From Bacteroidales bacterium (GTDB lineage Bacteria; Bacteroidota; Bacteroidia; Bacteroidales; UBA932): DNA of 64,000 nt. The translations under genes and the position numbers were made by a program. This document shows, in pieces, positions 1 through 64,000 of this stretch. The stretch spans positions 1 to 64,000 of the forward strand of contig JAGDBO010000022.1 in NCBI GenBank assembly GCA_017959005.1. Reading direction: 5' to 3'. The notes beneath the pieces are model-generated. The model was not told the DNA's origin. It saw nothing but the letters and a program-made list of their open reading frames with translations, and did no database searches. Position 1 is the first letter of the stretch, and each line of letters starts with the position of its first letter.

Positions 1-67
1 AAGAGAAGAAAGAGAAGAAATGAATAAAAGAGTGGGGTTGGAAAGATTAGAAAAAATAAAAAGTTAG
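1..67 (+). CDS. Possible 3' end of an upstream gene (partial)
   Basis: One frame is open from the window edge to a TAG at 65-67 and would encode a charged tail ending in LERLEKIKS. Another frame would end at 25-27 with a lysine/arginine-rich tail. Either could be the C-terminus of the gene before dtd, and nothing identifies the family. The choice of frame is a guess. Confidence 0.25.
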   Translation, partial: REEREEMNKRVGLERLEKIKS

Positions 68-76
68 AAGAATAAT

Positions 77-550
77 ATGAGAGCGGTTATACAGAGAGTA
101 AAGCATTGCAGTGTAACAATTGAGGGCAGGGTCCATTCCAAAATTGGGAAGGGGCTGATGGTCCTACTGGGCATTGTAGATGATGATACTCAAGAGGATA
201 TAGACTTTCTGGCAAAGAAGATTGTGAACCTCAGAGTCTTTGATGACGCCAACGGTGTAATGAACATTTCCGTGCAGGACGATATGGGAGATATTATGGT
301 CATAAGCCAGTTCACACTTATGGCCCAAACTCTTAAGGGTAACCGCCCGTCATATGTAAAGGCGGCAAGGCCTGAGACGGCAATTCCTCTATATGAGAAG
401 TTTATAGAGACAATCGGGACACTTCTGAACTCCAAACCGGAGAATCCTAAGAGAGAGATTGCAACCGGCGTATTTGGTGCAGACATGAAGGTGGAACTCC
501 TCAATGACGGCCCTGTCACCATCCTAATGGATAGCAAGAGAAGGGAGTAG
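77..550 (+). CDS. dtd: D-aminoacyl-tRNA deacylase
   Basis: DTD hydrolyses D-amino acids (and glycine misattached to tRNA-Ala) from tRNA in the cytoplasm, a chirality proofreading step. The 157-residue product begins MRAVIQRV and shows the family's SQFTL motif in the middle and the cross-subunit proline motif as NDGPVTI near the C-terminus, so both active-site elements are present. Length is slightly above the usual 145-150. The first ATG gives the standard N-terminus. deoC follows on the same strand after 77 nt. Confidence 0.95.
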   Translation: MRAVIQRVKHCSVTIEGRVHSKIGKGLMVLLGIVDDDTQEDIDFLAKKIVNLRVFDDANGVMNISVQDDMGDIMVISQFTLMAQTLKGNRPSYVKAARPETAIPLYEKFIETIGTLLNSKPENPKREIATGVFGADMKVELLNDGPVTILMDSKRRE

Positions 551-627
551 CCGCCCTGCTCGCAAAAGCAAGGTAAGGCTTAGACAACAAGCATATACAA
601 AGAAAATAATAATTAATAAAAAACAAT

Positions 628-1521
628 ATGAAAAAGATTTTAGAGAAATACAACCTGAAGCTTGTGGCTGATGAGGTTGAAAAAGAACTTGCAGAAATCA
701 AAAAGAAGGCAGAGGGAAACATCAATGAAGAGAACCTAAAAATCTGCCTCGGTGCAATAGATCTTACATCATTGCATACCTCTGACACCCCGGAGTTTAT
801 AGCGGAATTCACAAAGAAGGTAAACGGTTTTAAGGCCCTCTACCCCAACTATCCGCTCCCTGCATCCATCTGCGTTTATCCAAACTTTGCAAAGGTTGTA
901 AAGGAGAACCTTAAGGAGAAAGGTGTTGGAATCACTACCGTTTCCGCCTGCTTCCCTTCATCTCAGAGTTTCCTGGATGTGAAGGTTTTGGAGACCGAGC
1001 ATGCATTAAAGGATGGTGCTACTGAAATTGACATTGTACTATCTCACAACTCCTTTATGGATGGAAGATATGATGAGTGCCGTAAGGAGATGGAGACGCT
1101 GCGTAAGGTTACTGAAGGAAAGCATCTGAAAGTTATTTTGGAGAGCGGAGCCCTTCAAACATACGGACCTGATCTGCAGGCCGGTATAGAGAGAATTGCA
1201 GCTGCCTCATTGATGGCGCTTGAGTGCGGAGCGGACTTCATTAAGACCTCCACCGGAAAACAGGAGCCGTCAGCAACCCCTATTGCCGCATTGGTTATGT
1301 GCAAGTGCCTTAAGGCATTTATGGCCAAAACCGGTAAACGCAGAGGTTTCAAACCTGCCGGCGGCGTCTCCTCATCAGAAGATGCAATCCTCTATTTTAC
1401 AATAGTTAAGGAGACACTGGGCGCAGAGAGCACCCCCCCGGACTATTTCCGCATTGGCGCCAGTTCCCTTGCCAATAAGGTCTTAACCTCCCTCAAAGGT
1501 GAAACTGTTAAATATTATTAA
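628..1521 (+). CDS. deoC: Deoxyribose-phosphate aldolase
   Basis: DeoC cleaves 2-deoxyribose 5-phosphate to glyceraldehyde 3-phosphate and acetaldehyde in deoxynucleoside catabolism. The 297-residue protein is a class I aldolase of the longer DeoC type. The Schiff-base lysine is K206 in ADFIKTSTGK and the second active-site lysine is K242 in GFKPAGG. The acidic partner lies in EIDIVLSHN. The gene meets pheT tail to tail: the two stop codons share the palindrome TTAA at 1518-1521, so no terminator separates them. Confidence 0.96.
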   Translation: MKKILEKYNLKLVADEVEKELAEIKKKAEGNINEENLKICLGAIDLTSLHTSDTPEFIAEFTKKVNGFKALYPNYPLPASICVYPNFAKVVKENLKEKGVGITTVSACFPSSQSFLDVKVLETEHALKDGATEIDIVLSHNSFMDGRYDECRKEMETLRKVTEGKHLKVILESGALQTYGPDLQAGIERIAAASLMALECGADFIKTSTGKQEPSATPIAALVMCKCLKAFMAKTGKRRGFKPAGGVSSSEDAILYFTIVKETLGAESTPPDYFRIGASSLANKVLTSLKGETVKYY

Positions 1522-3989
1522 CGCAGTTCTGCTCCAAAACGTTCTTTGAAGAGGCGGAGGAGCTTTTCCATTATTGCGTCAACTGCCTTATCAGTCAGCG
1601 TCTTATCTGGATCCTGGAGATGGAAGCTGATAGCGTATTGCTTCTTGCCCTGAGGAATCTTGTCACCCGTGTAGACATCAAAGAGCACAACGTTGGTAAG
1701 GAGTTTCTTCTCTGCCTGATATGCAGCGTTTCTGAGTTCAGCAAAGGAGACTTTGTAGTCCAGCAGAAGTGCCAAATCTCTCTTAACCTCCGGGAAGCGA
1801 GGCAGTTCCGTAAACTTAACGGAGTTCTTCTTAACCTTAGCCAGAAGAACATCCCAGGAGAACTCTGCAGCGTAAACTTTCTGCTTAATACCAAACTGTT
1901 TGGTAAGACGCTGACTTACTGTTCCCATAACAACAATCTCCTTACCGTTTGAACGGAGTTTGTAGGAGAGACCGTCTGAGAAGATATCTGAAGGAGCACC
2001 CTCATAATCAAGGTCTTTGAGCTCTATACCAAAGCTCTTGAGAAGGAGTTCTACATATCCCTTGAGAGAGAAATAATCTCCGCTTACCGTCTTGTTTCTC
2101 CAACCTTTGAGTCCTTCACCGGTAACAAAGAGAGAGAGTTTTGGACGCTCAGTGTAAGCCTTAAGAGTGCTTCTCTCCTCATCTGTCTTTTTGTACTCAG
2201 GGTTGAAAGAGTAAACGTTACCCATCTCATAGAGTTTAAGTTGGGTAACCTGGCGGTTGATATTGTATGCAACAACCTCCAAACCATTGAACAGCAGTGT
2301 CTGACGCATTGCGTTAAGATCTGAACTGAGTGGGTTGCAGATCATAACACAGTTGTTCTGCGGATATGTTTTCAGATTCTCATAGTATGCGCTCTTGGTA
2401 AGAGAGTTGTTCATCATCTCCATAAAACCGTTGGCTGTCAGAGTCTGGCAGGCACTCTCCCTAATCTTCTCAGGATCAGGGTGTGCGGTAATGTTTACGG
2501 AGCACTTCATACTCTGAGGCAGCGGAACGTTGTTGTATCCGTAAATTCTCAGAACATCCTCCACTACGTCACACTCTCTGTAAACGTCTACCCTGTAGGT
2601 AGGTACCTTAACGGTGCAACCCATCTCAGTGCGGTTAACAAACTCCATCTCCAGTGAGGTGAGAATCTGTTCAATCTTCTCCTTGCCCAATTTGCAACCC
2701 ATAAGTGACTCCATACGGGCATAATCCAGCTCAACCACCTTCTTCTCGATTGGTCTGGAAATCACATCCTTAACCTCTCCTACAATCTCTCCGCCTGCCA
2801 GCTCCTGAACAAGCAGGGCAGCTCTTCTGAGAGCGTATGGAACCATATTAGGGTCACATCCTCTCTCAAAGCGGAATGATGCCTCAGTCTTAAGTGTATG
2901 ACGCTTGGATGTCTTTCTTACCAGAACAGGGTTAAAGTATGCACTCTCAAGGAATACGGAGGTTGTGGAGTCACTTACTCCACTCTCCTGTCCGCCGAAT
3001 ACTCCTGCAATGCACATTGGCTCCTTCTCGTTGCAGATCATAAGATCAGTTGCAGAGAGTTCTCTTTCCACACCGTCCAGTGTGGTGAATTTTGTTCCCT
3101 CCTTGCAGAAATCCACAACAATCTTGTTACCCTTAATCTTCTCAACGTCAAAGGCGTGGAGAGGATTACCCGTCTCAATAAGAATGAAGTTGGTAATATC
3201 TACAATGTTGTTTATAGGACGGAATCCTACGGAGAGAAGTTTCTTCTTCATCCACTCCGGAGACTCCTTAACCTTTACTCCCTTAATGGTAACTCCGCTG
3301 TAACGAGGTGCTCCGTCCGGCTGATTTACAATAACTTCCACAGCCTCAGCGGAAGGTTTACCCTCCTTGAATGCTGCAACAGAAGGAGTTGTAAGTTCTC
3401 CTCCAAGGTTGTTAAGTTTAAGCCATGCACTCAGATCTCTTGCTACGCCTATAAATGAGGCTGCGTCTATTCTGTTAGGAGTCAGACCAATAGTGTATAC
3501 GGTATCACACTTAAGGTTGAAGTAATCCTTTGCCGGTGTTCCAACTTTGGTCTCTGATGGAAGCACCATAATGCCTGCGTGGTCAGTACCAACTCCCAAC
3601 TCATCCTCTGCGCAAAGCATTCCGAATGACTCAACACCACGGATTTTAGATCTCTTAATCTTTACATCCTCTCCTCCAATCACAAGTTTGGTATTGAGGG
3701 TGGCCAACATAACCTTCTGACCTTTAGCAACATTAGGAGCGCCGCACACTACCTGGAGCAGTTCTCCCTCTCCGGTGTTGACCTTTGTAACGTGCAGGTG
3801 GTCTGAGTTAGGATGGGGTTCACACTCCACAACCTCAGCAACAATAACTCCGGCCAATCCGCCTGGAATCTCTTCCACAACATCCTGATGCTCAACCTCC
3901 AGGCCTATGTTTGTCAAAGCGGAAGCAACCTCGTCCGCATTGAGGTCAAACTTCACATACTCTTTTAGCCAATTGTAAGAAATATCCAT
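1518..3989 (-). CDS. pheT: Phenylalanine--tRNA ligase beta subunit
   Basis: The beta chain of the alpha2-beta2 phenylalanyl-tRNA synthetase edits mischarged Tyr-tRNA and binds tRNA. In the 823 residues the order is: an N-terminal EMAP/OB tRNA-binding domain (about 40-150, with ECEPHPNSDHLHV), the B3/B4 editing module, B5, the catalytic-like domain and a C-terminal ferredoxin-fold anticodon-binding domain (from about 730, LPRFPEVKRDLALLL). The length is typical. pheS is not in the window. It follows ftsY by 11 nt on the same strand and probably shares its transcript. Confidence 0.97.
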   Translation of the reverse strand: MDISYNWLKEYVKFDLNADEVASALTNIGLEVEHQDVVEEIPGGLAGVIVAEVVECEPHPNSDHLHVTKVNTGEGELLQVVCGAPNVAKGQKVMLATLNTKLVIGGEDVKIKRSKIRGVESFGMLCAEDELGVGTDHAGIMVLPSETKVGTPAKDYFNLKCDTVYTIGLTPNRIDAASFIGVARDLSAWLKLNNLGGELTTPSVAAFKEGKPSAEAVEVIVNQPDGAPRYSGVTIKGVKVKESPEWMKKKLLSVGFRPINNIVDITNFILIETGNPLHAFDVEKIKGNKIVVDFCKEGTKFTTLDGVERELSATDLMICNEKEPMCIAGVFGGQESGVSDSTTSVFLESAYFNPVLVRKTSKRHTLKTEASFRFERGCDPNMVPYALRRAALLVQELAGGEIVGEVKDVISRPIEKKVVELDYARMESLMGCKLGKEKIEQILTSLEMEFVNRTEMGCTVKVPTYRVDVYRECDVVEDVLRIYGYNNVPLPQSMKCSVNITAHPDPEKIRESACQTLTANGFMEMMNNSLTKSAYYENLKTYPQNNCVMICNPLSSDLNAMRQTLLFNGLEVVAYNINRQVTQLKLYEMGNVYSFNPEYKKTDEERSTLKAYTERPKLSLFVTGEGLKGWRNKTVSGDYFSLKGYVELLLKSFGIELKDLDYEGAPSDIFSDGLSYKLRSNGKEIVVMGTVSQRLTKQFGIKQKVYAAEFSWDVLLAKVKKNSVKFTELPRFPEVKRDLALLLDYKVSFAELRNAAYQAEKKLLTNVVLFDVYTGDKIPQGKKQYAISFHLQDPDKTLTDKAVDAIMEKLLRLFKERFGAELR

Positions 3990-4000
3990 ATTTACTCTTT

Positions 4001-4996
4001 TTAATTTTTTTCCTCTTTAAATAACGCCTCCACAAAATCCTCTCTGCTAAAGACTTTCAGCTGGTCTACCTGCTCGCCTACTCCTATGAACTTAACCGGA
4101 ATGTTGAACTGGTCTGCAATACCGATGACCACTCCGCCCTTGGCAGAGCCGTCCAACTTGGTGATAGCCAGTGAGGTAACCTGGGTTGCCTTGGAAAACT
4201 CCTTGGCCTGGTTAAAGGCGTTCTGCCCTGTAGAACCGTCAAGTACCAACATCACATCGTGAGGAGCATCAGGCACCACCTTAGCCATAACGTTCTTAAT
4301 CTTAGTGAGTTCGTTCATCAATCCCACCTTGTTCTGAAGTCTTCCGGCGGTATCTATCAGCACTACGTCCACTCCCTTTGCAGCAGCGGAAGAGACTGTG
4401 TCATAAGCAACTGCGGCTGGATCTGCCCCCATCTGCTGCTTAACAATCTCAACACCGGCTCTCTGAGCCCAGATATCCAACTGCTCCACCGCAGCGGCAC
4501 GGAAAGTATCCGCAGCGCCAATCATCACCTTCTTGCCGTTCTGCTTTAAAAGTGAGGCAATCTTCCCGATGGTGGTAGTCTTACCTACTCCGTTAACTCC
4601 CACAACCATAATTACATATGGCTTCTTGGAGAAATCAAACAGACGGCTGTTCTCCTTAAAGGCGTTCTCAACCAACTCATCATCAGAAACGCCGCTCGTT
4701 GAAGAGGCGGAGAGCATATCAGAGATCTCCTCCTTTAGAATCTCCATCACCTTCTCCGTGGAGAGATTCTTCTCTTTCTCAACTCTTTGCTGCAGTCTCT
4801 CTATGATTTTTGTCGTAGTAGCAATGCCCACATCGGAAGTAATGAGCGCCTCCTCAATATCTTCCAACACATCCTCATCCACGCTGCTCTTTCCCATAAT
4901 AGCTCTTGCTATCCTTGAGAAGAAACCTCTTCTTGTGGAGGAGAGCCCTAAATCCAGGGCTGAATCAGATTTTTTCTTTCTAGAGAAAATTCCCAT
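4001..4996 (-). CDS. ftsY: Signal recognition particle receptor FtsY
   Basis: FtsY is the membrane-associated SRP receptor GTPase that docks ribosome-nascent-chain complexes to the Sec translocon. The 331-residue protein has a very short basic N-terminus instead of the long acidic A domain of E. coli, then the helical N domain (about 25-110) and the G domain. The P-loop is GVNGVGKT at 133-140, followed by DTFRAAAVEQL, DTAGR and TKLDGSAKGG. Its promoter overlaps the terminator of the upstream unit. Confidence 0.97.
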   Translation of the reverse strand: MGIFSRKKKSDSALDLGLSSTRRGFFSRIARAIMGKSSVDEDVLEDIEEALITSDVGIATTTKIIERLQQRVEKEKNLSTEKVMEILKEEISDMLSASSTSGVSDDELVENAFKENSRLFDFSKKPYVIMVVGVNGVGKTTTIGKIASLLKQNGKKVMIGAADTFRAAAVEQLDIWAQRAGVEIVKQQMGADPAAVAYDTVSSAAAKGVDVVLIDTAGRLQNKVGLMNELTKIKNVMAKVVPDAPHDVMLVLDGSTGQNAFNQAKEFSKATQVTSLAITKLDGSAKGGVVIGIADQFNIPVKFIGVGEQVDQLKVFSREDFVEALFKEEKN

Positions 4997-5017
4997 ATCA
5001 CGCTCAGAATAAGATTA

Positions 5018-5049
5018 CAAATATAAACAAAAAAGACTTCAGGAGCAAT
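5018..5049 (-). promoter_or_regulatory. Promoter of ftsY-pheT
   Basis: On the minus strand a -33 element ATTG (5046-5049), a 20-nt spacer and a perfect -7 element TATATTTG (5018-5025) lie just upstream of ftsY. The -33 box falls in the loop of the terminator hairpin at 5032-5061 and the spacer includes its 3' arm. Confidence 0.7.
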
Positions 5050-5061
5050 CCTGAAGTCTTT
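5032..5061 (-). terminator. Intrinsic terminator after the rpmB-rpmG-DUF4295 unit
   Basis: A perfect 13-bp inverted repeat (5032-5044 and 5049-5061, arm AAAGACTTCAGGA) has a 4-nt loop. On the minus strand it is followed by a T-rich run. It lies 21 nt beyond the DUF4295 stop codon. Confidence 0.85.
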
Positions 5062-5082
5062 GATAATTGTCCGATAAAAAAC

Positions 5083-5250
5083 TTAATTCTTCTTGCCTGC
5101 GAGGAACTCTTTCTCCTGTCCTACAGGAACTACAGCCTCCTCAAAATAGTAAGAACCAGTCTTCTTGGATCTAACCATACGGATACATTTAACAACATTC
5201 TTGTTAGCAGATTTATCACCGGCGAATGTTGCAACCGCTTTCTTTGCCAT
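5083..5250 (-). CDS. DUF4295 small protein
   Basis: The 55-residue basic protein begins MAKKAVATFAGDKSANK and ends EFLAGKKN. It matches DUF4295, a Bacteroidota family found next to the L33 gene. Its function is unknown, but the size, charge and position directly after rpmB and rpmG suggest a ribosome-associated role (inference). It is 17 nt downstream of rpmG and is followed by a strong terminator. Confidence 0.85.
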   Translation of the reverse strand: MAKKAVATFAGDKSANKNVVKCIRMVRSKKTGSYYFEEAVVPVGQEKEFLAGKKN

Positions 5251-5267
5251 AATCTAAAAGTTTTTAA

Positions 5268-5450
5268 TTATTTAACTTCTCTGTGAAGCGTAACCTTCTT
5301 AAGATAAGGGTTGTATTTCTTACGCTCCAAGCGCTGGTTTGTATTCTTCTTGTTCTTAGTTGTGATGTAGCGGCTCATACCAGGAACACCGCTTGCTCTC
5401 TGCTCAGTGCACTCAAGGATAACCTGAACTCTGTTTTCTTTCTTAGCCAT
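5268..5450 (-). CDS. rpmG: 50S ribosomal protein L33
   Basis: The 60-residue basic protein [16 protein letters not shown]... has the L33 core, with [10 protein letters not shown] and [15 protein letters not shown] at the end. L33 sits at the E site of the large subunit. The zinc-ribbon CxxC pairs are absent: only one cysteine remains, so this is the zinc-independent form. It lies 11 nt after rpmB. Confidence 0.96.
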
Positions 5451-5461
5451 AGTAAACCTCC

Positions 5462-5704
5462 TTAAACGATATTTACATATCCATTATCCATAGCCTTTTT
5501 GAGCTCAGCCTCAAGGCCGTTCTTGTTGATGTTGCGCATTCCGGCAGCGCTAACCTTAAGAGTAACAAATCTTTTCTCGCTCTCCAGCCAGAATCTCTTC
5601 TCTCTCAGATTAACGGCAAACTCACGTTTGGTGCGTCTCTTTGAGTGAGATACATTGTTACCAATCATTCTCTTTTTACCTGTAATTTGACAAACTCTTG
5701 CCAT
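5462..5704 (-). CDS. rpmB: 50S ribosomal protein L28
   Basis: The 80-residue product begins [11 protein letters not shown] and contains [12 protein letters not shown], the L28 signature. It is a large-subunit protein needed in assembly. It is the first gene of rpmB-rpmG-DUF4295 and has its own promoter immediately behind the lepB stop codon. Confidence 0.97.
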
Positions 5705-5742
5705 AACTATTTAATTTTTTCAATATTTTCAAAATCGGGCTG

Positions 5743-5774
5743 CAAATATGGGATATTTTTTTCTAAATCCCAAA
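5743..5774 (-). promoter_or_regulatory. Promoter of rpmB-rpmG-DUF4295
   Basis: On the minus strand, TTTG (5771-5774), a 20-nt spacer and CATATTTG (5743-5750) match the Bacteroidota -33/-7 pattern with one mismatch. The -33 box abuts the lepB stop codon. Confidence 0.75.
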
Positions 5775-7130
5775 TTAAATGTGCCTTACAACCTTTAAAA
5801 TTCTGTTCCAACGGATACTTTGTGGGAATCTGCGGTACTTATCTCTGGAGAACCAAATTATTGAAGGCGCTCCAACTATATGATCCTCAGGCACAAAGCC
5901 CCAATATCTGGAATCTAGGGAGTTGTGACGGTTATCTCCCATCATCCAATAATAATCTTGCTTAAACGTATAAGTTGTAGTCTGCTCTCCGTTAATGAAG
6001 AATAGGCTGTCTCTCTCCTCCAGAGTATTATCCTCGTATGCAGTTATCAATCTTCTGTAGAGGTTGATACTCTTGGAATCCAACGTTACGGTAGCTCCCT
6101 TGACAGGAATCCATATAGGGCCGTAATTATCTCTTGTCCAATGGTTAGTGGTGTCAAACGGGAAGAGTGTGAGCGGAGAGTCCGGATAATCCGGAGGGAA
6201 TACGTCAATGTTCTCCTCCATTCTGATTACCACGCTCATAGCCTTTATCTTCTCCGCCTCCTCTTTGGTAAGAGCTATATCCGGATATCCCGGCAGAGAA
6301 GGATCAAAGGAGGCATCCTCCGGGTTAATCCTCATCTCATCCAGAATTACCTGATTTATAGGGGATCCCTTTGTAATAACGGTGTAGGAACTTTGAAGAG
6401 TCTTTCTCTCCGGCTCCCTTACGCCGTTTACATAGACCACTCCATCTCTTACCTCCAATGTATCTCCCGATACGGCCACGCACCTCTTTACATAGTTGTC
6501 TTTTTTATCTTTAGGGCGAACTATGATTGGACCGAGGCTCTGCTCAACAAAACTTCTCTGCCCTGCATTCAGACGTACCAGTGAGTAGTAGTCTGCCTGA
6601 GGCGCCTGTTTTAATACGGTATCTCCGTTCGGGAAGGAGAATACCACAATATCTCCCCTCTTTACTCTTCCGAATCCTTTGAGGCGGCGGTACTTATTCT
6701 GAATCAGAGTGGAATAAGACTCTTTGCCTGAAAGCGGAAGGGTATTGTGAACCAGAGGAACTGAGAGCGGAGTCTGCGGAATCTTTGGTCCGTAAGCCAG
6801 TTTTGTAACAAAGAGATAATCTCCCGTGTAAAGTGTCTTCTCCATTGAAGGAGAAGGAATTGTGAAGGCCTCAAACCAGAAGATTTTGATTACCATTGCT
6901 GCAATCACAGCAAAGATGATTGCATCAACCCAATCCAGAAGGGTATCTGTAAAGTTCCCCCTCTTCTTAGATCTCTTCCAGAAGGCCCACTTAACTTTCT
7001 TGGTTATATATAAATCGAAAATTACCGGCAGTCCTAAAAGCCACCAGTAATTTCCAAGCCATATAACCCACAGAATGTAAAGGGTTGCCCAGAAAGAAAA
7101 CTTAAACCATCTGTTCTTTAAGAACTTCAC
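5775..7130 (-). CDS. lepB: Signal peptidase I
   Basis: This membrane-bound serine/lysine protease removes signal peptides at the outer face of the inner membrane. N-terminal hydrophobic segments lie at about 12-42 and 67-86. The nucleophile is S95 in IPSPSM and the general base is K215 in YVKRCVAVSGD. The later GDNRHNSLDSRYWG box is also present. At 451 residues it is much longer than E. coli LepB, as in other Bacteroidales, with insertions in the periplasmic domain. It starts 14 nt after rplT, so it is probably cotranscribed with the L35/L20 genes. Confidence 0.95.
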   Translation of the reverse strand: MKFLKNRWFKFSFWATLYILWVIWLGNYWWLLGLPVIFDLYITKKVKWAFWKRSKKRGNFTDTLLDWVDAIIFAVIAAMVIKIFWFEAFTIPSPSMEKTLYTGDYLFVTKLAYGPKIPQTPLSVPLVHNTLPLSGKESYSTLIQNKYRRLKGFGRVKRGDIVVFSFPNGDTVLKQAPQADYYSLVRLNAGQRSFVEQSLGPIIVRPKDKKDNYVKRCVAVSGDTLEVRDGVVYVNGVREPERKTLQSSYTVITKGSPINQVILDEMRINPEDASFDPSLPGYPDIALTKEEAEKIKAMSVVIRMEENIDVFPPDYPDSPLTLFPFDTTNHWTRDNYGPIWIPVKGATVTLDSKSINLYRRLITAYEDNTLEERDSLFFINGEQTTTYTFKQDYYWMMGDNRHNSLDSRYWGFVPEDHIVGAPSIIWFSRDKYRRFPQSIRWNRILKVVRHI

Positions 7131-7144
7131 CTTTACGGGGAGTA

Positions 7145-7489
7145 TTATTTAAGAGACTTTACAACCTGCTCAAAAGCCTGAGGATTGTTCATTGCAAGAT
7201 CTGCAAGAACCTTACGGTTCAAAGAGATATCGCTCTTTGAAAGCTTTCCGATGAACTGTGAGTAGTTCATTCCGTAAGCTCTTACTGCAGCGTTGATTCT
7301 CTGAATCCAGAGAACTCTGTAGCTCTTCTTCTTGTCTTTACGATCATTGTAGGCGTGAGTCCATCCCTTCTCCAGGGTGTTCTTTGCTACTGTGTAGACG
7401 TTTGCCCTTGCATGGAAGTTGCCTTTGGTCTGCTTTAAAATTTTCTTGCGGCGTGCTCTTGACGCAACAGAATTTACACTTCTTGGCAT
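7145..7489 (-). CDS. rplT: 50S ribosomal protein L20
   Basis: The 114-residue protein begins [20 protein letters not shown] and shows the conserved [19 protein letters not shown] segment. L20 is an early assembly protein of the large subunit and, in several bacteria, represses its own operon by binding mRNA. An 80-nt spacer with possible alternative hairpins separates it from rpmI. Confidence 0.97.
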
Positions 7490-7508
7490 AATTTTAATTT
7501 TTTGGAAG

Positions 7509-7544
7509 CCAGCGCTCTTCTCCTTAAGAGACTTTCTCTGCTGG
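7509..7544 (-). promoter_or_regulatory. Possible structured rplT leader
   Basis: In the rpmI-rplT spacer an outer 5-bp pairing (7509-7513 with 7540-7544) encloses a segment, AAGAG, that can pair either with CTCTT on one side or, as AGAGA, with TCTCT (7535-7539) on the other. The two pairings exclude each other. L20 autoregulation is known elsewhere. Applying it here is inference. Confidence 0.3.
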
Positions 7545-7569
7545 ACATCCGGTTAATAAATAAGTTAAC

Positions 7570-7764
7570 TTAAGAGAGGATCAATTCTTTAACTCTCTTC
7601 TCATCACTGCTTGCAATGACTCCTGAGTATGCAAGATTTCTCTTACGCTTAGTAGTCTTCTTAGTCAGAATGTGACTGTGGTAAGCATGATGTCTTTTTA
7701 CTTTACCCGAGCCAGTAAGCTCGAAACGCTTTTTGGCACTGGACTTGGTCTTTAATTTTGGCAT
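7570..7764 (-). CDS. rpmI: 50S ribosomal protein L35
   Basis: The start is set at the ATG giving [18 protein letters not shown], the usual L35 N-terminus (64 residues). A longer in-frame start 27 nt upstream would overlap infC and add residues absent from the family. It lies 4 nt after infC in the classic infC-rpmI-rplT order. Confidence 0.96.
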
Positions 7765-7768
7765 ATCT

Positions 7769-8413
7769 TTACTTTTTTTTAATAGGTGCAATTATCATAC
7801 TCATCCTCTTGCCCTCCAGCAGAGGCATCTTCTCCGCCTTTCCAAACTCCTCAAGTTCAACGGCAAAGCGAAGAAGCAACTTTTCTCCTTGCTCTGAGAA
7901 CAAGATTGAACGTCCTTTGAAGTATACAAAAGCCTTAACCTTGTTGCCCTCCTTGAGGAAGTTTTTGGCGTGGTTCAACTTAAACTGGAAGTCATGCTCA
8001 TCTGTGTTCGGACCAAAACGCAACTCCTTAATTTCAGTCTTTGCTGCGTTGGCCTTCATCTCCTTGGCCTTCTTTTTCTGCTGATACAGATACTTTTGGT
8101 AATCTATAATCTTGCAGACAGGAGGTTCCGCATTAGGTGCAATCTCAACTAAGTCAAGTTCCATCTCCTGAGCCATCTTCAGAGCCTGTGCAATCGGATA
8201 AATCTTCTGCTCAGGCACATTGTCTCCCACTACCCTGACCTCGGGTACTCTGATTTGCTCATTTACTCTAGGCCCCTCATCTTCATCCTTACGGAACTTG
8301 TTATTTGGACCCTTGAAACCCGGATTGGTGGCATTTGCGTTGCCGGGTTTGTTAGCTTGGTTGCCCCCCTGAGGTTTGTAAAAACCACCGGGACGCGGTT
8401 TGAATGTTGCGAT
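7769..8413 (-). CDS. infC: Translation initiation factor IF-3, ATC start
   Basis: IF-3 binds the 30S subunit and checks start codons. The first ATG (8230) would cut off the conserved N-terminal strand, because the frame upstream still reads [17 protein letters not shown]. That frame stays open to a TAG two codons before an ATC at 8411-8413, and it contains no ATG or TTG and no earlier GTG that would include the conserved part. AGGAGG lies 7 nt before this ATC. The product would be 214 residues, with a Gly/Asn/Pro-rich extension of about 50 residues before the N domain. infC starting at AUU/AUC-type codons, with IF-3 autorepression, is known in other bacteria. Confidence 0.9.
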
Positions 8414-8426
8414 AAACTATCCTCCT
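8411..8426 (-). promoter_or_regulatory. Shine-Dalgarno and ATC start of infC
   Basis: Minus-strand AGGAGG (8421-8426) is spaced 7 nt from the proposed ATC start codon (8411-8413). Such a perfect Shine-Dalgarno is unusual in this window, where most genes have only A-rich leaders, and it supports the non-canonical start. Confidence 0.75.
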
Positions 8427-8444
8427 ATTTTAAGTTAAACATAT

Positions 8445-10406
8445 TTAATTTACAGGAGTTACCGGATCTCCCAGCTCCTCCTTAGTCTTTTTCTCTATAA
8501 GTTGAGCAAACTCCTCAACCTTCATAACACCAAGATTTACACCACCTTGCTGTCTTACAGCCACGCTCTCGGTTTCCATTTCCTTCTCACCTACAACCAG
8601 CAGGTAAGGCATCTTCTTTAGCTCGTTTTCTCTAATACGCTTACCTATTGTCTCATTGCGGTCGTCAATGGAGGCGCGAATTTCGCAATTTTTTAGTGAA
8701 TTGCAAACTTTTTTAGCAAAATCCACATATTTCTCTCCAACCGGAAGGACAACGCACTGATCCGGAGTGAGCCACAATGGAAGGTTTCCTGCGGTGTGCT
8801 CCAGCAGTACGGCCACGAATCTCTCCATGGAGCCGAAAGGTGCACGGTGTATCATAATTGGGCGATGCTTCTGATTATCAGCGCCTGTGTACTCCAGACC
8901 GAACCTCTCCGGGAGGTTGTAGTCTACCTGGATGGTACCGAGCTGCCACTGACGTCCAATAGCATCCTTAACCATAAAGTCAAGTTTAGGACCGTAGAAT
9001 GCTGCCTCGCCATACTCTATCTTGGTCTTAAGTCCCTTCTCCTCTGCAGATTCAATGATTGCCTGCTCTGCCTTCTCCCAGTTCTCCTCGCTCCCGATAT
9101 ACTTGCTGCGGTCTACCTTATCGCGGAGGGAAACCTGAGCGGTATACTGGTCAAACTTCAGAGTCTTAAAGATATAGAGCACAATGTCTATCACTTTGCA
9201 GAACTCCTCTTTAAGCTGATCCGGTCTTACAAAGAGGTGGGCGTCATCCTGGGTAAAGCCACGAACTCTTGTAAGTCCGTGAAGCTCACCGCTCTGCTCA
9301 TATCTGTAAACCGTTCCAAACTCGGCGAATCTTAAAGGAAGATCCTTGTATGAACGAGGTTTAGTCTTGTAAATCTCACAGTGGTGAGGGCAGTTCATAG
9401 GCTTGAGCAAAAACTCCTCTCCCTCCTGCGGAGTGGTTATAGGACGGAATGAATCCTTTCCGTATTTTGCCCAGTGACCGCTGGTTACATAGAGTTCCTT
9501 CTGCCCTATATGAGGGGTAATTACAGGCAGATAACCGTAATCGCTCTGAACCTTGCGAAGGAAATTCTCCAGTCTGGTTCTAAGGGCTGCTCCTCTTGGA
9601 AGCCACAACGGAAGACCTGCTCCCACCTTCTGGCTGAATGCAAAGAGTTCCAGCTCTTTACCCAACTTTCTGTGGTCTCTCTTCTTAGCCTCTTCCAGCA
9701 CCTTGAGGTACTCGTCCAGCATACTCTTCTTAGGGAAGGTAATACCGTATATTCTTGTAAGCTGCTTGCGCTTCTCATCTCCCCTCCAGTATGCGCCTGC
9801 AATTGAAGTAAGCTTAATTGCCTTAATTACAGAGGTTGACATAATGTGAGGACCGCGGCACAAATCTGTAAAGTTACCGTTTGTATAGAAGGAGATTGAA
9901 CCGTCTTTCAGTTCCCCGATGAGTTCCGTCTTGTACTCGTCCCCCTTCTTTGCAAAGTATTCAAGTGCTTCTGCCTTAGGAACTTCCTTGCGTACAAAAT
10001 TCTCACTTGTACGGGCAAGCTCCAGCATTTTGTCTTCCACCTTCTTAAGGTCTGCCTCAGTGAGGGTCTTATCTCCAAGGTCTACATCGTAGTAGAAACC
10101 GTTCTCAATTGCCGGTCCTATACCGAACTTGACACCTGGATAGATAGCCTCAAGTGCCTCAGCCATAAGGTGTGAGGATGAGTGCCAGAAAGCCTTCTTG
10201 CCCTCATCGTCATCCCACTTGTGAAGACGTAATTTTGCATCAGTTTCAATTGGTGTACGAAGGTCACAGACCTGATCGTTTACAGAGACAGACAACACCT
10301 CTGCGGCAAGACGGGGACTGATGCTCTCTGCAATCTGATAACCCGTTACGCCTTTTTCAAAATCTTTTACACTCCCGTCCGGAAATGTAATCTTAATAAT
10401 GCTCAT
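8445..10406 (-). CDS. thrS: Threonine--tRNA ligase
   Basis: ThrRS charges tRNA-Thr and clears Ser-tRNA-Thr. The 653 residues comprise a TGS domain (1-63, [11 protein letters not shown]), the editing domain with HSSSH at 75-79, the class II catalytic core ([11 protein letters not shown] with the zinc-binding Cys/His, and [21 protein letters not shown]), and a C-terminal anticodon-binding domain. It is the first gene of thrS-infC-rpmI-rplT-lepB, with infC 31 nt downstream. A hairpin lies in its leader. Confidence 0.98.
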
Positions 10407-10431
10407 AAATTTTTAATTATTAATTTCTATA

Positions 10432-10452
10432 GGATACCATACTGCGGTATCC
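10432..10452 (-). promoter_or_regulatory. Hairpin in the thrS leader
   Basis: GGATACC (10432-10438) and GGTATCC (10446-10452) form a 7-bp stem with a 7-nt loop, between the thrS promoter and its start codon. There is no T-run after it, so it is not a terminator. It could be a translational operator, as thrS has in E. coli, but that is inference. Confidence 0.4.
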
Positions 10453-10468
10453 ACCTTTCAAAGGCCTG

Positions 10469-10499
10469 CAAATCTACAAATTTTATATCTTTGCACAAA
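10469..10499 (-). promoter_or_regulatory. Promoter of thrS-infC-rpmI-rplT-lepB
   Basis: On the minus strand, TTTG (10496-10499), a 19-nt spacer and TAGATTTG (10469-10476) match both boxes perfectly. It overlaps the plus-strand -7 box of the DUF4199 gene. Confidence 0.8.
10486..10493 (+). promoter_or_regulatory. -7 box for the DUF4199-GT2-nucleotidase operon
   Basis: TATCTTTG matches the -7 consensus 29 nt before the DUF4199 start. No TTTG is found at the right upstream distance. It lies inside the spacer of the opposing thrS promoter. Confidence 0.5.
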
Positions 10500-10522
10500 A
10501 TCAATCCTTAAAAGGAAATACC

Positions 10523-11083
10523 ATGGAGAATAATTTCAACCCAATTCAGGAGCCGGAGAGCAACGTAAAACCGGTATCAAAGTGGAACCGCGCCGCTGTA
10601 GAAGGCGTTAAACTGGCCATTATCAGTATAGTATTGATGCTGGCAGCAAGCCTTACTCAGTCCAAAGGCTTAGGCGCTGTTATCTGGATAGTTAAACTGG
10701 TAGCAACCATTACCTTCCTCTGGTGGGCAATGAAGAGATATTCAGTTGCAAATGCGGCCGTTATGGGACAGACCCCATACGCAGACTCTTTCACATTCGG
10801 TTTCATAACCTCATTCCTCTCTTCAATTGTTCTGGCGGTTTACACATACGTAAACTGTCTCTTTATCAATCCGGAACAGTTAGAGCTGGCTAAAGACGCC
10901 TATATGACTCAGTTAGAGAGCAGACCGGAAGTTTCCATGGAGATTATAGAGAAGGTCTTTGAAAATCTGGAGATTATCTCCACATTCGGCGTTCTCATTA
11001 TCTACACCATCTTTGGTCTGATTGTCTCCGCAATACTTGCTGGCTCAACCAAGGTGCTTCCTGAAGGATTCAACAACAACTAA
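10523..11083 (+). CDS. DUF4199 membrane protein
   Basis: The 186-residue protein has four hydrophobic segments (about 28-47, 50-68, 88-110 and 150-172) and looks like DUF4199, a Bacteroidota inner-membrane family of unknown function that regularly precedes a GT2 glycosyltransferase, as here (2 nt gap). The neighbour suggests a role with lipid-linked sugars, which is inference. Confidence 0.8.
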   Translation: MENNFNPIQEPESNVKPVSKWNRAAVEGVKLAIISIVLMLAASLTQSKGLGAVIWIVKLVATITFLWWAMKRYSVANAAVMGQTPYADSFTFGFITSFLSSIVLAVYTYVNCLFINPEQLELAKDAYMTQLESRPEVSMEIIEKVFENLEIISTFGVLIIYTIFGLIVSAILAGSTKVLPEGFNNN

Positions 11084-11085
11084 TT

Positions 11086-12081
11086 ATGGATATTTCTGTC
11101 GTTATCTCCATTTTTAACGAGAAGGAATCTCTGAGGGAGTTGGTTGCAGGCATTAGAGATGTGCTCTGCAAAGCCTCTCTTTCTCATGAGATTATAATGG
11201 TCAGCGATGGCTCAACAGACGGCAGTTGGGAGGAGATTGAGGCAATTGCAAAGGAACTGAATACCGATCAGCCAATTGTACACGGCATCTGCTTCCGCCG
11301 CAACTACGGCAAATCCGCCGCCCTTTTCTGCGGCTTTGAAAAGGCTCAGGGTGATGTAGTTATCACGATGGATGCAGATCTGCAGGATGACCCTCAGGAG
11401 ATACCGGAGCTTTACCGCATGGTAAAAGAGGAGGGTTATGACCTTGTAAGCGGCTGGAAGAAAAAGAGATATGACAACCGCCTTACAAAGAACCTCCCTT
11501 CCAAAATATACAACGCCACCGCAAGATGGGTCACCAAGACCAAGCTTCACGATATGAACTGCGGACTTAAAGCCTATAAAAATGAGGTGGTTAAGAACAT
11601 TGAAGTTTACGGAGAGATGCACCGTTACATTCCTTTCCTTGCAAAGGAGGCGGGCTATACCAACATAGGTGAGAAGCCTGTTCACCACCACAAGAGAAAG
11701 TACGGCTCCTCCAAGTTCGGAATGAGCCGCTTTGTAAACGGTTATCTGGATCTGATGACTCTCTGGTTCCTCCAGAAGTTTGGAAAGAAGCCTATGCACC
11801 TCTTTGGAGTGTGGGGCACACTGATGTTCCTGATTGGCGGTGCCATAGCACTTTGGATAATAATCCGCAAACTGGTCCTTCAGGCACAGATGCAATCTCA
11901 GCTCAACCTCAACGGAGTTACGGATATAAAACTGAGGGCTGTTACAGACCAGCCGCTCTTCTACATTGCTCTGGTTGTGGTGATTATAGGAGTGATGCTC
12001 TTCCTTACCGGATTCATTGCTGAGCTTATCAGCCGTAACGCCCAGGGCCGTAACAACTACCAGATTAAAAAAGAATTTTAA
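11086..12081 (+). CDS. GT2 polyprenyl-phosphate glycosyltransferase
   Basis: The 331-residue protein has a GT-A domain starting ISVVISIFNEKESL, with SDGSTDGS at about 40-47 and the metal-binding DADLQDD at 96-102. Two C-terminal membrane segments follow (about 242-262 and 295-317). This is the layout of the DPM1/GtrB/YkcC group, which transfers a sugar to undecaprenyl or dolichol phosphate. The sugar is unknown. Its stop codon overlaps the next start codon by one base (TAATG). Confidence 0.88.
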   Translation: MDISVVISIFNEKESLRELVAGIRDVLCKASLSHEIIMVSDGSTDGSWEEIEAIAKELNTDQPIVHGICFRRNYGKSAALFCGFEKAQGDVVITMDADLQDDPQEIPELYRMVKEEGYDLVSGWKKKRYDNRLTKNLPSKIYNATARWVTKTKLHDMNCGLKAYKNEVVKNIEVYGEMHRYIPFLAKEAGYTNIGEKPVHHHKRKYGSSKFGMSRFVNGYLDLMTLWFLQKFGKKPMHLFGVWGTLMFLIGGAIALWIIIRKLVLQAQMQSQLNLNGVTDIKLRAVTDQPLFYIALVVVIIGVMLFLTGFIAELISRNAQGRNNYQIKKEF

Positions 12082-13868
12082 TGAAAAAATTTGGCTTCCT
12101 TTTCATCTTCTCACTGTTTCTCTCTTTCACAATCTCCTGTGACAGAGTGGCGGACGGTGAGTACACCCTTCACCTTCTGACAACCAATGACGTACACGGC
12201 AACTGGTTTGACTCCACCTATACGGACAACAACCAGAAGAGATCTCTCTTCTCCATCAGTTACCAGGTCAACCTCTTAAGAGACAGCGTAGGAGAAGATA
12301 ACGTCATACTGGTTGACGGAGGAGACTGCCTACAGGGAGACAATGCGGCCTTTATGTACAACTATGTAGATACTGTCGGAGATCACCTCTTTGCAAGACT
12401 GGCCGCCTATATGAAATATGATGCTGTAACCGTTGGAAATCATGATATTGAAACGGGACACGCCGTATATGATGCCGTAAGGGCAGACCTTGAGGAGAGA
12501 GGCATTCCGTTCCTTGGCGGCAACGCTATCAAAACAGATGCAGCAACAACAGAAGAGGAGGCAAAGAGCAAGGGTTACAAGTTCAGCGACAGATATTTTG
12601 AAACCTTTAAGATTGTGGAGAAGGGAGGCCTTAAGGTTGCAATCCTCGGATATTCAAACCCTAACATGAAGGCCTGGCTGGATGAGAGCATATTCAGCGG
12701 AATGTACTTTGTCTCTCTGATTCCTCTGGTTCAGCAGGATGTAGATAAGATTAGAAAGAAGTATCATCCTCAGGTTGTGATAGTTTCAGTTCACTCCGGA
12801 ACCGGAAACGGAGACGGAAGTTCATTTGAGAGCCAGGGATTGGACCTCTTTAAGACTCTTAAGGGAGTAGATTTCCTTATCTGCTCACATGACCATAGGC
12901 AGTTTATTAAAAAGTCTGAAACTATGTGTCTTATAAACTCCGGAAGCCACGCACGCAATATTGGTCACGGCATTCTGAAGGTTAAGGTGGAGAAGGGAAA
13001 GATTGCCTCCAAAGAGTTGGATGCGGAGAACATTCCTGTTCAGATGCACTATGTAGATACCACAATGAGACGCATCTTCAGAAAGGAGTATCTTGATGTT
13101 AGAGCCTTCACCAACACGGAGATTGGAACCCTTAAGAGAAATATGAGAACAAGAGACTCTTACGAGGGAATGAGTGACTATGTAAACTTCATTCACACAG
13201 TCTCTTTCTACAGCAGTGATGCAGATATCTCAATAGCAGCTCCTTTAACATTCAACAAGGAGATTGAAAAGGGAACGCTGGTTTACAATGACCTCTTTAC
13301 CATCTATCCGTTTGAGAATCAGATGTTCGTAATCAAGATGACCGGAAAGGAGATTAAGGATTACCTGGAACAGTCATATGACCAGTGGGTTACAAAGGAT
13401 ATCCCGGGCCACGTGCTTAAGATTCACAAGAATGATGATCTGCGTAACAGCCAGAACGGATGGTCATTCATTAAGAGAAGTTACAACTTTGACTCCGCCG
13501 CCGGAATCAACTATACGGTAGATATTTCCAAGCCTATGGGTGAGAGGATTAAGATACTCTCCATGGCTTCCGGTGAGCCGTTCAAGGCAGATACAACTTA
13601 CCGTGTTGCAATGACCTCCTACCGTGCAAGCGGCGGAGGAGAACTGCTGGATAAGTGCGGCATTGTAACAGACAATATCAATGAGAGAGTAGTTGCCAAA
13701 TTCCCTGAGTACAGGGAGATTATCTACCAGTATATTCAGGATAAAAAGGTAGTGGATTCGGATTCTATCGGGAATCAAAAGATCATAGGCCACTGGGAGT
13801 TCATCCCTAAAAAGATGGCCTCACTGGCAATAAAGAAAGATATGGATCTGCTCTTCCCTAAGAAGTAA
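12081..13868 (+). CDS. Lipoprotein 5'-nucleotidase / metallophosphatase
   Basis: The 595-residue protein has a lipoprotein signal with lipidated Cys20 (TISC). The N-terminal calcineurin-like metallophosphatase domain shows NDVHGNW, VDGGDCLQGD, TVGNHDIETG and SHDHRQ. The C-terminal 5'-nucleotidase domain contains the substrate-stacking region YRASGGGE. UshA-type enzymes hydrolyse nucleotides outside the inner membrane. It is translationally coupled to the glycosyltransferase, so a nucleotide diphosphate sugar may be its physiological context (inference). A second family member lies at 43427-45298. Confidence 0.9.
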   Translation: MKKFGFLFIFSLFLSFTISCDRVADGEYTLHLLTTNDVHGNWFDSTYTDNNQKRSLFSISYQVNLLRDSVGEDNVILVDGGDCLQGDNAAFMYNYVDTVGDHLFARLAAYMKYDAVTVGNHDIETGHAVYDAVRADLEERGIPFLGGNAIKTDAATTEEEAKSKGYKFSDRYFETFKIVEKGGLKVAILGYSNPNMKAWLDESIFSGMYFVSLIPLVQQDVDKIRKKYHPQVVIVSVHSGTGNGDGSSFESQGLDLFKTLKGVDFLICSHDHRQFIKKSETMCLINSGSHARNIGHGILKVKVEKGKIASKELDAENIPVQMHYVDTTMRRIFRKEYLDVRAFTNTEIGTLKRNMRTRDSYEGMSDYVNFIHTVSFYSSDADISIAAPLTFNKEIEKGTLVYNDLFTIYPFENQMFVIKMTGKEIKDYLEQSYDQWVTKDIPGHVLKIHKNDDLRNSQNGWSFIKRSYNFDSAAGINYTVDISKPMGERIKILSMASGEPFKADTTYRVAMTSYRASGGGELLDKCGIVTDNINERVVAKFPEYREIIYQYIQDKKVVDSDSIGNQKIIGHWEFIPKKMASLAIKKDMDLLFPKK

Positions 13869-13876
13869 AAGACTTA

Positions 13877-15313
13877 CTACAAAGCCTCTGCAGCATCACG
13901 GATTGCCTCGCTCATAGTTGGGTGAGGGAATACTGTGTTTTTAACCTGCTCTGCGGTTGCTCCCAAATCCAGAGCCAGCACCATTCCGCCTATAATCTCA
14001 GTTACATCCGCTCCAATAAGGTGAACGCCAAGCAGTTTGTCTGTATCTGCATCTGAGATGAGCTTTACAAAACCGTCCGTCTTGCCGGCTGCCGTAGCCT
14101 TACCGGAAGCGGTGAACATAAACTTGCCCACCTTGTAATTAAGACCCAGCTCTTTGGCCTTTCTCTCAGTCATACCGGAAGATGCTATCTGAGGGGTGGT
14201 ATATGTTGCACCCGGAATGTGCTCATAGTTTACAGGGTGGAATTTAGCCCCCTTGCCCTCCTGCTCAGCAATATGTTCAACGCAGGCAACCGCCTCTGCA
14301 GAAGCAACATGCGCCAGTGCCGGAGTAGGAATCACATCCCCTATTGCATAAATCTCAGCAACTCCCGTATGATAGAATTTGTTAACGTTAATCTTGCCTC
14401 TCTCTGTTGTTATGCCTACGCTCTCAAGGTTAAGATCTGAAGTGTTTGCACCAACTCCAACAGCACAGAGAACTCTCTCAACCTTAATCTTCTCCTCTCC
14501 CTTCTTGCTCTCCACGGTAACGGTAACGTTCTCAGGATCAGGTGTTCCGTCCTCCAGGCAAGCATTCTCGTCAATGGTAACACCTGTAACCTTGGTGCTT
14601 ACCATAATCTTCATTCCCTCCTTGCGGAAAGAGCGGCTCAATTGAGCAGATACGTCATCGTCCTCAAGCGGAACAATCCTGTCCAAAAACTCAATTAGAT
14701 GAACCTGGCAACCCATTGCAAGATAGAAGTTTGCAAGCTCGCTGCCTATTGCTCCGGAACCTATTACCGCCAGAGATTTAGGAAGCGTCTCAGGTATGAG
14801 AGCGTTCCTGTATGATACAATCTTCTTTCCGTCAAACGGTGCAAAGGGAAGAGCCTTAGGAGATGCTCCCGTTGCAATGATTATATACTTTCCTTTAAGC
14901 TGACCGTTGCCCTCAACCTCAATTGTATTGGCATCCAGGAATTTACCCTTACCGGCAACAACTGTGATTTTATTCTTGTTAAAGAGAAACTCCACGCCCT
15001 TTCTCATTCTGTCTGAGACGCCTCTCTCTCTTTCAACAACCTTTGCAATATCAACCTTAAGTTCCTTGGTGCGCTCAGGATCTGCAATGTTGTCTCCGTC
15101 AAATGAGATGCCGTAGCTTGCCAAATGCTTGAAAGCCTGGAAAGTCTCAGCAGATTTTAAAAGTGCTTTGGTTGGTATGCAACCCCAGTTGAGGCAGATA
15201 CCTCCAATCTCAGCCTTCTCAACAACGGCAACATTGAATCCATACTGTGCAGCCTTTACGGCTGCAACATAACCACCCGGGCCTGAGCCCAGAACTATAA
15301 CGTCATATTCCAT
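13877..15313 (-). CDS. lpdA: Dihydrolipoyl dehydrogenase
   Basis: E3 of 2-oxoacid dehydrogenase or glycine cleavage complexes: reoxidises dihydrolipoamide with NAD+. The FAD-binding GSGPGG lies at 9-14, the redox disulphide is C40/C45 in GGICLNWGCIPTK, a second GSGAIGSE binds NAD, and the catalytic pair is H464/E469 in HPTMSE. At 478 residues it is full length. No E1 or E2 gene is nearby. It starts 21 nt after secA on the same strand, an unusual partner. Confidence 0.96.
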   Translation of the reverse strand: MEYDVIVLGSGPGGYVAAVKAAQYGFNVAVVEKAEIGGICLNWGCIPTKALLKSAETFQAFKHLASYGISFDGDNIADPERTKELKVDIAKVVERERGVSDRMRKGVEFLFNKNKITVVAGKGKFLDANTIEVEGNGQLKGKYIIIATGASPKALPFAPFDGKKIVSYRNALIPETLPKSLAVIGSGAIGSELANFYLAMGCQVHLIEFLDRIVPLEDDDVSAQLSRSFRKEGMKIMVSTKVTGVTIDENACLEDGTPDPENVTVTVESKKGEEKIKVERVLCAVGVGANTSDLNLESVGITTERGKINVNKFYHTGVAEIYAIGDVIPTPALAHVASAEAVACVEHIAEQEGKGAKFHPVNYEHIPGATYTTPQIASSGMTERKAKELGLNYKVGKFMFTASGKATAAGKTDGFVKLISDADTDKLLGVHLIGADVTEIIGGMVLALDLGATAEQVKNTVFPHPTMSEAIRDAAEAL

Positions 15314-15334
15314 ATAGAGTCTCTCTAAAAATTT

Positions 15335-18300
15335 CTAAACCAATCCTTTACCGTGGCAGTTCTTAAATTTCTTGCCGCTTCCGCAAGGGCAAGGATCATT
15401 ACGTCCAACCTTCTTCTCTACGTGAACCGGCTGGTTGCTTCTCCCCTCTCTTCCGGCGGCTGCCGCAGCCTCTGCACTGCCGTCATCTCTTCTCATACTC
15501 ATACGGCTCATATCCGTCTTGCGGCCTCTCTCCTCCTGGCGGAGAGATGCGTCACTCTCCTCTCTTAAAGCAAGTTGCGCTCTAACAAGGAATGAGATAA
15601 CGTCTCTGCTTATATTCTCTATAACGGTCTTGAAGAGTTCGTAACCCTCAAACTTATAGATTACCAGCGGATCTTTCTGCTCGTAAGTCGCATTCTGAAC
15701 AGACTGTTTGAGGTCATCCATATCTCTTAAGTGCTGCTTCCAGTGCTCATCTATCTTAATGAGTGTTACGCACTTAACCAGCGCCTTCTGAATCTCCTTA
15801 CCCTTGGTATCTACAGCCTTCTTCATATTTACTATAAGTTGCAGAACCTTCTGGCCGTCTGTAATAGGAATTGCAACATTCTGATATGTAGCGGACTGTG
15901 CCTTGTAGATTCTCTCAACTATAGGATAAGTCTTGCTTACAAGGGTATCACCTCTTCTTTCAATTATCTGGGTGATAGCCTCTTCCAAGGTATCGCTGAG
16001 TTGTGAAGAGGTCATCTTTAAGAACTGCTCCTCATCAAAGTCAGGATCCAGAGAGACCTGTCTTATGAGTTCTAATTTGAACTCTTCAAATGAGTAATCG
16101 TTCTTGCGGTAAGCCATTGCCTCTGAGAAGTCCGCAATCATATTCTGCAAATCCACATCCATTCTCTCTCCGTTGAGAGCGTTGTTTCTGCGGGCATAGA
16201 TTACGGTTCTCTGAGTATTCATAACATCGTCATACTCAAGGAGTCTCTTACGTATACCAAAGTTATTCTCCTCAACCTTCTTCTGGGCTCTCTCAACTGA
16301 AGATGAGAGCCACTTGTGTTGCAGAACCTCTCCCTCTTTCATACCCATACGGTCTACCAACTTGGCAATTCTGTCTGCACCAAAGAGTCTCATAAGGTTG
16401 TCTTCTAGAGATACATAGAACTCTGAAGAGCCCGGGTCTCCCTGTCTTCCGGCACGTCCGCGGAGCTGACGGTCTACACGGCGGCTGTCGTGACGCTCGG
16501 TTCCTATGATAGCCAAACCTCCCGCTTCAACAACACCCTCTCCCAGCTTGATATCTGTACCACGGCCGGCCATGTTTGTTGCAATGGTAACGGTTCCGGC
16601 CTGTCCTGCGTTGGCCACAATCTCTGCCTCCTTTGCGTGCAGTTTAGCGTTCAATACGCTATGAGGTATTTTCCTGAGTGTAAGAGATTTACTCAGCATC
16701 TCAGATACCTCCACAGAGGTGGTACCAACCAGCACCGGACGTCCCGCCTTACGCAGTGAGACAATCCTGTCAATAACGGCGTTGAACTTATCTTTTCTGG
16801 TTCTGTAGATCAGATCCTCAGCATCCAGACGAATTACAGGTTTATTTGTCGGGATAGTGACAACATCCAATTTGTAGATTGACCAGAACTCACCGGCCTC
16901 GGTAGATGCGGTACCGGTCATACCTGCAAGTTTGTGGTACATACGGAAGTAGTTCTGAAGGGTGATGGTTGCAAAGGTCTGAGTAGCAGCCTCCACCTTC
17001 ACTCTCTCCTTTGCCTCCACTGCCTGGTGCAGACCGTCAGACCAGCGTCTTCCCTCCATAATACGACCCGTCTGCTCGTCCACAATCTTAATCTTGTTGT
17101 CCATTATTACATAGTCCACATCCTTCTCAAAGAGGGTGTAGGCCTTAAGTAACTGGGTTACAGTGTGTACGCGCTCAGCCTTAATAGCGTAGTCTGCCAT
17201 AAGTTGATCCTTCTCGTTCTGTTTCTCCTCATCACTCTTGCCGGATTTCTCTATCTCTGAGATTGCTACACCGACATCCGGAATGACAAAGAACTTAGGG
17301 TCATTGACCAGTGAGGCAATGTACTCATTACCCTTATCTGTCATCTCAACAGATCTTTCCTGCTCATCTATAACAAAATAGAGAGGGTCTGTAACTACGT
17401 GCATCTCACGGTTGTTGTTCTGCATGTAGAAGTTGTTGACGCTGTTCAGCAACTGCTTCATTCCCTGCTCTGAGAGGAACTTGATGAGAGGGTTGTACTT
17501 AGGCAGAGCCTTGTGTGCTCTTAAGAGTGCCATTCCTCCCTCATCCTTCTTACCCTCTGCAATGAGCTTCTTGGCCTCGTTCAGATATTTTGTAGCCTCC
17601 TGTTTTTGAATGTTATAGAGTTTCTCTACGTATGGTTTGTACTCCTCATACTGCTGGTCTTCTCCCTTTGGAACCGGACCGGAAATGATGAGTGGCGTAC
17701 GGGCATCGTCAATCAAGACGGAGTCTACCTCATCCACAATTGCATAATGGTGCTCTCTCTGAACCAGATCCTCCAGAGATACTGCCATATTGTCTCTCAG
17801 GTAGTCAAAACCGAACTCGTTGTTTGTACCAAAGGTGATATCTGCAAGGTAAGCCTTCTTACGTGCCTCAGAATTAGGCTCGTGCTTATCTATACAATCT
17901 ACAGAAAGGCCGTGGAACTGGTAGAGAGGACCCATCCACTCGGAGTCTCTTTTTGCCAGATAATCGTTCACGGTAACTACGTGAGTTCCCATACCTGCAA
18001 GGGCGTTGAGGAATACCGGAAGGGTTGCTACCAGGGTTTTACCCTCACCGGTTGCCATCTCCGCAATCTTTCCCTGGTGCAGCACTATACCTCCAATGAG
18101 CTGAACGTCATAGTGTACCATATCCCAGGTAATCATATTGCCTCCGGCCATCCAGCTGTTGGACCAAACGGCGTTCTCTCCCTCTATCTTTACATAGTCA
18201 AACCTTGCACTCAGATCCTTATCAAACTCGGTAGCCGTAACGGTAACTGTTTCATTCTCCTTAAAACGGCGGGCCGTAGATTTCATAATTGCAAACGCGG

Positions 18301-18634
18301 TAGGAAGCACCTCATTCAGAACCACTTCTATCTCCTCGTTTATCTTCTTCTTAATGCGGTCATCCTCAGCGGCAATCTTCTCCTTCTCCCTTGCGGAGAT
18401 CTCCACATCCTCCAACTGACTCTTGAGTTCCTCACGCTTTTTGAGGTCTGCCTCTATTCTCTCTCTGATTGTACGCTTAACGCTGTTTGTCTCCTCTCTG
18501 AGCTGATTATCTGAAAGTTTATCAACTCTCTCATACTCCTTAAGAACATTTGCAAGAATAGGCTTAATAGCCTTCAAATCTCTCTCCTCCTTGGAACCGA
18601 AGATACTCTTAAGAAGGTTTGACATTGTACTCAT
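15335..18634 (-). CDS. secA: Preprotein translocase ATPase SecA
   Basis: SecA drives secretory proteins through SecYEG. Walker A is GEGKT at 196-200 and the DEAD box reads DEVD. The preprotein-binding, second nucleotide-binding ([26 protein letters not shown]) and helical scaffold regions follow. The C-terminal zinc site is [17 protein letters not shown]. At 1099 residues it exceeds the E. coli length (901) because of an extended N-terminal region and an insertion of about 100 residues after the DEAD region, as in other Bacteroidota. The start could be either of two ATGs 9 nt apart. Confidence 0.98.
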
Positions 18635-18734
18635 ATACTCTATCTCTCTTTTATTTATTAATCAAAATACGCACTTCCCTACACAATAATGGTGCGGGAT
18701 GAAATAACTGACAAATTTGCGGAAAAAATGGGAC

Positions 18735-18770
18735 AAAAAAAAGGGCTTACCGTAGGTAAACCCCTTTTTT
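18735..18770 (-). terminator. Bidirectional terminator after the ferredoxin gene
   Basis: An imperfect stem (GGTAA/TTACC, then GGG/CCC) with a 3-nt loop is flanked by A and T runs on both sides. It lies 14 nt beyond the ferredoxin stop and separates it from secA. Confidence 0.8.
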
Positions 18771-18784
18771 CTCTATCTAAATAA

Positions 18785-18952
18785 TTAACCCTGTACAATA
18801 GCACCCATAGGGCAAGCACTTGCGCAAGTACCGCACTCTGTGCAAAGACCCGGATCAATTGAGTAGATGTCACCTGCAGAGATAGCACCCATTGGGCACT
18901 CGCCCTGGCAAGTTCCGCATGCAGCGCAATCTGAAGTAATTTTGTAAGCCAT
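18785..18952 (-). CDS. 2[4Fe-4S] ferredoxin
   Basis: The 55-residue electron carrier MAYKITSDCAACGTC... has two CxxCxxCxxxCP motifs (C9, C12, C15, C19 and C37, C40, C43, C47) that ligate two [4Fe-4S] clusters. This clostridial-type ferredoxin is typical of anaerobes. It has its own promoter and terminator, so it is a single-gene unit. It is too short for ordinary ORF cut-offs. Confidence 0.95.
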   Translation of the reverse strand: MAYKITSDCAACGTCQGECPMGAISAGDIYSIDPGLCTECGTCASACPMGAIVQG

Positions 18953-18991
18953 AATAATTAGTATTTAATTGTTGTTAGTTTCTTTGGGTGG

Positions 18992-19021
18992 CAAATATAC
19001 AAATTCCAGTCCAAATTCAAA
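18992..19021 (-). promoter_or_regulatory. Promoter of the ferredoxin gene
   Basis: On the minus strand, TTTG (19018-19021), an 18-nt spacer and TATATTTG (18992-18999). The spacer is one base below the usual range. The boxes lie between the M16 stop codon and the ferredoxin. Confidence 0.65.
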
Positions 19022-19026
19022 GTATA

Positions 19027-21972
19027 TTAATATCCAAAGATATCCTCTGTCTTAAGGATGTTTACTTTACCGTAACTTGGGTCAATATCCTTGAGTTTCA
19101 ACTCAGGAACATTTCCCAGAATACCGGTGTTGTAAGCACGTCCCTTTATGTTGTTTTTCTGGTAGTTAACAATGTCTTCCAGATTCAGAGTAGAGATCTT
19201 CTCATAGAGTTTCTTATCGTAATCCAGAGATACTCCCTTCTCGTTCAGAGAGATATAGTGCCAGATAACGTCTATTCCGTTGTAACGGCGGGTTGCAAGG
19301 TTCTGCAGAGTGTTGGCCTTTGCTACGTCAAATGACTTCTGAGCTACAGGCATATCTGTCAGAATCTCATCAAATGCCTTCATTGCATCCAGCATCTTGT
19401 CATTCTGAGTGTAGATTCTTGCAAGATAGTAAGGCACCTCACCCTTGCGTGAAGGAAGAGTTGTGAATGCGCTTGCGTGGTATGCAAGTCCCTTAGCCTC
19501 ACGCAGATCCTGGAATACTATAGATGACATTCCGCTTCCGAAGTATGTGTCATATAGTTTTGTAAAGGCATCATTCTCAGGATTGTACTCCTTATCATCA
19601 TAAGTGGAAACCTTGTAGAGGTTAATCTGGTTAGCCTTGTAAGGAGCAACGAATACTCTTGCAACTGAGCTGTTCCAAGGATTGAAAATCTTGGAAGGTC
19701 CAAACTCAGCAAGGTTCTCCTCAACCTTGTGAACAGAAGCAATCTTAGCCTTAATCTCATCCTTAGAGAGAGGTCCGTAGTAAAGAATGTCATGTTTGTG
19801 ACGGAAGAGATCCTTAACTGCCTCAATCAGCTGATCTGAAGTAAGGGTTGCAATCTCCAAAGGTTTGAGGTCTGTAGTAAGCGCATTCTCAGGACCGTAT
19901 GCTGCATACATCATAACTGCGTTCTCATTGCTGCGCTTGTCTGTCTTGGCGTTGAATTTCTCCAACATCCAGTTCTGCTTCATAACTGCAAGCAACTGCT
20001 CATCACCCTTAACGTTGTTGACCATATCCTCAAATATTGCGCAGGCATCGTCCAGTGTTGAGCTGAGGCCTGAAACGTAAGCGGTTACATCATTAGGAGA
20101 ATCGCTTATTCCAACGTTAGCTGCCAAAGCGTAGAGTTTGGTGCGGAGTTCCTCATTGCTGAGAGAATCTGTACCCAAAGCCCTTACATACTGAACGGCG
20201 TAAGGAAGAACGCGGTTGTCATTGGAACCGTTTGTAAAGTAGTAGTTTATCTGAGCAAGCTCGTTATCGTCATTGTGCTTGTAGTAGAGAACCTGACCGT
20301 TTGCAAGGGTATCTACACTCATATCCTTCTTGTAGTCAACGAATACCGGCTCAATAGGTTTTGCTGCGTTGATGAACTCCTCAATGTCTCTCAGGAACTG
20401 AGAAGAGGTGTCACGATTAGTACGGATAGCTGTAATTGCCGGTTTCTCAAGGGTTTTAACGCCTACCTGAGGACCTACTACCTTGTTAATCTGTACGTAG
20501 TTGTCATTGAAGTTTCTCTTTGCAAAGCCAACAATGTCATCCTTTGTAATCTTCTCCAGACGCTCAACCTGGTTAACTACATAATCCCAAGGGAGATGGT
20601 TGATGAAGGCCTGGTACTGCATAGCTGCAATTGAGCGGTAAGAATCCTGCATCTGCATCTTCATCTTCTTGAGGTTGTTGAGGATAGAAGTAATCATAGA
20701 CTCGTCAAACTCACCCTTCTTAATCTTCTCAATCTCATCAAATATCAGCTGTTTAGACTCCTCAAGGCTCTGTCCCTCTCTTGGCTCGCTCTCTGCAAAG
20801 AAGAGAGTATAGTCTGTAAGTTCGTAAGTGTAAGCGGCTGAACCCAGAGTCTTGTGAGGACGGTTAATGTTCAAATCTACAAGACCTGCAACTCCGTTAT
20901 AGAGAATGTTCTTCACCATATAAAGAGTATCCTCAGTGTAGTTGATCTCCTCTTTGTTTGCCCTGTAAGCTGAAGGGAATCTCCAACCTACCATAACAAA
21001 CGGAGACTCAAGGCCGTAAACGGTCTTCTCAATATGCTCGTTAATTGGATCCTCCTCCTCAAACTCCAGGAATTTGATGTTGTCATTCTTCTTCCAGTCT
21101 CCAAAGTACTGCTTAATCACCTTGATAACCTCATCAGGATTGAAGTCACCTGCCATACAGATAGCTACGTTGTTAGGTACGTAGAAGTTGTCAAAGTGGT
21201 TCTGAATGTTCACAATAGAAGGGTTCTTCAGGTGCTCCTGAGTTCCGATTGTAGTCTGAAGTCCGTAAGGGTGCTTGTCAAACATTGCAAAGAGCAGGGT
21301 ATCTACAGCGTTGCCTCCGTCATTTGAGAGAGAGAGGTTGCACTCCTCGTAAACTGCCTCAAGCTCTGTATGGAATCCTCTGATAACCATATTCTTAAAG
21401 CGGTCACTCTGAATCTTTGCCCAAGCCTCAACCATGTTGGAAGGGATATCCTCAGTATAAACAGTCATGTCAAATGAGGTGAAGGCGTTGGAACCCTTAG
21501 CTCCCATCTGAGCCATAATCTTGTCATACTCGTTACCGATGAAATACTTGGATGCCTCATAAGAGATGGAATCTATGAGCGCATACTGTGCCTTTCTCTC
21601 CTCAGGGTCTGTAAGAGTTCTGTACTTCTCAAACTCCTCCTTGATTCTGTCCAGATAAGGTTTTTCTTCCTCGTAATTTGTTGTACCAAAGCTCTTTGTA
21701 CCCTTGAACATAAGGTGCTCCAGGTAGTGTGAAAGTCCGGTAGTCTCTGCCGGGTCATTCTTACTTCCGGTTCTTACGGCAACGTAAGTCTGAATTCTCG
21801 GTTCCTTCTTAACCACTGAGAGATAGACGGTAAGGCCGTTCTCCAGTGTGTAGATTCTGGTTGCTGTAGGGTCACCCTTTACGGTAGAATACTTCTTGCC
21901 GCAGGAAACAATTGCGCTTGCAAGCACGATTGTTGCAACCAACACTGTTGAAAGTTTAAATATGCTTTTCAT
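19027..21972 (-). CDS. M16 family metallopeptidase, lipoprotein
   Basis: A pitrilysin/insulinase-type zinc protease of 981 residues with two halves of M16 domains. The inverted zinc motif is H82-Y-L-E85-H86 in SHYLEHLMFKGT, with the downstream glutamate region EAVYEE. The start is set at the second in-frame ATG because it gives a lipoprotein signal with lipidated Cys24 (AIVSC). The longer frame adds seven residues. It is envelope-attached and its substrate is unknown. It stands alone and is divergent from the DUF1573 gene. Confidence 0.9.
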   Translation of the reverse strand: MKSIFKLSTVLVATIVLASAIVSCGKKYSTVKGDPTATRIYTLENGLTVYLSVVKKEPRIQTYVAVRTGSKNDPAETTGLSHYLEHLMFKGTKSFGTTNYEEEKPYLDRIKEEFEKYRTLTDPEERKAQYALIDSISYEASKYFIGNEYDKIMAQMGAKGSNAFTSFDMTVYTEDIPSNMVEAWAKIQSDRFKNMVIRGFHTELEAVYEECNLSLSNDGGNAVDTLLFAMFDKHPYGLQTTIGTQEHLKNPSIVNIQNHFDNFYVPNNVAICMAGDFNPDEVIKVIKQYFGDWKKNDNIKFLEFEEEDPINEHIEKTVYGLESPFVMVGWRFPSAYRANKEEINYTEDTLYMVKNILYNGVAGLVDLNINRPHKTLGSAAYTYELTDYTLFFAESEPREGQSLEESKQLIFDEIEKIKKGEFDESMITSILNNLKKMKMQMQDSYRSIAAMQYQAFINHLPWDYVVNQVERLEKITKDDIVGFAKRNFNDNYVQINKVVGPQVGVKTLEKPAITAIRTNRDTSSQFLRDIEEFINAAKPIEPVFVDYKKDMSVDTLANGQVLYYKHNDDNELAQINYYFTNGSNDNRVLPYAVQYVRALGTDSLSNEELRTKLYALAANVGISDSPNDVTAYVSGLSSTLDDACAIFEDMVNNVKGDEQLLAVMKQNWMLEKFNAKTDKRSNENAVMMYAAYGPENALTTDLKPLEIATLTSDQLIEAVKDLFRHKHDILYYGPLSKDEIKAKIASVHKVEENLAEFGPSKIFNPWNSSVARVFVAPYKANQINLYKVSTYDDKEYNPENDAFTKLYDTYFGSGMSSIVFQDLREAKGLAYHASAFTTLPSRKGEVPYYLARIYTQNDKMLDAMKAFDEILTDMPVAQKSFDVAKANTLQNLATRRYNGIDVIWHYISLNEKGVSLDYDKKLYEKISTLNLEDIVNYQKNNIKGRAYNTGILGNVPELKLKDIDPSYGKVNILKTEDIFGY

Positions 21973-22003
21973 GTCTAAAATGAATATTTGCAATTGAAGC
22001 AGA

Positions 22004-22011
22004 CAAAAGTA
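22004..22011 (-). promoter_or_regulatory. -7 box for the M16 peptidase gene
   Basis: Minus-strand TACTTTTG matches TAnnTTTG 32 nt before the proposed start. No good -33 box is visible. Confidence 0.45.
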
Positions 22012-22033
22012 ATAAATAAATGGAACTAAATGT

Positions 22034-22041
22034 TAAATTTG
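22034..22041 (+). promoter_or_regulatory. -7 box for the DUF1573-meaB operon
   Basis: TAAATTTG lies 17 nt before the DUF1573 start, so the leader would be very short. No matching -33 box is visible. It faces the M16 -7 box 22 nt away. Confidence 0.45.
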
Positions 22042-22058
22042 TAGGTTAGTTTTTAACA

Positions 22059-23174
22059 ATGGGAAGAAGAGTTAAAAATATTGTTTCCGCAGCCCTCAGG
22101 GGGACTTTTTCTATCGCGATGGTTATTTTACTCACCGTAAGTCTCTCTTTTGCACAGACCGGCCACACCACCTCCCTCAAGTTTGACAAGGTTGTACACA
22201 ACTTTGGGAAGTTCCTATCTTCATCGGGAGCAAAAAGCTGCACCTTCAAATATACCAATGTAAGCAGCGAGCCGGTTGTAATCAACAATATCCTCTCCTC
22301 ATGCGGCTGCAGCGTGCCGGAGTGGAACAAGGCCCCAATAAAGCCCGGAGAGAGCGGAGAGATTAAGGTAACCTTCCTCAACGACCAGGGCCCCTACCCA
22401 TTTGACAAGACTCTGACCGTTTACCTCTCCTCTTCACAAAAGCCTGTAATTTTGAGAATTACCGGAGTGGCTTACGATAAGGAGAAGCCAATCTCCCAAC
22501 TCTATCCCGCTCATTTTGGTCCTCTTGGAATGAAGAGTGACGTTCAGAACGGCGGGCAGATTGAACAGGGACTCTCCAAGTCTCTAAAAGAGAACGTTGT
22601 AAACCTCTCATCCAAAGCGGTTAACGTCTCATTTGAAGATATAGATCCCGCTCTGGAAATCTCAATAAAGCCCTCAAAGATAGAGCCGGGTGAGAGTGCA
22701 ACCATCTCATACACAATAAATACAAAGAAGGGAGCAACCCGCTGGGGAAAGAACACATATAAGGCTTCAATAGTCATTGACGGCAAAAAGACGCTCAAGG
22801 AGTTCAAGAGCCAGGCTGTAATCCTTACCCCTTATACTGGCCTTACCTCCAAGCAGATGGATGACGCGTCACAGATCTTTGCAGAGCGCAGTTCCATAAG
22901 TTTTGGTACTGCAAAGGTGGGAGAGAAGATTCCTGTCAGTTTCAAGTTCCGCAATCCGGGAAAGAAGACCCTTGTAATCTACAAAGTGGAGACCGGCGGA
23001 GATAAGATGGAGATTAACTGCCCGGCCAAAATTGCTCCCAACGCAACGGCCACCCTTACCGGAACCATTACAGCACAGACAAAAGATCCAGATAAAGTAT
23101 TTATAATCACTCTTATAACAAACTCACCGCAGAGACCTATAGTGACGCTGTTTGTTAGCGGAGTTATACAGTAA
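22059..23174 (+). CDS. Exported DUF1573 protein
   Basis: The 371-residue protein has a signal peptide (about 1-33, ending LSFAQ). The first immunoglobulin-like DUF1573 domain follows (about 40-130), with the family motif around SSCGCSVPEWNKAPIKPGES and then VTFLN. A second (about 145-245) and third (about 280-371, ISFGTAKVGEKIPVSFKFRN) domain of the same fold lack the CGC motif. DUF1573 proteins are abundant in Bacteroidota envelopes and their function is unknown. meaB starts 5 nt downstream. Confidence 0.85.
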   Translation: MGRRVKNIVSAALRGTFSIAMVILLTVSLSFAQTGHTTSLKFDKVVHNFGKFLSSSGAKSCTFKYTNVSSEPVVINNILSSCGCSVPEWNKAPIKPGESGEIKVTFLNDQGPYPFDKTLTVYLSSSQKPVILRITGVAYDKEKPISQLYPAHFGPLGMKSDVQNGGQIEQGLSKSLKENVVNLSSKAVNVSFEDIDPALEISIKPSKIEPGESATISYTINTKKGATRWGKNTYKASIVIDGKKTLKEFKSQAVILTPYTGLTSKQMDDASQIFAERSSISFGTAKVGEKIPVSFKFRNPGKKTLVIYKVETGGDKMEINCPAKIAPNATATLTGTITAQTKDPDKVFIITLITNSPQRPIVTLFVSGVIQ

Positions 23175-23179
23175 AAGAT

Positions 23180-24340
23180 ATGAGCAAGAAGGCAACCAAC
23201 AAGATTGCGGCAAATACGGAAGATTGGCCACCAAAGAAGTGCGATAACCCGGATACTGCCCTGATTGTAAATGACGGAGTTAAAGGCCAGCCGGTAGTCA
23301 ATCCATACATCAAGAACTTTTTTGCCAAGAAAAAACCTAATCTGCTTACCGCCAAGGAGTACCTCAAGGGTATCTTTGAGGGAGACCGCTCAATTCTAGG
23401 CAGGGCCATTACCCTTGTGGAGAGTTCCAACCCGGAGCACCGCGCTCTGGCTAAGGAGATTATAATGGGCTGCCAGGAGAAGATACGCAAGAGTAAAATC
23501 CGCACCATGAGGATTGGTATTACCGGAGTCCCTGGTGCCGGAAAGAGCACATTCATAGAGGCTTTCGGAGGTTACATCACAGCCAGGGATCACAAGTTGG
23601 CTGTCCTTGCAATTGACCCCTCCAGCGAGCGCTCCAAGGGTTCCATTTTGGGAGACAAGACCCGTATGGAGACCCTCACCAAAGATCCTAAAGTCTTTAT
23701 CCGTCCTTCGCCTTCAGCAGGTTCTCTGGGCGGAGTTACGAGAAAGACCCGTGAGACCATAATTCTCTGTGAAGCTGCCGGTTATGACGTTGTATTCATT
23801 GAGACCGTTGGAGTTGGACAGAGTGAGACGGCAGTTCACTCAATGAGTGATTTCTTCCTGCTGCTTATGCTCAGCGGTGCCGGAGATGATCTCCAGGGAA
23901 TTAAGAGAGGTATTATGGAGATGAGTGACCTTATTGCCATTACCAAGGCAGACGGCAACAACGAGGAGAAGGCAGAAGGAGCCAAAGCCCTCTATGCCGG
24001 AGCTCTGCACCTCTTCCCTCCTACAGATTCCGGCTGGGTTCCAACAGCAGTCACCTCATCTGCAGTCACTAAGAAGGGTCTGGATGTTATACTTGAGAAG
24101 ATTGAGGAGTACTTCAAACTGGTAAAGAAGAACGGCTACTATGACATTAAGCGCCGCCAGCAGGCAAAGTACTGGATGTACGAGTCTATCAACGAGACCC
24201 TCAAGAACGATTTCTATGACAATCCAAAGATAGACAAGGCTCTTCAGAAGACTGAGCAGCAGGTACTTGCAGGCCAGATAGATTCCTTTATGGCCGCAGA
24301 GCAACTGATAGATCTCTACAGAGAGGAGGAGAAGAAGTAA
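23180..24340 (+). CDS. meaB: Methylmalonyl-CoA mutase-associated GTPase MeaB
   Basis: A G3E-family P-loop GTPase that protects and reactivates B12-dependent methylmalonyl-CoA mutase. The P-loop is GVPGAGKS at 116-123, followed by AIDPSSERSKGSILGDKTRM, the switch region ETVGVGQSE and the base-recognition segment ITKADG. The 386 residues include an N-terminal extension of about 60. The mutase genes are not in the window. The next gene starts one base after its stop. Confidence 0.93.
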   Translation: MSKKATNKIAANTEDWPPKKCDNPDTALIVNDGVKGQPVVNPYIKNFFAKKKPNLLTAKEYLKGIFEGDRSILGRAITLVESSNPEHRALAKEIIMGCQEKIRKSKIRTMRIGITGVPGAGKSTFIEAFGGYITARDHKLAVLAIDPSSERSKGSILGDKTRMETLTKDPKVFIRPSPSAGSLGGVTRKTRETIILCEAAGYDVVFIETVGVGQSETAVHSMSDFFLLLMLSGAGDDLQGIKRGIMEMSDLIAITKADGNNEEKAEGAKALYAGALHLFPPTDSGWVPTAVTSSAVTKKGLDVILEKIEEYFKLVKKNGYYDIKRRQQAKYWMYESINETLKNDFYDNPKIDKALQKTEQQVLAGQIDSFMAAEQLIDLYREEEKK

Positions 24341-24341
24341 G

Positions 24342-25439
24342 TTGAGTCAGATTAAACCCATCTTAACCGAGGCGCTCAAAGGTGCCGTTATGATTACAGG
24401 ACTTGTAATCATAATGATGCTTCTTATTGAGTTTCTGAACATAGAGAGCCACGGCAAGACCCTCTATAAACTGCGCACTAAGAACACTTTACAGGTGATT
24501 GTAGGTACCCTGCTGGGTATCATTCCGGGCTGCGTGGGAGGCTTTGCCGCCGTCTCTCTCTACACCCACTCCGTTATAGGATTCGGCGCACTTATTGCCG
24601 CCATGATTGCCTCCACCGGAGACGAGGCCTTTGTAATGGCCGCCACCTCTCCTCAAAGCTACCTTATTGTTATTATAACCGTTTCTATCATCGCGATAGT
24701 AACCGGCCTAGTTATCAACCTCATACAGAAGAGAAGAGGAGTCACTTCCGCCCCTGTCTGCAAGGAGGAATTTGCCCTGCATACAGATGAAGACGAGGCC
24801 AACCCCTCTCCATTCAAACGAAACTCCTACCGTAACCTTCTCTCTTTCAGTTGGGGAAGGGCGGTCATAATAATTGGCATACTGCTCTTTATTGTTGCAA
24901 TGCTCACCGGACTGATTGATGACGGAGGAGAATCTACCGGCCGTAATGATCTGATAGGTAAGATTTTCAACGAGAGGTGGATTAACATACTCTTTGCCGT
25001 TATCTCCCTCTTTACCCTGCTTATGACCGCTACCGCAAAGGAGCACTTCATAAGGGAACACATCTGGGACCACCTGCTTAAAAAGCACCTTCCGGGTGTC
25101 TTCCTCTGGACTTTAGGTGCCCTTATAGTTTGCGGCATTCTTACAGAGGAACTTAACATAGAGAGCTGGATATCAACCCACAGCAACGTTATGCCTTTGA
25201 TAGTACTGGCTTCCGCAGCAATAGGACTTATACCACAGAGCGGCCCTCATGTAATATTCATACTGCTCTGCACACAGGGCACCCTCCCTCTTTACATATT
25301 GATAGTGAGTGCAATATCACAGCAGGGCCATGTCTCCCTCCCTCTGCTTGCAGAGAGCAAAAAGCGCTGGTTAGTGAGCAAATCGCTCTGCGCCGTTATA
25401 GCAATTGCTGTTGGAATGGTATGTTACTTAATAGTTTAA
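24342..25439 (+). CDS. ArsP_2-type 10-TM metal exporter (TTG start)
   Basis: The 365-residue inner-membrane protein has about ten hydrophobic segments in two related halves. The repeated glycine/proline motifs are GIIPGCVGGFAAVSLY in the first half and GLIPQSGPHVIFILL in the second. This fits the putative heavy-metal exporter family ArsP_2; the metal is not predictable. The start is TTG, one base after the meaB stop. The first ATG would remove the N-terminal amphipathic segment. Translational coupling to meaB is likely. Confidence 0.8.
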   Translation: MSQIKPILTEALKGAVMITGLVIIMMLLIEFLNIESHGKTLYKLRTKNTLQVIVGTLLGIIPGCVGGFAAVSLYTHSVIGFGALIAAMIASTGDEAFVMAATSPQSYLIVIITVSIIAIVTGLVINLIQKRRGVTSAPVCKEEFALHTDEDEANPSPFKRNSYRNLLSFSWGRAVIIIGILLFIVAMLTGLIDDGGESTGRNDLIGKIFNERWINILFAVISLFTLLMTATAKEHFIREHIWDHLLKKHLPGVFLWTLGALIVCGILTEELNIESWISTHSNVMPLIVLASAAIGLIPQSGPHVIFILLCTQGTLPLYILIVSAISQQGHVSLPLLAESKKRWLVSKSLCAVIAIAVGMVCYLIV

Positions 25440-25489
25440 GTAGAAAGGAAGAAATAAAAGAGAAATAATAACATAAAAAGAAAACAGTT

Positions 25490-25867
25490 ATGAAAAAGAT
25501 TGTAGCAAGCCCAAAGGCACCGGCCGCTGTAGGAACTTACAGCCAGGCAGTTATAGCAGACAACACAATTTATGCATCCGGTCAGCTTCCTATTGACCCT
25601 GCAACCGGAGAGTTTGCAAAGGGAGGTTTCAAAGAGCAACTCACCCAGGTATTCACCAACCTTAAGAACGTGCTTGAGGAGGGAGGTTTCAAGATGAGTG
25701 ACGCAGTTAAGGTAACCGTTTACCTTCAGGACCTTGCAAACTTTGCAGCCCTTAATGAAGTTTACGCCCAGTTCTTCACAGAGCCCTACCCTGCAAGAGT
25801 CGCCTTCCAGGTAGCCGCCCTCCCAAAGAACGCCATGGTTGAGGTGGATATTATTGCAGTAAAATAA
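25490..25867 (+). CDS. ridA: RidA family enamine/imine deaminase
   Basis: RidA hydrolyses reactive 2-aminoacrylate and related enamines made by PLP enzymes. The 125-residue protein begins MKKIVASPKAPAAVGTYSQA, has the GQLPIDP strand and ends with RVAFQVAALPKNAMVEVDIIA, which carries the catalytic arginine. Length is typical. The AT-rich orphan gene that follows overlaps its stop codon by one base. Confidence 0.96.
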   Translation: MKKIVASPKAPAAVGTYSQAVIADNTIYASGQLPIDPATGEFAKGGFKEQLTQVFTNLKNVLEEGGFKMSDAVKVTVYLQDLANFAALNEVYAQFFTEPYPARVAFQVAALPKNAMVEVDIIAVK

Positions 25868-26397
25868 TGGAAAAACTATTTTTGGGAAAATTTACTAGAG
25901 TTTTCTATAAACTAATTACACTCACAATACTGACAATATGCTTTAGTAATGTACATGCATTTAGTGAAGTAGATACACTTAGAGTTTTTTGTCTGAGAAA
26001 AGAAATGAAAATAGCTATTATAGAGGATTCTATCCCCTTGAAAGATAATTCTCTTATCATAGTTAGCCATATCTTATCTTCGAATGATTTTTCTATGCAT
26101 AAATCTACAAACAAGTATACCATAACTATTAATAAATCATTTATAATTAGAAATGTATCGTATAGTGCTGAAACAAAGGATAAGTATTTTAGACTTAATA
26201 TTAGTTATGGTGGTGGTAATAATATTTATAGGGTTTCATTTAAAATCACTAAACGCAAAGAGTTTTTGGTCCTTAGAAAAATTAATATAGTACATTTTCT
26301 TACAGAAGAAGGAAAAATATCAAGAGAATGCATTAGGGAGAATAAAACAATTGATTCCATTGATTTCGAGCATTATATTCCATCTATTTCATTATAA
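25867..26397 (+). CDS. Exported protein of unknown function, AT-rich
   Basis: I do not recognise this 176-residue protein. It has a signal peptide (about 1-32, cleavage near VHA-FSE), no lipobox, and a hydrophilic, mostly beta-like remainder. Its start overlaps the ridA stop (TAATG). Base composition and codon use (ATA, TTA, AAA, AAT) differ sharply from ridA and all genes to the left, pointing to acquired DNA. Its position next to a toxin-tail remnant and an immunity-like gene makes an accessory immunity or effector role possible, but the sequence gives no proof. Confidence 0.6.
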   Translation: MEKLFLGKFTRVFYKLITLTILTICFSNVHAFSEVDTLRVFCLRKEMKIAIIEDSIPLKDNSLIIVSHILSSNDFSMHKSTNKYTITINKSFIIRNVSYSAETKDKYFRLNISYGGGNNIYRVSFKITKRKEFLVLRKINIVHFLTEEGKISRECIRENKTIDSIDFEHYIPSISL

Positions 26398-26412
26398 TTA
26401 TTGTCGAAAATG

Positions 26413-26430
26413 TGTAGCCTCCCCCGTTCT
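26413..26430 (+). repeat. 18-bp direct repeat, left copy
   Basis: TGTAGCCTCCCCCGTTCT is identical to 27967-27984. This GC-rich sequence stands out in AT-rich surroundings. The pair brackets the toxin remnant and the immunity-like gene. Confidence 0.85.
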
Positions 26431-26498
26431 CGTAACCTCCACAATAGCACACGATTGATAACTTAAAAAATGTATGAACCATAATAAAAAGAAAATAA

Positions 26499-26759
26499 GG
26501 TATATTAGTATCAGCAACCATAGAACTTGTTAAGTATGTAGGAAATACTAAGCGAAATCCTTCTATTAGAATAGCAGAACATTTAAGATCAAATTCGTTA
26601 AGAAGTACTCTAAAGTTTTACGTAGAAAAATCTGGACTATCAAGGGAGCATGCAAGAGTATTAGAACAAATTAATATTAACAAATACGGCCTAAATATCT
26701 TATATAACAAAATTAACTCAGTTGCTCCTGAATATTGGAAACTTTATGGTATTGAATAA
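26499..26759 (+). pseudogene. Orphan toxin tail, GIY-YIG-like, without start codon
   Basis: The frame after a TAA (26496-26498) is open for 86 codons and contains no ATG, GTG or TTG before the conserved part. The translation shows YVGNT, then IRIAEHL, SGLSREHARVLEQ and YNKINSVAPEYWKLYGIE at the end. GL(T/S)xxxAxxLEQ followed by NKINSxxP resembles the C-terminal tips of Rhs and related polymorphic toxins. YVG, the R...EH segment and the glutamate in LEQ fit a GIY-YIG (URI) nuclease. It lacks a delivery domain and a start, as displaced orphan toxin cassettes do. The immunity-like gene starts 4 nt later. Confidence 0.6.
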
Positions 26760-26763
26760 GAAT

Positions 26764-27942
26764 ATGAAAAAAGTAAGATTAAAGATTGGAGATATTTTTT
26801 GTGTTTCTTTTGACGGATATAAAAAATTTTTTCAATTCTGCGGTAGAGATAGCGAGTGCTTTTATTCTGATGTAATCAGAATTTTTAAAGGAAAATATGA
26901 TAGTAAAGATAATATAGATGTCAATGAGATAGTGAATAGCGGTGCATGTATTTATCTTCATACTAGTGTTTCAGGAGGTATCAAATACGGTTATTGGCAA
27001 AAGGTTGCCCATATGCCCATAACTGATAATGTTAATTCCATTAAATTCAGATGTTTCCATAGAGAACTAAAATTTGGATTAATTATTAAGAATTGGAAAG
27101 ATTATAGCGGTTGGAGTATTTGGTATTTTAATGTAGATGGCAGCTGGCATTATACTAAAGCAAACGATACTTCTCATATTGATGCTTATCCTGGCGAATT
27201 ATATCCAGTGCATATTGCAGAGCAGATAATAAAAAGGGGGGAGGAAAAGAAAAGTCAAGAATTCTTATTTTCCCTTGATGATCAAATAAATATCCTAGAT
27301 TACTCTTTATCGCCGTCTATTGCATTCTTTAATAGGTATTATGATGAAACTTCAACGATTCATAAGGTAGAAAAGGAGTTTCTAAATACTACGGCAATTG
27401 ATTTTAATATTATAAAAAATGGTGATATTTTTCGAATGGAAGAGGATGGCTTTACCCAGTATTTCCAATTATATGGGAATGATTGTAATGACTCATATGG
27501 AGATGTTATAAAGCTATTTAACAGGAAGTTTCCTCAATCGGAGACTCCGTTGTGTTCTGAAATTGCCAATATTCAAGACTATACTTACATACATACAATC
27601 ATTAGAACTGGCATTTACGATAAAAGTTGGGAAAAATATGGTTTTTACCCAATAGCCAACAATAATCAATTAATCAGATTTCGGGCTTTTCATCCAGAAC
27701 TATCTTTCAGGGACAATTACAATGATTGGCGGTTGTATAGTGGGTGGAGTGTATGGTATATGGACGATGCTGAGAGTTTTCACTATACTCCTAAAGATGA
27801 TATCTCACATTATGAAGCTTATACGGGAGGAATCTATTTACCAAAGTTCATTCGTCAGTTCGTAAATGGAGCAACCAAGGATACTGAAGAATGGCAAGAA
27901 TACCAGAAAAATTCAGATTTAACAAGGTCTTTATCAGATTAG
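26764..27942 (+). CDS. Tandem-duplicated immunity-like protein
   Basis: The 392-residue protein has no signal peptide. The start is set at the ATG giving MKKVRLKIGDIF, since an earlier in-frame ATG overlaps the toxin remnant. It consists of two copies of one domain of about 155 residues, one near the N-terminus and one from about residue 215. Both read KxGDIF, a phenylalanine-rich strand (FFQFCG / YFQLYG), (S)DVI+(I/L)F, Y(L/I)HT, YW/YGF, IRFR-type FR(C/A)FH(R/P)EL, and (Y)SGW(S)(I/V)WY. The GDIF start recalls immunity families of polymorphic toxins, such as Imm26. The exact family is not certain. Codon use is AT-rich. Confidence 0.6.
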   Translation: MKKVRLKIGDIFCVSFDGYKKFFQFCGRDSECFYSDVIRIFKGKYDSKDNIDVNEIVNSGACIYLHTSVSGGIKYGYWQKVAHMPITDNVNSIKFRCFHRELKFGLIIKNWKDYSGWSIWYFNVDGSWHYTKANDTSHIDAYPGELYPVHIAEQIIKRGEEKKSQEFLFSLDDQINILDYSLSPSIAFFNRYYDETSTIHKVEKEFLNTTAIDFNIIKNGDIFRMEEDGFTQYFQLYGNDCNDSYGDVIKLFNRKFPQSETPLCSEIANIQDYTYIHTIIRTGIYDKSWEKYGFYPIANNNQLIRFRAFHPELSFRDNYNDWRLYSGWSVWYMDDAESFHYTPKDDISHYEAYTGGIYLPKFIRQFVNGATKDTEEWQEYQKNSDLTRSLSD

Positions 27943-27966
27943 AAATACTAAAAACACAGACCTAAT

Positions 27967-27984
27967 TGTAGCCTCCCCCGTTCT
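27967..27984 (+). repeat. 18-bp direct repeat, right copy
   Basis: Identical to 26413-26430. A degenerate further copy (CCCTCCCCCATTCTTCGTGC) follows at once, so the motif is locally iterated. Confidence 0.85.
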
Positions 27985-28048
27985 TGCGCCCTCCCCCATT
28001 CTTCGTGCAGATGACAAGTTTACAAATAAACTAATTATGCAATATGAG

Positions 28049-28077
28049 AAAGAGCCCGGTGAAATACCGAGCTCTTT
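28049..28077. terminator. Bidirectional terminator between immunity-like gene and rho
   Basis: A 12-bp stem with one mismatch (28049-28060 and 28066-28077) and a 5-nt loop has a T-rich run to the right (TTTTCTTATT) and a shorter one to the left. It can serve both convergent units. Confidence 0.75.
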
Positions 28078-28109
28078 TCTTATTATCCTCTAAATGAGCG
28101 GATTGCCGA

Positions 28110-29936
28110 TTACTTCAGAGCGTCTCCGTTCATGGTTACAAGGAATTCTTCGTTAGAGGTGGTTTTCTCAAGGCGGGATTTCATGAACTCCATGGCCTCA
28201 ACGCTGTTCATATCAGAAAGGTAGTTCCTTAAGATCCAAACACGGTTGAGTACCTCCTTGTTAACCAGCAGGTCATCTCTACGGGTAGAACTGAGTGTAA
28301 CGTCAACTGCAGGGAATACTCTCTTGTTGGAGAGTTTTCTATCCAACTGAAGTTCCATGTTACCTGTTCCCTTGAACTCCTCAAAGATGACATCATCCAT
28401 CTTGGAGCCGGTCTCCGTAAGAGCGGTTGCTATAATTGTAAGAGAGCCACCGTTTTCTACGTTTCTGGCTGCTCCAAAGAATCTCTTTGGTTTGTGAAGT
28501 GCGTTAGCATCTACACCGCCGCTGAGCACCTTACCGCTGGCAGGCTGAACTGTGTTGAATGCACGCGCCAGACGGGTGATGGAGTCCAAAAGGATAACTA
28601 CGTCATGACCGCACTCAACAAGTCTCTTAGCCTTCTCAAGAACTATGTTTGCAACCTTTACGTGGCGGTCTGCAGGCTCGTCAAAGGTAGATGCAACTAC
28701 CTCAGCCTTAACGCTTCTTGCCATATCCGTAACCTCCTCCGGACGCTCGTCTATAAGAAGGACAATCAGATAAACCTCCGGGTGGTTGTCTGCAATGGCG
28801 TTTGCTATCTCCTTAAGCAGCACGGTCTTACCGGTCTTAGGCTGAGCCACAATAAGACCTCTCTGTCCCTTACCTATAGGAGCGAACATATCTACAACTC
28901 TGCAGGAGAGGTTGTTATGTCCGTTTCCCAAGATGTTGAATTTCTCATCAGGGAAGAGCGGAGTAAGGAAGTCAAACGGTACTCTGTCTCTGATGAAGGC
29001 AGGGTCTCTGCCGTTGATGGAATCTATCTTTACAAGCGGGAAGTACTTGTCACCCTCTCTTGGCGGCTTAATCTCTCCATAAACGGTATCTCCGGTCTTA
29101 AGAGCGTAAAGTTTTATCTGTGACTGTGATACATAAATATCATCCGGTGAGTTAAGATAGTTGTAATCAGATGAACGGAGGAAACCGTAACCGTCCGGCA
29201 TAATCTCAAGAACTCCGTTTGCCTTTACAACTCCCTCAAACTCAATCTTTACAGCCTTCTCTCTCTCCTGAGAATCATTCTCCTGGTTTCTGCGCTGCTC
29301 AAACTGAGGACGCTGAGGGCGCTGTTCATTTTGCTGAGGGCGCTGTTCATTCTGCTGAACAGGTCTCTGCTGCATCTGCTGAGGTGCTGCAGGTCTTGGC
29401 TGAGCCTGTGCAACGTTCTGTGACTGAGGTTGTGCAACATTCTGTGACTGAGGTTGTGCAACATTCTGCTGCTGAGCCTGCTCTGACTGTGCCTGCTGGG
29501 CTGCAATTTGGTTCTTTCCGGTTCCTTTAGGACGTCCCCTACGCTTTGCAGGCTGCTGTGCTGCTTCCGCATTTGCAGGCTGAGGTTGTGCAACATTCTG
29601 CTGCTGAACCTGCTCTGCCTGAGGCTGCTGGGCTGGGTTCTGTGTATTCTGTGCTGCAGGATTTGCCTCATCCTTTCTCTTTCTTCCCCTCTTCTTAGGC
29701 TCTGCAACCTCCGGGTTACTCTGCTCAACTACAGGCTTGGAGACCTGTATACGCTCTCTCTTTGGTCTCTTAGGACGCTGAATAGGCTGGTCTACAGACT
29801 GAATGGCCTGCTCGTCCAAAATCTTGTAAATCAGATCATCATGTGAATAGTTCTTAGCTTTGGAAATGTTCAGTTTCTCTGCAATTGCCACCAACTCGTC
29901 AAAGCTCTTAGATTTTAGTTCAATAATGTCAATCAT
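28110..29936 (-). CDS. rho: Transcription termination factor Rho with Q/N-rich insert
   Basis: Rho is the hexameric RNA helicase that ends transcription. The start at 29936 gives [22 protein letters not shown], the usual N-terminus (608 residues), in preference to an ATG 60 nt upstream. Order: Rho_N helices (1-45), a disordered segment of about 190 residues rich in Q, A, P and N with basic stretches ([16 protein letters not shown]), the RNA-binding CSD, then the ATPase with [11 protein letters not shown]. coli Rho has 419 residues. In Bacteroides thetaiotaomicron a comparable insert drives phase separation of Rho. Confidence 0.97.
29395..29470 (-). repeat. 24-bp tandem repeats in rho
   Basis: About three near-identical 24-bp units encode QSQNVAQP repeated in the disordered insert. 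Copy number could vary by slippage without a frameshift because the unit is a multiple of three. Confidence 0.8.
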
Positions 29937-29956
29937 AAAATAAATTTGGGGATTAC

Positions 29957-29977
29957 ATCCGCATGAGTTATGCGGAT
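29957..29977 (-). promoter_or_regulatory. Hairpin at the 5' end of the rho leader
   Basis: ATCCGCAT (29957-29964) and ATGCGGAT (29970-29977) form a perfect 8-bp stem with a 5-nt loop, directly after the rho -7 box, so the transcript would begin almost at the hairpin. It has no T-run. Confidence 0.55.
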
Positions 29978-29985
29978 TTGCAGTG

Positions 29986-29993
29986 CAAATATA
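29986..29993 (-). promoter_or_regulatory. -7 box for rho
   Basis: Minus-strand TATATTTG is a perfect -7 box, 49 nt before the chosen start. At the -33 position there is only TTTT. Confidence 0.6.
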
Positions 29994-30045
29994 CAATTAT
30001 TTTGAATAGAAAAAAATAAGGGAGTGATTTTCACCCCCTTATTGT

Positions 30046-31482
30046 CTACTTGAGAGATACCACAATCTCTTCCAGGAACTTGGTAAACTTCTCCAATGAC
30101 TTGAGTTCCAGTTTCTCACCCGGTGCGTGAACGCCTCTGAGTGTTGGACCGAATGAGATCATATCCATATCCGGGAACTTAAGTGAGAAGAGACCGCACT
30201 CCAAACCGGCAGGAGTTACAATCACTCTTGCATCCTCTTTGAAAAGACGCTTGTAGGTCTTCTTGCAAACATCAAGGATTGGAGAGTTGAGGTTAGGAAT
30301 CCAACCAGGGTATTCTCCTGAGTGAACAACCTTTGCACCGGCCAATGACCAGCAAGCCTCCATCTGTTGAGCCATCCAGCGTCTCTCGCTTACAACTGCG
30401 CTTCTCTGGCTTGAGCCAATCACAATCTTGTTGCCGGGACGCATCTTAATGGATGCAAAGTTTGTGGAGATCTCAATGAGTCCCTTAATGGAGTCACTGA
30501 TCTTGTAAGAGCCGTGAGGTGAGGCAACTCCGGCAAAGATTAAGGATGCTGCTGTGTTCTCATCTATTGCACCCTTTGTCCAGGTTACGGGAACTAGTTC
30601 CATATCTACGTTAGGGTCTGAGAGTGAGAACTCTGAACGTACATATCCTCTAATCTCCTCAAAAAGTTCAAATACTGAACCCTTTGCGCTCTTAGGGAAT
30701 CCGAATACTGCATGAGCGTCTCTTGGGATGGCGTTGCGTTTGTTACCGCCGTCAATCTCATAGAGTTCAATGCGGTGCTTATCCAGAACCTTGTATAAGA
30801 ATCTGAGCAGCTGTTGGTTGGCATTAACTCTGTTCTTGTTGATGTCATCTCCGCTGTGACCTCCCATACTTCCGAATACCCTTACTCTGTACTTCAGATA
30901 CTCTTTGGTCTGAGGGACTCGTTTGTATTTGAAGGTTGCAGTTGTATCTATACCGCCGTTGCAGCCAATGCAGAGTTCTCCCTCATCCTCGGAATCAAGG
31001 TTAAGGAGAATGTTACCGGTAACAAAGCCAGGCTTGAGTGCCTCAGCTCCGTCCAATCCGGTCTCCTCGGAAACGGTAAAGAGAGCCTCAACCCTACCCG
31101 TCTTAATTGTAGGATCCGTAACCACAGCAAGTTGCGCAGCCATACCTATTCCGCAGTCTGCACCCAGTGTGGTATCTTTTGAGATAAGCCAGCCGTCCTC
31201 CTCGGTGTAAGGGATAGGATCCTTTGCAAAATCGTGATCCACACCCGGATTCTTCTCGCACACCATGTCTGAATGGCTCTGGAGAATAACGGTAGGAACC
31301 TTCTCTTTACCCTTATCTGCCTCCTTAATAATCACTACGTTACCAACTTCATCTCTCTTTGCTTTGAGGTTGTGCTTCTTGGCGTATGCCAAAAGCCACT
31401 CTATAATTTTCTCCTCATGACCACTCTCTCTGGGAACAGTGGTAATCTCCTTGAAAATTTCAAGAATGTCTTTGCTGTTCAT
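30046..31482 (-). CDS. pepD: Aminoacyl-histidine dipeptidase (M20C)
   Basis: A cytoplasmic zinc dipeptidase that cleaves Xaa-His and other dipeptides. Metal ligands lie in HSDMVCEKN (H70, D72) and DTTLGADCGIGMA, with EETGLDGAEALK carrying the catalytic glutamate. A lid domain is inserted in the middle (about 190-400) and contains GGHSGDDINKNRVNANQ. The 478-residue length is normal. There is no signal peptide. It starts 24 nt after dnaA. Confidence 0.93.
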   Translation of the reverse strand: MNSKDILEIFKEITTVPRESGHEEKIIEWLLAYAKKHNLKAKRDEVGNVVIIKEADKGKEKVPTVILQSHSDMVCEKNPGVDHDFAKDPIPYTEEDGWLISKDTTLGADCGIGMAAQLAVVTDPTIKTGRVEALFTVSEETGLDGAEALKPGFVTGNILLNLDSEDEGELCIGCNGGIDTTATFKYKRVPQTKEYLKYRVRVFGSMGGHSGDDINKNRVNANQQLLRFLYKVLDKHRIELYEIDGGNKRNAIPRDAHAVFGFPKSAKGSVFELFEEIRGYVRSEFSLSDPNVDMELVPVTWTKGAIDENTAASLIFAGVASPHGSYKISDSIKGLIEISTNFASIKMRPGNKIVIGSSQRSAVVSERRWMAQQMEACWSLAGAKVVHSGEYPGWIPNLNSPILDVCKKTYKRLFKEDARVIVTPAGLECGLFSLKFPDMDMISFGPTLRGVHAPGEKLELKSLEKFTKFLEEIVVSLK

Positions 31483-31506
31483 AATACTATATTTTTAGTT
31501 TTGATT

Positions 31507-32916
31507 TCAGTTATTGCTCTTGAGTTGACGCTCAAGATCAGCCACATAGTGACGGATATTCCTGTCCGTATCTATAAGATCGGATACGGTGTTGCAGGCG
31601 TGGAGAACGGTAGCGTGATCTTTTCCACCCATCTGACTTCCTATGGATGCAAGGGAGGTCTTGGTAAGGTTTCTTACAAGGTACATTGTAATCTGGCGCG
31701 CCTGAACAATCTCCCTCTTTCTTGTCTTTGAGACAATTAACTCAGGAGTAATCTTAAAGTAGTCACAGACGGTATTACGTATTCTCTCAAGAGAAATCTC
31801 AGAAGAATCTATGTTGATTATCTGCTGTGTAACCTTCTTTGCAAGTTCCAGGGTAATGTTCTCGTTATTGAGAGTAGCATGAGCCACCAGTGAGAGAATA
31901 GTTCCCTCAAGTTCACGTACGCTGCCCGTAACTCTGTTAGCCAGATACTCAATCACTTCTGCAGGCAGAACTATACCCTCGTTCTCGCTCTTGGCCTTGA
32001 ATATCTTCAATCTTGTCTCATAATCTGGAGGTAGGAGCTCGGCGGACAGTCCCCATTTGAATCTCTGCAGCACTCTCTGATCAAAGCCCTGCAAACTGCC
32101 TGGCGGACAATCTGAAGTAAGGATAATCTGTTTTCCTGCCTGATGCAGATAGTTGAAGATATGGAAGAATATATTCTGAGTTCCCTTGCTGGTAAACTCT
32201 TGTACATCATCTATAATCAAAACATCTATCTGTTGGTAGAAGTGTAAAAAATCCGGTATCTTATTACCTACAACGGCACTCTGGAATTGTGTCTTAAAGG
32301 TAATTGCACTAACATACAATACAATCTTATCCGGTAACCTTTCTTTAATTCTCAATCCTATGGCCTGAGACAGATGGGTCTTGCCCAGCCCCGAACCTCC
32401 GTATATGAACAAAGGGTTGAAAGGATTTCCTCCCGGAGACTTTGCTACAGTCTCACCGGCACTTCTTGCAAGACGGTTGCAAGTTCCCTCGATAAAATTG
32501 TCAAAAGAGTACCGAGGATTAAGATTGGACTCAATGTAGAGCTGCTGAATTCCCGGAATCACAAAAGGATTCATCTTCTCCTTTTCATCCCTAGGAATGG
32601 CAATACCCCTGTTTTTAAGCTGAATCTCGTTCTGGTGAGAGTAAGATACCGTGGAGTTGAGAATCTTAACATTATAGGCAAGTCTGACATTCTCTCCTAT
32701 CACCCTCTTAAGAGTCTTTGCCAAAATATCGTTCAACTGGCTCTCTTCTAATTGACGGTAGTAAGCATCTGAAGGAACTTCAATGGTAAGTTTTGAATCT
32801 ACCAAAGAGATTGGCTTTATAGGAAGGAACCATGTCTTGAAGACAGAATCAGGAACATTGTTCTTGATTATCTTAAGGCACTCGCTCCAAACCTCTATGT
32901 AGTTTCTCTCCTTCAT
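31507..32916 (-). CDS. dnaA: Chromosomal replication initiator DnaA
   Basis: AAA+ protein that binds DnaA boxes and opens the origin. The 469 residues hold the N-terminal helicase-loading domain I (1-85), a linker, the ATPase with GGSGLGKT at 173-180 and Walker B VLIIDDVQEF, and the C-terminal helix-turn-helix with GKDHATVLHACNTVSD. An AT-rich gap of 204 nt precedes it, but no DnaA-box cluster is seen there. Confidence 0.98.
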   Translation of the reverse strand: MKERNYIEVWSECLKIIKNNVPDSVFKTWFLPIKPISLVDSKLTIEVPSDAYYRQLEESQLNDILAKTLKRVIGENVRLAYNVKILNSTVSYSHQNEIQLKNRGIAIPRDEKEKMNPFVIPGIQQLYIESNLNPRYSFDNFIEGTCNRLARSAGETVAKSPGGNPFNPLFIYGGSGLGKTHLSQAIGLRIKERLPDKIVLYVSAITFKTQFQSAVVGNKIPDFLHFYQQIDVLIIDDVQEFTSKGTQNIFFHIFNYLHQAGKQIILTSDCPPGSLQGFDQRVLQRFKWGLSAELLPPDYETRLKIFKAKSENEGIVLPAEVIEYLANRVTGSVRELEGTILSLVAHATLNNENITLELAKKVTQQIINIDSSEISLERIRNTVCDYFKITPELIVSKTRKREIVQARQITMYLVRNLTKTSLASIGSQMGGKDHATVLHACNTVSDLIDTDRNIRHYVADLERQLKSNN

Positions 32917-33120
32917 TAAACTTTGATGATACTAGAAAAAAAAAGCGCCGTTGTTTTGGCAGAACAAAAATGGTTAAAAAAAAGTTATAAAAAAAAATCG
33001 TCTGCTATTGTTTTTCTCGGGAAAAATATAAGAGCCTTATAAATCAACAAGAAAAAATTTACCCATTTGTAAGGGTGTCATTTTTTGTTAATTGCAAGAT
33101 TATCCTTTATAACTATCTAA
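32917..33120. other. AT-rich gap upstream of dnaA
   Basis: This 204-nt stretch has long A and T runs and holds the dnaA leader. I see no coding frame, no DnaA-box cluster and no promoter matching both boxes. A short GCC/GGC pairing followed by nine T on the dnaA strand near 32940-32960 is too weak to call an attenuator. Confidence 0.5.
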
Positions 33121-34032
33121 TCAGAAAACCGTTACTCTTATGTATTTTCTAGGGTTTGCTTTAATCTTTTTAACAAGATTTTCAATTTCCACCACCAAAC
33201 TGTCCAAAGAGTTGTGCAAAGCGTCCGTTGAGATGAGTTTTCCGGTGGTAGATTCCGGGGACTGTACCTTCTCCAAAAGTGAGTTAAGCTCATCCACTGT
33301 CTTACTGAGTTTTACGGTAGAGAGTTCCTGGGATGTCTTATTTAAGTTGCTGAGTGTCTTATGGAAATCCCCGTCCGGTGAATTCAGTGAATCTGTTAAA
33401 GCGTTGATATTCTTCAGTGAAGCGGAGAGATCCGGAGTCATCTCGTTCAAAGAACCGGTCAGGCGCTGGACATTTGTCAAAGAGCCGTTCAATTTACGCA
33501 GAGATGAGTGAAGATCTGCTCTGGCGGCGGAGTCAAGAGTCTGATTTATAGCAGACAGAGTCTTCTCCAACTCCCCCATTACCTCACCCAGTTTATTCTT
33601 CAGAGGGCTGGCATAGCCGTAAAGTATGCTTATCATATCCGGAGCCGTGCTGCCCGGAATTGTGTCTCCGCCTTTCAGGTAAAATTTACCGTCTCCCAAG
33701 ACAATGCGTAAAGATTTACCGCCCAATATACTAGAACTGTATGCTTCCGCCTGTGAGTTTGAAGGAATAGCGTAATCTCTTTTAATACTGAGACTTATAA
33801 GGAAACGATCTTTCACCGGATCAAATTTTATCCTATCTATGGCACCCACTTTCAGACCCTTAATGTAAACCGGAGAGGTCACAGTAATTCCGTCTACTTC
33901 ACCCAAATAGGTGTAGTAAGTATTACTTCCCTTAAAGATATCGTGACCCTTCAGATAGTTCAAGGCAAAGAATAGTGCCACTAAAATGAGAACCAAAAAG
34001 AGGCCGATTTTCTGACTGCTGCTAATCTTCAT
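33121..34032 (-). CDS. MCE/MlaD family protein
   Basis: A substrate-binding subunit of MCE-type lipid transporters, anchored in the inner membrane and projecting to the periplasm. One transmembrane segment (about 9-26) precedes the MCE domain (about 38-118, with VDGITVTSPVYIKGLKVGAI and LGGKSLRI). A long alpha-helical tail (about 140-290) of leucine/serine heptads probably forms the helical barrel. No MlaE or MlaF gene is nearby. It starts 19 nt after the amidase gene. Confidence 0.9.
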   Translation of the reverse strand: MKISSSQKIGLFLVLILVALFFALNYLKGHDIFKGSNTYYTYLGEVDGITVTSPVYIKGLKVGAIDRIKFDPVKDRFLISLSIKRDYAIPSNSQAEAYSSSILGGKSLRIVLGDGKFYLKGGDTIPGSTAPDMISILYGYASPLKNKLGEVMGELEKTLSAINQTLDSAARADLHSSLRKLNGSLTNVQRLTGSLNEMTPDLSASLKNINALTDSLNSPDGDFHKTLSNLNKTSQELSTVKLSKTVDELNSLLEKVQSPESTTGKLISTDALHNSLDSLVVEIENLVKKIKANPRKYIRVTVF

Positions 34033-34051
34033 AATATATTGACTCCTTAAA

Positions 34052-35143
34052 TTACTTACTAAAAATTACTCCATCTCTTACCACTATTACAAATGCACCT
34101 TTAAAACTCTTCCTCACTTTGGAAAGCTCTTTTGAAGCCTCCTCTCTGGTATTATACCTTCCAAGGTAGTATTTGTATCTTCCATCCTGATAGATATATA
34201 GGGCATCCCCTCTCCCCTTCAAATCCGGAGAGTTGGATGAGAGTTTCTTATTTACCGCCATTATCTGAATAGCGTAAAATGTATCCGGCTCTTTAGCCTT
34301 AGGCTCAGGCTCTATCTCCTCAGTCTCAGATGGAGAGTTATCCAGAGTGTTACGGCTCTCGTAATCCTCCTTGTATTTTGTAAAGGCATCTGCCAGGCGA
34401 CGGGCTATCTTGCTCTGTCCCTCATCTGTAATGAGCACCTTAAGGTCTTCCTGGTTGGTAAGGAAGCCTATCTCCGTCAGAACGGATGGCATTGTGGTCC
34501 TCCAAAGAACCAGAAAACCTGCCTGCTTAACTCCCCTGCCATGTTTTACAGGCCCCTTTGCATACTCGTCCTGAATAAACTTTGCAAACTTTATACTCTG
34601 CTCTGAATAAGCATTTTGCAGAAGGGAGAAGATAATATATGACTCCGGAGAGTCTGGGTTAAAGCCCTCATACTTAGTGGAATAATCCTCCTCCATCTTA
34701 ATTACGGCGTTCTCTCTCTTTGAGACCTCAAAGTTGCGGTCGCTTACGTGAGTTCCCATTGTAAAGGTCTCACTGCCGCGCGGAACGGTTGACGGATTGG
34801 CGTTTACGTGAACGGAAATGAAGAGGTCCGCCTTGTTTCGGTTGGCTATATCCGCTCTCTCGGCCAGAGGAATGAAGACATCTTTCTTCCTGGTATAGAC
34901 CACTTTAACATCCGGATGTTCCTCCTCAATAATCTTTCCCAGCTTAAGAACAACGGAGAGGACTATATCCTTCTCTCTGTACTTCTTGTCCTTACTCATA
35001 CAGCCGCTGTCCCTTCCTCCGTGGCCGGCGTCAAGCACAAGGCACTTTAACCCCTCTGATTGAGAGGAGGCCTCCACTGGGATAAGGAGGAAGAGTGCCG
35101 CAATTATGCACATTAATCCGTATCGGGAAAAATGATTGGTCAT
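34052..35143 (-). CDS. N-acetylmuramoyl-L-alanine amidase with SPOR-like domain
   Basis: A periplasmic zinc amidase (Amidase_3) that cuts the peptide stem from peptidoglycan. A signal peptide (1-27) is followed by zinc ligands H41 (DAGHGG), E57 (YREKDI) and H112 (SVHVNAN) and the catalytic glutamate in LTEIGF. An acidic linker (about 255-275) leads to a C-terminal domain (about 280-355, FYAIQIMAV...YYLGRYNTREEA) that fits the peptidoglycan-binding SPOR fold, suggesting septal targeting. Length 363. Confidence 0.93.
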   Translation of the reverse strand: MTNHFSRYGLMCIIAALFLLIPVEASSQSEGLKCLVLDAGHGGRDSGCMSKDKKYREKDIVLSVVLKLGKIIEEEHPDVKVVYTRKKDVFIPLAERADIANRNKADLFISVHVNANPSTVPRGSETFTMGTHVSDRNFEVSKRENAVIKMEEDYSTKYEGFNPDSPESYIIFSLLQNAYSEQSIKFAKFIQDEYAKGPVKHGRGVKQAGFLVLWRTTMPSVLTEIGFLTNQEDLKVLITDEGQSKIARRLADAFTKYKEDYESRNTLDNSPSETEEIEPEPKAKEPDTFYAIQIMAVNKKLSSNSPDLKGRGDALYIYQDGRYKYYLGRYNTREEASKELSKVRKSFKGAFVIVVRDGVIFSK

Positions 35144-35172
35144 CTTAGGTACGTTAATTGCTTAAATTGTGC

Positions 35173-35180
35173 TACATTTG
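35173..35180 (+). promoter_or_regulatory. -7 box for the LptD-like gene
   Basis: TACATTTG matches TAnnTTTG 47 nt before the proposed start. No clear -33 box is visible. Confidence 0.45.
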
Positions 35181-35190
35181 TCGCTGCTGA

Positions 35191-35198
35191 CAAAATTA
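35191..35198 (-). promoter_or_regulatory. -7 box for the amidase-MCE unit
   Basis: Minus-strand TAATTTTG matches TAnnTTTG. No clear -33 box. The two divergent -7 boxes are 10 nt apart. Confidence 0.35.
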
Positions 35199-35227
35199 CA
35201 AATAAAAGCGGAAAAAAAGTCTATAGG

Positions 35228-37954
35228 ATGAGTTTTAAGAGAATCATACGTGGATGGGGATACTTTGCTCTTATCGTATCTCTTATTCTTGTCATGCAGG
35301 GCTTTTCCGCTCCAAAACGTTCCCAGATTCCAGGTTTAAGGGTATTACACCTTAAAGATACAGTTCCAAGCAGGGATTCCATCACTCAGGATTCTTTAAA
35401 GAGAGACTCCCTTGTTATAATAGATTCCTCCCAAATATCAACTCTTAAGGAGCCGGTCTTCTCCACCGGAAGAGACTCCAGCGTTGAGATTATGACGGAG
35501 GGTAAGAGAATGCTCTATTACTATGGAGATGTGACGGTTACATACGGTGACATTCAGCTCAAGGCAGACTATATGGCCTACAACGTGCAGACCAGAACCG
35601 TCTTTGCCAAGGGACTGCCGGACTCATCGGGAGTCATAAAAGGTTTCCCGGAACTGAAAGAGGGTAAGAATACCTTCACAATGGAGAGTGTCTACTATAA
35701 CTTTGATACCAAGAAGGCCAAGATTTTCAACATGATGACTCAGGAGGGAGAGGGCAACATCAGAGGAAAGTACATAAAGAAGATGCCGGACAACTCCGTC
35801 AATATCTCCAGAGGTATATATACTACATGTGATGCGGAAGAGCCCCATTTCTACCTCCAGATGACAACCGCAAAGGTTGTCAATTCCGGTCCTATAAAGA
35901 AGACGGTATTCGGCCCGGCATACACTGTAATTGAGGGTGTTCCAACGCCTTTCGCTCTGCCTTTCGGATTTGTTCCAAAGATCAGCAACAGAAGCGGAGG
36001 AATCCTCTTCCCTACTTATGGTGAGGAGACGGCCAGAGGTTTCTACCTCAAGGGGTTGGGTTACTACTTCGTATTCGGGGAGCACTTTGATCTGGCAGCC
36101 ACCTGTGACATCTACACAAAAGGGTCCTGGGCAACCAACCTAAATGCAAGATACACAAAGAGATATAAGTATTCCGGTTCCCTGTCGGGAGGCTACTCCG
36201 TTGATATTACGGGAGAAAAGGGGCAGCCGGACTATGTAAAGAGCAAGAACTTCTCACTCAACTGGAGTCACAATCAGGATGCAAAGGCAAGGCCGGGAAC
36301 AACCTTCAGAGCCTCTGTAAACTTCTCCAGCCCGTCCAACAGCCGTTATAACTCAACCACTATAAATCAGGCACTTACAAACCAGATTTCATCCTCCATC
36401 TCTTACGGAAAGAGTTGGGCGGGAACTCCGTTCTCCCTCTCCATAAATGCTCTGCACAGCCAGAACTCCAGAGACAGTTCATACGCGGTAACCTTCCCTA
36501 ACCTCACCTTTACCGTGAGCCGTATCAATCCGTTCAGAAGAAAGGAGATGGTTGGAAAGAAGAAGTTTTACGAAGATATTACCTTCAACTATACGGCAAG
36601 GTTTGACAACAAGATAAACTTCAAAAGCAGAGAGGTTAAGGAGCCGGACTTCTTCAAAAAGATGAGGAACGGACTGCAGCACAGTTTCTCCATTGGACTC
36701 CCTACCTTTACGGTTCTTAAGTACATACAAGCCTCTCCTAACGTAAGTTACGGTATGAACTGGTACTTCTCGGATGCCGTTCAATACTATGACACCGAGC
36801 AGCAGAAGACCGTTACAAAGTACTCGGATCCTTTCAGCACCTTTGGCGTAACTCAGAACTACAACTTTGCTCTGAGTTTCAACACCCGTCTCTACGGTCT
36901 GTTCAACTTTGGAAAAGATTATAAGGTTCAGGCTATCAGACACACACTGACTCCTAGTTTGAGTTTCAACTATATGCCGGAACTTGGAACACGTGCAAAC
37001 GGCTACCGCACATACCAGTATGTAGATATGAACGGTGTGGCTCATTCAGTGGTTTACAACAAGTACAGCGGTCAGTTATACTCTCCTCCGGGAATGGGTA
37101 AGAATGCAGGTATGTCATTCAGTTTCGGTAACCTGTTGGAAGCTAAGATAAAATCTCAACAGGATACTACGGGTAAGGGAACCAGAAAGATAAGACTTAT
37201 AGACCAGTTGAACATATCAGGTTCCTACAACTTCCTGGCAGACTCTCTTAAGCTCTCAAACATAGCGGTTTCCATGACTACCACCGTATTCGGAAAGATG
37301 GCCATCAACGGCTCAATGACATTGGATCCTTACGCTATAAACGAGCGCGGAGTTAAGATTAACAAGCTGAACATCCAGCAGAAGGGATTCCATCCGTTCC
37401 GCCTTACCGGAGCCAGCCTCTCCACTTCATACAGTTTCTCCGGAGAGGGAACCAGTAAACTTGGTTCCGAGTATGTTCCTCAGGGTGCTATCTCCAGGGC
37501 CGGTTCAAACTCAACCAGCGGTTACGAAAGGATTTACTACCACCCGGTTACGGGAGAGTATATCCCGGGAGGATGGGTTTATTACTATGACCCTAAGATG
37601 CCTTGGAGCGTGAACCTCAACTACAGCTACTCTTACTACAAGAACTACCAATACTCAAATAACCAGCTTATTACAAGGCACAACCACTCCATGACATTGG
37701 GAATAAGTTCACAGATTAGGATTTACAAAGATTTGAACATCTCCCTCAATACCGGAGTGGACCTTACAAAGATGCAGCTTACAACCACACAGCTTTCCGG
37801 TTCATTCAGTCTGCACTGTTTCCAAATCTCCTTCTCCTGGATTCCTAACGGAAAATGGGAGAGCTGGAGTTTCAGAATCTGTGCAAACGCCTCATCTTTG
37901 GCAGATTTGCTGCAGTTTAAGAAGAACGCAAGTTACTGGGACAACCAGTACTAA
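35228..37954 (+). CDS. LptD-like LPS assembly outer-membrane protein
   Basis: The start at 35228 gives MSFKRIIRGWGYF followed by a signal sequence (to about residue 30). An in-frame ATG 96 nt upstream would overlap the amidase gene and bury the signal. The 908-residue protein has an OstA/LptA-like beta-jellyroll domain (about 85-200, YYGDVTVTYGDIQLKADYM), then a region rich in alternating aromatic and polar strands typical of a large beta-barrel. LptD places LPS in the outer leaflet. The two LptD cysteine pairs of E. coli are not apparent. Confidence 0.85.
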   Translation: MSFKRIIRGWGYFALIVSLILVMQGFSAPKRSQIPGLRVLHLKDTVPSRDSITQDSLKRDSLVIIDSSQISTLKEPVFSTGRDSSVEIMTEGKRMLYYYGDVTVTYGDIQLKADYMAYNVQTRTVFAKGLPDSSGVIKGFPELKEGKNTFTMESVYYNFDTKKAKIFNMMTQEGEGNIRGKYIKKMPDNSVNISRGIYTTCDAEEPHFYLQMTTAKVVNSGPIKKTVFGPAYTVIEGVPTPFALPFGFVPKISNRSGGILFPTYGEETARGFYLKGLGYYFVFGEHFDLAATCDIYTKGSWATNLNARYTKRYKYSGSLSGGYSVDITGEKGQPDYVKSKNFSLNWSHNQDAKARPGTTFRASVNFSSPSNSRYNSTTINQALTNQISSSISYGKSWAGTPFSLSINALHSQNSRDSSYAVTFPNLTFTVSRINPFRRKEMVGKKKFYEDITFNYTARFDNKINFKSREVKEPDFFKKMRNGLQHSFSIGLPTFTVLKYIQASPNVSYGMNWYFSDAVQYYDTEQQKTVTKYSDPFSTFGVTQNYNFALSFNTRLYGLFNFGKDYKVQAIRHTLTPSLSFNYMPELGTRANGYRTYQYVDMNGVAHSVVYNKYSGQLYSPPGMGKNAGMSFSFGNLLEAKIKSQQDTTGKGTRKIRLIDQLNISGSYNFLADSLKLSNIAVSMTTTVFGKMAINGSMTLDPYAINERGVKINKLNIQQKGFHPFRLTGASLSTSYSFSGEGTSKLGSEYVPQGAISRAGSNSTSGYERIYYHPVTGEYIPGGWVYYYDPKMPWSVNLNYSYSYYKNYQYSNNQLITRHNHSMTLGISSQIRIYKDLNISLNTGVDLTKMQLTTTQLSGSFSLHCFQISFSWIPNGKWESWSFRICANASSLADLLQFKKNASYWDNQY

Positions 37955-37965
37955 AACAATATGTT

Positions 37966-38619
37966 ATGAAAAGGATGATTGTAGCCCCTTCTATGCTTTC
38001 CGCAGATTTTGCCAATCTGGGAAAGGATATTGATCTGGTAAACCAAAACGGAGATATATTCCATCTGGATATTATGGACGGAGTATTTGTTCCTAATATC
38101 TCTTACGGAACCCCTGTTATTAAGGCTATTACAGCAAGGGCTACCATTCCGGTAGAGGCTCACCTTATGATTGTTGAACCGCAGAAATTTCTCAAAGATT
38201 ATAAAGAGATGGGAATTGGTTCAATAAGCGTTCACTACGAGGCCTGTACCCATTTGGACAGAGTGGTCAATCAGATTAAGGAACTGGGAATGAAGGCCGG
38301 AGTTGCAATAAATCCTCACACCAGCGTAAACCTTTTGGAAGATATTGTTAAGGTTTCAGATTACATATTGGTAATGAGCGTTAACCCGGGATTCGGCGGG
38401 CAGAAGTTCATCCCTTACACTACTCAGAAAATCAGAGACTTAAAGAAGATAATCCAGGACAACAATCCTAAATGTCTTATTGAAGTGGACGGCGGAGTGG
38501 GTCTTAACAATATTGAGGAGCTGGCACGTACCGGTGCAGATGTAGTTGTTGCCGGCAATGCGGTATTCTCTTCAAAGAATCCGGCAGAGACAATCAAAAA
38601 ACTCCAGGGCTTACTTTAA
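37966..38619 (+). CDS. rpe: Ribulose-phosphate 3-epimerase
   Basis: A TIM-barrel enzyme interconverting ribulose 5-phosphate and xylulose 5-phosphate. The 217 residues show APSMLSADFANLG, the metal-binding HLDIMDG with FVPN, VEAHLMI, VMSVNPGFGGQKF and VDGGV. It starts 11 nt after the LptD-like gene. Its last 9 nt overlap the end of psd on the other strand. Confidence 0.96.
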   Translation: MKRMIVAPSMLSADFANLGKDIDLVNQNGDIFHLDIMDGVFVPNISYGTPVIKAITARATIPVEAHLMIVEPQKFLKDYKEMGIGSISVHYEACTHLDRVVNQIKELGMKAGVAINPHTSVNLLEDIVKVSDYILVMSVNPGFGGQKFIPYTTQKIRDLKKIIQDNNPKCLIEVDGGVGLNNIEELARTGADVVVAGNAVFSSKNPAETIKKLQGLL

Positions 38620-39267
38620 ACGTGCTAAAACAGTCCGGCAGGCGGAAACTTTGTCCCCTACCTTCACAAGAACCTCAGAATCAAGCGGCAGGAAGATATC
38701 CACACGGCTTCCGAACTTTATGAATCCCAGCTGCTGACCGGCAGCTACAGTTTCTCCCTCTTTGGCATAGCAGACAATACGGCGGGCTATGTAGCCTGCA
38801 ATCTGACGGAATAGAACCTTTGCACCGTTCTCAGTTTCAACCACAACGGATGTCCTCTCGTTTTTAACGGAAGACTTTGGATGCCAGGCAACCAGGTAGT
38901 CTCCAGGATGATAATTATTGTAAACAATGCGTCCCGCCACGGGATAATAGTTCACGTGAACGTTGAACAGGCTCATAAAGACAGATACCTGAATAGCTTT
39001 GGAGTGCAGGTACTCATCTTCCTCCACCTCCTTTACTATCACCACCTTACCGTCTGCAGAGGAGAGAACCTCATTAGAAGAGCAGGATATAACCTTCCTC
39101 TTGGGATCTCTGAAAAAGTATGCAATGAATAAAAAGAGGATAACCACTAAGATTGAGAAAACTATAGGAAGTGGCCTCAATCCTACCAGTAGCAAGAGTG
39201 CGCAGATAACAGCCGCAAAGAAGAAAAATGTTATTAAAACTGATATGCGTCCCTCTTTGTGTATCAT
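38611..39267 (-). CDS. psd: Phosphatidylserine decarboxylase proenzyme
   Basis: Makes phosphatidylethanolamine from phosphatidylserine in the inner membrane. It is the short type (218 residues) with two hydrophobic helices (about 8-30 and 34-52). Self-cleavage is expected before S187 in FGSRVD, giving a pyruvoyl group; the histidine region FNVHVNYYP is intact. It lies 8 nt after cdsA, so two successive phospholipid enzymes are coexpressed. Confidence 0.93.
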   Translation of the reverse strand: MIHKEGRISVLITFFFFAAVICALLLLVGLRPLPIVFSILVVILFLFIAYFFRDPKRKVISCSSNEVLSSADGKVVIVKEVEEDEYLHSKAIQVSVFMSLFNVHVNYYPVAGRIVYNNYHPGDYLVAWHPKSSVKNERTSVVVETENGAKVLFRQIAGYIARRIVCYAKEGETVAAGQQLGFIKFGSRVDIFLPLDSEVLVKVGDKVSACRTVLARLK

Positions 39268-39275
39268 TGTAAATT

Positions 39276-40181
39276 TTAGAATACTAAGTAATTATAAAAG
39301 AGATAGAAGACCGCTGCGGCTGGGATGGCAAAGAGTGCGCTGTCAAATCTATCCAAAAGTCCTCCGTGGCCCGGCATAATGTTTCCGGAATCCTTTACCT
39401 CAAATCTTCTCTTGAGCTGGCTCTCCACCAAATCCCCCATCACTGCAAATATGCTCACAATCAGAGCGTAGAGAGTGCATGCCTTATAGCTTGCCTCCGG
39501 CAGCAGCAGATTAAAGTATCTTAAAAAAACCGCAGCAATCACTGAAAAGATGAGAGAGCCAATTACCCCCTCCCAGGATTTCTTAGGTGAAACGCTTGGC
39601 ATAAGTTTATGACCTCTGGCGCCTTGCCCGAATGCGGTTCCTATACAGTATGCTCCCACATCTCCCGCCCAGAGGAGAATCAGAAGTGAAGCAATCTTCC
39701 AACCGTTGTATCCGAAGAAGCCCACAACATTAAGAGTTGCAAAAGGCACGGCTACGTAAACCAGTGAAGACCAGGCGAATTCCAGTCCCCTATTCTCTTT
39801 GCTGAAGAGTCTCTCCAACGGAATCAAAAAGAGGCAGAGAACAAACAGAGCAACAAAGATCATTGCAGACTTGTAGTAAATTACAGAGTTTGGCAGTGTT
39901 TCAGAGACCTCTGAAGAACAAGTTTCCTGAGTTCCTCCCATTACCGAGAAAAGCAGAGCCGGTATCAAAAATATTGAGAGTGAGGCTGTTATTGAGAGCA
40001 GTTTCAAAAGCACCTTCCCCTTTCCTATTGTGAAATGGAGGTACTCATAAACCATGCAGCAAACTATAAATGAAAAAACTATGATGTATGGAAGCGGGTT
40101 ATGCTTCCAGAAAAAGAGGCAGGATATAAGTATCACGCAGAATACTATACCGCTAATCGTTCTCTTTATCAGTTCTTTCAT
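39276..40181 (-). CDS. cdsA: Phosphatidate cytidylyltransferase
   Basis: Makes CDP-diacylglycerol from phosphatidate and CTP. The 301-residue polytopic membrane protein (about eight hydrophobic segments) has the CdsA signature near the end, in SQLKRRFEVKDSGNIMPGHG followed by GLLDRFDS, and SPKKSWEG before it. Its start lies inside ftsH and overlaps it by 29 nt. Confidence 0.95.
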   Translation of the reverse strand: MKELIKRTISGIVFCVILISCLFFWKHNPLPYIIVFSFIVCCMVYEYLHFTIGKGKVLLKLLSITASLSIFLIPALLFSVMGGTQETCSSEVSETLPNSVIYYKSAMIFVALFVLCLFLIPLERLFSKENRGLEFAWSSLVYVAVPFATLNVVGFFGYNGWKIASLLILLWAGDVGAYCIGTAFGQGARGHKLMPSVSPKKSWEGVIGSLIFSVIAAVFLRYFNLLLPEASYKACTLYALIVSIFAVMGDLVESQLKRRFEVKDSGNIMPGHGGLLDRFDSALFAIPAAAVFYLFYNYLVF

Positions 40182-42111
40182 CTTGCTCTAACTTAACACG
40201 CGGGCCGTAGATTCTCTCAAGGTCTTCTGCAAAGATGACCTCCTTTTCCAGCAGCAGATTAGCCAACTCCTTAAAGCCCTCCATGTGGCTCTCAAGAACA
40301 TCCTTAGCCATCTGGTGAGCCTTATCTATCAGCGCTTTAGTCTCTGCATCTACAAGTTCCGCAGTCTTCTCGCTGAACGGCTTGGTAAGGTTGTAACCAT
40401 CCTCCTGGAAGTTGTAGTATGAGATGTTGCCCACCTTGTCACTCATTCCGTAGTAAGCAACCATTGCATATGCCATCTTAGTCAGACGCTCCAAATCATT
40501 GAGAGCACCGGAAGAGATCTTGTTGTTGATTATCTCCTCTGCAACTCTTCCTCCAATGAGTGAAGCCATCTCATCCATCATCTGCTCCTTGGTCATAATC
40601 TGCCTCTCCTCAGGCACATACCAGGCTGCACCCAGCGCCTTTCCTCTAGGAATGATTGTAACCTTAAGCAGAGGATTGGCATTTGGAAGGAACCAGCTTA
40701 CTGTTGCGTGACCGGCCTCATGGAATGCAATAGTGCGCTTCTCAGAAGGCGGAATAATCTTGCTCTTTCTCTCAAGACCGCCCACTATTCTGTCAATTGC
40801 ATCCAGGAAGTCCTGCTTGTCTACAGACTTCTTGTTATGACGTGCAGCAATCAAAGCCGCTTCATTGCAGACATTTGCAATATCTGCACCTGAGAAACCA
40901 GGAGTCTGTTTGGAGAGGAAATCAATATCCAAGTCCGGATCCAGTTTAAGTTTCTTAAGGTGAACTTTGAATATCTGCTCTCTGTCTTTAAGTTCCGGAA
41001 GATCAATGGTTATCTGACGGTCAAATCTTCCGGCACGCATAAGCGCCTTGTCCAAAATATCTGCACGGTTGGTTGCGGCCAGAATAATCACGCCGCTGTT
41101 TGTACCAAAACCATCCATCTCTGTAAGCAGCTGGTTAAGAGTATTTTCTCTCTCATCATTGGAGGAGAATCCCACATTCTTTCCTCTGGCTCTACCCACT
41201 GCGTCAATCTCATCTATAAAAACAATACAAGGAGCCTTCTCTTTAGCCTGTTTAAAGAGATCTCTAACTCTGGATGCACCCACGCCCACAAACATCTCCA
41301 CAAAGTCTGAACCGCTCATAGAGAAGAAAGGCACGTTTGCCTCGCCTGCTACAGCCTTGGCCAGCAGGGTTTTACCAGTACCAGGAGGGCCTATCAGAAG
41401 TGCTCCCTTAGGAATCTTACCGCCCAGACTGGTATACTTTGCAGGACTCTTTAAGAAGTCTACAATCTCCATTATCTCAACCTTGGCCTCCTCCAAACCA
41501 GCTACATCCTTGAATGTTACCTTCACCTTGCTGTTCTTGTCAAAGACTTTGGCCTGGCTCTTTCCAACATTGAAAATACCACCGCCGCCACCGGATCCCA
41601 TATTGGAGACTCCTCTGGAAAGACGGCTCATAAGATAGAAGAGCAGAATCAACATCAGAATTGGCCAAACCCAGCTCAGAATGTTGCTCCAGTAGTTAAC
41701 GGACTCCTCAAATTCATACTTGAACTTCTTATCTTCCGGAAGGGTCTCTCTGGCCTCGGAGAACTCCTTTTCCGCTTCAAATGAGGCTGGTACCACAAAG
41801 TAGAACTGTGGTGCAGACTTAGGCGTCTCACCTCCAAAACGGTTTTTATATTTCTCCTGAGACTCCTTCTTAAGCTTCACATAGCCCTTGTTCTCATTGG
41901 TTATAAAGGAGATTTTATCCACATCCCCAGCCGGAATCATACTCTCCTTAACCTCATACCACTCCGTCTTGAGTTGTTTGTTGGAGGAGCCTCCCGTAAA
42001 CCAAACATAACTGAGAATCAGAATCAAAGGCAGATAAATAATCCATACCATTGAGAATGGATTTTTCCTCTTCTGATTACCGCCCCTATTATTCAATCTA
42101 TTGTCTGCCAT
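40153..42111 (-). CDS. ftsH: ATP-dependent zinc metalloprotease FtsH
   Basis: A hexameric AAA+ membrane protease for unstable and misassembled proteins. Transmembrane segments lie at about 21-39 and 145-162 around a periplasmic domain. Walker A is GPPGTGKT at 241-248, Walker [10 protein letters not shown], and the second region of homology is GRFDRQI. The protease zinc motif is HEAGH at 464-468. Length 652. Four nt separate it from rsfS. Confidence 0.98.
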
Positions 42112-42115
42112 ATAT

Positions 42116-42595
42116 TTAGTCTTGGTATTCTTTCTTAGGACAGTCGCTCCACAACTCCTCCAGACGGTAGAAATTTCTGTACTCCGTTTGGAAAATGTGA
42201 ACTACAATATCCCCGTAATCCTGGATAATCCAGAAGCGATTCTCCTTACCCTGAGAGCGCACCACCTTCTTCTTGCACTTTACAATCATCTCATCCTCAA
42301 CATTATCCGCGATAGCTGAAACGTTAGGTGTAGAGTCTGCATTGCAAATCACAAAGAAATCACAGATGCTGCTTCCAACCTTTCTAAGATCCAGAGAGAC
42401 AACGTTCTGCCCCTTTTTGTCCAGTATAGCCTCTACTATCACATCCAACTCACCCGGCAACTTTGACGCAGCCTTCTTGGCAGCAGGCTTCTTTGCAACC
42501 GCCTTTTTCACACTTTTCTTTGCCGGAGCCTTAGCCGTCTTACTCTTTGCAGCAGGCTTGGTAACCGCTTTCTTAGATTTTTTCTCTTCTGTCAT
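42116..42595 (-). CDS. rsfS: Ribosomal silencing factor RsfS with basic N-terminal tail
   Basis: RsfS binds ribosomal protein L14 and blocks subunit joining in starvation. The conserved domain covers about 50-155 (SLDLRKVGSSICDFFVIC, GDIVVHIF, YRLEELW). Before it lies a 45-residue histone-like Lys/Ala/Pro tail (KPAAKSKTAKAPAKKSVKK), absent from E. coli RsfS, which could contact rRNA (inference). It heads rsfS-ftsH-cdsA-psd. Confidence 0.92.
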   Translation of the reverse strand: MTEEKKSKKAVTKPAAKSKTAKAPAKKSVKKAVAKKPAAKKAASKLPGELDVIVEAILDKKGQNVVSLDLRKVGSSICDFFVICNADSTPNVSAIADNVEDEMIVKCKKKVVRSQGKENRFWIIQDYGDIVVHIFQTEYRNFYRLEELWSDCPKKEYQD

Positions 42596-42606
42596 ATCTT
42601 AATTGT

Positions 42607-42614
42607 TAACTTTG
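42607..42614 (+). promoter_or_regulatory. -7 box for birA
   Basis: TAACTTTG matches TAnnTTTG 37 nt before the birA ATG. No -33 match is visible. Confidence 0.45.
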
Positions 42615-42617
42615 CTT

Positions 42618-42625
42618 CAAAGATA
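42618..42625 (-). promoter_or_regulatory. -7 box for rsfS-ftsH-cdsA-psd
   Basis: Minus-strand TATCTTTG matches TAnnTTTG 22 nt before rsfS. It lies face to face with the birA -7 box, only 3 nt apart, so the two polymerases cannot bind at once. Confidence 0.45.
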
Positions 42626-42651
42626 CATCAATTATTTTGCCAACCGACATT

Positions 42652-43425
42652 ATGGCACAAAAACTTAATATTACCTGGATGGATGTTACGGATTCCACCA
42701 ACAACAGGGCTCAGGATGGAATTCCCACGGCGGAGGATAAATCCGTCTGGGCAGCTCTCTTTCAAACCCAGGGGAGAGGCCAGAGAGGCAACACCTGGAA
42801 AGCCTCAAAGGGAGAGAACCTCACCTTTTCCATACTGCTCAAGCCGGACTTTATCTTTGCTCAGGATCAGTTCATTGTCTCCGCGATAGTTACCCTCGGT
42901 ATTCACAAGTACCTACAGAACAAAGGAATAGAGAGCCGCATCAAATGGCCTAATGATATCTACGCAGAGGAGAGGAAAATTTGCGGCATCCTCATTGAAA
43001 ACGGCATATCCGGAAACAACCTCTCCAGCAGCATCTGCGGCATTGGGCTCAATATCAACCAAAAAGAGTTTCCTAAGGATCTGCCTAACCCAACCTCCGT
43101 TATTTTGGAACTGGAACGCCTTGGAAGGCCTGTTGCAAAAATGGAACTAAAGAGTGAGCTGGAACTGCTACTCACAGATATCTTCTACTACTACGATAAG
43201 GCCAAAACCGAATTCCTTGCAAAGGGCAACTACAAAGCTCTTTACGATGAATACCATAAGAACCTCTACCGCCGCGGCGAGTTCCACCGTTACATAGAAA
43301 CGGCTTCCAACAAGGAAATCACAGCCAAAATCATAGGCCTGGACGAGTACGCCTGCCTAATCCTGGAATACCGGGATGGCACACGCAAAAGCTTTGCTTT
43401 TAAGGAAATAAGCTATATTATATAA
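42652..43425 (+). CDS. birA: Biotin--[acetyl-CoA-carboxylase] ligase
   Basis: Attaches biotin to carboxylase carrier domains. The 257-residue protein has the biotinyl-AMP site GRGQRGNTW at 41-49, then IKWPNDIY and a C-terminal SH3-like domain. It has no N-terminal helix-turn-helix, so it is not a repressor. An ATG with the family N-terminus (MAQKLNITWMD) is chosen over a TTG 15 nt upstream. Convergent with the next gene, one base apart. Confidence 0.94.
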   Translation: MAQKLNITWMDVTDSTNNRAQDGIPTAEDKSVWAALFQTQGRGQRGNTWKASKGENLTFSILLKPDFIFAQDQFIVSAIVTLGIHKYLQNKGIESRIKWPNDIYAEERKICGILIENGISGNNLSSSICGIGLNINQKEFPKDLPNPTSVILELERLGRPVAKMELKSELELLLTDIFYYYDKAKTEFLAKGNYKALYDEYHKNLYRRGEFHRYIETASNKEITAKIIGLDEYACLILEYRDGTRKSFAFKEISYII

Positions 43426-43426
43426 C

Positions 43427-45298
43427 TTACTTTCTGCGTCTTCTTAAGGTGCGGATAAGGAAGTAGAGCACTGCAATAAGGGCCACCGCTGCTACGCCCC
43501 AGATAACAAATGGAATGTAGCTAGGCTCAGCCTTGCCGGCAGGAACCGGATAGCTGTCCGGAAGATCCACTTTATCTCTCAAATAGAGCGCATAAGCGTA
43601 CCACTCGGCAATATCTGCATTATCCAAAAACCACCCCTCTGCATTGCCTCTGAGTGGACAACTCCTCTCAATATCCAGAATCTCCTTACCATCTTTGGTC
43701 TTAGGAGTGAGTGAGAGGAATCCGTGAGACTTCTTATCTACCAGTGAGATACAGTTAGCAGTGTAAAGATCCGTAACAACAGGATAGAGAGCGGAAGCCT
43801 CAACCTTCTTGCCGTGAACATAGACATCCTTAACTCTGAAGAGTTTAGGCATCACAGGGTTGTAGGTGTAGTTCATTCCGTAGAAGGTCATATAGGTATC
43901 CGGATTCTCCGGAGCGGCTGAAACGTTGTATTCGCAGATTGCCTTAAGTTCCTTACCTGTCAAATAGCAGAGAATTACAGGATATCCCGGGTTCTTTCTG
44001 GAGTCTCTTCCTAAAGAGAGAATATTGAACACGTCCTCATAAGTGACAGGACCCTGAGGAAGGTTTTGGCGTATAACTCCCTTAGGGACAATGGATACCA
44101 GACGTGAAGTATCCTTTGGAACCTCCTTGAGGAAGTATGCACAGTTGAAGATTGCCTTGGCAATATCGTAGGCCATTGGGTTAAAGCCGGTAGAATCAGT
44201 ATTCACTGAAAGTTGAGTCTTTACGGTATCCATCACCTCAAACGGAGATGAGTGATATCTCTTTTCAAACTGCTCTACAACCTTCATCTTGAGCATGTTT
44301 GCAAGGAAGAGAGCTCCTGCGTCCGGTGCAATATCCTCCGGAACCGCCTTTAACTCATAATCTTGCAGTGTTACTCCGTCTTTGGATTTGAAGAGATCTG
44401 CCTCACCAATTACAGTTCCGTTTGAACCGGCAGAGACAATCGGGACATTCCCCACCATATAAGGTTTAAAGAGAGCCTCGTGGTCATGACCGCTTATAAT
44501 AAGGTCAATATCAGGGCATTCGCGAGCCAGACGTGCATCCTCGCTCTTATCTCTCAGAGCAGCGCCGCTGTGAGAAAGGCAGATGATAATGTCCGGTTTC
44601 TGAGCCTTGATGGATGGGAGGAGTTTCTTTGCAACCTCAACAGGATCCTGGAATGACATCTTGCCTGCTACGTTGCTTACATTGTATGCATTGTTTCCCA
44701 AGAGACCGAAGACTGCAACTCTCAGATTGCCTTTATTGAAGATGAAGAATCTCTGGTGTCCTATGAATTTGAGGGCATTGGAAAAGTTCTTGTCATCTCC
44801 TCCGTCTATGTTTGCAGTTACGTTAACAGGGAAGACCATGCTCTTGCCTGTGGTAGGATTCTTGTCATTGCCCTGAATTCTTGAGTTATAGAGCATGTAA
44901 GAGAGAGATGTAAGACCAAGATCAAAGTCATGGTTTCCAAAGACAAAGGCGTCATAACCTGCGTATGCGAGCAAACGGTACTCGGTTGCATCTATCTCAT
45001 AGAAAGCAGAATAGATAGAACCCATAGCCATATCTCCTGCATCCAGAGTGATAACTTCATATCCGTTCTCAACGGCACTGTTCCTCTCCTTGTTTATGAA
45101 GGAGACCAGCCTGCCGTAACGGTCCGCACAGGAGTGAAGATCTCCTGTGAAGAGAACCTTCAAAGTGTTAACCTTGTGGTTGGTTTTGTTCGCCGGAGTT
45201 AAACGGTTATGGCCTACTGTAGATTGGGCATAGGCGTTACCGCAGAAAGCAACACATACAAGTGCTGCAATCACTAAGAGTATTCTGCTCTTTTTCAT
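43427..45298 (-). CDS. 5'-nucleotidase family protein, C-terminally anchored
   Basis: The 623-residue protein has a cleavable signal peptide (1-24, NAYAQ) and a metallophosphatase domain with FTGDLHS, LDAGDMAMGS, VFGNHDFD and SGHDHEA. A 5'-nucleotidase C-terminal domain follows. A transmembrane helix at about 597-618, then RTLRRRRK, anchors it to the inner membrane with its domains outside. It probably hydrolyses nucleotides or cyclic nucleotides in the periplasm. It is the last gene of the tig-clpP-clpX-pyrF unit (16 nt after pyrF). Unlike the nucleotidase at 12081 it is not a lipoprotein. Confidence 0.88.
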   Translation of the reverse strand: MKKSRILLVIAALVCVAFCGNAYAQSTVGHNRLTPANKTNHKVNTLKVLFTGDLHSCADRYGRLVSFINKERNSAVENGYEVITLDAGDMAMGSIYSAFYEIDATEYRLLAYAGYDAFVFGNHDFDLGLTSLSYMLYNSRIQGNDKNPTTGKSMVFPVNVTANIDGGDDKNFSNALKFIGHQRFFIFNKGNLRVAVFGLLGNNAYNVSNVAGKMSFQDPVEVAKKLLPSIKAQKPDIIICLSHSGAALRDKSEDARLARECPDIDLIISGHDHEALFKPYMVGNVPIVSAGSNGTVIGEADLFKSKDGVTLQDYELKAVPEDIAPDAGALFLANMLKMKVVEQFEKRYHSSPFEVMDTVKTQLSVNTDSTGFNPMAYDIAKAIFNCAYFLKEVPKDTSRLVSIVPKGVIRQNLPQGPVTYEDVFNILSLGRDSRKNPGYPVILCYLTGKELKAICEYNVSAAPENPDTYMTFYGMNYTYNPVMPKLFRVKDVYVHGKKVEASALYPVVTDLYTANCISLVDKKSHGFLSLTPKTKDGKEILDIERSCPLRGNAEGWFLDNADIAEWYAYALYLRDKVDLPDSYPVPAGKAEPSYIPFVIWGVAAVALIAVLYFLIRTLRRRRK

Positions 45299-45314
45299 AT
45301 GATTAAATGTTTAT

Positions 45315-46190
45315 TTACTTGTTTAGGAAAGGCTTCATCTGCTTGGCAATCTTGGCCGCCTCTGCAGCCGCAGCCTCTGCAAATTTCTCAGATGAATCCG
45401 CAAATATGATTCCCCTTGAGGAGTTTACCAAAAGACCACACTTGGAGTTCATTCCTGCGGTTGCAACATCCTCAACATTACCTCCTTGTACACCTACTCC
45501 GGGAACAAGGAAGAAACTCTCCGGAGAGAGAAGACGTATTCTGTTGAGCTGTCCCGGACGGGTTGCTCCAACAACGAACATAATACGCTCTTTGTTTCCC
45601 CACTTCTCCGCCTGGCGTATAACTCTCTCATATAAAGGAGTTACCACATCCTCCTCTTCTCCCATTGGAGTGTAGTGAGGAGAGGTCTCCAGAGTCTCAA
45701 AATCTTCTGCGGTAACGTTGGATGTAAGTGCAAGAACTATAACCCACTTACCCTCATACTCCAGGAAAGGATGCACTGCATCTCCTCCCATATAAGGAGA
45801 AACTGTTACTGCATCACAATCCATCCTCTTAAAGAAGGCCTTTGCATATTGACGGGCTGTGTTTCCAATATCTCCGCGCTTTGCATCTGCAATTATGAAG
45901 ATAGCTGGATAGTTTGCACGGATATACTCTACCGTTTTCTCCATCTGAGCAAATCCCTCGGCACCCAAAGCCTCGTAAAAGGCTGTGTTCAACTTAAATG
46001 CAACAGCATACTGAGCCGTAGCATCTATTATCCTCTTGTTAAAGAGAAAGAGGGCGGCACTCTCATCCAGCCCCTGTTTTTTCACCTCTTCTTTAATGCA
46101 GTATGGTATCTTCTCTATGTCAGTATCCAAACCTACACAGAGAAAACTTCCCTTCTTTTGAATCTCAGAGTATAATTGATCGTAAGTCAT
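45315..46190 (-). CDS. pyrF: Orotidine 5'-phosphate decarboxylase, type 2
   Basis: Last step of UMP synthesis. The 291-residue protein belongs to the longer type with the catalytic DAKRGDIGNT starting at 102 (K104) and FLCVGLDTD near the start; the phosphate-binding GATRPGQ follows later. It starts 2 nt after clpX. Confidence 0.95.
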   Translation of the reverse strand: MTYDQLYSEIQKKGSFLCVGLDTDIEKIPYCIKEEVKKQGLDESAALFLFNKRIIDATAQYAVAFKLNTAFYEALGAEGFAQMEKTVEYIRANYPAIFIIADAKRGDIGNTARQYAKAFFKRMDCDAVTVSPYMGGDAVHPFLEYEGKWVIVLALTSNVTAEDFETLETSPHYTPMGEEEDVVTPLYERVIRQAEKWGNKERIMFVVGATRPGQLNRIRLLSPESFFLVPGVGVQGGNVEDVATAGMNSKCGLLVNSSRGIIFADSSEKFAEAAAAEAAKIAKQMKPFLNK

Positions 46191-46192
46191 AA

Positions 46193-47461
46193 TCAGATTT
46201 TTAGAAACATACTGCCCGTAAGTGAGGATATTTTCTCCTCTGCATAAGGAAGCGTTATCTCAAACTCTTTCTTTGTCATTGACGGCGCAGCATACATTGC
46301 ATCCATCATAATAGCCTCACAGATAGAGCGTAAGCCTCTTGCTCCCAGGTTGTACTTTATTGCGGTGTCCACTATCAGGTCCAACACCTTATCATCTATC
46401 TTGAGTTCTATTCCGTCCATCTTGAATATCTCCCTGTACTGCTTGATAAGAGCGTTCTTAGGCTGAGTAAGAATGTTCATCAGAGCCTCTCTGTCCAGAG
46501 GGTGGAGATATGTTACAACAGGCAGTCTTCCAATGAGTTCCGGAATGAGTCCGTATGAACGTAAATCCTGCGGAGCAATGTACTTCAGAAGTTCCTTCTT
46601 ACCTACAACCTTCAGTCTCTCCTGAACTCCGTAGCCCACAACCTTGGTGTTGAGTCTCTGGGCAATCTTCTTTTCAATGCCCTCAAAGGCTCCGCCGCAG
46701 ATAAAGAGGATGTTGGTGGTATCCACCGCAATCATCTTCTGCTCAGGGTGTTTGCGGCCTCCCTGCGGAGGAACGTTCACAATGTTTCCCTCCAGGATTT
46801 TAAGCATAGCCTGCTGAACTCCCTCACCGGAAACATCACGTGTAATGGAAGGGTTGTCACTCTTACGGGCTATCTTGTCTATCTCATCTATAAAGACAAT
46901 ACCCATCTGAGCCTTCTCCACATCATAATCTGCATCTTGCAGAAGACGTGTAAGTATGCTCTCCACATCCTCTCCCACATAGCCTGCCTCCGTTAAGACG
47001 GTTGCATCCACAATGGCAAAAGGAAGATGGAGCATCTTGGCTATTGTTCTGGCAAGAAGGGTTTTACCGGTTCCGGTAGGACCTACCATCAGGACATTGG
47101 ACTTCTCAATATCCAGGTCGTTTTTCTCCTCCTGTTCCTTGTAAAGAATTCTTTTGTAATGGTTGTAAACGGCAACGCTCAGGAACTTCTTGGCCTCATC
47201 CTGCCCTATCACATACTGATTGAGGTATTTGTGTATCTCCTTAGGTGTTAGGAGTTTAAAATCCTCCTTAACCTTCTCTCCGTAGTTGCTTTTAACGGGA
47301 GATAGTTTCACCTCCTTCAAATACTCGTGAACCCTCTCAACACACTCGCTGCAGATGCATCCCAAATCTCCCCCAAGGAGAAGAGCTCCATCTTTCTCTC
47401 CCCTGGAGCAGAAGATACATCTTCTCTCCTTATCCTTTGGTCCTCCGTTCTTTACAGCCAT
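46193..47461 (-). CDS. clpX: ATP-dependent unfoldase ClpX
   Basis: Delivers substrates to ClpP. The zinc-binding domain uses C15, C18, C37 and C40. The AAA+ module has GPTGTGKT at 127-134, FIDEIDKIA and the sensor region [10 protein letters not shown]. The ClpP-contact loop reads VGY within KVVGYGVQ, in place of the usual IGF. Length 422. It follows clpP by 2 nt. Confidence 0.97.
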
Positions 47462-47463
47462 CT

Positions 47464-48132
47464 CTATTTCTTCTGCTTGGAAAGAATCTCATCTATCATT
47501 CCGTACTCTTTAGCCTCAGCGGAAGTCATCCAGTAATCTCTGTCTGCATCCTTCTCAATCTGCTTGAGGCTCTTGCCGGTGTTCTGAGCAAGTGATTCGT
47601 AGAGTTCCTTCCTTGTCTTAATAATCTCCCTGGCTTCTATCTCAATATCAGATGCCTGGCCCTGAGTTCCACCCATTGGCTGGTGAATCATAATCCTTGA
47701 GTGAGGGAGCGCGCTGCGGCGGCCCTTGTATCCTGCTGCAAGCAGAACCGCTGCCATGGATGCTGCCATACCGGTGCAGATGGTGCAAACCTTAGGGTTT
47801 ACAAGATTCATGGTATCATAGATACCCCAACCTGCATAGACGTGACCTCCCGGAGAGTTGATATAGAGCTGAATATCAGCATTTGGATCTGCACTCTCCA
47901 GATAGAGCAACTGTGCCTGAATGATGTTGGCAACATCATCATTGATTGGTACACCAAGGAAGATGATTCTGTCCATCATAAGACGGGAGAATACATCCAT
48001 ACTGGCTACATTCAGCTGCCTCTCCTCTATAATTGTAGGATTGATATAAGCAGCTGTAAGTGAAGCGTATCCGCTTAACTTCAGTGACCCTATGTTTTTA
48101 TCCAGGGCGTACTTTTCAAAATCTTTAATCAT
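47464..48132 (-). CDS. clpP: ClpP protease proteolytic subunit
   Basis: A serine protease that forms tetradecamers with ClpX. Catalytic S125 is in GMAASM and H150 in RIMIHQPMGG; the aspartate lies in the DADRDYWM region. The 222 residues include an N-terminal stretch of about 30 beyond the E. coli mature form, which may be a propeptide or extra axial residues. It starts 1 nt after tig. Confidence 0.97.
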   Translation of the reverse strand: MIKDFEKYALDKNIGSLKLSGYASLTAAYINPTIIEERQLNVASMDVFSRLMMDRIIFLGVPINDDVANIIQAQLLYLESADPNADIQLYINSPGGHVYAGWGIYDTMNLVNPKVCTICTGMAASMAAVLLAAGYKGRRSALPHSRIMIHQPMGGTQGQASDIEIEAREIIKTRKELYESLAQNTGKSLKQIEKDADRDYWMTSAEAKEYGMIDEILSKQKK

Positions 48133-48133
48133 A

Positions 48134-49585
48134 CTATTCTGTTTTTTTCTTAGTGCTCTTCTTTACAGCCTTAGCCTCAGCCGGTTTCTCCTCGCTCTCT
48201 TCCTTCTTTGCACTCTTCTTTGCAGGAGCCTTCTTTGCCGGTTTTGCAGCCTTAGCGGCCTGTTTCTCGTTGAGCTCTGTAAGTTCCTCTCTTGTAACCT
48301 CTTTGGTAACTGCGGTTATAAGACCTCTTACATAATCAACAACCTTACCCTCCTCACATTTCTCATATATTCTGTTAATCTCCTTCTCGTTGTTGAGCAT
48401 CTGCTCTGCATACTGATTGATAGTCTCCTCAGGAACGCTTCCAAGGCCGTACATTGCAAACTGGTTGGCTGTCATTTCTTTAGCCACAGCAAGCAAATCC
48501 TCCTTAGCAATCTTCATCTTCTGATCCTCAAATATCTTTCTGGAGATCATCTGCCAACGGTAATCCTGGAGGAAGAGAGGGAACTCCTTCTCAATCTGCT
48601 CCATAGTGAACTTACCCTCGTTAACCTTAAAGAGCCACTTCTTAAGGAAGTTCTCAGGCAGCGGAAGGTCTGCCTTCTTAACCATATAGTCAATAAGGTC
48701 TCTTCTGAAACGCCACTCGCTCTCCTGCTTGAACTCACCTTTCATTCTCTCTTCCAGAGCCTTATCAAACTCAGCTACGCTCTTTACCTTATCCTTTCCA
48801 AAGAGACGGTCAAAGAGATCCTGCTCCTCCTTAGCCGGAACAAATGTCTTAACCTCCTCAATAGTAATCTTCCACATAGGGTTGGATGCGTCAAACTCAT
48901 CCTTGTTGATTCTCAAAAGAGAAGCTCTGTCCGTATCGTTAGGGAAGCACTTAACTACGTCAACCTCAAAGCTGTCACCGGCCTTCTTACCCATAAACTG
49001 TTTCTTGGTCTTGGCATCCATGCTCTTAAGAGTGATGTAGGTCTTCTCAACCTTCTTGTCACCCTGCTCCATATTTACAACCAGGAAGTCCTCCTCACCT
49101 GCCTTCTCGGTATCCTCAAGTTTACCAAACTGGCGGAGCATATCGCTCTTGTAAGCCTTCAGACCCTCCTCAGTAACCTTAAGGTCATAGTAATCAACCT
49201 TATCCGTCTTATCCAGAGCAATGTTCACCTCAGGCCTAACTGCCATATCATAAACAAACTCAAACTTCTCATCCTTCTCAACATCAATCTGTTTCTGCTT
49301 CTCCTCGTTTGGAATAGGCTCCCCGATGAGATTAAGGTTGTTATCCTTTATGAAGTTGTTAATAACGTCTGTAATAAGATTGTTCACCGCCTCGTTCATT
49401 GCGCTCGGACCGTACATCTTCTCTATTAGACCCATAGGTGCCATACCTTTACGGAATCCTCTGATCTCAGCCTTCTTACGATATTCACGGAGTTGCTTCT
49501 CTTTCTTTTCATTTACCTCAGCCTTCTCCAGAGAGACTGTCAGAAGGTAGGTAAGCTGTTCTGTTTCTTTCTTAGTTACTTTCAT
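48134..49585 (-). CDS. tig: Trigger factor with Lys/Ala-rich tail
   Basis: A ribosome-bound chaperone. The 483 residues contain the ribosome-docking region with RGFRKGMAPMGLIEKMYG at about 37-54, a divergent PPIase-like middle and the helical C-terminal arms. A basic low-complexity tail of about 40 residues (KAPAKKSAKKEE, KAVKKSTKKKTE) follows the chaperone domain and is not part of the E. coli protein. First gene of tig-clpP-clpX-pyrF-nucleotidase. Confidence 0.93.
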   Translation of the reverse strand: MKVTKKETEQLTYLLTVSLEKAEVNEKKEKQLREYRKKAEIRGFRKGMAPMGLIEKMYGPSAMNEAVNNLITDVINNFIKDNNLNLIGEPIPNEEKQKQIDVEKDEKFEFVYDMAVRPEVNIALDKTDKVDYYDLKVTEEGLKAYKSDMLRQFGKLEDTEKAGEEDFLVVNMEQGDKKVEKTYITLKSMDAKTKKQFMGKKAGDSFEVDVVKCFPNDTDRASLLRINKDEFDASNPMWKITIEEVKTFVPAKEEQDLFDRLFGKDKVKSVAEFDKALEERMKGEFKQESEWRFRRDLIDYMVKKADLPLPENFLKKWLFKVNEGKFTMEQIEKEFPLFLQDYRWQMISRKIFEDQKMKIAKEDLLAVAKEMTANQFAMYGLGSVPEETINQYAEQMLNNEKEINRIYEKCEEGKVVDYVRGLITAVTKEVTREELTELNEKQAAKAAKPAKKAPAKKSAKKEESEEKPAEAKAVKKSTKKKTE

Positions 49586-49617
49586 ATCTTACAATAATTA
49601 TATTTTCCAAAGGGGGA

Positions 49618-49649
49618 CAAATATAGGCAAAATGTGGCTTATAATCAAA
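49618..49649 (-). promoter_or_regulatory. Promoter of tig-clpP-clpX-pyrF-nucleotidase
   Basis: On the minus strand, TTTG (49646-49649), a 20-nt spacer and TATATTTG (49618-49625): both boxes perfect. A 6-bp inverted repeat (49636-49641 with 49652-49657) spans the -33 box and could be an operator or a weak terminator for the FecCD gene. Confidence 0.8.
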
Positions 49650-49665
49650 AGTAAGCCGTAATTGG

Positions 49666-50655
49666 CTACTTTGATTTTCTGAAGAGAATCACCAGAATGA
49701 CAGGTATACCCAGCAGGGCCGCCATTGTGTTGATTGGAATTATACTCCCGGTTCCCGGCAGTTCGCTTAGAGTATCTGCCAGCAGAGTCAGCACCCCGCC
49801 CAGCAGTGCAGATGCCGGAAAGAGCACCCTGTGGTTGGCATCTTTGAAGATGAACCTTGCAATGTGCGGCACCGCAATTCCCAAAAAACCTATAGGGCCG
49901 CAGAAGGCCGTCACCGCTCCCGCCAAAAGAGTTGTGGAGATGAGTATCCTGTTCCTTATACTCTTAACATTCAGCCCAATAGAGGCCGCATACTCCTCTC
50001 CCGGCAGAATGGCATTCAAATTCTTTATATTCCACACAGCGATGGTTAAACCCACCACAACCAAGATGGCCAACACCGCTATCTGCATTTTATCCAGGGC
50101 CGCAAAACTTCCCATCGTCCAGAGCACATAGGCCTTAAGTGAGTGAGCATTAGAGGTGTACTGAAGCAGGTTCACTATTGCGCTGGCAATAAAACCAATC
50201 ATCACTCCAAAGATGAGGAGGGTCAGGTTTCCCTTCACCCGGTTGGAGATGTAAAGAATAAGCATCGTGACTGCAAAGGCCCCTACCAGAGCCGCTCCGG
50301 CACTGCCTAGTGAGACGGCCAGTGAGCTTCTCTCAGCTCCTCCCCAGAGTGCGCTGCCCATTATGTAGAGCGCTACGCCCAGCCCCGCTCCGCTGCTTAC
50401 TCCCAGAATATAAGGGTCCGCAAGAGGGTTTCTAAAGAGCGTCTGCATCTGCAATCCGCAGGTTGCCAGTGCAATACCGCAGATAACCGCCACTATGGCT
50501 TTTGGCAGACGGAAGGAGTAGAGGATATCCCGCCCAACCTCCGTAGAGAAGAGATCCTTTAGGGAGAGAGATGATGAACCCAGCAGCAGATCTGCCACAA
50601 AGAAGAGCACCAGCAACAGGGCAAAGAGAATAAAATATAAGGGTTTACGCTTCAA
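49666..50655 (-). CDS. FecCD family ABC transporter permease
   Basis: The inner-membrane permease of a siderophore, heme or cobalamin ABC importer. The 329 residues show about ten hydrophobic segments and the FecCD motifs GLQMQTLFRNPLADPYILG, SSGAGLG and, near the end, FCGPIGFLGIAVPHIAR. No substrate-binding protein or ATPase gene is adjacent: the left neighbour is tig with its own promoter and tpiA is divergent. The substrate cannot be inferred. Confidence 0.92.
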   Translation of the reverse strand: MKRKPLYFILFALLLVLFFVADLLLGSSSLSLKDLFSTEVGRDILYSFRLPKAIVAVICGIALATCGLQMQTLFRNPLADPYILGVSSGAGLGVALYIMGSALWGGAERSSLAVSLGSAGAALVGAFAVTMLILYISNRVKGNLTLLIFGVMIGFIASAIVNLLQYTSNAHSLKAYVLWTMGSFAALDKMQIAVLAILVVVGLTIAVWNIKNLNAILPGEEYAASIGLNVKSIRNRILISTTLLAGAVTAFCGPIGFLGIAVPHIARFIFKDANHRVLFPASALLGGVLTLLADTLSELPGTGSIIPINTMAALLGIPVILVILFRKSK

Positions 50656-50681
50656 CGTTTCTCAAATTTCAATAAGTGGAG

Positions 50682-50713
50682 CAAAAATAGCCACTATTTA
50701 CTACTTTTGCAAC
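50682..50713 (-). promoter_or_regulatory. Promoter of the FecCD gene
   Basis: On the minus strand, GTTG (50710-50713), a 20-nt spacer and TATTTTTG (50682-50689). The -33 box has one mismatch. Confidence 0.55.
50702..50709 (+). promoter_or_regulatory. -7 box for tpiA
   Basis: TACTTTTG matches TAnnTTTG 19 nt before the tpiA start. It lies inside the spacer of the opposing FecCD promoter. Confidence 0.5.
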
Positions 50714-50728
50714 GTAAAATTTAATGAT

Positions 50729-51553
50729 ATGAGACAGCAAATTGTAGCAGGAAACTGGAAGATGAACACTACGGTTTCAGAAGGAATTGAACTTGTAAAT
50801 CAGATTGTAGGTAAAATAGAAGAGGTACCGGAGAACGTACATCTTATTGTAAACGTGCCATTTACACACCTTTTCCCTGTAAGTAAGATTATCGGGGACA
50901 TAAAGTGTCCGTTCTGCAAGAGCAAGATTTCTCTTGGCTCTCAAAACTGTGCAGACAAGGAGAAAGGCGCATACACCGGAGAGGTTTCTGCACAGATGTT
51001 AGCCTCTGTAAGTAAGGCAGTTGGAACAGTTGCAGGTGCACCAGAGGGAGCAACCGGAGCTGCCGTTGAGTATGTTATCCTGGGCCACTCTGAGAGAAGA
51101 GGTTACTACGGTGAGACCAACGCCATCCTCTTTGAGAAGATGAAACTGGCGCTTGCTGCAGGACTTAAGGTTATCTACTGCGTTGGTGAGGCTCTGGAGG
51201 AGAGAAAGGCCGGCAAGCACTTCCAGGTGGTTGAGAATGAGATTAAAGAGGTGCTCTTCAACCTCACAGATGAGCAGATGAAGAACGTTGTTGTAGCATA
51301 CGAGCCAATCTGGGCTATAGGTACAGGTGAGACTGCAACCAAAGAGCAGGCACAGGAGATTCATGCATTTATCCGCAAGACCCTCCGTGAGAAGTTCAAC
51401 GCTCTGGCAGAGGAGACCCCTATCCTCTACGGCGGAAGCTGCAAGCCATCTAACGCCAAAGAGCTTTTCAGCCAGGAAGATATAGACGGCGGTCTTATTG
51501 GCGGCGCCTCCCTCAAGGCAGATGACTTCCTTGCAATAGCAAAGAGTTTCTAA
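50729..51553 (+). CDS. tpiA: Triosephosphate isomerase with loop insertion
   Basis: Interconverts dihydroxyacetone phosphate and glyceraldehyde 3-phosphate. Catalytic N9 and K11 are in GNWKMN, H120 in ILGHSERR and E192 in AYEPIWAIGTG; the phosphate loop includes YGGSCKPSN. At 274 residues it is longer than the usual 250: about 7 extra residues with a CPFC motif (60-63) and about 17 residues rich in Gly/Ala (96-113, KAVGTVAGAPEGATGAAV) just before the strand carrying H120. Confidence 0.96.
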   Translation: MRQQIVAGNWKMNTTVSEGIELVNQIVGKIEEVPENVHLIVNVPFTHLFPVSKIIGDIKCPFCKSKISLGSQNCADKEKGAYTGEVSAQMLASVSKAVGTVAGAPEGATGAAVEYVILGHSERRGYYGETNAILFEKMKLALAAGLKVIYCVGEALEERKAGKHFQVVENEIKEVLFNLTDEQMKNVVVAYEPIWAIGTGETATKEQAQEIHAFIRKTLREKFNALAEETPILYGGSCKPSNAKELFSQEDIDGGLIGGASLKADDFLAIAKSF

Positions 51554-51598
51554 CTGAGCCTCCGCCCCGCCAAAGCTTTGCAGGCTCGGCTAGCAACT

Positions 51599-52039
51599 TT
51601 ACATAAACATAGCGTTACAGCCTTCCAGCAGATCCTGGAAGGTTGTTTCGTAATCTCCCGTGTACCAAGGATCTGCAACATCCCGCTCCACGCCCGTAAA
51701 GGCCATCATCAGATGAATCTTATCTTCCGGGTCATTTGGAATTATGCGCTTAATCAGCCTCAGATTTGAGGCATCCATACAGACAATAGAATCATAACGG
51801 TCATAATCAGAGCGGGTTACCTGACGTGCCCGCTTTCCCGTATCAAACCACACCCCGTGCTGGTTAAGGCACCTCTTTGCCGGCGGATAGATTGGATTCC
51901 CAATCTCCTCCGTAGAGACCGCCGCAGAGTCTGCATCATGAATCCCCTCCAGCCCCTTAGCCTTCACCAACGCCTTGAAAATGAACTCCGCCATCGGACT
52001 CCTGCAAATATTCCCGTGGCAGACAAACAACACCTTCAT
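51599..52039 (-). CDS. Low-molecular-weight protein-tyrosine phosphatase
   Basis: The 146-residue cytoplasmic phosphatase has the P-loop C7-HGNIC-R13-S at the N-terminus and the general-acid aspartate in DPWYTGDYETT near the end. Family members dephosphorylate bacterial tyrosine kinases in capsule control or act on arginine phosphate. No kinase or capsule gene is nearby. Confidence 0.93.
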   Translation of the reverse strand: MKVLFVCHGNICRSPMAEFIFKALVKAKGLEGIHDADSAAVSTEEIGNPIYPPAKRCLNQHGVWFDTGKRARQVTRSDYDRYDSIVCMDASNLRLIKRIIPNDPEDKIHLMMAFTGVERDVADPWYTGDYETTFQDLLEGCNAMFM

Positions 52040-52053
52040 AAACCTTAAAACAA

Positions 52054-52110
52054 CCTAATTACTAGCCTACTTTACCTTAATACTGGCTTACAACGCCTTA
52101 ATTACTGGTC
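52054..52110. repeat. Degenerate 21-bp tandem repeats
   Basis: Units starting at 52054, 52075 and 52096 share CCTTAATTACTGGC-like sequence. The last runs into the end of the lipoprotein gene, and the stop codon at 52098 lies in it. Confidence 0.5.
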
Positions 52111-52604
52111 TTCTTTTTCTTAAGTTTTAAGGTTCCCTCAATTTTGCAAGCTCCTTCATACCAACCATTTCCTGGCTCTAGTTGAACAGGCTCTACATGT
52201 ACAGAATCATTTGAGAAAACACCGTTTAAAGAAGGATTGTCAGATTCTCTGTAAACCAAATATGTCTCCCCGGATTTAGGGTATGAAAAAACGGTTTCCG
52301 TAGTATCTATAATTCCCTGGTTATTAGTCTTTTGTCTAATGGAATAAATCTCACCTACCGGATCTACATAATAACTTGGAGTATAATGGGTTCCCGGGAC
52401 TACTGTTCTAACTCTTATTTTTGCATTCTCAATTGGAGTGTTCTGATCATTAACAACAGTAGCCTTTATTGTGATTTTTGCGTATGGAGAACCATACATA
52501 GCTAACATCTCCTCCTTATCCTTCTTGGAGCAAGAGGTAAAACCAAGTATAGCCAGAAGACCAACCATCAAGAACTTGAAAAATGAAATCGTTTTCTTTG
52601 CCAT
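52098..52604 (-). CDS. rSAM-system putative lipoprotein, copy 1
   Basis: The 168-residue lipoprotein has lipidated C25 (FTSC) followed by SKKDK. The mature protein starts with MYGSPYA (36-42), then a carboxypeptidase-regulatory-like beta domain (ITIKATVVNDQNTPIENAKI) and a C-terminal block with NDSVHV...WYEGACKIE. These match the lipoproteins at 53908 and 55472 that accompany the radical SAM gene, and the Bacteroidota rSAM/lipoprotein family. It lies outside the plus-strand operon and points away from it. Its first 30 codons and about 20 nt upstream are nearly identical to those of the 55472 gene. Confidence 0.8.
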   Translation of the reverse strand: MAKKTISFFKFLMVGLLAILGFTSCSKKDKEEMLAMYGSPYAKITIKATVVNDQNTPIENAKIRVRTVVPGTHYTPSYYVDPVGEIYSIRQKTNNQGIIDTTETVFSYPKSGETYLVYRESDNPSLNGVFSNDSVHVEPVQLEPGNGWYEGACKIEGTLKLKKKKTSN

Positions 52605-52637
52605 AATTTTTTCAGCTGGTTACAATAATACAAAGAT

Positions 52638-52684
52638 TAAGCAAAAGTCTAAGCAAAAGTCTAAGTCAAAAGTCTAAGTCAAAG
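52638..52684. repeat. 12-13-bp tandem repeats upstream of lipoprotein 1
   Basis: Three full units (TAAGCAAAAGTC twice, then a 13-bp variant) and a partial fourth lie in the leader or promoter region of the 52098-52604 gene. Such runs can change length by slippage. Confidence 0.8.
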
Positions 52685-52687
52685 ATA
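52680..52687 (-). promoter_or_regulatory. -7 box for lipoprotein 1
   Basis: Minus-strand TATCTTTG matches TAnnTTTG and overlaps the last tandem repeat unit. No -33 match is visible. Confidence 0.35.
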
Positions 52688-52795
52688 AAAAACATATTCC
52701 CAATAATCATCATTAAAGTCAACTTTCTACTTCCCAGATGTGCTATCTGAGCCAACTATTGTTCTTCTATCTTAATATGCAGACATTGAAACCCC

Positions 52796-52913
52796 GCAAA
52801 AGTGTGCAAGGTGTCCCACTTTCGGCACCACCTTGCACATTATACCCCCAAAAACGTGCAAGGTGTCCCACTTTCAGCACCACCTTGCACACTTTCAACC
52901 TCTAAAACTATCG
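52796..52913 (-). repeat. REP doublet, left copy, with transposase 3'-end remnant
   Basis: Two 35-nt palindromic REPs (52804-52838 and 52856-52890) lie 17 nt apart in the same orientation, each with arms GTGCAAGGTG/CACCTTGCAC. The whole stretch is an inverted copy of 56994-57110. Positions 52891-52913 match, in reverse, the last codons of the transposase gene. Together with the repeats and promoters listed it fills most of the 359-nt gap between lipoprotein 1 and hicA. Confidence 0.88.
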
Positions 52914-52928
52914 AAAAAAGAAAATCAT

Positions 52929-52959
52929 TTTGTTTGTAACTAAAATTTAGTTACATTTG
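52929..52959 (+). promoter_or_regulatory. Promoter of hicAB
   Basis: TTTG (52929-52932), a 19-nt spacer and TACATTTG (52952-52959), both perfect. The start site would fall at or within a few bases of the hicA GTG, so the message may be leaderless. Confidence 0.8.
52936..52954. promoter_or_regulatory. Palindromic operator in the hicAB promoter
   Basis: GTAACTAAA-A-TTTAGTTAC is a perfect 9-bp inverted repeat around one base. It fills the spacer and overlaps the -7 box. HicB antitoxins with a ribbon-helix-helix domain repress their own operon, so this is the expected binding site. Confidence 0.75.
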
Positions 52960-52963
52960 CGCC

Positions 52964-53224
52964 GTGGGAACCAAAGAAAAACTAGTTGAACGATTTAAAC
53001 GCCTTCCCAAAGACTACACATTTGATGAAGCGGAGAGGTTGCTGACTTCCTTTGGATATATCAAATCCAACAAAGGGAAGACTTCAGGCTCACGGGTGCT
53101 ATTTTCAAAGTCTAACAAACTGCCTATTTTTTTGCATAGACCACACCCTCAGAAGACCTTAAAGGAATATGCTATTAAACAGATATTAAACGAATTAATT
53201 AGAAATGGAGATATAGAATTATGA
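52964..53224 (+). CDS. hicA: HicA toxin (GTG start)
   Basis: HicA is a small double-stranded-RNA-binding-fold mRNA interferase. The 86-residue protein begins at GTG with the family N-terminus MGTKEKLVERFKRLPKD, has KGKTSGSRV, and keeps the catalytic histidine (H58) in FLHRPHP. The GTG is about 5 nt past the -7 box. It overlaps hicB by 4 nt (ATGA). Confidence 0.93.
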   Translation: MGTKEKLVERFKRLPKDYTFDEAERLLTSFGYIKSNKGKTSGSRVLFSKSNKLPIFLHRPHPQKTLKEYAIKQILNELIRNGDIEL

Positions 53225-53748
53225 ATACGCTTAAATATAAAGGTTATATTGGATCTGTTAATTACAGTGAACCGGATAAGGTTTTCTTTGGAAAACTGGA
53301 AGGCATTGACGGTTTGGTAAACTATGAAGGTGAGTCTGTTGCAGAACTTACTGCTGCATTCCATGAAGCAGTGGAAGATTACCTTGCATTCTGTGATGAC
53401 CACGGTGTTAAACCGGAAAAGAGTTATACCGGAACATTTAATGTCCGCATTTCTCCGGCAACTCACAGAGATATTGCAATCCTTGCCACAGAGGCGGGAA
53501 TATCCATTAATGCATTTGTAAAAAAGGCTTTGGACCAAGCAGTTAAAAACTCTGCAGAAGAGGCCGAAATCCGTCCTATTCCCAAAAGATATCCAGTTCA
53601 TTCTGAAATGCAGATGACTACTCTTCATGAGCCAAAGGTTGCCTATGGAAATAAGGAAATTCTAGAAGTAACAATACCTTCAAAAGAAGTTAAGTTAGCC
53701 AAGGACCTTTTTAATAAGCTCGGCTGGAATTATGAATTGTGCGGGTAA
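53221..53748 (+). CDS. hicB: HicB antitoxin with extra C-terminal tail
   Basis: HicB neutralises HicA and represses the operon. Order: partial-RNase-H-like HicB domain (about 1-70, YKGYIGSVNYSEPDKVFFGK), a ribbon-helix-helix DNA-binding segment (about 77-110, FNVRISPATHRDIAILATEAG), then about 60 residues not usual in the family. At 175 residues it is longer than the common 110-140. Its last 9 nt run into the 3' end of tRNA-Leu on the other strand. Confidence 0.92.
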   Translation: MNTLKYKGYIGSVNYSEPDKVFFGKLEGIDGLVNYEGESVAELTAAFHEAVEDYLAFCDDHGVKPEKSYTGTFNVRISPATHRDIAILATEAGISINAFVKKALDQAVKNSAEEAEIRPIPKRYPVHSEMQMTTLHEPKVAYGNKEILEVTIPSKEVKLAKDLFNKLGWNYELCG

Positions 53749-53821
53749 AGGGACTCGAACCCCCACGACTTACGTCACCAGATCCTAAGTCTGGCGCGGC
53801 TACCAATTACGCCATACCCGC
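53740..53821 (-). tRNA. tRNA-Leu (anticodon UAG)
   Basis: The minus strand folds into a class II tRNA: acceptor GCGGGTA/TACCCGC, anticodon stem CCAGA/TCTGG with loop CTTAGGA (anticodon TAG, complement of 53785-53787), a long variable arm, T loop TTCGAGT and discriminator A. No CCA is encoded. UAG reads CUN leucine codons. Confidence 0.95.
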
Positions 53822-53832
53822 AAATGCGGATG

Positions 53833-53863
53833 CAAAGGTAATTTTTTTCTTCAGAAAGACAAA
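53833..53863 (-). promoter_or_regulatory. Promoter of tRNA-Leu
   Basis: On the minus strand, TTTG (53860-53863), a 19-nt spacer and TACCTTTG (53833-53840), both perfect. Confidence 0.75.
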
Positions 53864-53868
53864 TTGTG

Positions 53869-53876
53869 TAAATTTG
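53869..53876 (+). promoter_or_regulatory. -7 box for the lipoprotein 2-radical SAM operon
   Basis: TAAATTTG matches TAnnTTTG 31 nt before the lipoprotein start, with only TTTT at the -33 position. It is divergent from the tRNA promoter, with the boxes 5 nt apart. Confidence 0.45.
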
Positions 53877-53907
53877 TGCAGTTAACAACCTTACGCTTGA
53901 AACTCAG

Positions 53908-54354
53908 ATGAGAAAATTATTCAGAACAAAGAGAAGAAAGATATTAACGGCACTTTTGGGAATTCTTGGAATCAGTTCTCTTATGGGTTGCGGTATGTAT
54001 GGAAGCCCTTATGCTAAAATAAAAATAAGGGCAAGCGTTGTGGATGAGAGCAATAATCCGGTTCCGGGGATAAAGTTGGAATTGAAAGATTTAAACCAAA
54101 ACTACAGGCGTTGGGAGATTACTACAGATAATAACGGAGAGTTTAAAAAGGACTATACTGGCCTTGATTGGCGTCTTGAGGAGGGCGCCAATGTAGTCTT
54201 CTATGAGAAAAACAATAAGTCTGTAACTGATAAGTATGTGGATGATTCTCTGAGAGTTATCAACAAAAAGACTAAATCTGGCGGTAAAATGAAAAATTCA
54301 TGGTATGAAGGCACATACCGCATGGAATTTACAATGAAACTTAGGAAAAAATGA
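53908..54354 (+). CDS. rSAM-system putative lipoprotein, copy 2
   Basis: The 148-residue lipoprotein has a basic N-region (RKLFRTKRRK) and lipidated C28 followed at once by GMYGSPYA. The beta domain KIRASVVDESNNPVPGIKLE and the C-terminal VDDSLRV...WYEGTYRME block are shared with the other two copies. The stop overlaps the radical SAM start by 4 nt (ATGA), so the two are translationally coupled, which supports a substrate-enzyme relation. The signal peptide differs from that of copies 1 and 3. Confidence 0.85.
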   Translation: MRKLFRTKRRKILTALLGILGISSLMGCGMYGSPYAKIKIRASVVDESNNPVPGIKLELKDLNQNYRRWEITTDNNGEFKKDYTGLDWRLEEGANVVFYEKNNKSVTDKYVDDSLRVINKKTKSGGKMKNSWYEGTYRMEFTMKLRKK

Positions 54355-55430
54355 GAGGATTACCGTTTAGAACCTGGCTGGCCTGTGAGATAGAACGGAA
54401 AGTCAGGCACTTGGATATAAAGGAGCACAAACTCAAACAGCTCTTTTGGGAGTGCACCCTCTCCTGCAATCTCAACTGCCGTCACTGCGGAAGCGACTGC
54501 AAAAACCTGCCTGCATCTGCAGCTATGAAGAGAGAGGATTTCTTAAAAGTGTTGGATTCCGTAAAGGCTTACAGCCAGAAAGTTGGAGATGATATAGGGA
54601 GTATTCTGGTAATCCTGACTGGGGGCGAACCGCTTATGCGTCCAGACTTGGAAGAGTGCGGAAGAGAGATTATCAAAAGAGGCTTTCCTTGGGGAATGGT
54701 AACCAATGGATATGCAATGACTCCAGATAAGTTCAAAAGACTGCTTGCCGCGGGATTGCACTCAATGACAGTAAGTTTGGACGGCCTTAAGGAATCTCAC
54801 GATTGGATGAGAGGAAGGGCCGGTAGTTTTGAAAGAGCTCTTTCTGCCATTAAACTGGCCGTCAAAACAGACTTGGCGTTTGACGTGGTTACTTGCGTTA
54901 ACCAACGTAACTATACAGAACTTGAGCAGATTAAGGAACTATTAATCTCTATAGGTCTTAAGAGTTGGAGGCTCTTTACCGTCTTCCCTTCCGGCAGAGC
55001 GGAGAATGATCCAATGTTACAACTTGATAATGAGCGTTTCCGCGGTGTAATGAACTTCATTGAAGCAACAAGGAAAGATGGACGGATACAAACAAGTTAT
55101 GCTTGTGAAGGATTCCTGGGTCCTTTGGAGGGCAGGGTCCGCAATAACCTTTTCAGATGCCATGCGGGAATTAACGTCGGTTCTGTTCTCAGTGACGGAT
55201 CCATCTCTGCATGTGTAAGTATCAGAGCGGATTACAACCAGGGGAATATCTACAAGGATGACTTTATGGAGGTATGGAACAACCGGTTCCAGCCATATAG
55301 AGACCGCTCCTGGATGAAGAAAGATGAGTGCGGAAGCTGCAAGTTCTTCCGCTTCTGCGAGGGAGGTGGAATGCACTTAAGAAATTCAGACGGCTCCCTT
55401 AAGTTCTGCCATCTGGATAGACTCAAATAG
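54351..55430 (+). CDS. Radical SAM/SPASM enzyme of an rSAM/lipoprotein system
   Basis: A 359-residue cytoplasmic iron-sulphur enzyme. The AdoMet [4Fe-4S] motif is C39-NL... as CNLNCRHC (C39, C43, C46), followed by the GGEP motif (LTGGEPLM). The C-terminal half has the SPASM-type cysteines: CEGF, RCHAG, SACVS, then CGSCKFFRFCEGG and a last FCHLD, binding auxiliary clusters. SPASM enzymes modify ribosomally made peptides. Here the candidates are the adjacent lipoproteins. The family corresponds to the Bacteroidota rSAM/lipoprotein system. The modification is unknown. Confidence 0.9.
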   Translation: MRGLPFRTWLACEIERKVRHLDIKEHKLKQLFWECTLSCNLNCRHCGSDCKNLPASAAMKREDFLKVLDSVKAYSQKVGDDIGSILVILTGGEPLMRPDLEECGREIIKRGFPWGMVTNGYAMTPDKFKRLLAAGLHSMTVSLDGLKESHDWMRGRAGSFERALSAIKLAVKTDLAFDVVTCVNQRNYTELEQIKELLISIGLKSWRLFTVFPSGRAENDPMLQLDNERFRGVMNFIEATRKDGRIQTSYACEGFLGPLEGRVRNNLFRCHAGINVGSVLSDGSISACVSIRADYNQGNIYKDDFMEVWNNRFQPYRDRSWMKKDECGSCKFFRFCEGGGMHLRNSDGSLKFCHLDRLK

Positions 55431-55445
55431 TTTGGAGCGGTTTTT

Positions 55446-55561
55446 GTAACGAACTGAAAAAAAAAGAAATTATGGCAAAGAAAACGATATCTTTATTCAA
55501 GTTCTTGATGGTTGGCCTTCTGGCTTTACTTGGTTTTACTTCTTGCTCTAAGAAAGATAAG
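55446..55561 (+). repeat. Conserved leader block shared by lipoproteins 1 and 3
   Basis: This block (about 26 nt upstream plus 30 codons) matches the minus strand of 52515-52623 with few changes, while the rest of the two genes has diverged strongly. Confidence 0.8.
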
Positions 55562-55960
55562 AAAGAATTAGTCTGTATGTACGGTACTCCTGAAGCTACC
55601 CTTCATATTAATGTTAAAGTAGTTGATACTGATGGTAATCCAGTTAGTAATGCAAATCTAGCTTTGAGTTACAACAACGTTCCAAATAATATTTACTTTT
55701 TAGGTCCTTTTTACAAGCCAACGGGAATTGATGGAAAAATTGTAGGTGAATTTAGATCTGCTTCCTTTATTCCTGATTATTCAAAATTTGATATTCATCT
55801 AGTCTATTATAAGAAGCTTAACCCAGATTTAGAGAATAAATACAAAGATGATTCTGTAAAAGTCTCATTTATAAAGATTAAAGATCCAAGCGGTAGCTGG
55901 GATCAGGGTACCTATAGAATGGAAGGTGGAACCTTAACTTTAAAGGAGAATAAAGAATAA
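55472..55960 (+). CDS. rSAM-system putative lipoprotein, copy 3
   Basis: The 162-residue lipoprotein has a signal MAKKTISLFKFLMVGLL and lipidated C25, then SKKDKKELVC with a second cysteine (C35), MYGTPEA (36-42), a beta domain (LHINVKVVDTDGNPVSNANL) and the end block KDDSVKV...WDQGTYRME. It follows the radical SAM gene by 41 nt on the same strand. The signal and its upstream sequence are nearly those of copy 1; mature parts are only distantly similar. Confidence 0.83.
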   Translation: MAKKTISLFKFLMVGLLALLGFTSCSKKDKKELVCMYGTPEATLHINVKVVDTDGNPVSNANLALSYNNVPNNIYFLGPFYKPTGIDGKIVGEFRSASFIPDYSKFDIHLVYYKKLNPDLENKYKDDSVKVSFIKIKDPSGSWDQGTYRMEGGTLTLKENKE

Positions 55961-55977
55961 TTATTCCATCTTAGTTT

Positions 55978-56012
55978 GTTATTCAACCCCGTCACGGTGA
56001 AATAACTTTTTT
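55978..56012 (+). terminator. Terminator after lipoprotein 3
   Basis: GTTATT (55978-55983) pairs with AATAAC (56001-56006), with an inner ACC/GGT pairing, followed by six T. The loop side contains CACGGTGAAATA, a motif also present in the 31-bp repeats at 57131. Confidence 0.5.
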
Positions 56013-56014
56013 AC

Positions 56015-56022
56015 TACCTTTG
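56015..56022 (+). promoter_or_regulatory. -7 box for the transposase gene
   Basis: TACCTTTG matches TAnnTTTG. A 6-bp hairpin (GTACAA, 4-nt loop, TTGTAC at 56030-56045) follows at the expected start of the message. Confidence 0.45.
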
Positions 56023-56136
56023 TTCTAAGGTACAATCATTTGTACTGTTTTACGTTCTATCATTCTTGTTAGAAACTTCTTAGAGGCGAATGGATTCGAG
56101 GGGTTACTGACAGCTGATAATTTAGTGTAGTAAAAA

Positions 56137-57012
56137 ATGAAGGGTATGAAGTATTGGTTGGTCACAACAGAGCATCTGAAAGAGAGACTCTTATTCAATG
56201 ACTCAGATGATTTCAAGGCGGGTATGAACTATGTTGCACTATGTTCACAGTTACCGCATATCAAGATCATGGCATTCATTCTCATGTCAAATCACATTCA
56301 TTTTGTTCTGGAGTGTGAATTAGCTGACGCAGAGGCCTTTGTGCTGAAATTCAAAAAGTTGTATTCTCAGTATTACAGTCATAAATATTCTTATAAAGAG
56401 CTACTGAGGAAAAGTATGGTAGATTATAAGGAGATTTATTTAAGCGATGATTCCTTTATAAATGCCATAGCATACGTGCAGATGAACAGCGTTGCTGCAA
56501 ACTTAGTTTTTGATTCTTTCTCTTATCAGTGGGGCACAGGCAGTTCTTTCTTTGGAGAAAAACCGCTTAACATCAAACATTTAGGAGACCTCTCTGCAAG
56601 GAAGAGAGCGGTTATAATGCATAGTCGAGAACCATTGCCTTCACATTTTTGGGTTCATGAGGATGGGTATATTCTCCCCTCTTCATACGTAGACGTAAGG
56701 TTTGTAGAATCTGTATTTAAGACTCCGAACAGAATGCGCTTCTTCCTAAACAAATCATCCAAGGCTAAAATTTCCCAGAACAGAAACACCATATCTCCTA
56801 CGTTCAATGACCAATTTTTAGTATCAGCAGTTTCTGTTTTATGTAAGTCTGTCTTTAAAACTCAGTCTATTGAGGAACTATCGGAGAGTCAACTGGCCGA
56901 ATTAGTGAGACAGCTGCGCTACAGATTTTCTGCCGGAATAAATCAAATCTCCCGTGTGCTCAACATCTCTCTGGAGAGAACCTCTCTTATTCTCGATAAT
57001 TTTAGAGGTTGA
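56137..57012 (+). CDS. REP-associated tyrosine transposase (RAYT)
   Basis: The 291-residue HUH nuclease is related to IS200/IS605 TnpA. The HUH pair is H53-I-H55 in SNHIHFVLE, and candidate catalytic tyrosines follow in KLYSQYYSHKY (76-84). A C-terminal segment of about 130 residues with a helix-turn-helix-like end (AGINQISRVLNISLERTSLI) fits RAYT proteins. Such enzymes process the REP palindromes that flank them, found here 4 nt after the stop. It is intact, single-copy in the window and has no IS200-type ends. Confidence 0.88.
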   Translation: MKGMKYWLVTTEHLKERLLFNDSDDFKAGMNYVALCSQLPHIKIMAFILMSNHIHFVLECELADAEAFVLKFKKLYSQYYSHKYSYKELLRKSMVDYKEIYLSDDSFINAIAYVQMNSVAANLVFDSFSYQWGTGSSFFGEKPLNIKHLGDLSARKRAVIMHSREPLPSHFWVHEDGYILPSSYVDVRFVESVFKTPNRMRFFLNKSSKAKISQNRNTISPTFNDQFLVSAVSVLCKSVFKTQSIEELSESQLAELVRQLRYRFSAGINQISRVLNISLERTSLILDNFRG

Positions 57013-57110
57013 AGTGTGCAAGGTGGTGCTGAAAGTGGGACACCTTGCACGTTTCGGTGGGTAAAATGTGCAAGGTGGTGCTAAAAGTGGGACACCTTGC
57101 ACACTTTTGC
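56994..57110 (+). repeat. REP doublet, right copy
   Basis: Two 35-nt palindromic REPs (57016-57050 and 57068-57102), 17 nt apart, begin 4 nt after the transposase stop codon. The first is the exact reverse complement of 52856-52890. The inverted match to the left copy continues back into the last transposase codons (56994) and forward to 57110. Confidence 0.88.
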
Positions 57111-57130
57111 CGTGAACTCCAGCACCACGA

Positions 57131-57223
57131 ACGGTGAAATAGCAGGGAGCTACTTATGGGCACGGTGAAGTAGCGGGCTGGCGCTTTGGGGGATAGTGAA
57201 ATAGCGGGCGCTGCCCCTATGGG
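57131..57223. repeat. 31-bp imperfect tandem repeats
   Basis: Three units start at 57131, 57162 and 57193, each with (A/T)GGTGAA(A/G)TAGC(A/G)GG near its start. The last overlaps the stop of the following minus-strand gene. Confidence 0.6.
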
Positions 57224-58653
57224 CGTTGGGAGAAGTCGTAGACTTTGATATCGGAGATTGGGTTGGAGGTGTATGGAAGGAAACGCTCCTTTGGCATGGC
57301 AATCAGGCGTATATTCTTTACGCGGTTGTCTGCCTTTTCATCTATAACATAATTGCCTGTTTCCTCACCGTTTTTATCTTTTTCCGATACATAGCGGCCG
57401 TGCATTAAGAGATGGATATTGCAGATGTTAATGTAGTATGGATGTTCGTTGTAATCAACATCGTATGAGTGTTCAATCAACTGGAAGGTCTGAGGTTCTA
57501 CACCGCGCCTTTCCGCCTCATACTCCTGAACGAATCCGTCTGCAAAAGTTACTATTACGGAGACTACAAAGTTCTTTGGATTGTTTGACACCCAGGAAGG
57601 AATTTTCTTAAGGCGGCTCTGCTTATCCATAAAGGAGATATCTGTAACGGTCATTGGCTTAGGGAAATAGATATCTACCGTGTCTTTTATTGCAACAACT
57701 CCGTAGTTGGTTTCTGATATTCTGAATTTTTCTACCGGAATCCAAGTCTCCTTAACCGGTGACACTCCATATCCCTCCCTCTTATCAAAGCTGATTTTAA
57801 GCTCTTTAGCGGTAGAAAAATCAAAGTTCTTGCTGGTGTAATACCACTTTTTCCCCTCTCTCTTAAATCCATCCCAACTGATGTTTGGACTTTTGTCTAT
57901 ATCTGTATCATCTGTAAAATACCTCTCAGTGCGCCAACATATATCCGTAGGAAGTGCGGAACCGTCTACAACCACCTCTAATTGTGCAGTTTTACCGTTG
58001 CCCCAATGCTTTGCCGGTTGAAAATCATACCTTACAATACCGTTAGATGTGGTATATCTCTGAATGAAGGAAAAGTGATATGCAGGCGTGTAGTATGAAT
58101 TATAGAGGGAGTATTTAACCCTGAGGTTTACAACTGCGTTTGCCGGTATGGTGAACTTGGTGTAGGTCCAAAGTCTGGACTCTGCCCAAACTGAGACGGA
58201 ATCCTCCATAGCTTCATCATATTTTTGGTGCCAAGGAGTTACCGCCTGGTGAGCGGAGTGCCACTGTAAAGCGCTGTCATTGAGGAAGAACTGAACGTCT
58301 TTTACATTGCCGTCCCACCATCCGCACTCATAGATAGATTCATTCCAATCGTCACCTACAAAACCGCTCTTTTCTTTAGGAGATCCAACGTAATCTATAG
58401 GGAAGCCGTAATCTATATCCTTTATCTCTTTTGCGGAGTTATTCTTAAGAGTGTAATCTACTGTAACAGTGGTATATGGAATGCCGAGTTGGATTACAAG
58501 TTTCTCTCTGACTATAGCTACGTCCTTTATTGTACGCGGAATTGGGTTGCAGGAACGTGTTACAGATGAAAATCCTATAACAGGGTCTCCGTTGGCGGAA
58601 GCACTAAGCGGCAGAGCCACGGCAAAGATCAAAACGAACAGTAATCTCTTCAT
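57217..58653 (-). CDS. Exported DUF4424-like protein
   Basis: The 478-residue protein has a signal peptide (1-20, SASANGDP) and no lipobox. The first part (about 45-230) resembles DUF4424, an exported beta-rich domain (VDYTLKNNS, NLRVKYSLYNSYYTPAYHFS). The last 180 residues are of unknown type. Function unknown. It is the last gene of the yqeY-led minus-strand group, 33 nt after the previous one. Confidence 0.65.
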   Translation of the reverse strand: MKRLLFVLIFAVALPLSASANGDPVIGFSSVTRSCNPIPRTIKDVAIVREKLVIQLGIPYTTVTVDYTLKNNSAKEIKDIDYGFPIDYVGSPKEKSGFVGDDWNESIYECGWWDGNVKDVQFFLNDSALQWHSAHQAVTPWHQKYDEAMEDSVSVWAESRLWTYTKFTIPANAVVNLRVKYSLYNSYYTPAYHFSFIQRYTTSNGIVRYDFQPAKHWGNGKTAQLEVVVDGSALPTDICWRTERYFTDDTDIDKSPNISWDGFKREGKKWYYTSKNFDFSTAKELKISFDKREGYGVSPVKETWIPVEKFRISETNYGVVAIKDTVDIYFPKPMTVTDISFMDKQSRLKKIPSWVSNNPKNFVVSVIVTFADGFVQEYEAERRGVEPQTFQLIEHSYDVDYNEHPYYINICNIHLLMHGRYVSEKDKNGEETGNYVIDEKADNRVKNIRLIAMPKERFLPYTSNPISDIKVYDFSQRP

Positions 58654-58686
58654 AGTCGGCGTTTTGAAATATATTTAAAATAATTA

Positions 58687-59874
58687 TTAGTTTTCTTTAC
58701 GTATAAAGTGGAGGGAACCGTTTTTTCCACTGAGTTCCAGTTTCTTACCAGAGGCGTCAATGTTGGTGGCGTAAGAAACTGCTTTGTTCAGACTTATTTG
58801 TTTCTTAATATCCTCCTTCACCTCTTCAGATAAGAGGCTCTTAATGATAGACTTAACGGAATCTGCCATCTCCTCTTTGAAGGTGATGCCGCTCTGGTCT
58901 ATGTCAAATATGATGGCATCTTTGTTAGGAATCAGGTAGAGAGAATCTTTCTTAACCTCCCATTTACCCGGAATAAAGGATTTCTGAACCAGTTTGCCGG
59001 AGAATACGGAGCCTGAGAGTGGGTTGTTTATTGTATACTCAAAAGTATGGTCCTCTTTGAAGATCACATCAATAGTGTAGTTATCTGCAGAGAGGGCTGT
59101 CCAGCATCCCGTAACCTCTTTAGCTGTAGCATTGTGAACGTTTTTAATGTTTCTCTCCTCAAATTCCTTAAGATCCTTATCTGTAATGTTCATAAGGAAT
59201 TTGTTGGACTCGTTAAGTTCTATACACTTGTCCAAGACGTAGTTATAGAGATACTTACGCATCTCCACATAGTCTATGTAGATTTTTGTACGTATGTCTG
59301 AAAGTTTGTCAGAGCAGAGTTTGTAGAAACTGCCCTCGTCAAAGAGAGCATCAGATGCCATAACAATCTTGTAGGTCTCCTCATCCGTAAGAGGTTTTCT
59401 GAAGTAAACCCAGTCTGTCATCTGATCAATCAACATTGAACGAAGATCATAGCACTTCTGAACGTTCTTTATAAAGGTCATATCATCCAGCGTGCTCCAG
59501 GAATCCTGGCTGCTGTTGAAGATAGATTCGTTTGAACGGTCAAACCTGAGATCCGGGTTCAGAAGATTAGGAATCAGATAGTTAATAAAGGAGATAAGAG
59601 TATCCTTTGAGATGCTCCTAATGTTCTCTTTATGGTCTAAGACATATCTGGCATTCTCCCAGCCGCTCTCCTCCGTCTTTAATATTTCTCTGATGGTATT
59701 TATTGTCTGGTCAATATCATGAATAACCATCATTGAGACCTGGCGGCGTTCCTCAGCCTCATGCTTTTTGTTTATAAGATGTGATACACCAAAGGTGAGC
59801 AAAATAGAGATAACAGTTGCCAATATGGTTATCAGCAACTGTTTAGCCAGATCAGAAGATGAGAATTTTGACAT
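58687..59874 (-). CDS. Single-pass membrane protein of unknown function
   Basis: The 395-residue protein has one N-terminal transmembrane helix (about 11-31) followed by KKHEAEERRQ and a largely helical, charged remainder with probable coiled coils (about 35-70). Near residue 260 a beta-rich stretch begins (GCWTALSADNYTIDVIF...KWEVKKDSLYL) that resembles lipocalin-like or META-type stability domains. I do not recognise the family. It starts 10 nt after the upstream lipoprotein gene. Confidence 0.6.
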   Translation of the reverse strand: MSKFSSSDLAKQLLITILATVISILLTFGVSHLINKKHEAEERRQVSMMVIHDIDQTINTIREILKTEESGWENARYVLDHKENIRSISKDTLISFINYLIPNLLNPDLRFDRSNESIFNSSQDSWSTLDDMTFIKNVQKCYDLRSMLIDQMTDWVYFRKPLTDEETYKIVMASDALFDEGSFYKLCSDKLSDIRTKIYIDYVEMRKYLYNYVLDKCIELNESNKFLMNITDKDLKEFEERNIKNVHNATAKEVTGCWTALSADNYTIDVIFKEDHTFEYTINNPLSGSVFSGKLVQKSFIPGKWEVKKDSLYLIPNKDAIIFDIDQSGITFKEEMADSVKSIIKSLLSEEVKEDIKKQISLNKAVSYATNIDASGKKLELSGKNGSLHFIRKEN

Positions 59875-59884
59875 CTGAAATCTC

Positions 59885-60364
59885 TTACTGAGCTTCCCCG
59901 CCTATTATGGTAATGACAACGTTCATTGCATTGCCAATAGGATCTGCAGCACGCAACGTTACCATTCCGTCAGATTTAGCAACAACCTGAAGCACCTGGG
60001 TAGCACCGGTAGATGCACTTACAGTACCGTAGTTGTATCCCGCCTTGGTAGGAGGAGCAACGCTTGAACCCTTTGAAACAGCCGTAAGAGTAACCTCACC
60101 GGAACCGGTTGCAGTCCAGCTTACATTGCCGTTAAAAGCTGCCTTGCTGGAGGAGTTACCAACATATACTTTGATTGTGTTTCCAACTCCCATAGTAAAG
60201 CCGTTCATATTTACTGTAGAGCCGTTCTCAAAGAACATCTTTGCGTTTATGGTCTTGAAGGTTTCTACGTCCGGTTCAACTTCTCTTGTCTTAGTCTTGG
60301 AGCAAGAGATTATGATTGGCAAAGTAAGAGCGGCCAAAATAAAAAATGATGCAAAACGTTTCAT
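59885..60364 (-). CDS. Small lipoprotein with Ig-like fold
   Basis: The start at 60364 gives MKRFASFFILAALTLPIIIS and lipidated C21; an in-frame ATG 30 nt upstream only adds a hydrophilic stretch. The mature part of about 139 residues is rich in Gly, Thr, Ser and Val and looks like a bacterial Ig-like (Big) beta sandwich (VSWTATGSGEVTLTAVSKGS). Function unknown. Confidence 0.65.
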   Translation of the reverse strand: MKRFASFFILAALTLPIIISCSKTKTREVEPDVETFKTINAKMFFENGSTVNMNGFTMGVGNTIKVYVGNSSSKAAFNGNVSWTATGSGEVTLTAVSKGSSVAPPTKAGYNYGTVSASTGATQVLQVVAKSDGMVTLRAADPIGNAMNVVITIIGGEAQ

Positions 60365-60373
60365 ATCAAAAAA

Positions 60374-60396
60374 TTTTGTATTGGGATAATACAAAA
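60374..60396 (-). terminator. Hairpin with T-run between two lipoprotein genes
   Basis: A perfect 9-bp inverted repeat (60374-60382 and 60388-60396) with a 5-nt loop is followed on the minus strand by TTTTTT. The stem is AT-rich, so termination is probably partial, giving polarity within the group. Confidence 0.45.
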
Positions 60397-60412
60397 AGCG
60401 TGCTAAAAGCCC

Positions 60413-61174
60413 TTAGTACTTATCCTCTATCTCGTCCTCTTTATTCTCAATGTAGTCCTTAAAGCTCTCTCTAACGCTCTTAGGCAGAGAGTTATCTGAC
60501 ATCACCTTCTTCTCTATGCCCCACAGGTGATCTTCAATCTGCTTAGCCTTGCTTTTGTTGCGGTTCTTAAGAGCTCTGTCATACTGAGCCAGAAGGCCGT
60601 AGATTCCGTGGAATTCCAAAAGTTCGCTCAGTGTGCCGGGTTTCTTATTATCAACCTTTTGCTTCTGCGGAGACTCCGGAGCGGAGAGGTTTTTGTCTGA
60701 CTCCATAACATTGAAAATCATTCTCACGCCCTTGGTCTTATTGAGCAGTTCCTTAGCCTCGTTATATGTGAAATCCTTCTTGCCATCCTCTCCAACAGAG
60801 AAGACAATGGTATTCTCTACGCTGTTGCCTGAATTATAGACCGGTACAAGGTTATCCAGATCCTCCGCCTTGAGAACGAATCCGTCTCTGATTCTTATTC
60901 CTCTGTCATCCAGAAGGTTCATCTCCATATCCATAGAACCTATAAGGCCGGAAGCCTCTTTGCGTACAGGCACAACTCCCTGAATCATCCACTTGGAAGG
61001 GTCATCAGGATTCTGAGCGGTAAAAAGCTTTACATCAGCACCTAAGCTGAATGAAGCAAAAGCGTTGCCTGCAAACTCAACGGTGTTTTTAGGAACATAA
61101 AGTTCTACAGGCTTCTTATCAACGCAAGATGCGGTACTTATTGCAACTGCAAGAATCAAAAGTAGTTTTTTCAT
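60413..61174 (-). CDS. Lipoprotein of unknown function
   Basis: The 253-residue lipoprotein has a signal MKKLLLILAVAISTAS with lipidated C17. The middle is beta-rich (about 25-125) and the end is a charged helical region (about 185-253, KNRNKSKAKQIEDHLWGIEKK). I do not recognise the family. It starts 20 nt after yqeY. Confidence 0.6.
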   Translation of the reverse strand: MKKLLLILAVAISTASCVDKKPVELYVPKNTVEFAGNAFASFSLGADVKLFTAQNPDDPSKWMIQGVVPVRKEASGLIGSMDMEMNLLDDRGIRIRDGFVLKAEDLDNLVPVYNSGNSVENTIVFSVGEDGKKDFTYNEAKELLNKTKGVRMIFNVMESDKNLSAPESPQKQKVDNKKPGTLSELLEFHGIYGLLAQYDRALKNRNKSKAKQIEDHLWGIEKKVMSDNSLPKSVRESFKDYIENKEDEIEDKY

Positions 61175-61194
61175 ATCGCGATAGTTTTGTTTTC

Positions 61195-61644
61195 TTAAGA
61201 GAGTAAATTCTTTACAACGGTAGAGATTGTTCTGCCGTCTGCCGCTCCCGCCAATGCCTTTGTGGCCAGCCCCATAACCTTTCCCATATCTTTAAGGGAG
61301 GTGGCGCCAACCTGTGCAATAATCTCCTTTATCTTTGCCTCAACCTCCTCTACCGGAAGCTGTTTAGGAAGGTACTTTTCCATAATGGCAGCCTCTGCCA
61401 ACTCGTTATCTGCAAGTTCTTTATGATTTGCAGCAACATACTGATCTGCCGCCTCTTTACGCTGTTTGACAAGTTTCTGAATCATCTTCAGAATATCTGC
61501 GTCCGTAACCTCTTTATTTCCTCCCTCAGATGTTTTAAAGAGTAGAATCTCACCCTTGATTGCTCTTACAGCGTTCATTGCTACGGTATCCTTGGCCTTC
61601 ATTGCAGCCTTGATATCCTCTTGAATTTGTTGTTCCAGTGCCAT
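61195..61644 (-). CDS. yqeY: GatB/YqeY domain protein
   Basis: The 149-residue helical protein matches the YqeY family, related to the tRNA-binding tail of GatB: MALEQQIQEDIKAAMKAKD, then AAIMEKYLPKQLPVEEVEAK and GKVMGLATKALAGAADGRTIS. Its role is not established but a link to tRNA amidation is suspected. The second ATG is chosen; the first adds two residues. Heads the minus-strand group to 57217. Confidence 0.9.
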   Translation of the reverse strand: MALEQQIQEDIKAAMKAKDTVAMNAVRAIKGEILLFKTSEGGNKEVTDADILKMIQKLVKQRKEAADQYVAANHKELADNELAEAAIMEKYLPKQLPVEEVEAKIKEIIAQVGATSLKDMGKVMGLATKALAGAADGRTISTVVKNLLS

Positions 61645-61666
61645 AACCACATTGTTTTGCTCCCTG

Positions 61667-61674
61667 CAAATTTA
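61667..61674 (-). promoter_or_regulatory. -7 box for the yqeY group
   Basis: Minus-strand TAAATTTG matches TAnnTTTG 22 nt before yqeY. No -33 match. Confidence 0.4.
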
Positions 61675-61685
61675 ATAATTATTAC

Positions 61686-61693
61686 TATATTTG
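61686..61693 (+). promoter_or_regulatory. -7 box for ogt-yeiH
   Basis: TATATTTG is a perfect -7 box 24 nt before ogt. No TTTG at the right distance. Confidence 0.5.
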
Positions 61694-61717
61694 TGAAAGT
61701 GCTTAACGAGGAAGAGT

Positions 61718-62299
61718 ATGCTGAAAGTAAATATCTACGAATACGACTCCCCTTGCGGGACACTCCTTCTTGCAGTAAAGAGAGGCAAACTCTGCCTCTG
61801 CTCCTGGAAGGGAAGCAAAAGAACCGAGGCCGCAATGGCCAGACTCTCCAAACTTCTCAATGTTGAGTTTGTCTTCCCTGAGGAGAAGGAGAAAAAGCCT
61901 TCATCCAAAACAATTTCATTGGCTATCAAACAGTTGAACCAGTATTTCTCCAAAAGGAGAAAGAGTTTCAATGTGCCATACCTGGAGATGGGAACCGAGT
62001 TCCAGAAGAAGGTATGGAATAACCTTAAGGACGTACCTTACGGCAAGACAACCTCTTACGCAGATATTGCAAAGGAGATTGAGGAGCCTGAGGCAATAAG
62101 GGCGGTGGCCAACGTATGCGGAGACAACGCACTCTCTCTCATCATTCCTTGCCACAGGGCAATAGGAAGTGACGGCTCCTTAGTGGGTTACGCCGGAGGT
62201 CTGCCGGTAAAGAGGTTCCTCATAGATATGGAGAGCACCCAGCAGACACTGCCGTTTAAAGATCCCGTTAAGAGAAAAGCAAAACCTAAATCTAAATAA
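61718..62299 (+). CDS. ogt: Methylated-DNA--protein-cysteine methyltransferase
   Basis: Repairs O6-methylguanine by transferring the methyl group to its own cysteine. The 193-residue protein has the acceptor C145 in IIPCHRAIG, the helix-turn-helix DNA-binding part before it (VPYGKTTSYADIAKEI) and a typical N-terminal domain. A basic tail (KRKAKPKSK) follows the catalytic domain. The next gene starts 2 nt later. Confidence 0.94.
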   Translation: MLKVNIYEYDSPCGTLLLAVKRGKLCLCSWKGSKRTEAAMARLSKLLNVEFVFPEEKEKKPSSKTISLAIKQLNQYFSKRRKSFNVPYLEMGTEFQKKVWNNLKDVPYGKTTSYADIAKEIEEPEAIRAVANVCGDNALSLIIPCHRAIGSDGSLVGYAGGLPVKRFLIDMESTQQTLPFKDPVKRKAKPKSK

Positions 62300-62301
62300 A
62301 A

Positions 62302-63702
62302 ATGAAAAAGGAAGACTGGCTTGCAGTTTGGATTGGAGTAGTTCTCATTGTTGTTGCGGCTGTTGCCGTACTTACAAAAGCATTTGATTTTTCCGCCCTT
62401 AAATTCTCCACCTGGCATCTTTGGGAAGGTGTTGCAGAAAAGAAGAGTCTGCTGAGCCAGATGGACGGAGCCTTCTGGATTAAACTTGCCCGCACATTTT
62501 TGGTTCTGGCCTTTTTGTTTGCAATTGGCATAAAGCTTATGGGAGAGAGAGTTACAAAGTTCTTTGGAGCCTTTCTGGGACTCTTTATCCTGGCCGTAAT
62601 TGTAAGAATCATAAGCGCAGAGTTTACATTCAACAGATATTTGGAGTGGGCTTTCTGGGCTCTGATTGTGGGACTTTTAATCTCCAACACCGTTGGCGTT
62701 CCCGAGTGGCTCAAGCCGGCAATCAGAACGGAGTTCTACATTAAGACCGGATTGGTTGTAATGGGATTCTCAGTCCTCTTTTCAAACATTGCAAAGTTCG
62801 GACTCTACGGACTTGGAATTGCCTGGATTGTCACCCCTATTGTGATTCTCTTCATGTGGTGGCTGGGAACCAAAATCTTTAAGATTGAAAACAAGCCGCT
62901 GGTTATCACAATGGCCTCAGCAACAAGTGTCTGCGGAACGTCTGCAGCCATTGCTACCGGTGCTGCGGCAAAGGCCAAGAAGGATGACCTCTCCATTGCA
63001 ATCTCCATCTCCATAATCTTTACAATACTCATGATGGTCTTTGAACCAATGATAATCCGCTGGGTTGGAATGAGTCAGATTATGGGAGGTTCGCTTATAG
63101 GAGGTACGGTAGATTCCACCGGAGCGGTAGTTCTTGCAGGTAATGCACTGGGACCTGAGGCTGAACAGGCAGCAGTTCTGGTTAAATCCATTCAGAACAT
63201 ACTCATTGGATTTATAGCCTTCTTTGTTGCACTCTTCTTTGCTACAAAGGTAGACCGCGTTGGAACCCAGAGAGTTGGAGCGGGCGAAATCTGGCGCCGT
63301 TTCCCTAAGTTCATAATAGGTTTCTTTGCAGCCTCACTGGTTGCCTCATTCATAATTCTTCCGCTCTACGGAAGTGATAACGTAAGTGCAATCAACAAGA
63401 CTCTAGACCAGTACAAGAACTGGGCTTTTGTGCTGGCATTCACAAGCATAGGATTGGATACCAACTTTAGAGAGATAATTAAGAAGATGCAGGGCGGTAA
63501 GGTCCTCTGGCTCTATGTAATTGGCCAGTTGTTCAACATTGCCCTCACATTCCTGGCCGTATGGCTGCTGCTCTCCGGCAGGTTCCTCCCTACTCCAAAA
63601 CTTGATGACTACGGCAGCAAGAAGGTTGAGCCTAAGGTTGTTCCGGCTCCTCAGCCTGCAAAGACAGCCCTCAATTCCACTTACTATCTGGGCAAATCTT
63701 AG
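62302..63702 (+). CDS. YeiH family putative sulfate exporter
   Basis: A polytopic inner-membrane protein of 466 residues with about 11 hydrophobic segments. Family features are the glycine-rich ATSVCGTSAAIATGAA and GGTVDSTGAVVLAGNALG, and FTSIGLDTNFREI near the end. The family (UPF0324) is annotated as putative sulfate or sulfonate exporters, without firm evidence. The first 70 residues and the final Pro-rich tail (PAPQPAK) are extra. The next gene starts 2 nt later. Confidence 0.88.
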   Translation: MKKEDWLAVWIGVVLIVVAAVAVLTKAFDFSALKFSTWHLWEGVAEKKSLLSQMDGAFWIKLARTFLVLAFLFAIGIKLMGERVTKFFGAFLGLFILAVIVRIISAEFTFNRYLEWAFWALIVGLLISNTVGVPEWLKPAIRTEFYIKTGLVVMGFSVLFSNIAKFGLYGLGIAWIVTPIVILFMWWLGTKIFKIENKPLVITMASATSVCGTSAAIATGAAAKAKKDDLSIAISISIIFTILMMVFEPMIIRWVGMSQIMGGSLIGGTVDSTGAVVLAGNALGPEAEQAAVLVKSIQNILIGFIAFFVALFFATKVDRVGTQRVGAGEIWRRFPKFIIGFFAASLVASFIILPLYGSDNVSAINKTLDQYKNWAFVLAFTSIGLDTNFREIIKKMQGGKVLWLYVIGQLFNIALTFLAVWLLLSGRFLPTPKLDDYGSKKVEPKVVPAPQPAKTALNSTYYLGKS

Positions 63703-63704
63703 GC

Positions 63705-63989
63705 ATGAATCCTAAAACGGAGAAGATAATAATAAGGGCGGTGACTGTCATAATGATAGTTGCCGTCCTTGTTTGTGTACTCTGGATTATGGCTTTCCGT
63801 CTAGGGCTGGCGGAGAAATATGACTTTGGAGCGGGAGCCTATTACTATGCGGATATACCTGATTACGATAAGGTTATAGGAGAAGACTCCTACAAACCCG
63901 CCATCCCTTTATGGATTTACCTCATTCTCTTTTTTGGATGGGGATGGATTATGTGGAGAATCTGGTCTCTGATGGAGAGAAAAAAGTAA
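63705..63989 (+). CDS. Small two-helix membrane protein
   Basis: The 94-residue protein has hydrophobic helices at about 9-32 and 69-88, separated by an acidic, tyrosine-rich loop (GAYYYADIPDYDKVIGED). I do not recognise a function. Its coupling to the YeiH-type transporter suggests an accessory role (inference). Confidence 0.7.
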   Translation: MNPKTEKIIIRAVTVIMIVAVLVCVLWIMAFRLGLAEKYDFGAGAYYYADIPDYDKVIGEDSYKPAIPLWIYLILFFGWGWIMWRIWSLMERKK

Positions 63990-64000
63990 ACGGACAAGTG

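What the first reader, a model, noticed from the sequence alone, without database searches (positions are those of the whole stretch)
52098..55960. Radical SAM enzyme with three lipoproteins, two of which share a frozen leader but not a mature domain
A SPASM-type radical SAM gene is translationally coupled to one lipoprotein, followed by a second, with a third divergently placed 1.7 kb away. All three carry MYG(S/T)P(Y/E)A near the mature N-terminus and a DS(L/V)xV...W(Y/D)(E/Q)G block at the end. Copies 1 and 3 keep nearly identical DNA for about 20 nt upstream and 30 codons (signal peptide through SKKDK) while the rest diverged. A conserved leader with variable cargo is what a leader-recognising modification enzyme would select for; gene conversion is the alternative. 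This would be modification of a lipoprotein before export, rarely described.
Basis: partly seen in the sequence, partly recalled or inferred. Interest (0 to 1): 0.72.

Follow-up and report, generated by a model that had tools for sequence, protein, structure and literature searches.

The report
Radical SAM enzyme with XYGxP lipoproteins
A radical iron-sulfur enzyme in this Bacteroidota genome sits beside exported, mostly lipid-anchored proteins that share one short motif (X-Tyr-Gly-x-Pro), and it probably rewrites the protein backbone at that motif before export, as the known 'spliceases' do at X-Tyr-Gly; this is not yet shown by experiment.

Summary
In detail: a SPASM radical SAM gene (54351-55430) overlaps lipoprotein copy 2 and is followed by copy 3; copy 1 is divergent. 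NCBI already catalogues the pair as TIGR04133/TIGR04134, function unknown. The conserved element is not the leader. Copies 1 and 3 share a leader through local recombination (dS 0.40 in codons 1-30, 2.03 in the rest), since kept by purifying selection; copy 2 has another leader. What partners share is X-Y-G-x-P: of 81 loci with TIGR04133 over cut-off (68 of 295 genomes of the order), 72 have an exported-type same-strand YGxP ORF, from 58-residue lipoproteins to stalks ending in the motif. In 96 domain-type partners Y is kept in 91 and G in 93, lipobox Cys in 87. [quoted passage not shown] PlpXY acts on MYG, the form in all three window copies. TIGR03913-like relatives have XYG peptides near 69 of 80 enzymes. 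Best reading: a splicease-like enzyme acting on lipoprotein precursors. Chemistry is untested, tree kinship is favoured but not proven, and no RRE partner was found.

The parts
54351..55430 (+). Radical SAM/SPASM enzyme, 359 aa, TIGR04133 family
   Evidence: NCBIfam TIGR04133 539.7 bits (cut-off 425); Pfam Radical_SAM 82 bits and SPASM 32.5 bits
53908..54354 (+). Lipoprotein copy 2, overlaps the rSAM start (ATGA); lipobox LMGC, then C-G-M-Y-G-S-P-Y-A
   Evidence: TIGR04134 58.5 bits; sequence
53998..54008 (+). YGSP codons of copy 2 (proposed modification site M30-Y31-G32)
55472..55960 (+). Lipoprotein copy 3; lipobox FTSC, then SKKDKKELVC-MYGTPEA
   Evidence: TIGR04134 64.8 bits
55580..55590 (+). 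YGTP codons of copy 3 (M36-Y37-G38)
52098..52604 (-). Lipoprotein copy 1; lipobox FTSC, then SKKDKEEMLA-MYGSPYA
   Evidence: TIGR04134 88.8 bits
52486..52496 (-). YGSP codons of copy 1 (M36-Y37-G38)
55472..55561 (+). Leader tract of copy 3 shared with copy 1 (82 of 90 bases)
52515..52604 (-). Leader tract of copy 1 shared with copy 3

Best explanation
The rSAM enzyme (TIGR04133) is a maturase for exported proteins that carry an X-Y-G-x-P motif, here lipoprotein copies 1-3 (MYGSP, MYGSP, MYGTP). It acts on the precursor in the cytosol, before export and lipidation, at X-Tyr-Gly. [quoted passage not shown] The product would be an electrophilic ketoamide displayed at the cell envelope, perhaps as a protease inhibitor or covalent anchor. 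Shown here: the gene pairing, the motif, its conservation and its independence of the rest of the protein. Inferred: direct modification, the site, the chemistry, the order relative to export, the role.
For: (1) 72 of 81 TIGR04133 loci have a same-strand YGxP ORF with a hydrophobic (export-type) stretch before the motif, within about 4 kb; in 64 its stop lies directly before the enzyme. Within 1.5 kb YGxP occurs in 94 of 497 same-strand export-type ORFs, 1 of 547 opposite-strand and 5 of 580 farther ones. (2) The partners differ in much else: 58-71 aa lipoproteins, coiled-coil-like or low-complexity stalks, some ending in the motif, up to three motifs each; of 10 tested non-classical partners (9 beside TIGR04133 genes, one beside the rSAM of L181) none passes the TIGR04134 cut-off. 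(3) In 96 domain-type partners Y is kept in 91, G in 93, lipobox C in 87, P in 80; only one domain glycine (96) is kept better. (4) In this genome all Thr/Ser-coding matches to the YG(S/T)P pattern away from the two TIGR04133 genes (39) were read; none lies in a recognisable exported protein. (5) G263 keeps a TIGR04134 lipoprotein (79.7 bits), has no TIGR04133 (best 46 bits, all candidates scored), and reads N-G-S-P-Y-A where others read Y-G-S-P-Y-A, with the C-terminal W block intact. (6) Published spliceases act at XYG; PlpXY's natural sites are MYG and LYG, and of its tags two with GYGLPI (YGxP) were spliced inside FtsZ (PMC10533398, passages; PMC11002830, passage). (7) Of 80 relatives found (5 scanned, all best to TIGR03913) 69 have a short same-strand XYG ORF near; L181, a relative, has a neighbour with repeated KYGYPC. 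(8) Tree: TIGR04133 plus TIGR03913/4103-like against the other SPASM-type rows, support 94/86.
Against: The tree does not exclude other placings: TIGR04133 held with AhbD-like enzymes p-AU 0.085; TIGR03913/4103 held with AhbD-like p-AU 0.10. By profile score TIGR04103 is only the fourth-best other family of the window enzyme (121 bits, after TIGR04053 149, AhbD 148, NirJ2 126), far below its own cut-off of 725. PlpX works with the RRE protein PlpY; no RRE-like hit among the ten window proteins tested. The SPASM domain lacks the second Cys of CX3C in 88 of 88 members and has extra invariant Cys, C50 and C252. G199 has no TIGR04133 (all candidates scored) yet its secreted TIGR04134-type protein keeps YG (QYGA). 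In three of 81 loci I saw no YG partner (L094, L099, L122). Paralogues without YG exist beside the enzyme (L081, L144, L149). LYGLPI versions of the published tag, tried in FtsZ, were not accepted by PlpXY. No mass data exist here.
Confidence: 0.52

Rival explanations
1. The enzyme does act at the YG motif but with another chemistry: a Tyr side-chain crosslink (for example a three-residue cyclophane from Tyr to the residue two further on), oxidation, epimerisation or an alteration of Gly or Pro.
For: Motif conservation alone does not fix the chemistry; the SPASM cysteines differ from those of the TIGR03913 relatives, and the AU test allows other placings.
Against: The residue two after Tyr varies widely and includes Gly (3) and Pro (4) among 117 automatically collected motifs, which does not suit a cyclophane; X before Tyr varies freely, as in XYG splicing; YG is what spliceases need.
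Confidence: 0.3
2. The YG motif is a docking or sorting signal in these exported proteins, and the rSAM enzyme modifies another part or another molecule.
For: G199 keeps YG without the enzyme; a few partners beside the enzyme lack YG.
Against: The motif is tied to the enzyme gene, not to export-type ORFs in general (1 of 547 opposite-strand and 5 of 580 farther ORFs), is repeated within single partners (14 ORFs with more than one YGxP), and reads N-G in G263, which lacks the enzyme.
Confidence: 0.12
3. One reading: the enzyme recognises a frozen leader (signal peptide to SKKDK) and the cargo is free to vary.
For: Copies 1 and 3 share the leader with dN/dS about 0.07; signal peptides exceed domains in identity in 11 of 16 plausible paralogue pairs.
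Against: Copy 2, coupled to the enzyme, has a different leader (7-8 of 25 residues); synonymous sites of the leader are also young (dS 0.40 against 2.03), so the tract was copied; pairs from different loci show nearly the same excess (237 of 399); partners with unlike leaders share XYGxP. CSKKDK(E/K)E also resembles, not exactly, the surface-export signal C-X-K-(D/E)2 of Capnocytophaga lipoproteins (PMC5080379, passages).
Confidence: 0.06

Closest known systems
TIGR04133 / TIGR04134 (NCBIfam: rSAM_w_lipo and radical SAM-associated putative lipoprotein)
   Same: Enzyme and all three lipoproteins exceed the curated cut-offs; pairing and lipoprotein nature already catalogued.
   Different: The models give no function and describe one partner type; here the partner set is widened to other exported proteins that share XYGxP.
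PlpX-type spliceases / spliceotides (Pleurocapsa PlpXY; IPR026482 per PMC11002830)
   Same: SPASM radical SAM enzyme paired with proteins that hold an X-Tyr-Gly motif; MYG is a natural PlpXY site.
   Different: Partners are exported, mostly lipoproteins, not nif11 or nitrile-hydratase leader peptides; no RRE partner found; SPASM Cys pattern altered; tyramine excision not shown.
TIGR03913 (GDL motif peptide-associated radical SAM/SPASM maturase)
   Same: Related enzyme; short XYG ORFs near 69 of 80 relatives.
   Different: About 475 aa with a C-terminal extension; the ORFs are short, without signal peptide, of the type YGVxIxxAIASGDL.
Anaerobic sulfatase-maturating enzyme (anSME)
   Same: SPASM rSAM enzyme; as I recall it modifies proteins that are then exported, in Bacteroides too (recalled; only a reference title seen).
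   Different: Recalled motif C/S-x-P-x-R and formylglycine product; the window enzyme matches anSME chains weakly (27-28 bits).

Membership tests
TIGR04133 | Score above the curated cut-off of 425 bits | tested here: met
   539.7 bits
TIGR04134 | Score above the curated cut-off of 39.8 bits | tested here: met
   88.8, 58.5 and 64.8 bits for copies 1, 2, 3
PlpX-type splicease | Radical SAM with SPASM domain | tested here: met
   Pfam PF04055 and PF13186 above gathering scores; one canonical SPASM Cys missing
PlpX-type splicease | Partner protein(s) with an X-Tyr-Gly motif | tested here: met
   MYG in all three window copies; YGxP partner in 72 of 81 loci
PlpX-type splicease | Membership of the PlpX sequence subclass (IPR026482; I recall it as TIGR04103, cut-off 725) | tested here: not met
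   121.1 bits to TIGR04103; tree kinship favoured but not proven. PlpX itself was not obtained
PlpX-type splicease | RRE partner (PlpY) | tested here: not met
   No RRE/PqqD-like hit among the ten window proteins tested; a short or divergent RRE, or one elsewhere in the genome, could be missed
PlpX-type splicease | Precursor with nif11 or nitrile-hydratase leader | tested here: not met
   Copies carry signal peptides with lipobox; no such leader model hit
[quoted passage not shown]
   Needs mass spectrometry
SPASM domain, canonical Cys pattern | Full CX2CX5CX3C...C set (pattern recalled) | tested here: not met
   C327, C330, C336 in 88 of 88 and C353 in 87 of 88; the CX3C second Cys is G, A or S in 88 of 88

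The most novel reading that the evidence does not exclude
TIGR04133 enzymes are a second, widespread branch of protein-splicing radical SAM enzymes that cut tyramine out of lipoproteins before export, so that many bacteria of this order display alpha-ketoamide warheads on their envelope, in one subtype (CYGxP) formed on the very cysteine that receives the lipid.
Probability: 0.42. Interest if true: 0.82.

Novelty: new variant of a known kind. Interest (0 to 1): 0.62.

Why it matters
It gives a catalogued but unexplained enzyme-lipoprotein pair a precise, cheap test: one residue triplet, one expected mass change. If right, backbone editing reaches lipid-anchored proteins in a large group of Bacteroidota, with an electrophilic group at the cell envelope that could inhibit proteases or make covalent bonds.

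Tried and rejected
Leader recognition as the main logic: rejected, see rivals. C-terminal W block as the target: rejected because W is present in 51 of 96 partners, stays intact in the enzyme-less G263, and is not seen at the C-terminus of the short partners printed. A genome-collection scan for the PlpA2-type sequence PIRPLYGLPI, back-translated, found nothing, so PlpX itself was not obtained; relatives found served instead. Structure prediction was not accepted, so there is no fold comparison. Solved structures: best PDB match by sequence 66 bits over residues 46-210 only (cytosylglucuronate decarboxylase). Promoter and terminator scan: fewer sites than in shuffles. A Pfam scan of short partners never ran (searches failed); only NCBIfam was used for them. 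Papers: a search for TIGR04133 and one for TIGR04134 and its names found none; tyramine + radical SAM + Bacteroidetes + lipoprotein found none. The 2018 and 2022 splicease papers (Morinaka; Scott) are not held, so whether Scott 2022 already lists TIGR04133 is unknown. In the own-genome pattern search (69 matches) I picked by eye the 39 off-locus matches that code for Thr or Ser and read them (34 regions); the other 30 are the four known partners and 26 coding for Arg, Cys, Trp or stop. One short frame (L334) has a hydrophobic stretch before YGSP but no start codon with room for a signal peptide. YGVP, YGAP and other forms were not sought genome-wide. Searches score at most 12 and 6 first-look candidates a genome, so their counts are lower bounds; G199 and G263 were rechecked with all candidates.
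Full report
WHAT IS THERE. The window holds a SPASM radical SAM gene (54351-55430) overlapping lipoprotein copy 2 (53908-54354) by ATGA, copy 3 (55472-55960) after it, and copy 1 (52098-52604) on the other strand. NCBI's curated models already name the pair: TIGR04133 (539.7 bits, cut-off 425) and TIGR04134 (88.8, 58.5, 64.8 bits, cut-off 39.8), both without stated function. The genome, a 1.8 Mb assembly 86% complete, has these three TIGR04134 genes and a second TIGR04133 gene on another contig (448 bits), preceded by a 69-residue lipoprotein reading FQA-C-YGTPQGY that matches no NCBIfam model at E 0.01.

THE LEADER. Copies 1 and 3 share 82 of the first 90 coding bases and, with a 7-base gap, some 20 bases upstream. 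Synonymous divergence is 0.40 in codons 1-30 and 2.03 in the rest; dN is 0.03 and 0.74. The tract was therefore copied between the genes well after they diverged and has been under purifying selection since; only 19.5 synonymous sites bear on this. Copy 2, the one coupled to the enzyme, has a different leader (7 to 8 of 25 residues). In 16 plausible paralogue pairs of my loci (four chance pairs of 20 left out by eye) signal peptides are more alike than domains in 11; in 399 random pairs from different loci this holds for 237, so the excess is slight. CSKKDK(E/K)E resembles, without matching exactly, the surface export signal C-X-K-(D/E)2 (PMC5080379, passages read).

THE MOTIF. In 295 genomes of the order, 43 have TIGR04134 over its cut-off, 68 have TIGR04133 over its cut-off, 40 have both, 9.9 expected (the 40 were matched by hand). 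Of the three exceptions G247 has a 355-bit TIGR04133 relative; G199 and G263 have none, confirmed with all candidates scored (best 50 and 46 bits). I fetched the neighbourhoods of all 82 TIGR04133 genes over cut-off as 81 loci (and the window). An automatic scan found a same-strand export-type ORF within 1.5 kb with YG in 77 of 81 and with YGxP in 70 of 81; with a range of about 4 kb and a looser filter 72 of 81, 64 directly upstream of the enzyme, 18 loci with two or more. Of the nine left, by reading: five have YG without that Pro (L112, L113, L129, L137, L143), L116 has three C(I/V)YGPPPG repeats in a protein without signal peptide, and in L094, L099, L122 I saw none. Background: YGxP in 94 of 497 same-strand near ORFs, 1 of 547 opposite-strand, 5 of 580 farther (Fisher p 1.7e-31 and 8.0e-28). 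These ORFs are mechanical stop-to-stop frames with a crude hydrophobicity filter.

The partners are otherwise varied: TIGR04134 domain proteins; CYGxP proteins in which YG follows the lipobox Cys at once, some distantly like TIGR04134 (L118, 31 bits); 58-71 residue lipoproteins (L111, L104, L092); coiled-coil-like or low-complexity stalks ending in the motif (L103 ...MTKYGIPKYNEPIAEYGVPSNTY, L117 with three motifs, L092 and L084 with it at the very end); and secreted proteins apparently cut before QYG (L095). Among 117 motifs collected automatically from 88 loci (a few evidently false, such as an antisense frame of copy 1) X is C 30, E 24, K 19, M 11, V 11, A 7, L 7, others few; the residue after G is T 46, V 18, S 16, A 9, also G 3 and P 4. 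In 96 domain-type partners G of the motif is kept in 93, Y in 91, lipobox Cys in 87, P in 80; one domain glycine is kept in all 96. Six rows lack YG: L140 is a mis-set start; L081, L144, L149 are extra copies beside a YG-bearing one; L156 is away from any enzyme gene in G117, which has TIGR04133 elsewhere; L158 is in G263, which lacks TIGR04133 and has NGSPYA in place of YGSPYA. Against this, G199 also lacks the enzyme and keeps QYGA in a secreted protein. Both are draft assemblies 94-95% complete.

WHAT IT RESEMBLES. PlpX, with the RRE protein PlpY, excises tyramine from Xaa-Tyr-Gly and leaves an alpha-keto amide (PMC11002830, passage read). PlpXY's natural sites are MYG and LYG; the loss is C8H9NO; two FtsZ insertions holding PIRPGYGLPI (YGxP) were spliced, while others, among them the LYGLPI forms, were not (PMC10533398, passages read). 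A review reports the reaction to be broad in bacteria and to confer protease inhibition (PMC10373908, passages read, citing Scott 2022, which I could not read). All three window copies have MYG.

KINSHIP OF THE ENZYME. None of 395 genomes of the phylum has a TIGR04103 match over its cut-off of 725, but ten have relatives at 1e-40. Two of these (Flavobacterium-like) sit by about 60-residue peptides with AYG, PYG or LYG, and one (L181) by a protein with repeated KYGYPC. A scan of named genomes returned 80 relatives. Of nine proteins scanned, the six of the long type score best to TIGR03913 (four over its cut-off of 591.75; two Flavobacterium-type at 534-536), second to TIGR04103, with TIGR04133 third or fourth. 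In 69 of the 80 loci a short ORF with YGxx(I/M/V/L)xxA lies near on the same strand; 86 of 2,294 same-strand and 1 of 2,844 opposite-strand ORFs have it. In a tree of 62 proteins TIGR04133 (29 rows, eight of them below its cut-off) and TIGR03913/4103-like (15 rows) form one side of a branch against 18 other rows with support 94/86. This is not conclusive: AU tests do not reject TIGR04133 with AhbD-like rows (p 0.085) or TIGR03913/4103 with them (p 0.10), and by profile score TIGR04053, AhbD and NirJ2 stand nearer to the window enzyme than TIGR04103 does. In 88 TIGR04133 sequences the second Cys of the SPASM CX3C is absent, while C50 and C252 are invariant. Outside the order the family is rare: in 395 genomes of the phylum three match at 1e-90, the window's own, one of its order, and one outside its class (G454), whose upstream protein reads EYGV.

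CONCLUSION. The enzyme most likely modifies exported proteins at X-Tyr-Gly, and tyramine splicing is the best-supported chemistry because XYG with free X is what that reaction needs and because the nearest peptide-modifying relatives found are likewise paired with XYG. Site and pairing are supported by counts; chemistry, timing and role are inference. Within this genome the off-locus YG(S/T)P matches lie in frames that do not look exported, so its exported YG(S/T)P proteins appear to be the three copies and the 69-residue CYGTP lipoprotein.

Noticed in passing
52793-52895 and 57000-57110, with 56137-57012 (+): Paired palindromic repeats (GTGCAAGGTG...CACCTTGCAC) in inverted orientation flank the whole cassette (99-nt arms, 94% complementary); 9 exact copies of the 16-nt core in the genome, 4 of them here. 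A REP-associated tyrosine transposase-like gene (37 bits to NF047646, below its cut-off of 80) lies beside one pair: a REP/RAYT-like arrangement.
   Followed up: partly
52964-53748 (+): HicA toxin and HicB antitoxin genes (Pfam PF07927 38 bits, PF05534 67 bits) between lipoprotein copies 1 and 2.
   Followed up: no
53739-53821 (-): tRNA-Leu gene just upstream of lipoprotein copy 2.
   Followed up: no
L181 (G145:C3:220000-227000), 2928-5056: A 483-aa rSAM enzyme with middling scores to TIGR03913, TIGR04103, AhbD and TIGR04133, followed by a 216-aa protein with repeated KYGYPC units and no NCBIfam match: a possible multi-core XYG substrate with Cys.
   Followed up: partly
L116, 2040-2393 (-): A 118-aa protein without signal peptide, with three near-identical C(I/V)YGPPPG repeats, overlapping the end of a TIGR04133 gene.
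   Followed up: no
L083, L086, L088, L091, L096, L101, L102, L106: Coiled-coil-like lipoproteins with one to three (V/L)YG(S/T/P)PE-type motifs, often in an RExxxxYG context, beside TIGR04133 genes; a partner type unlike TIGR04134 (two of them, L083 and L086, scanned).
   Followed up: partly
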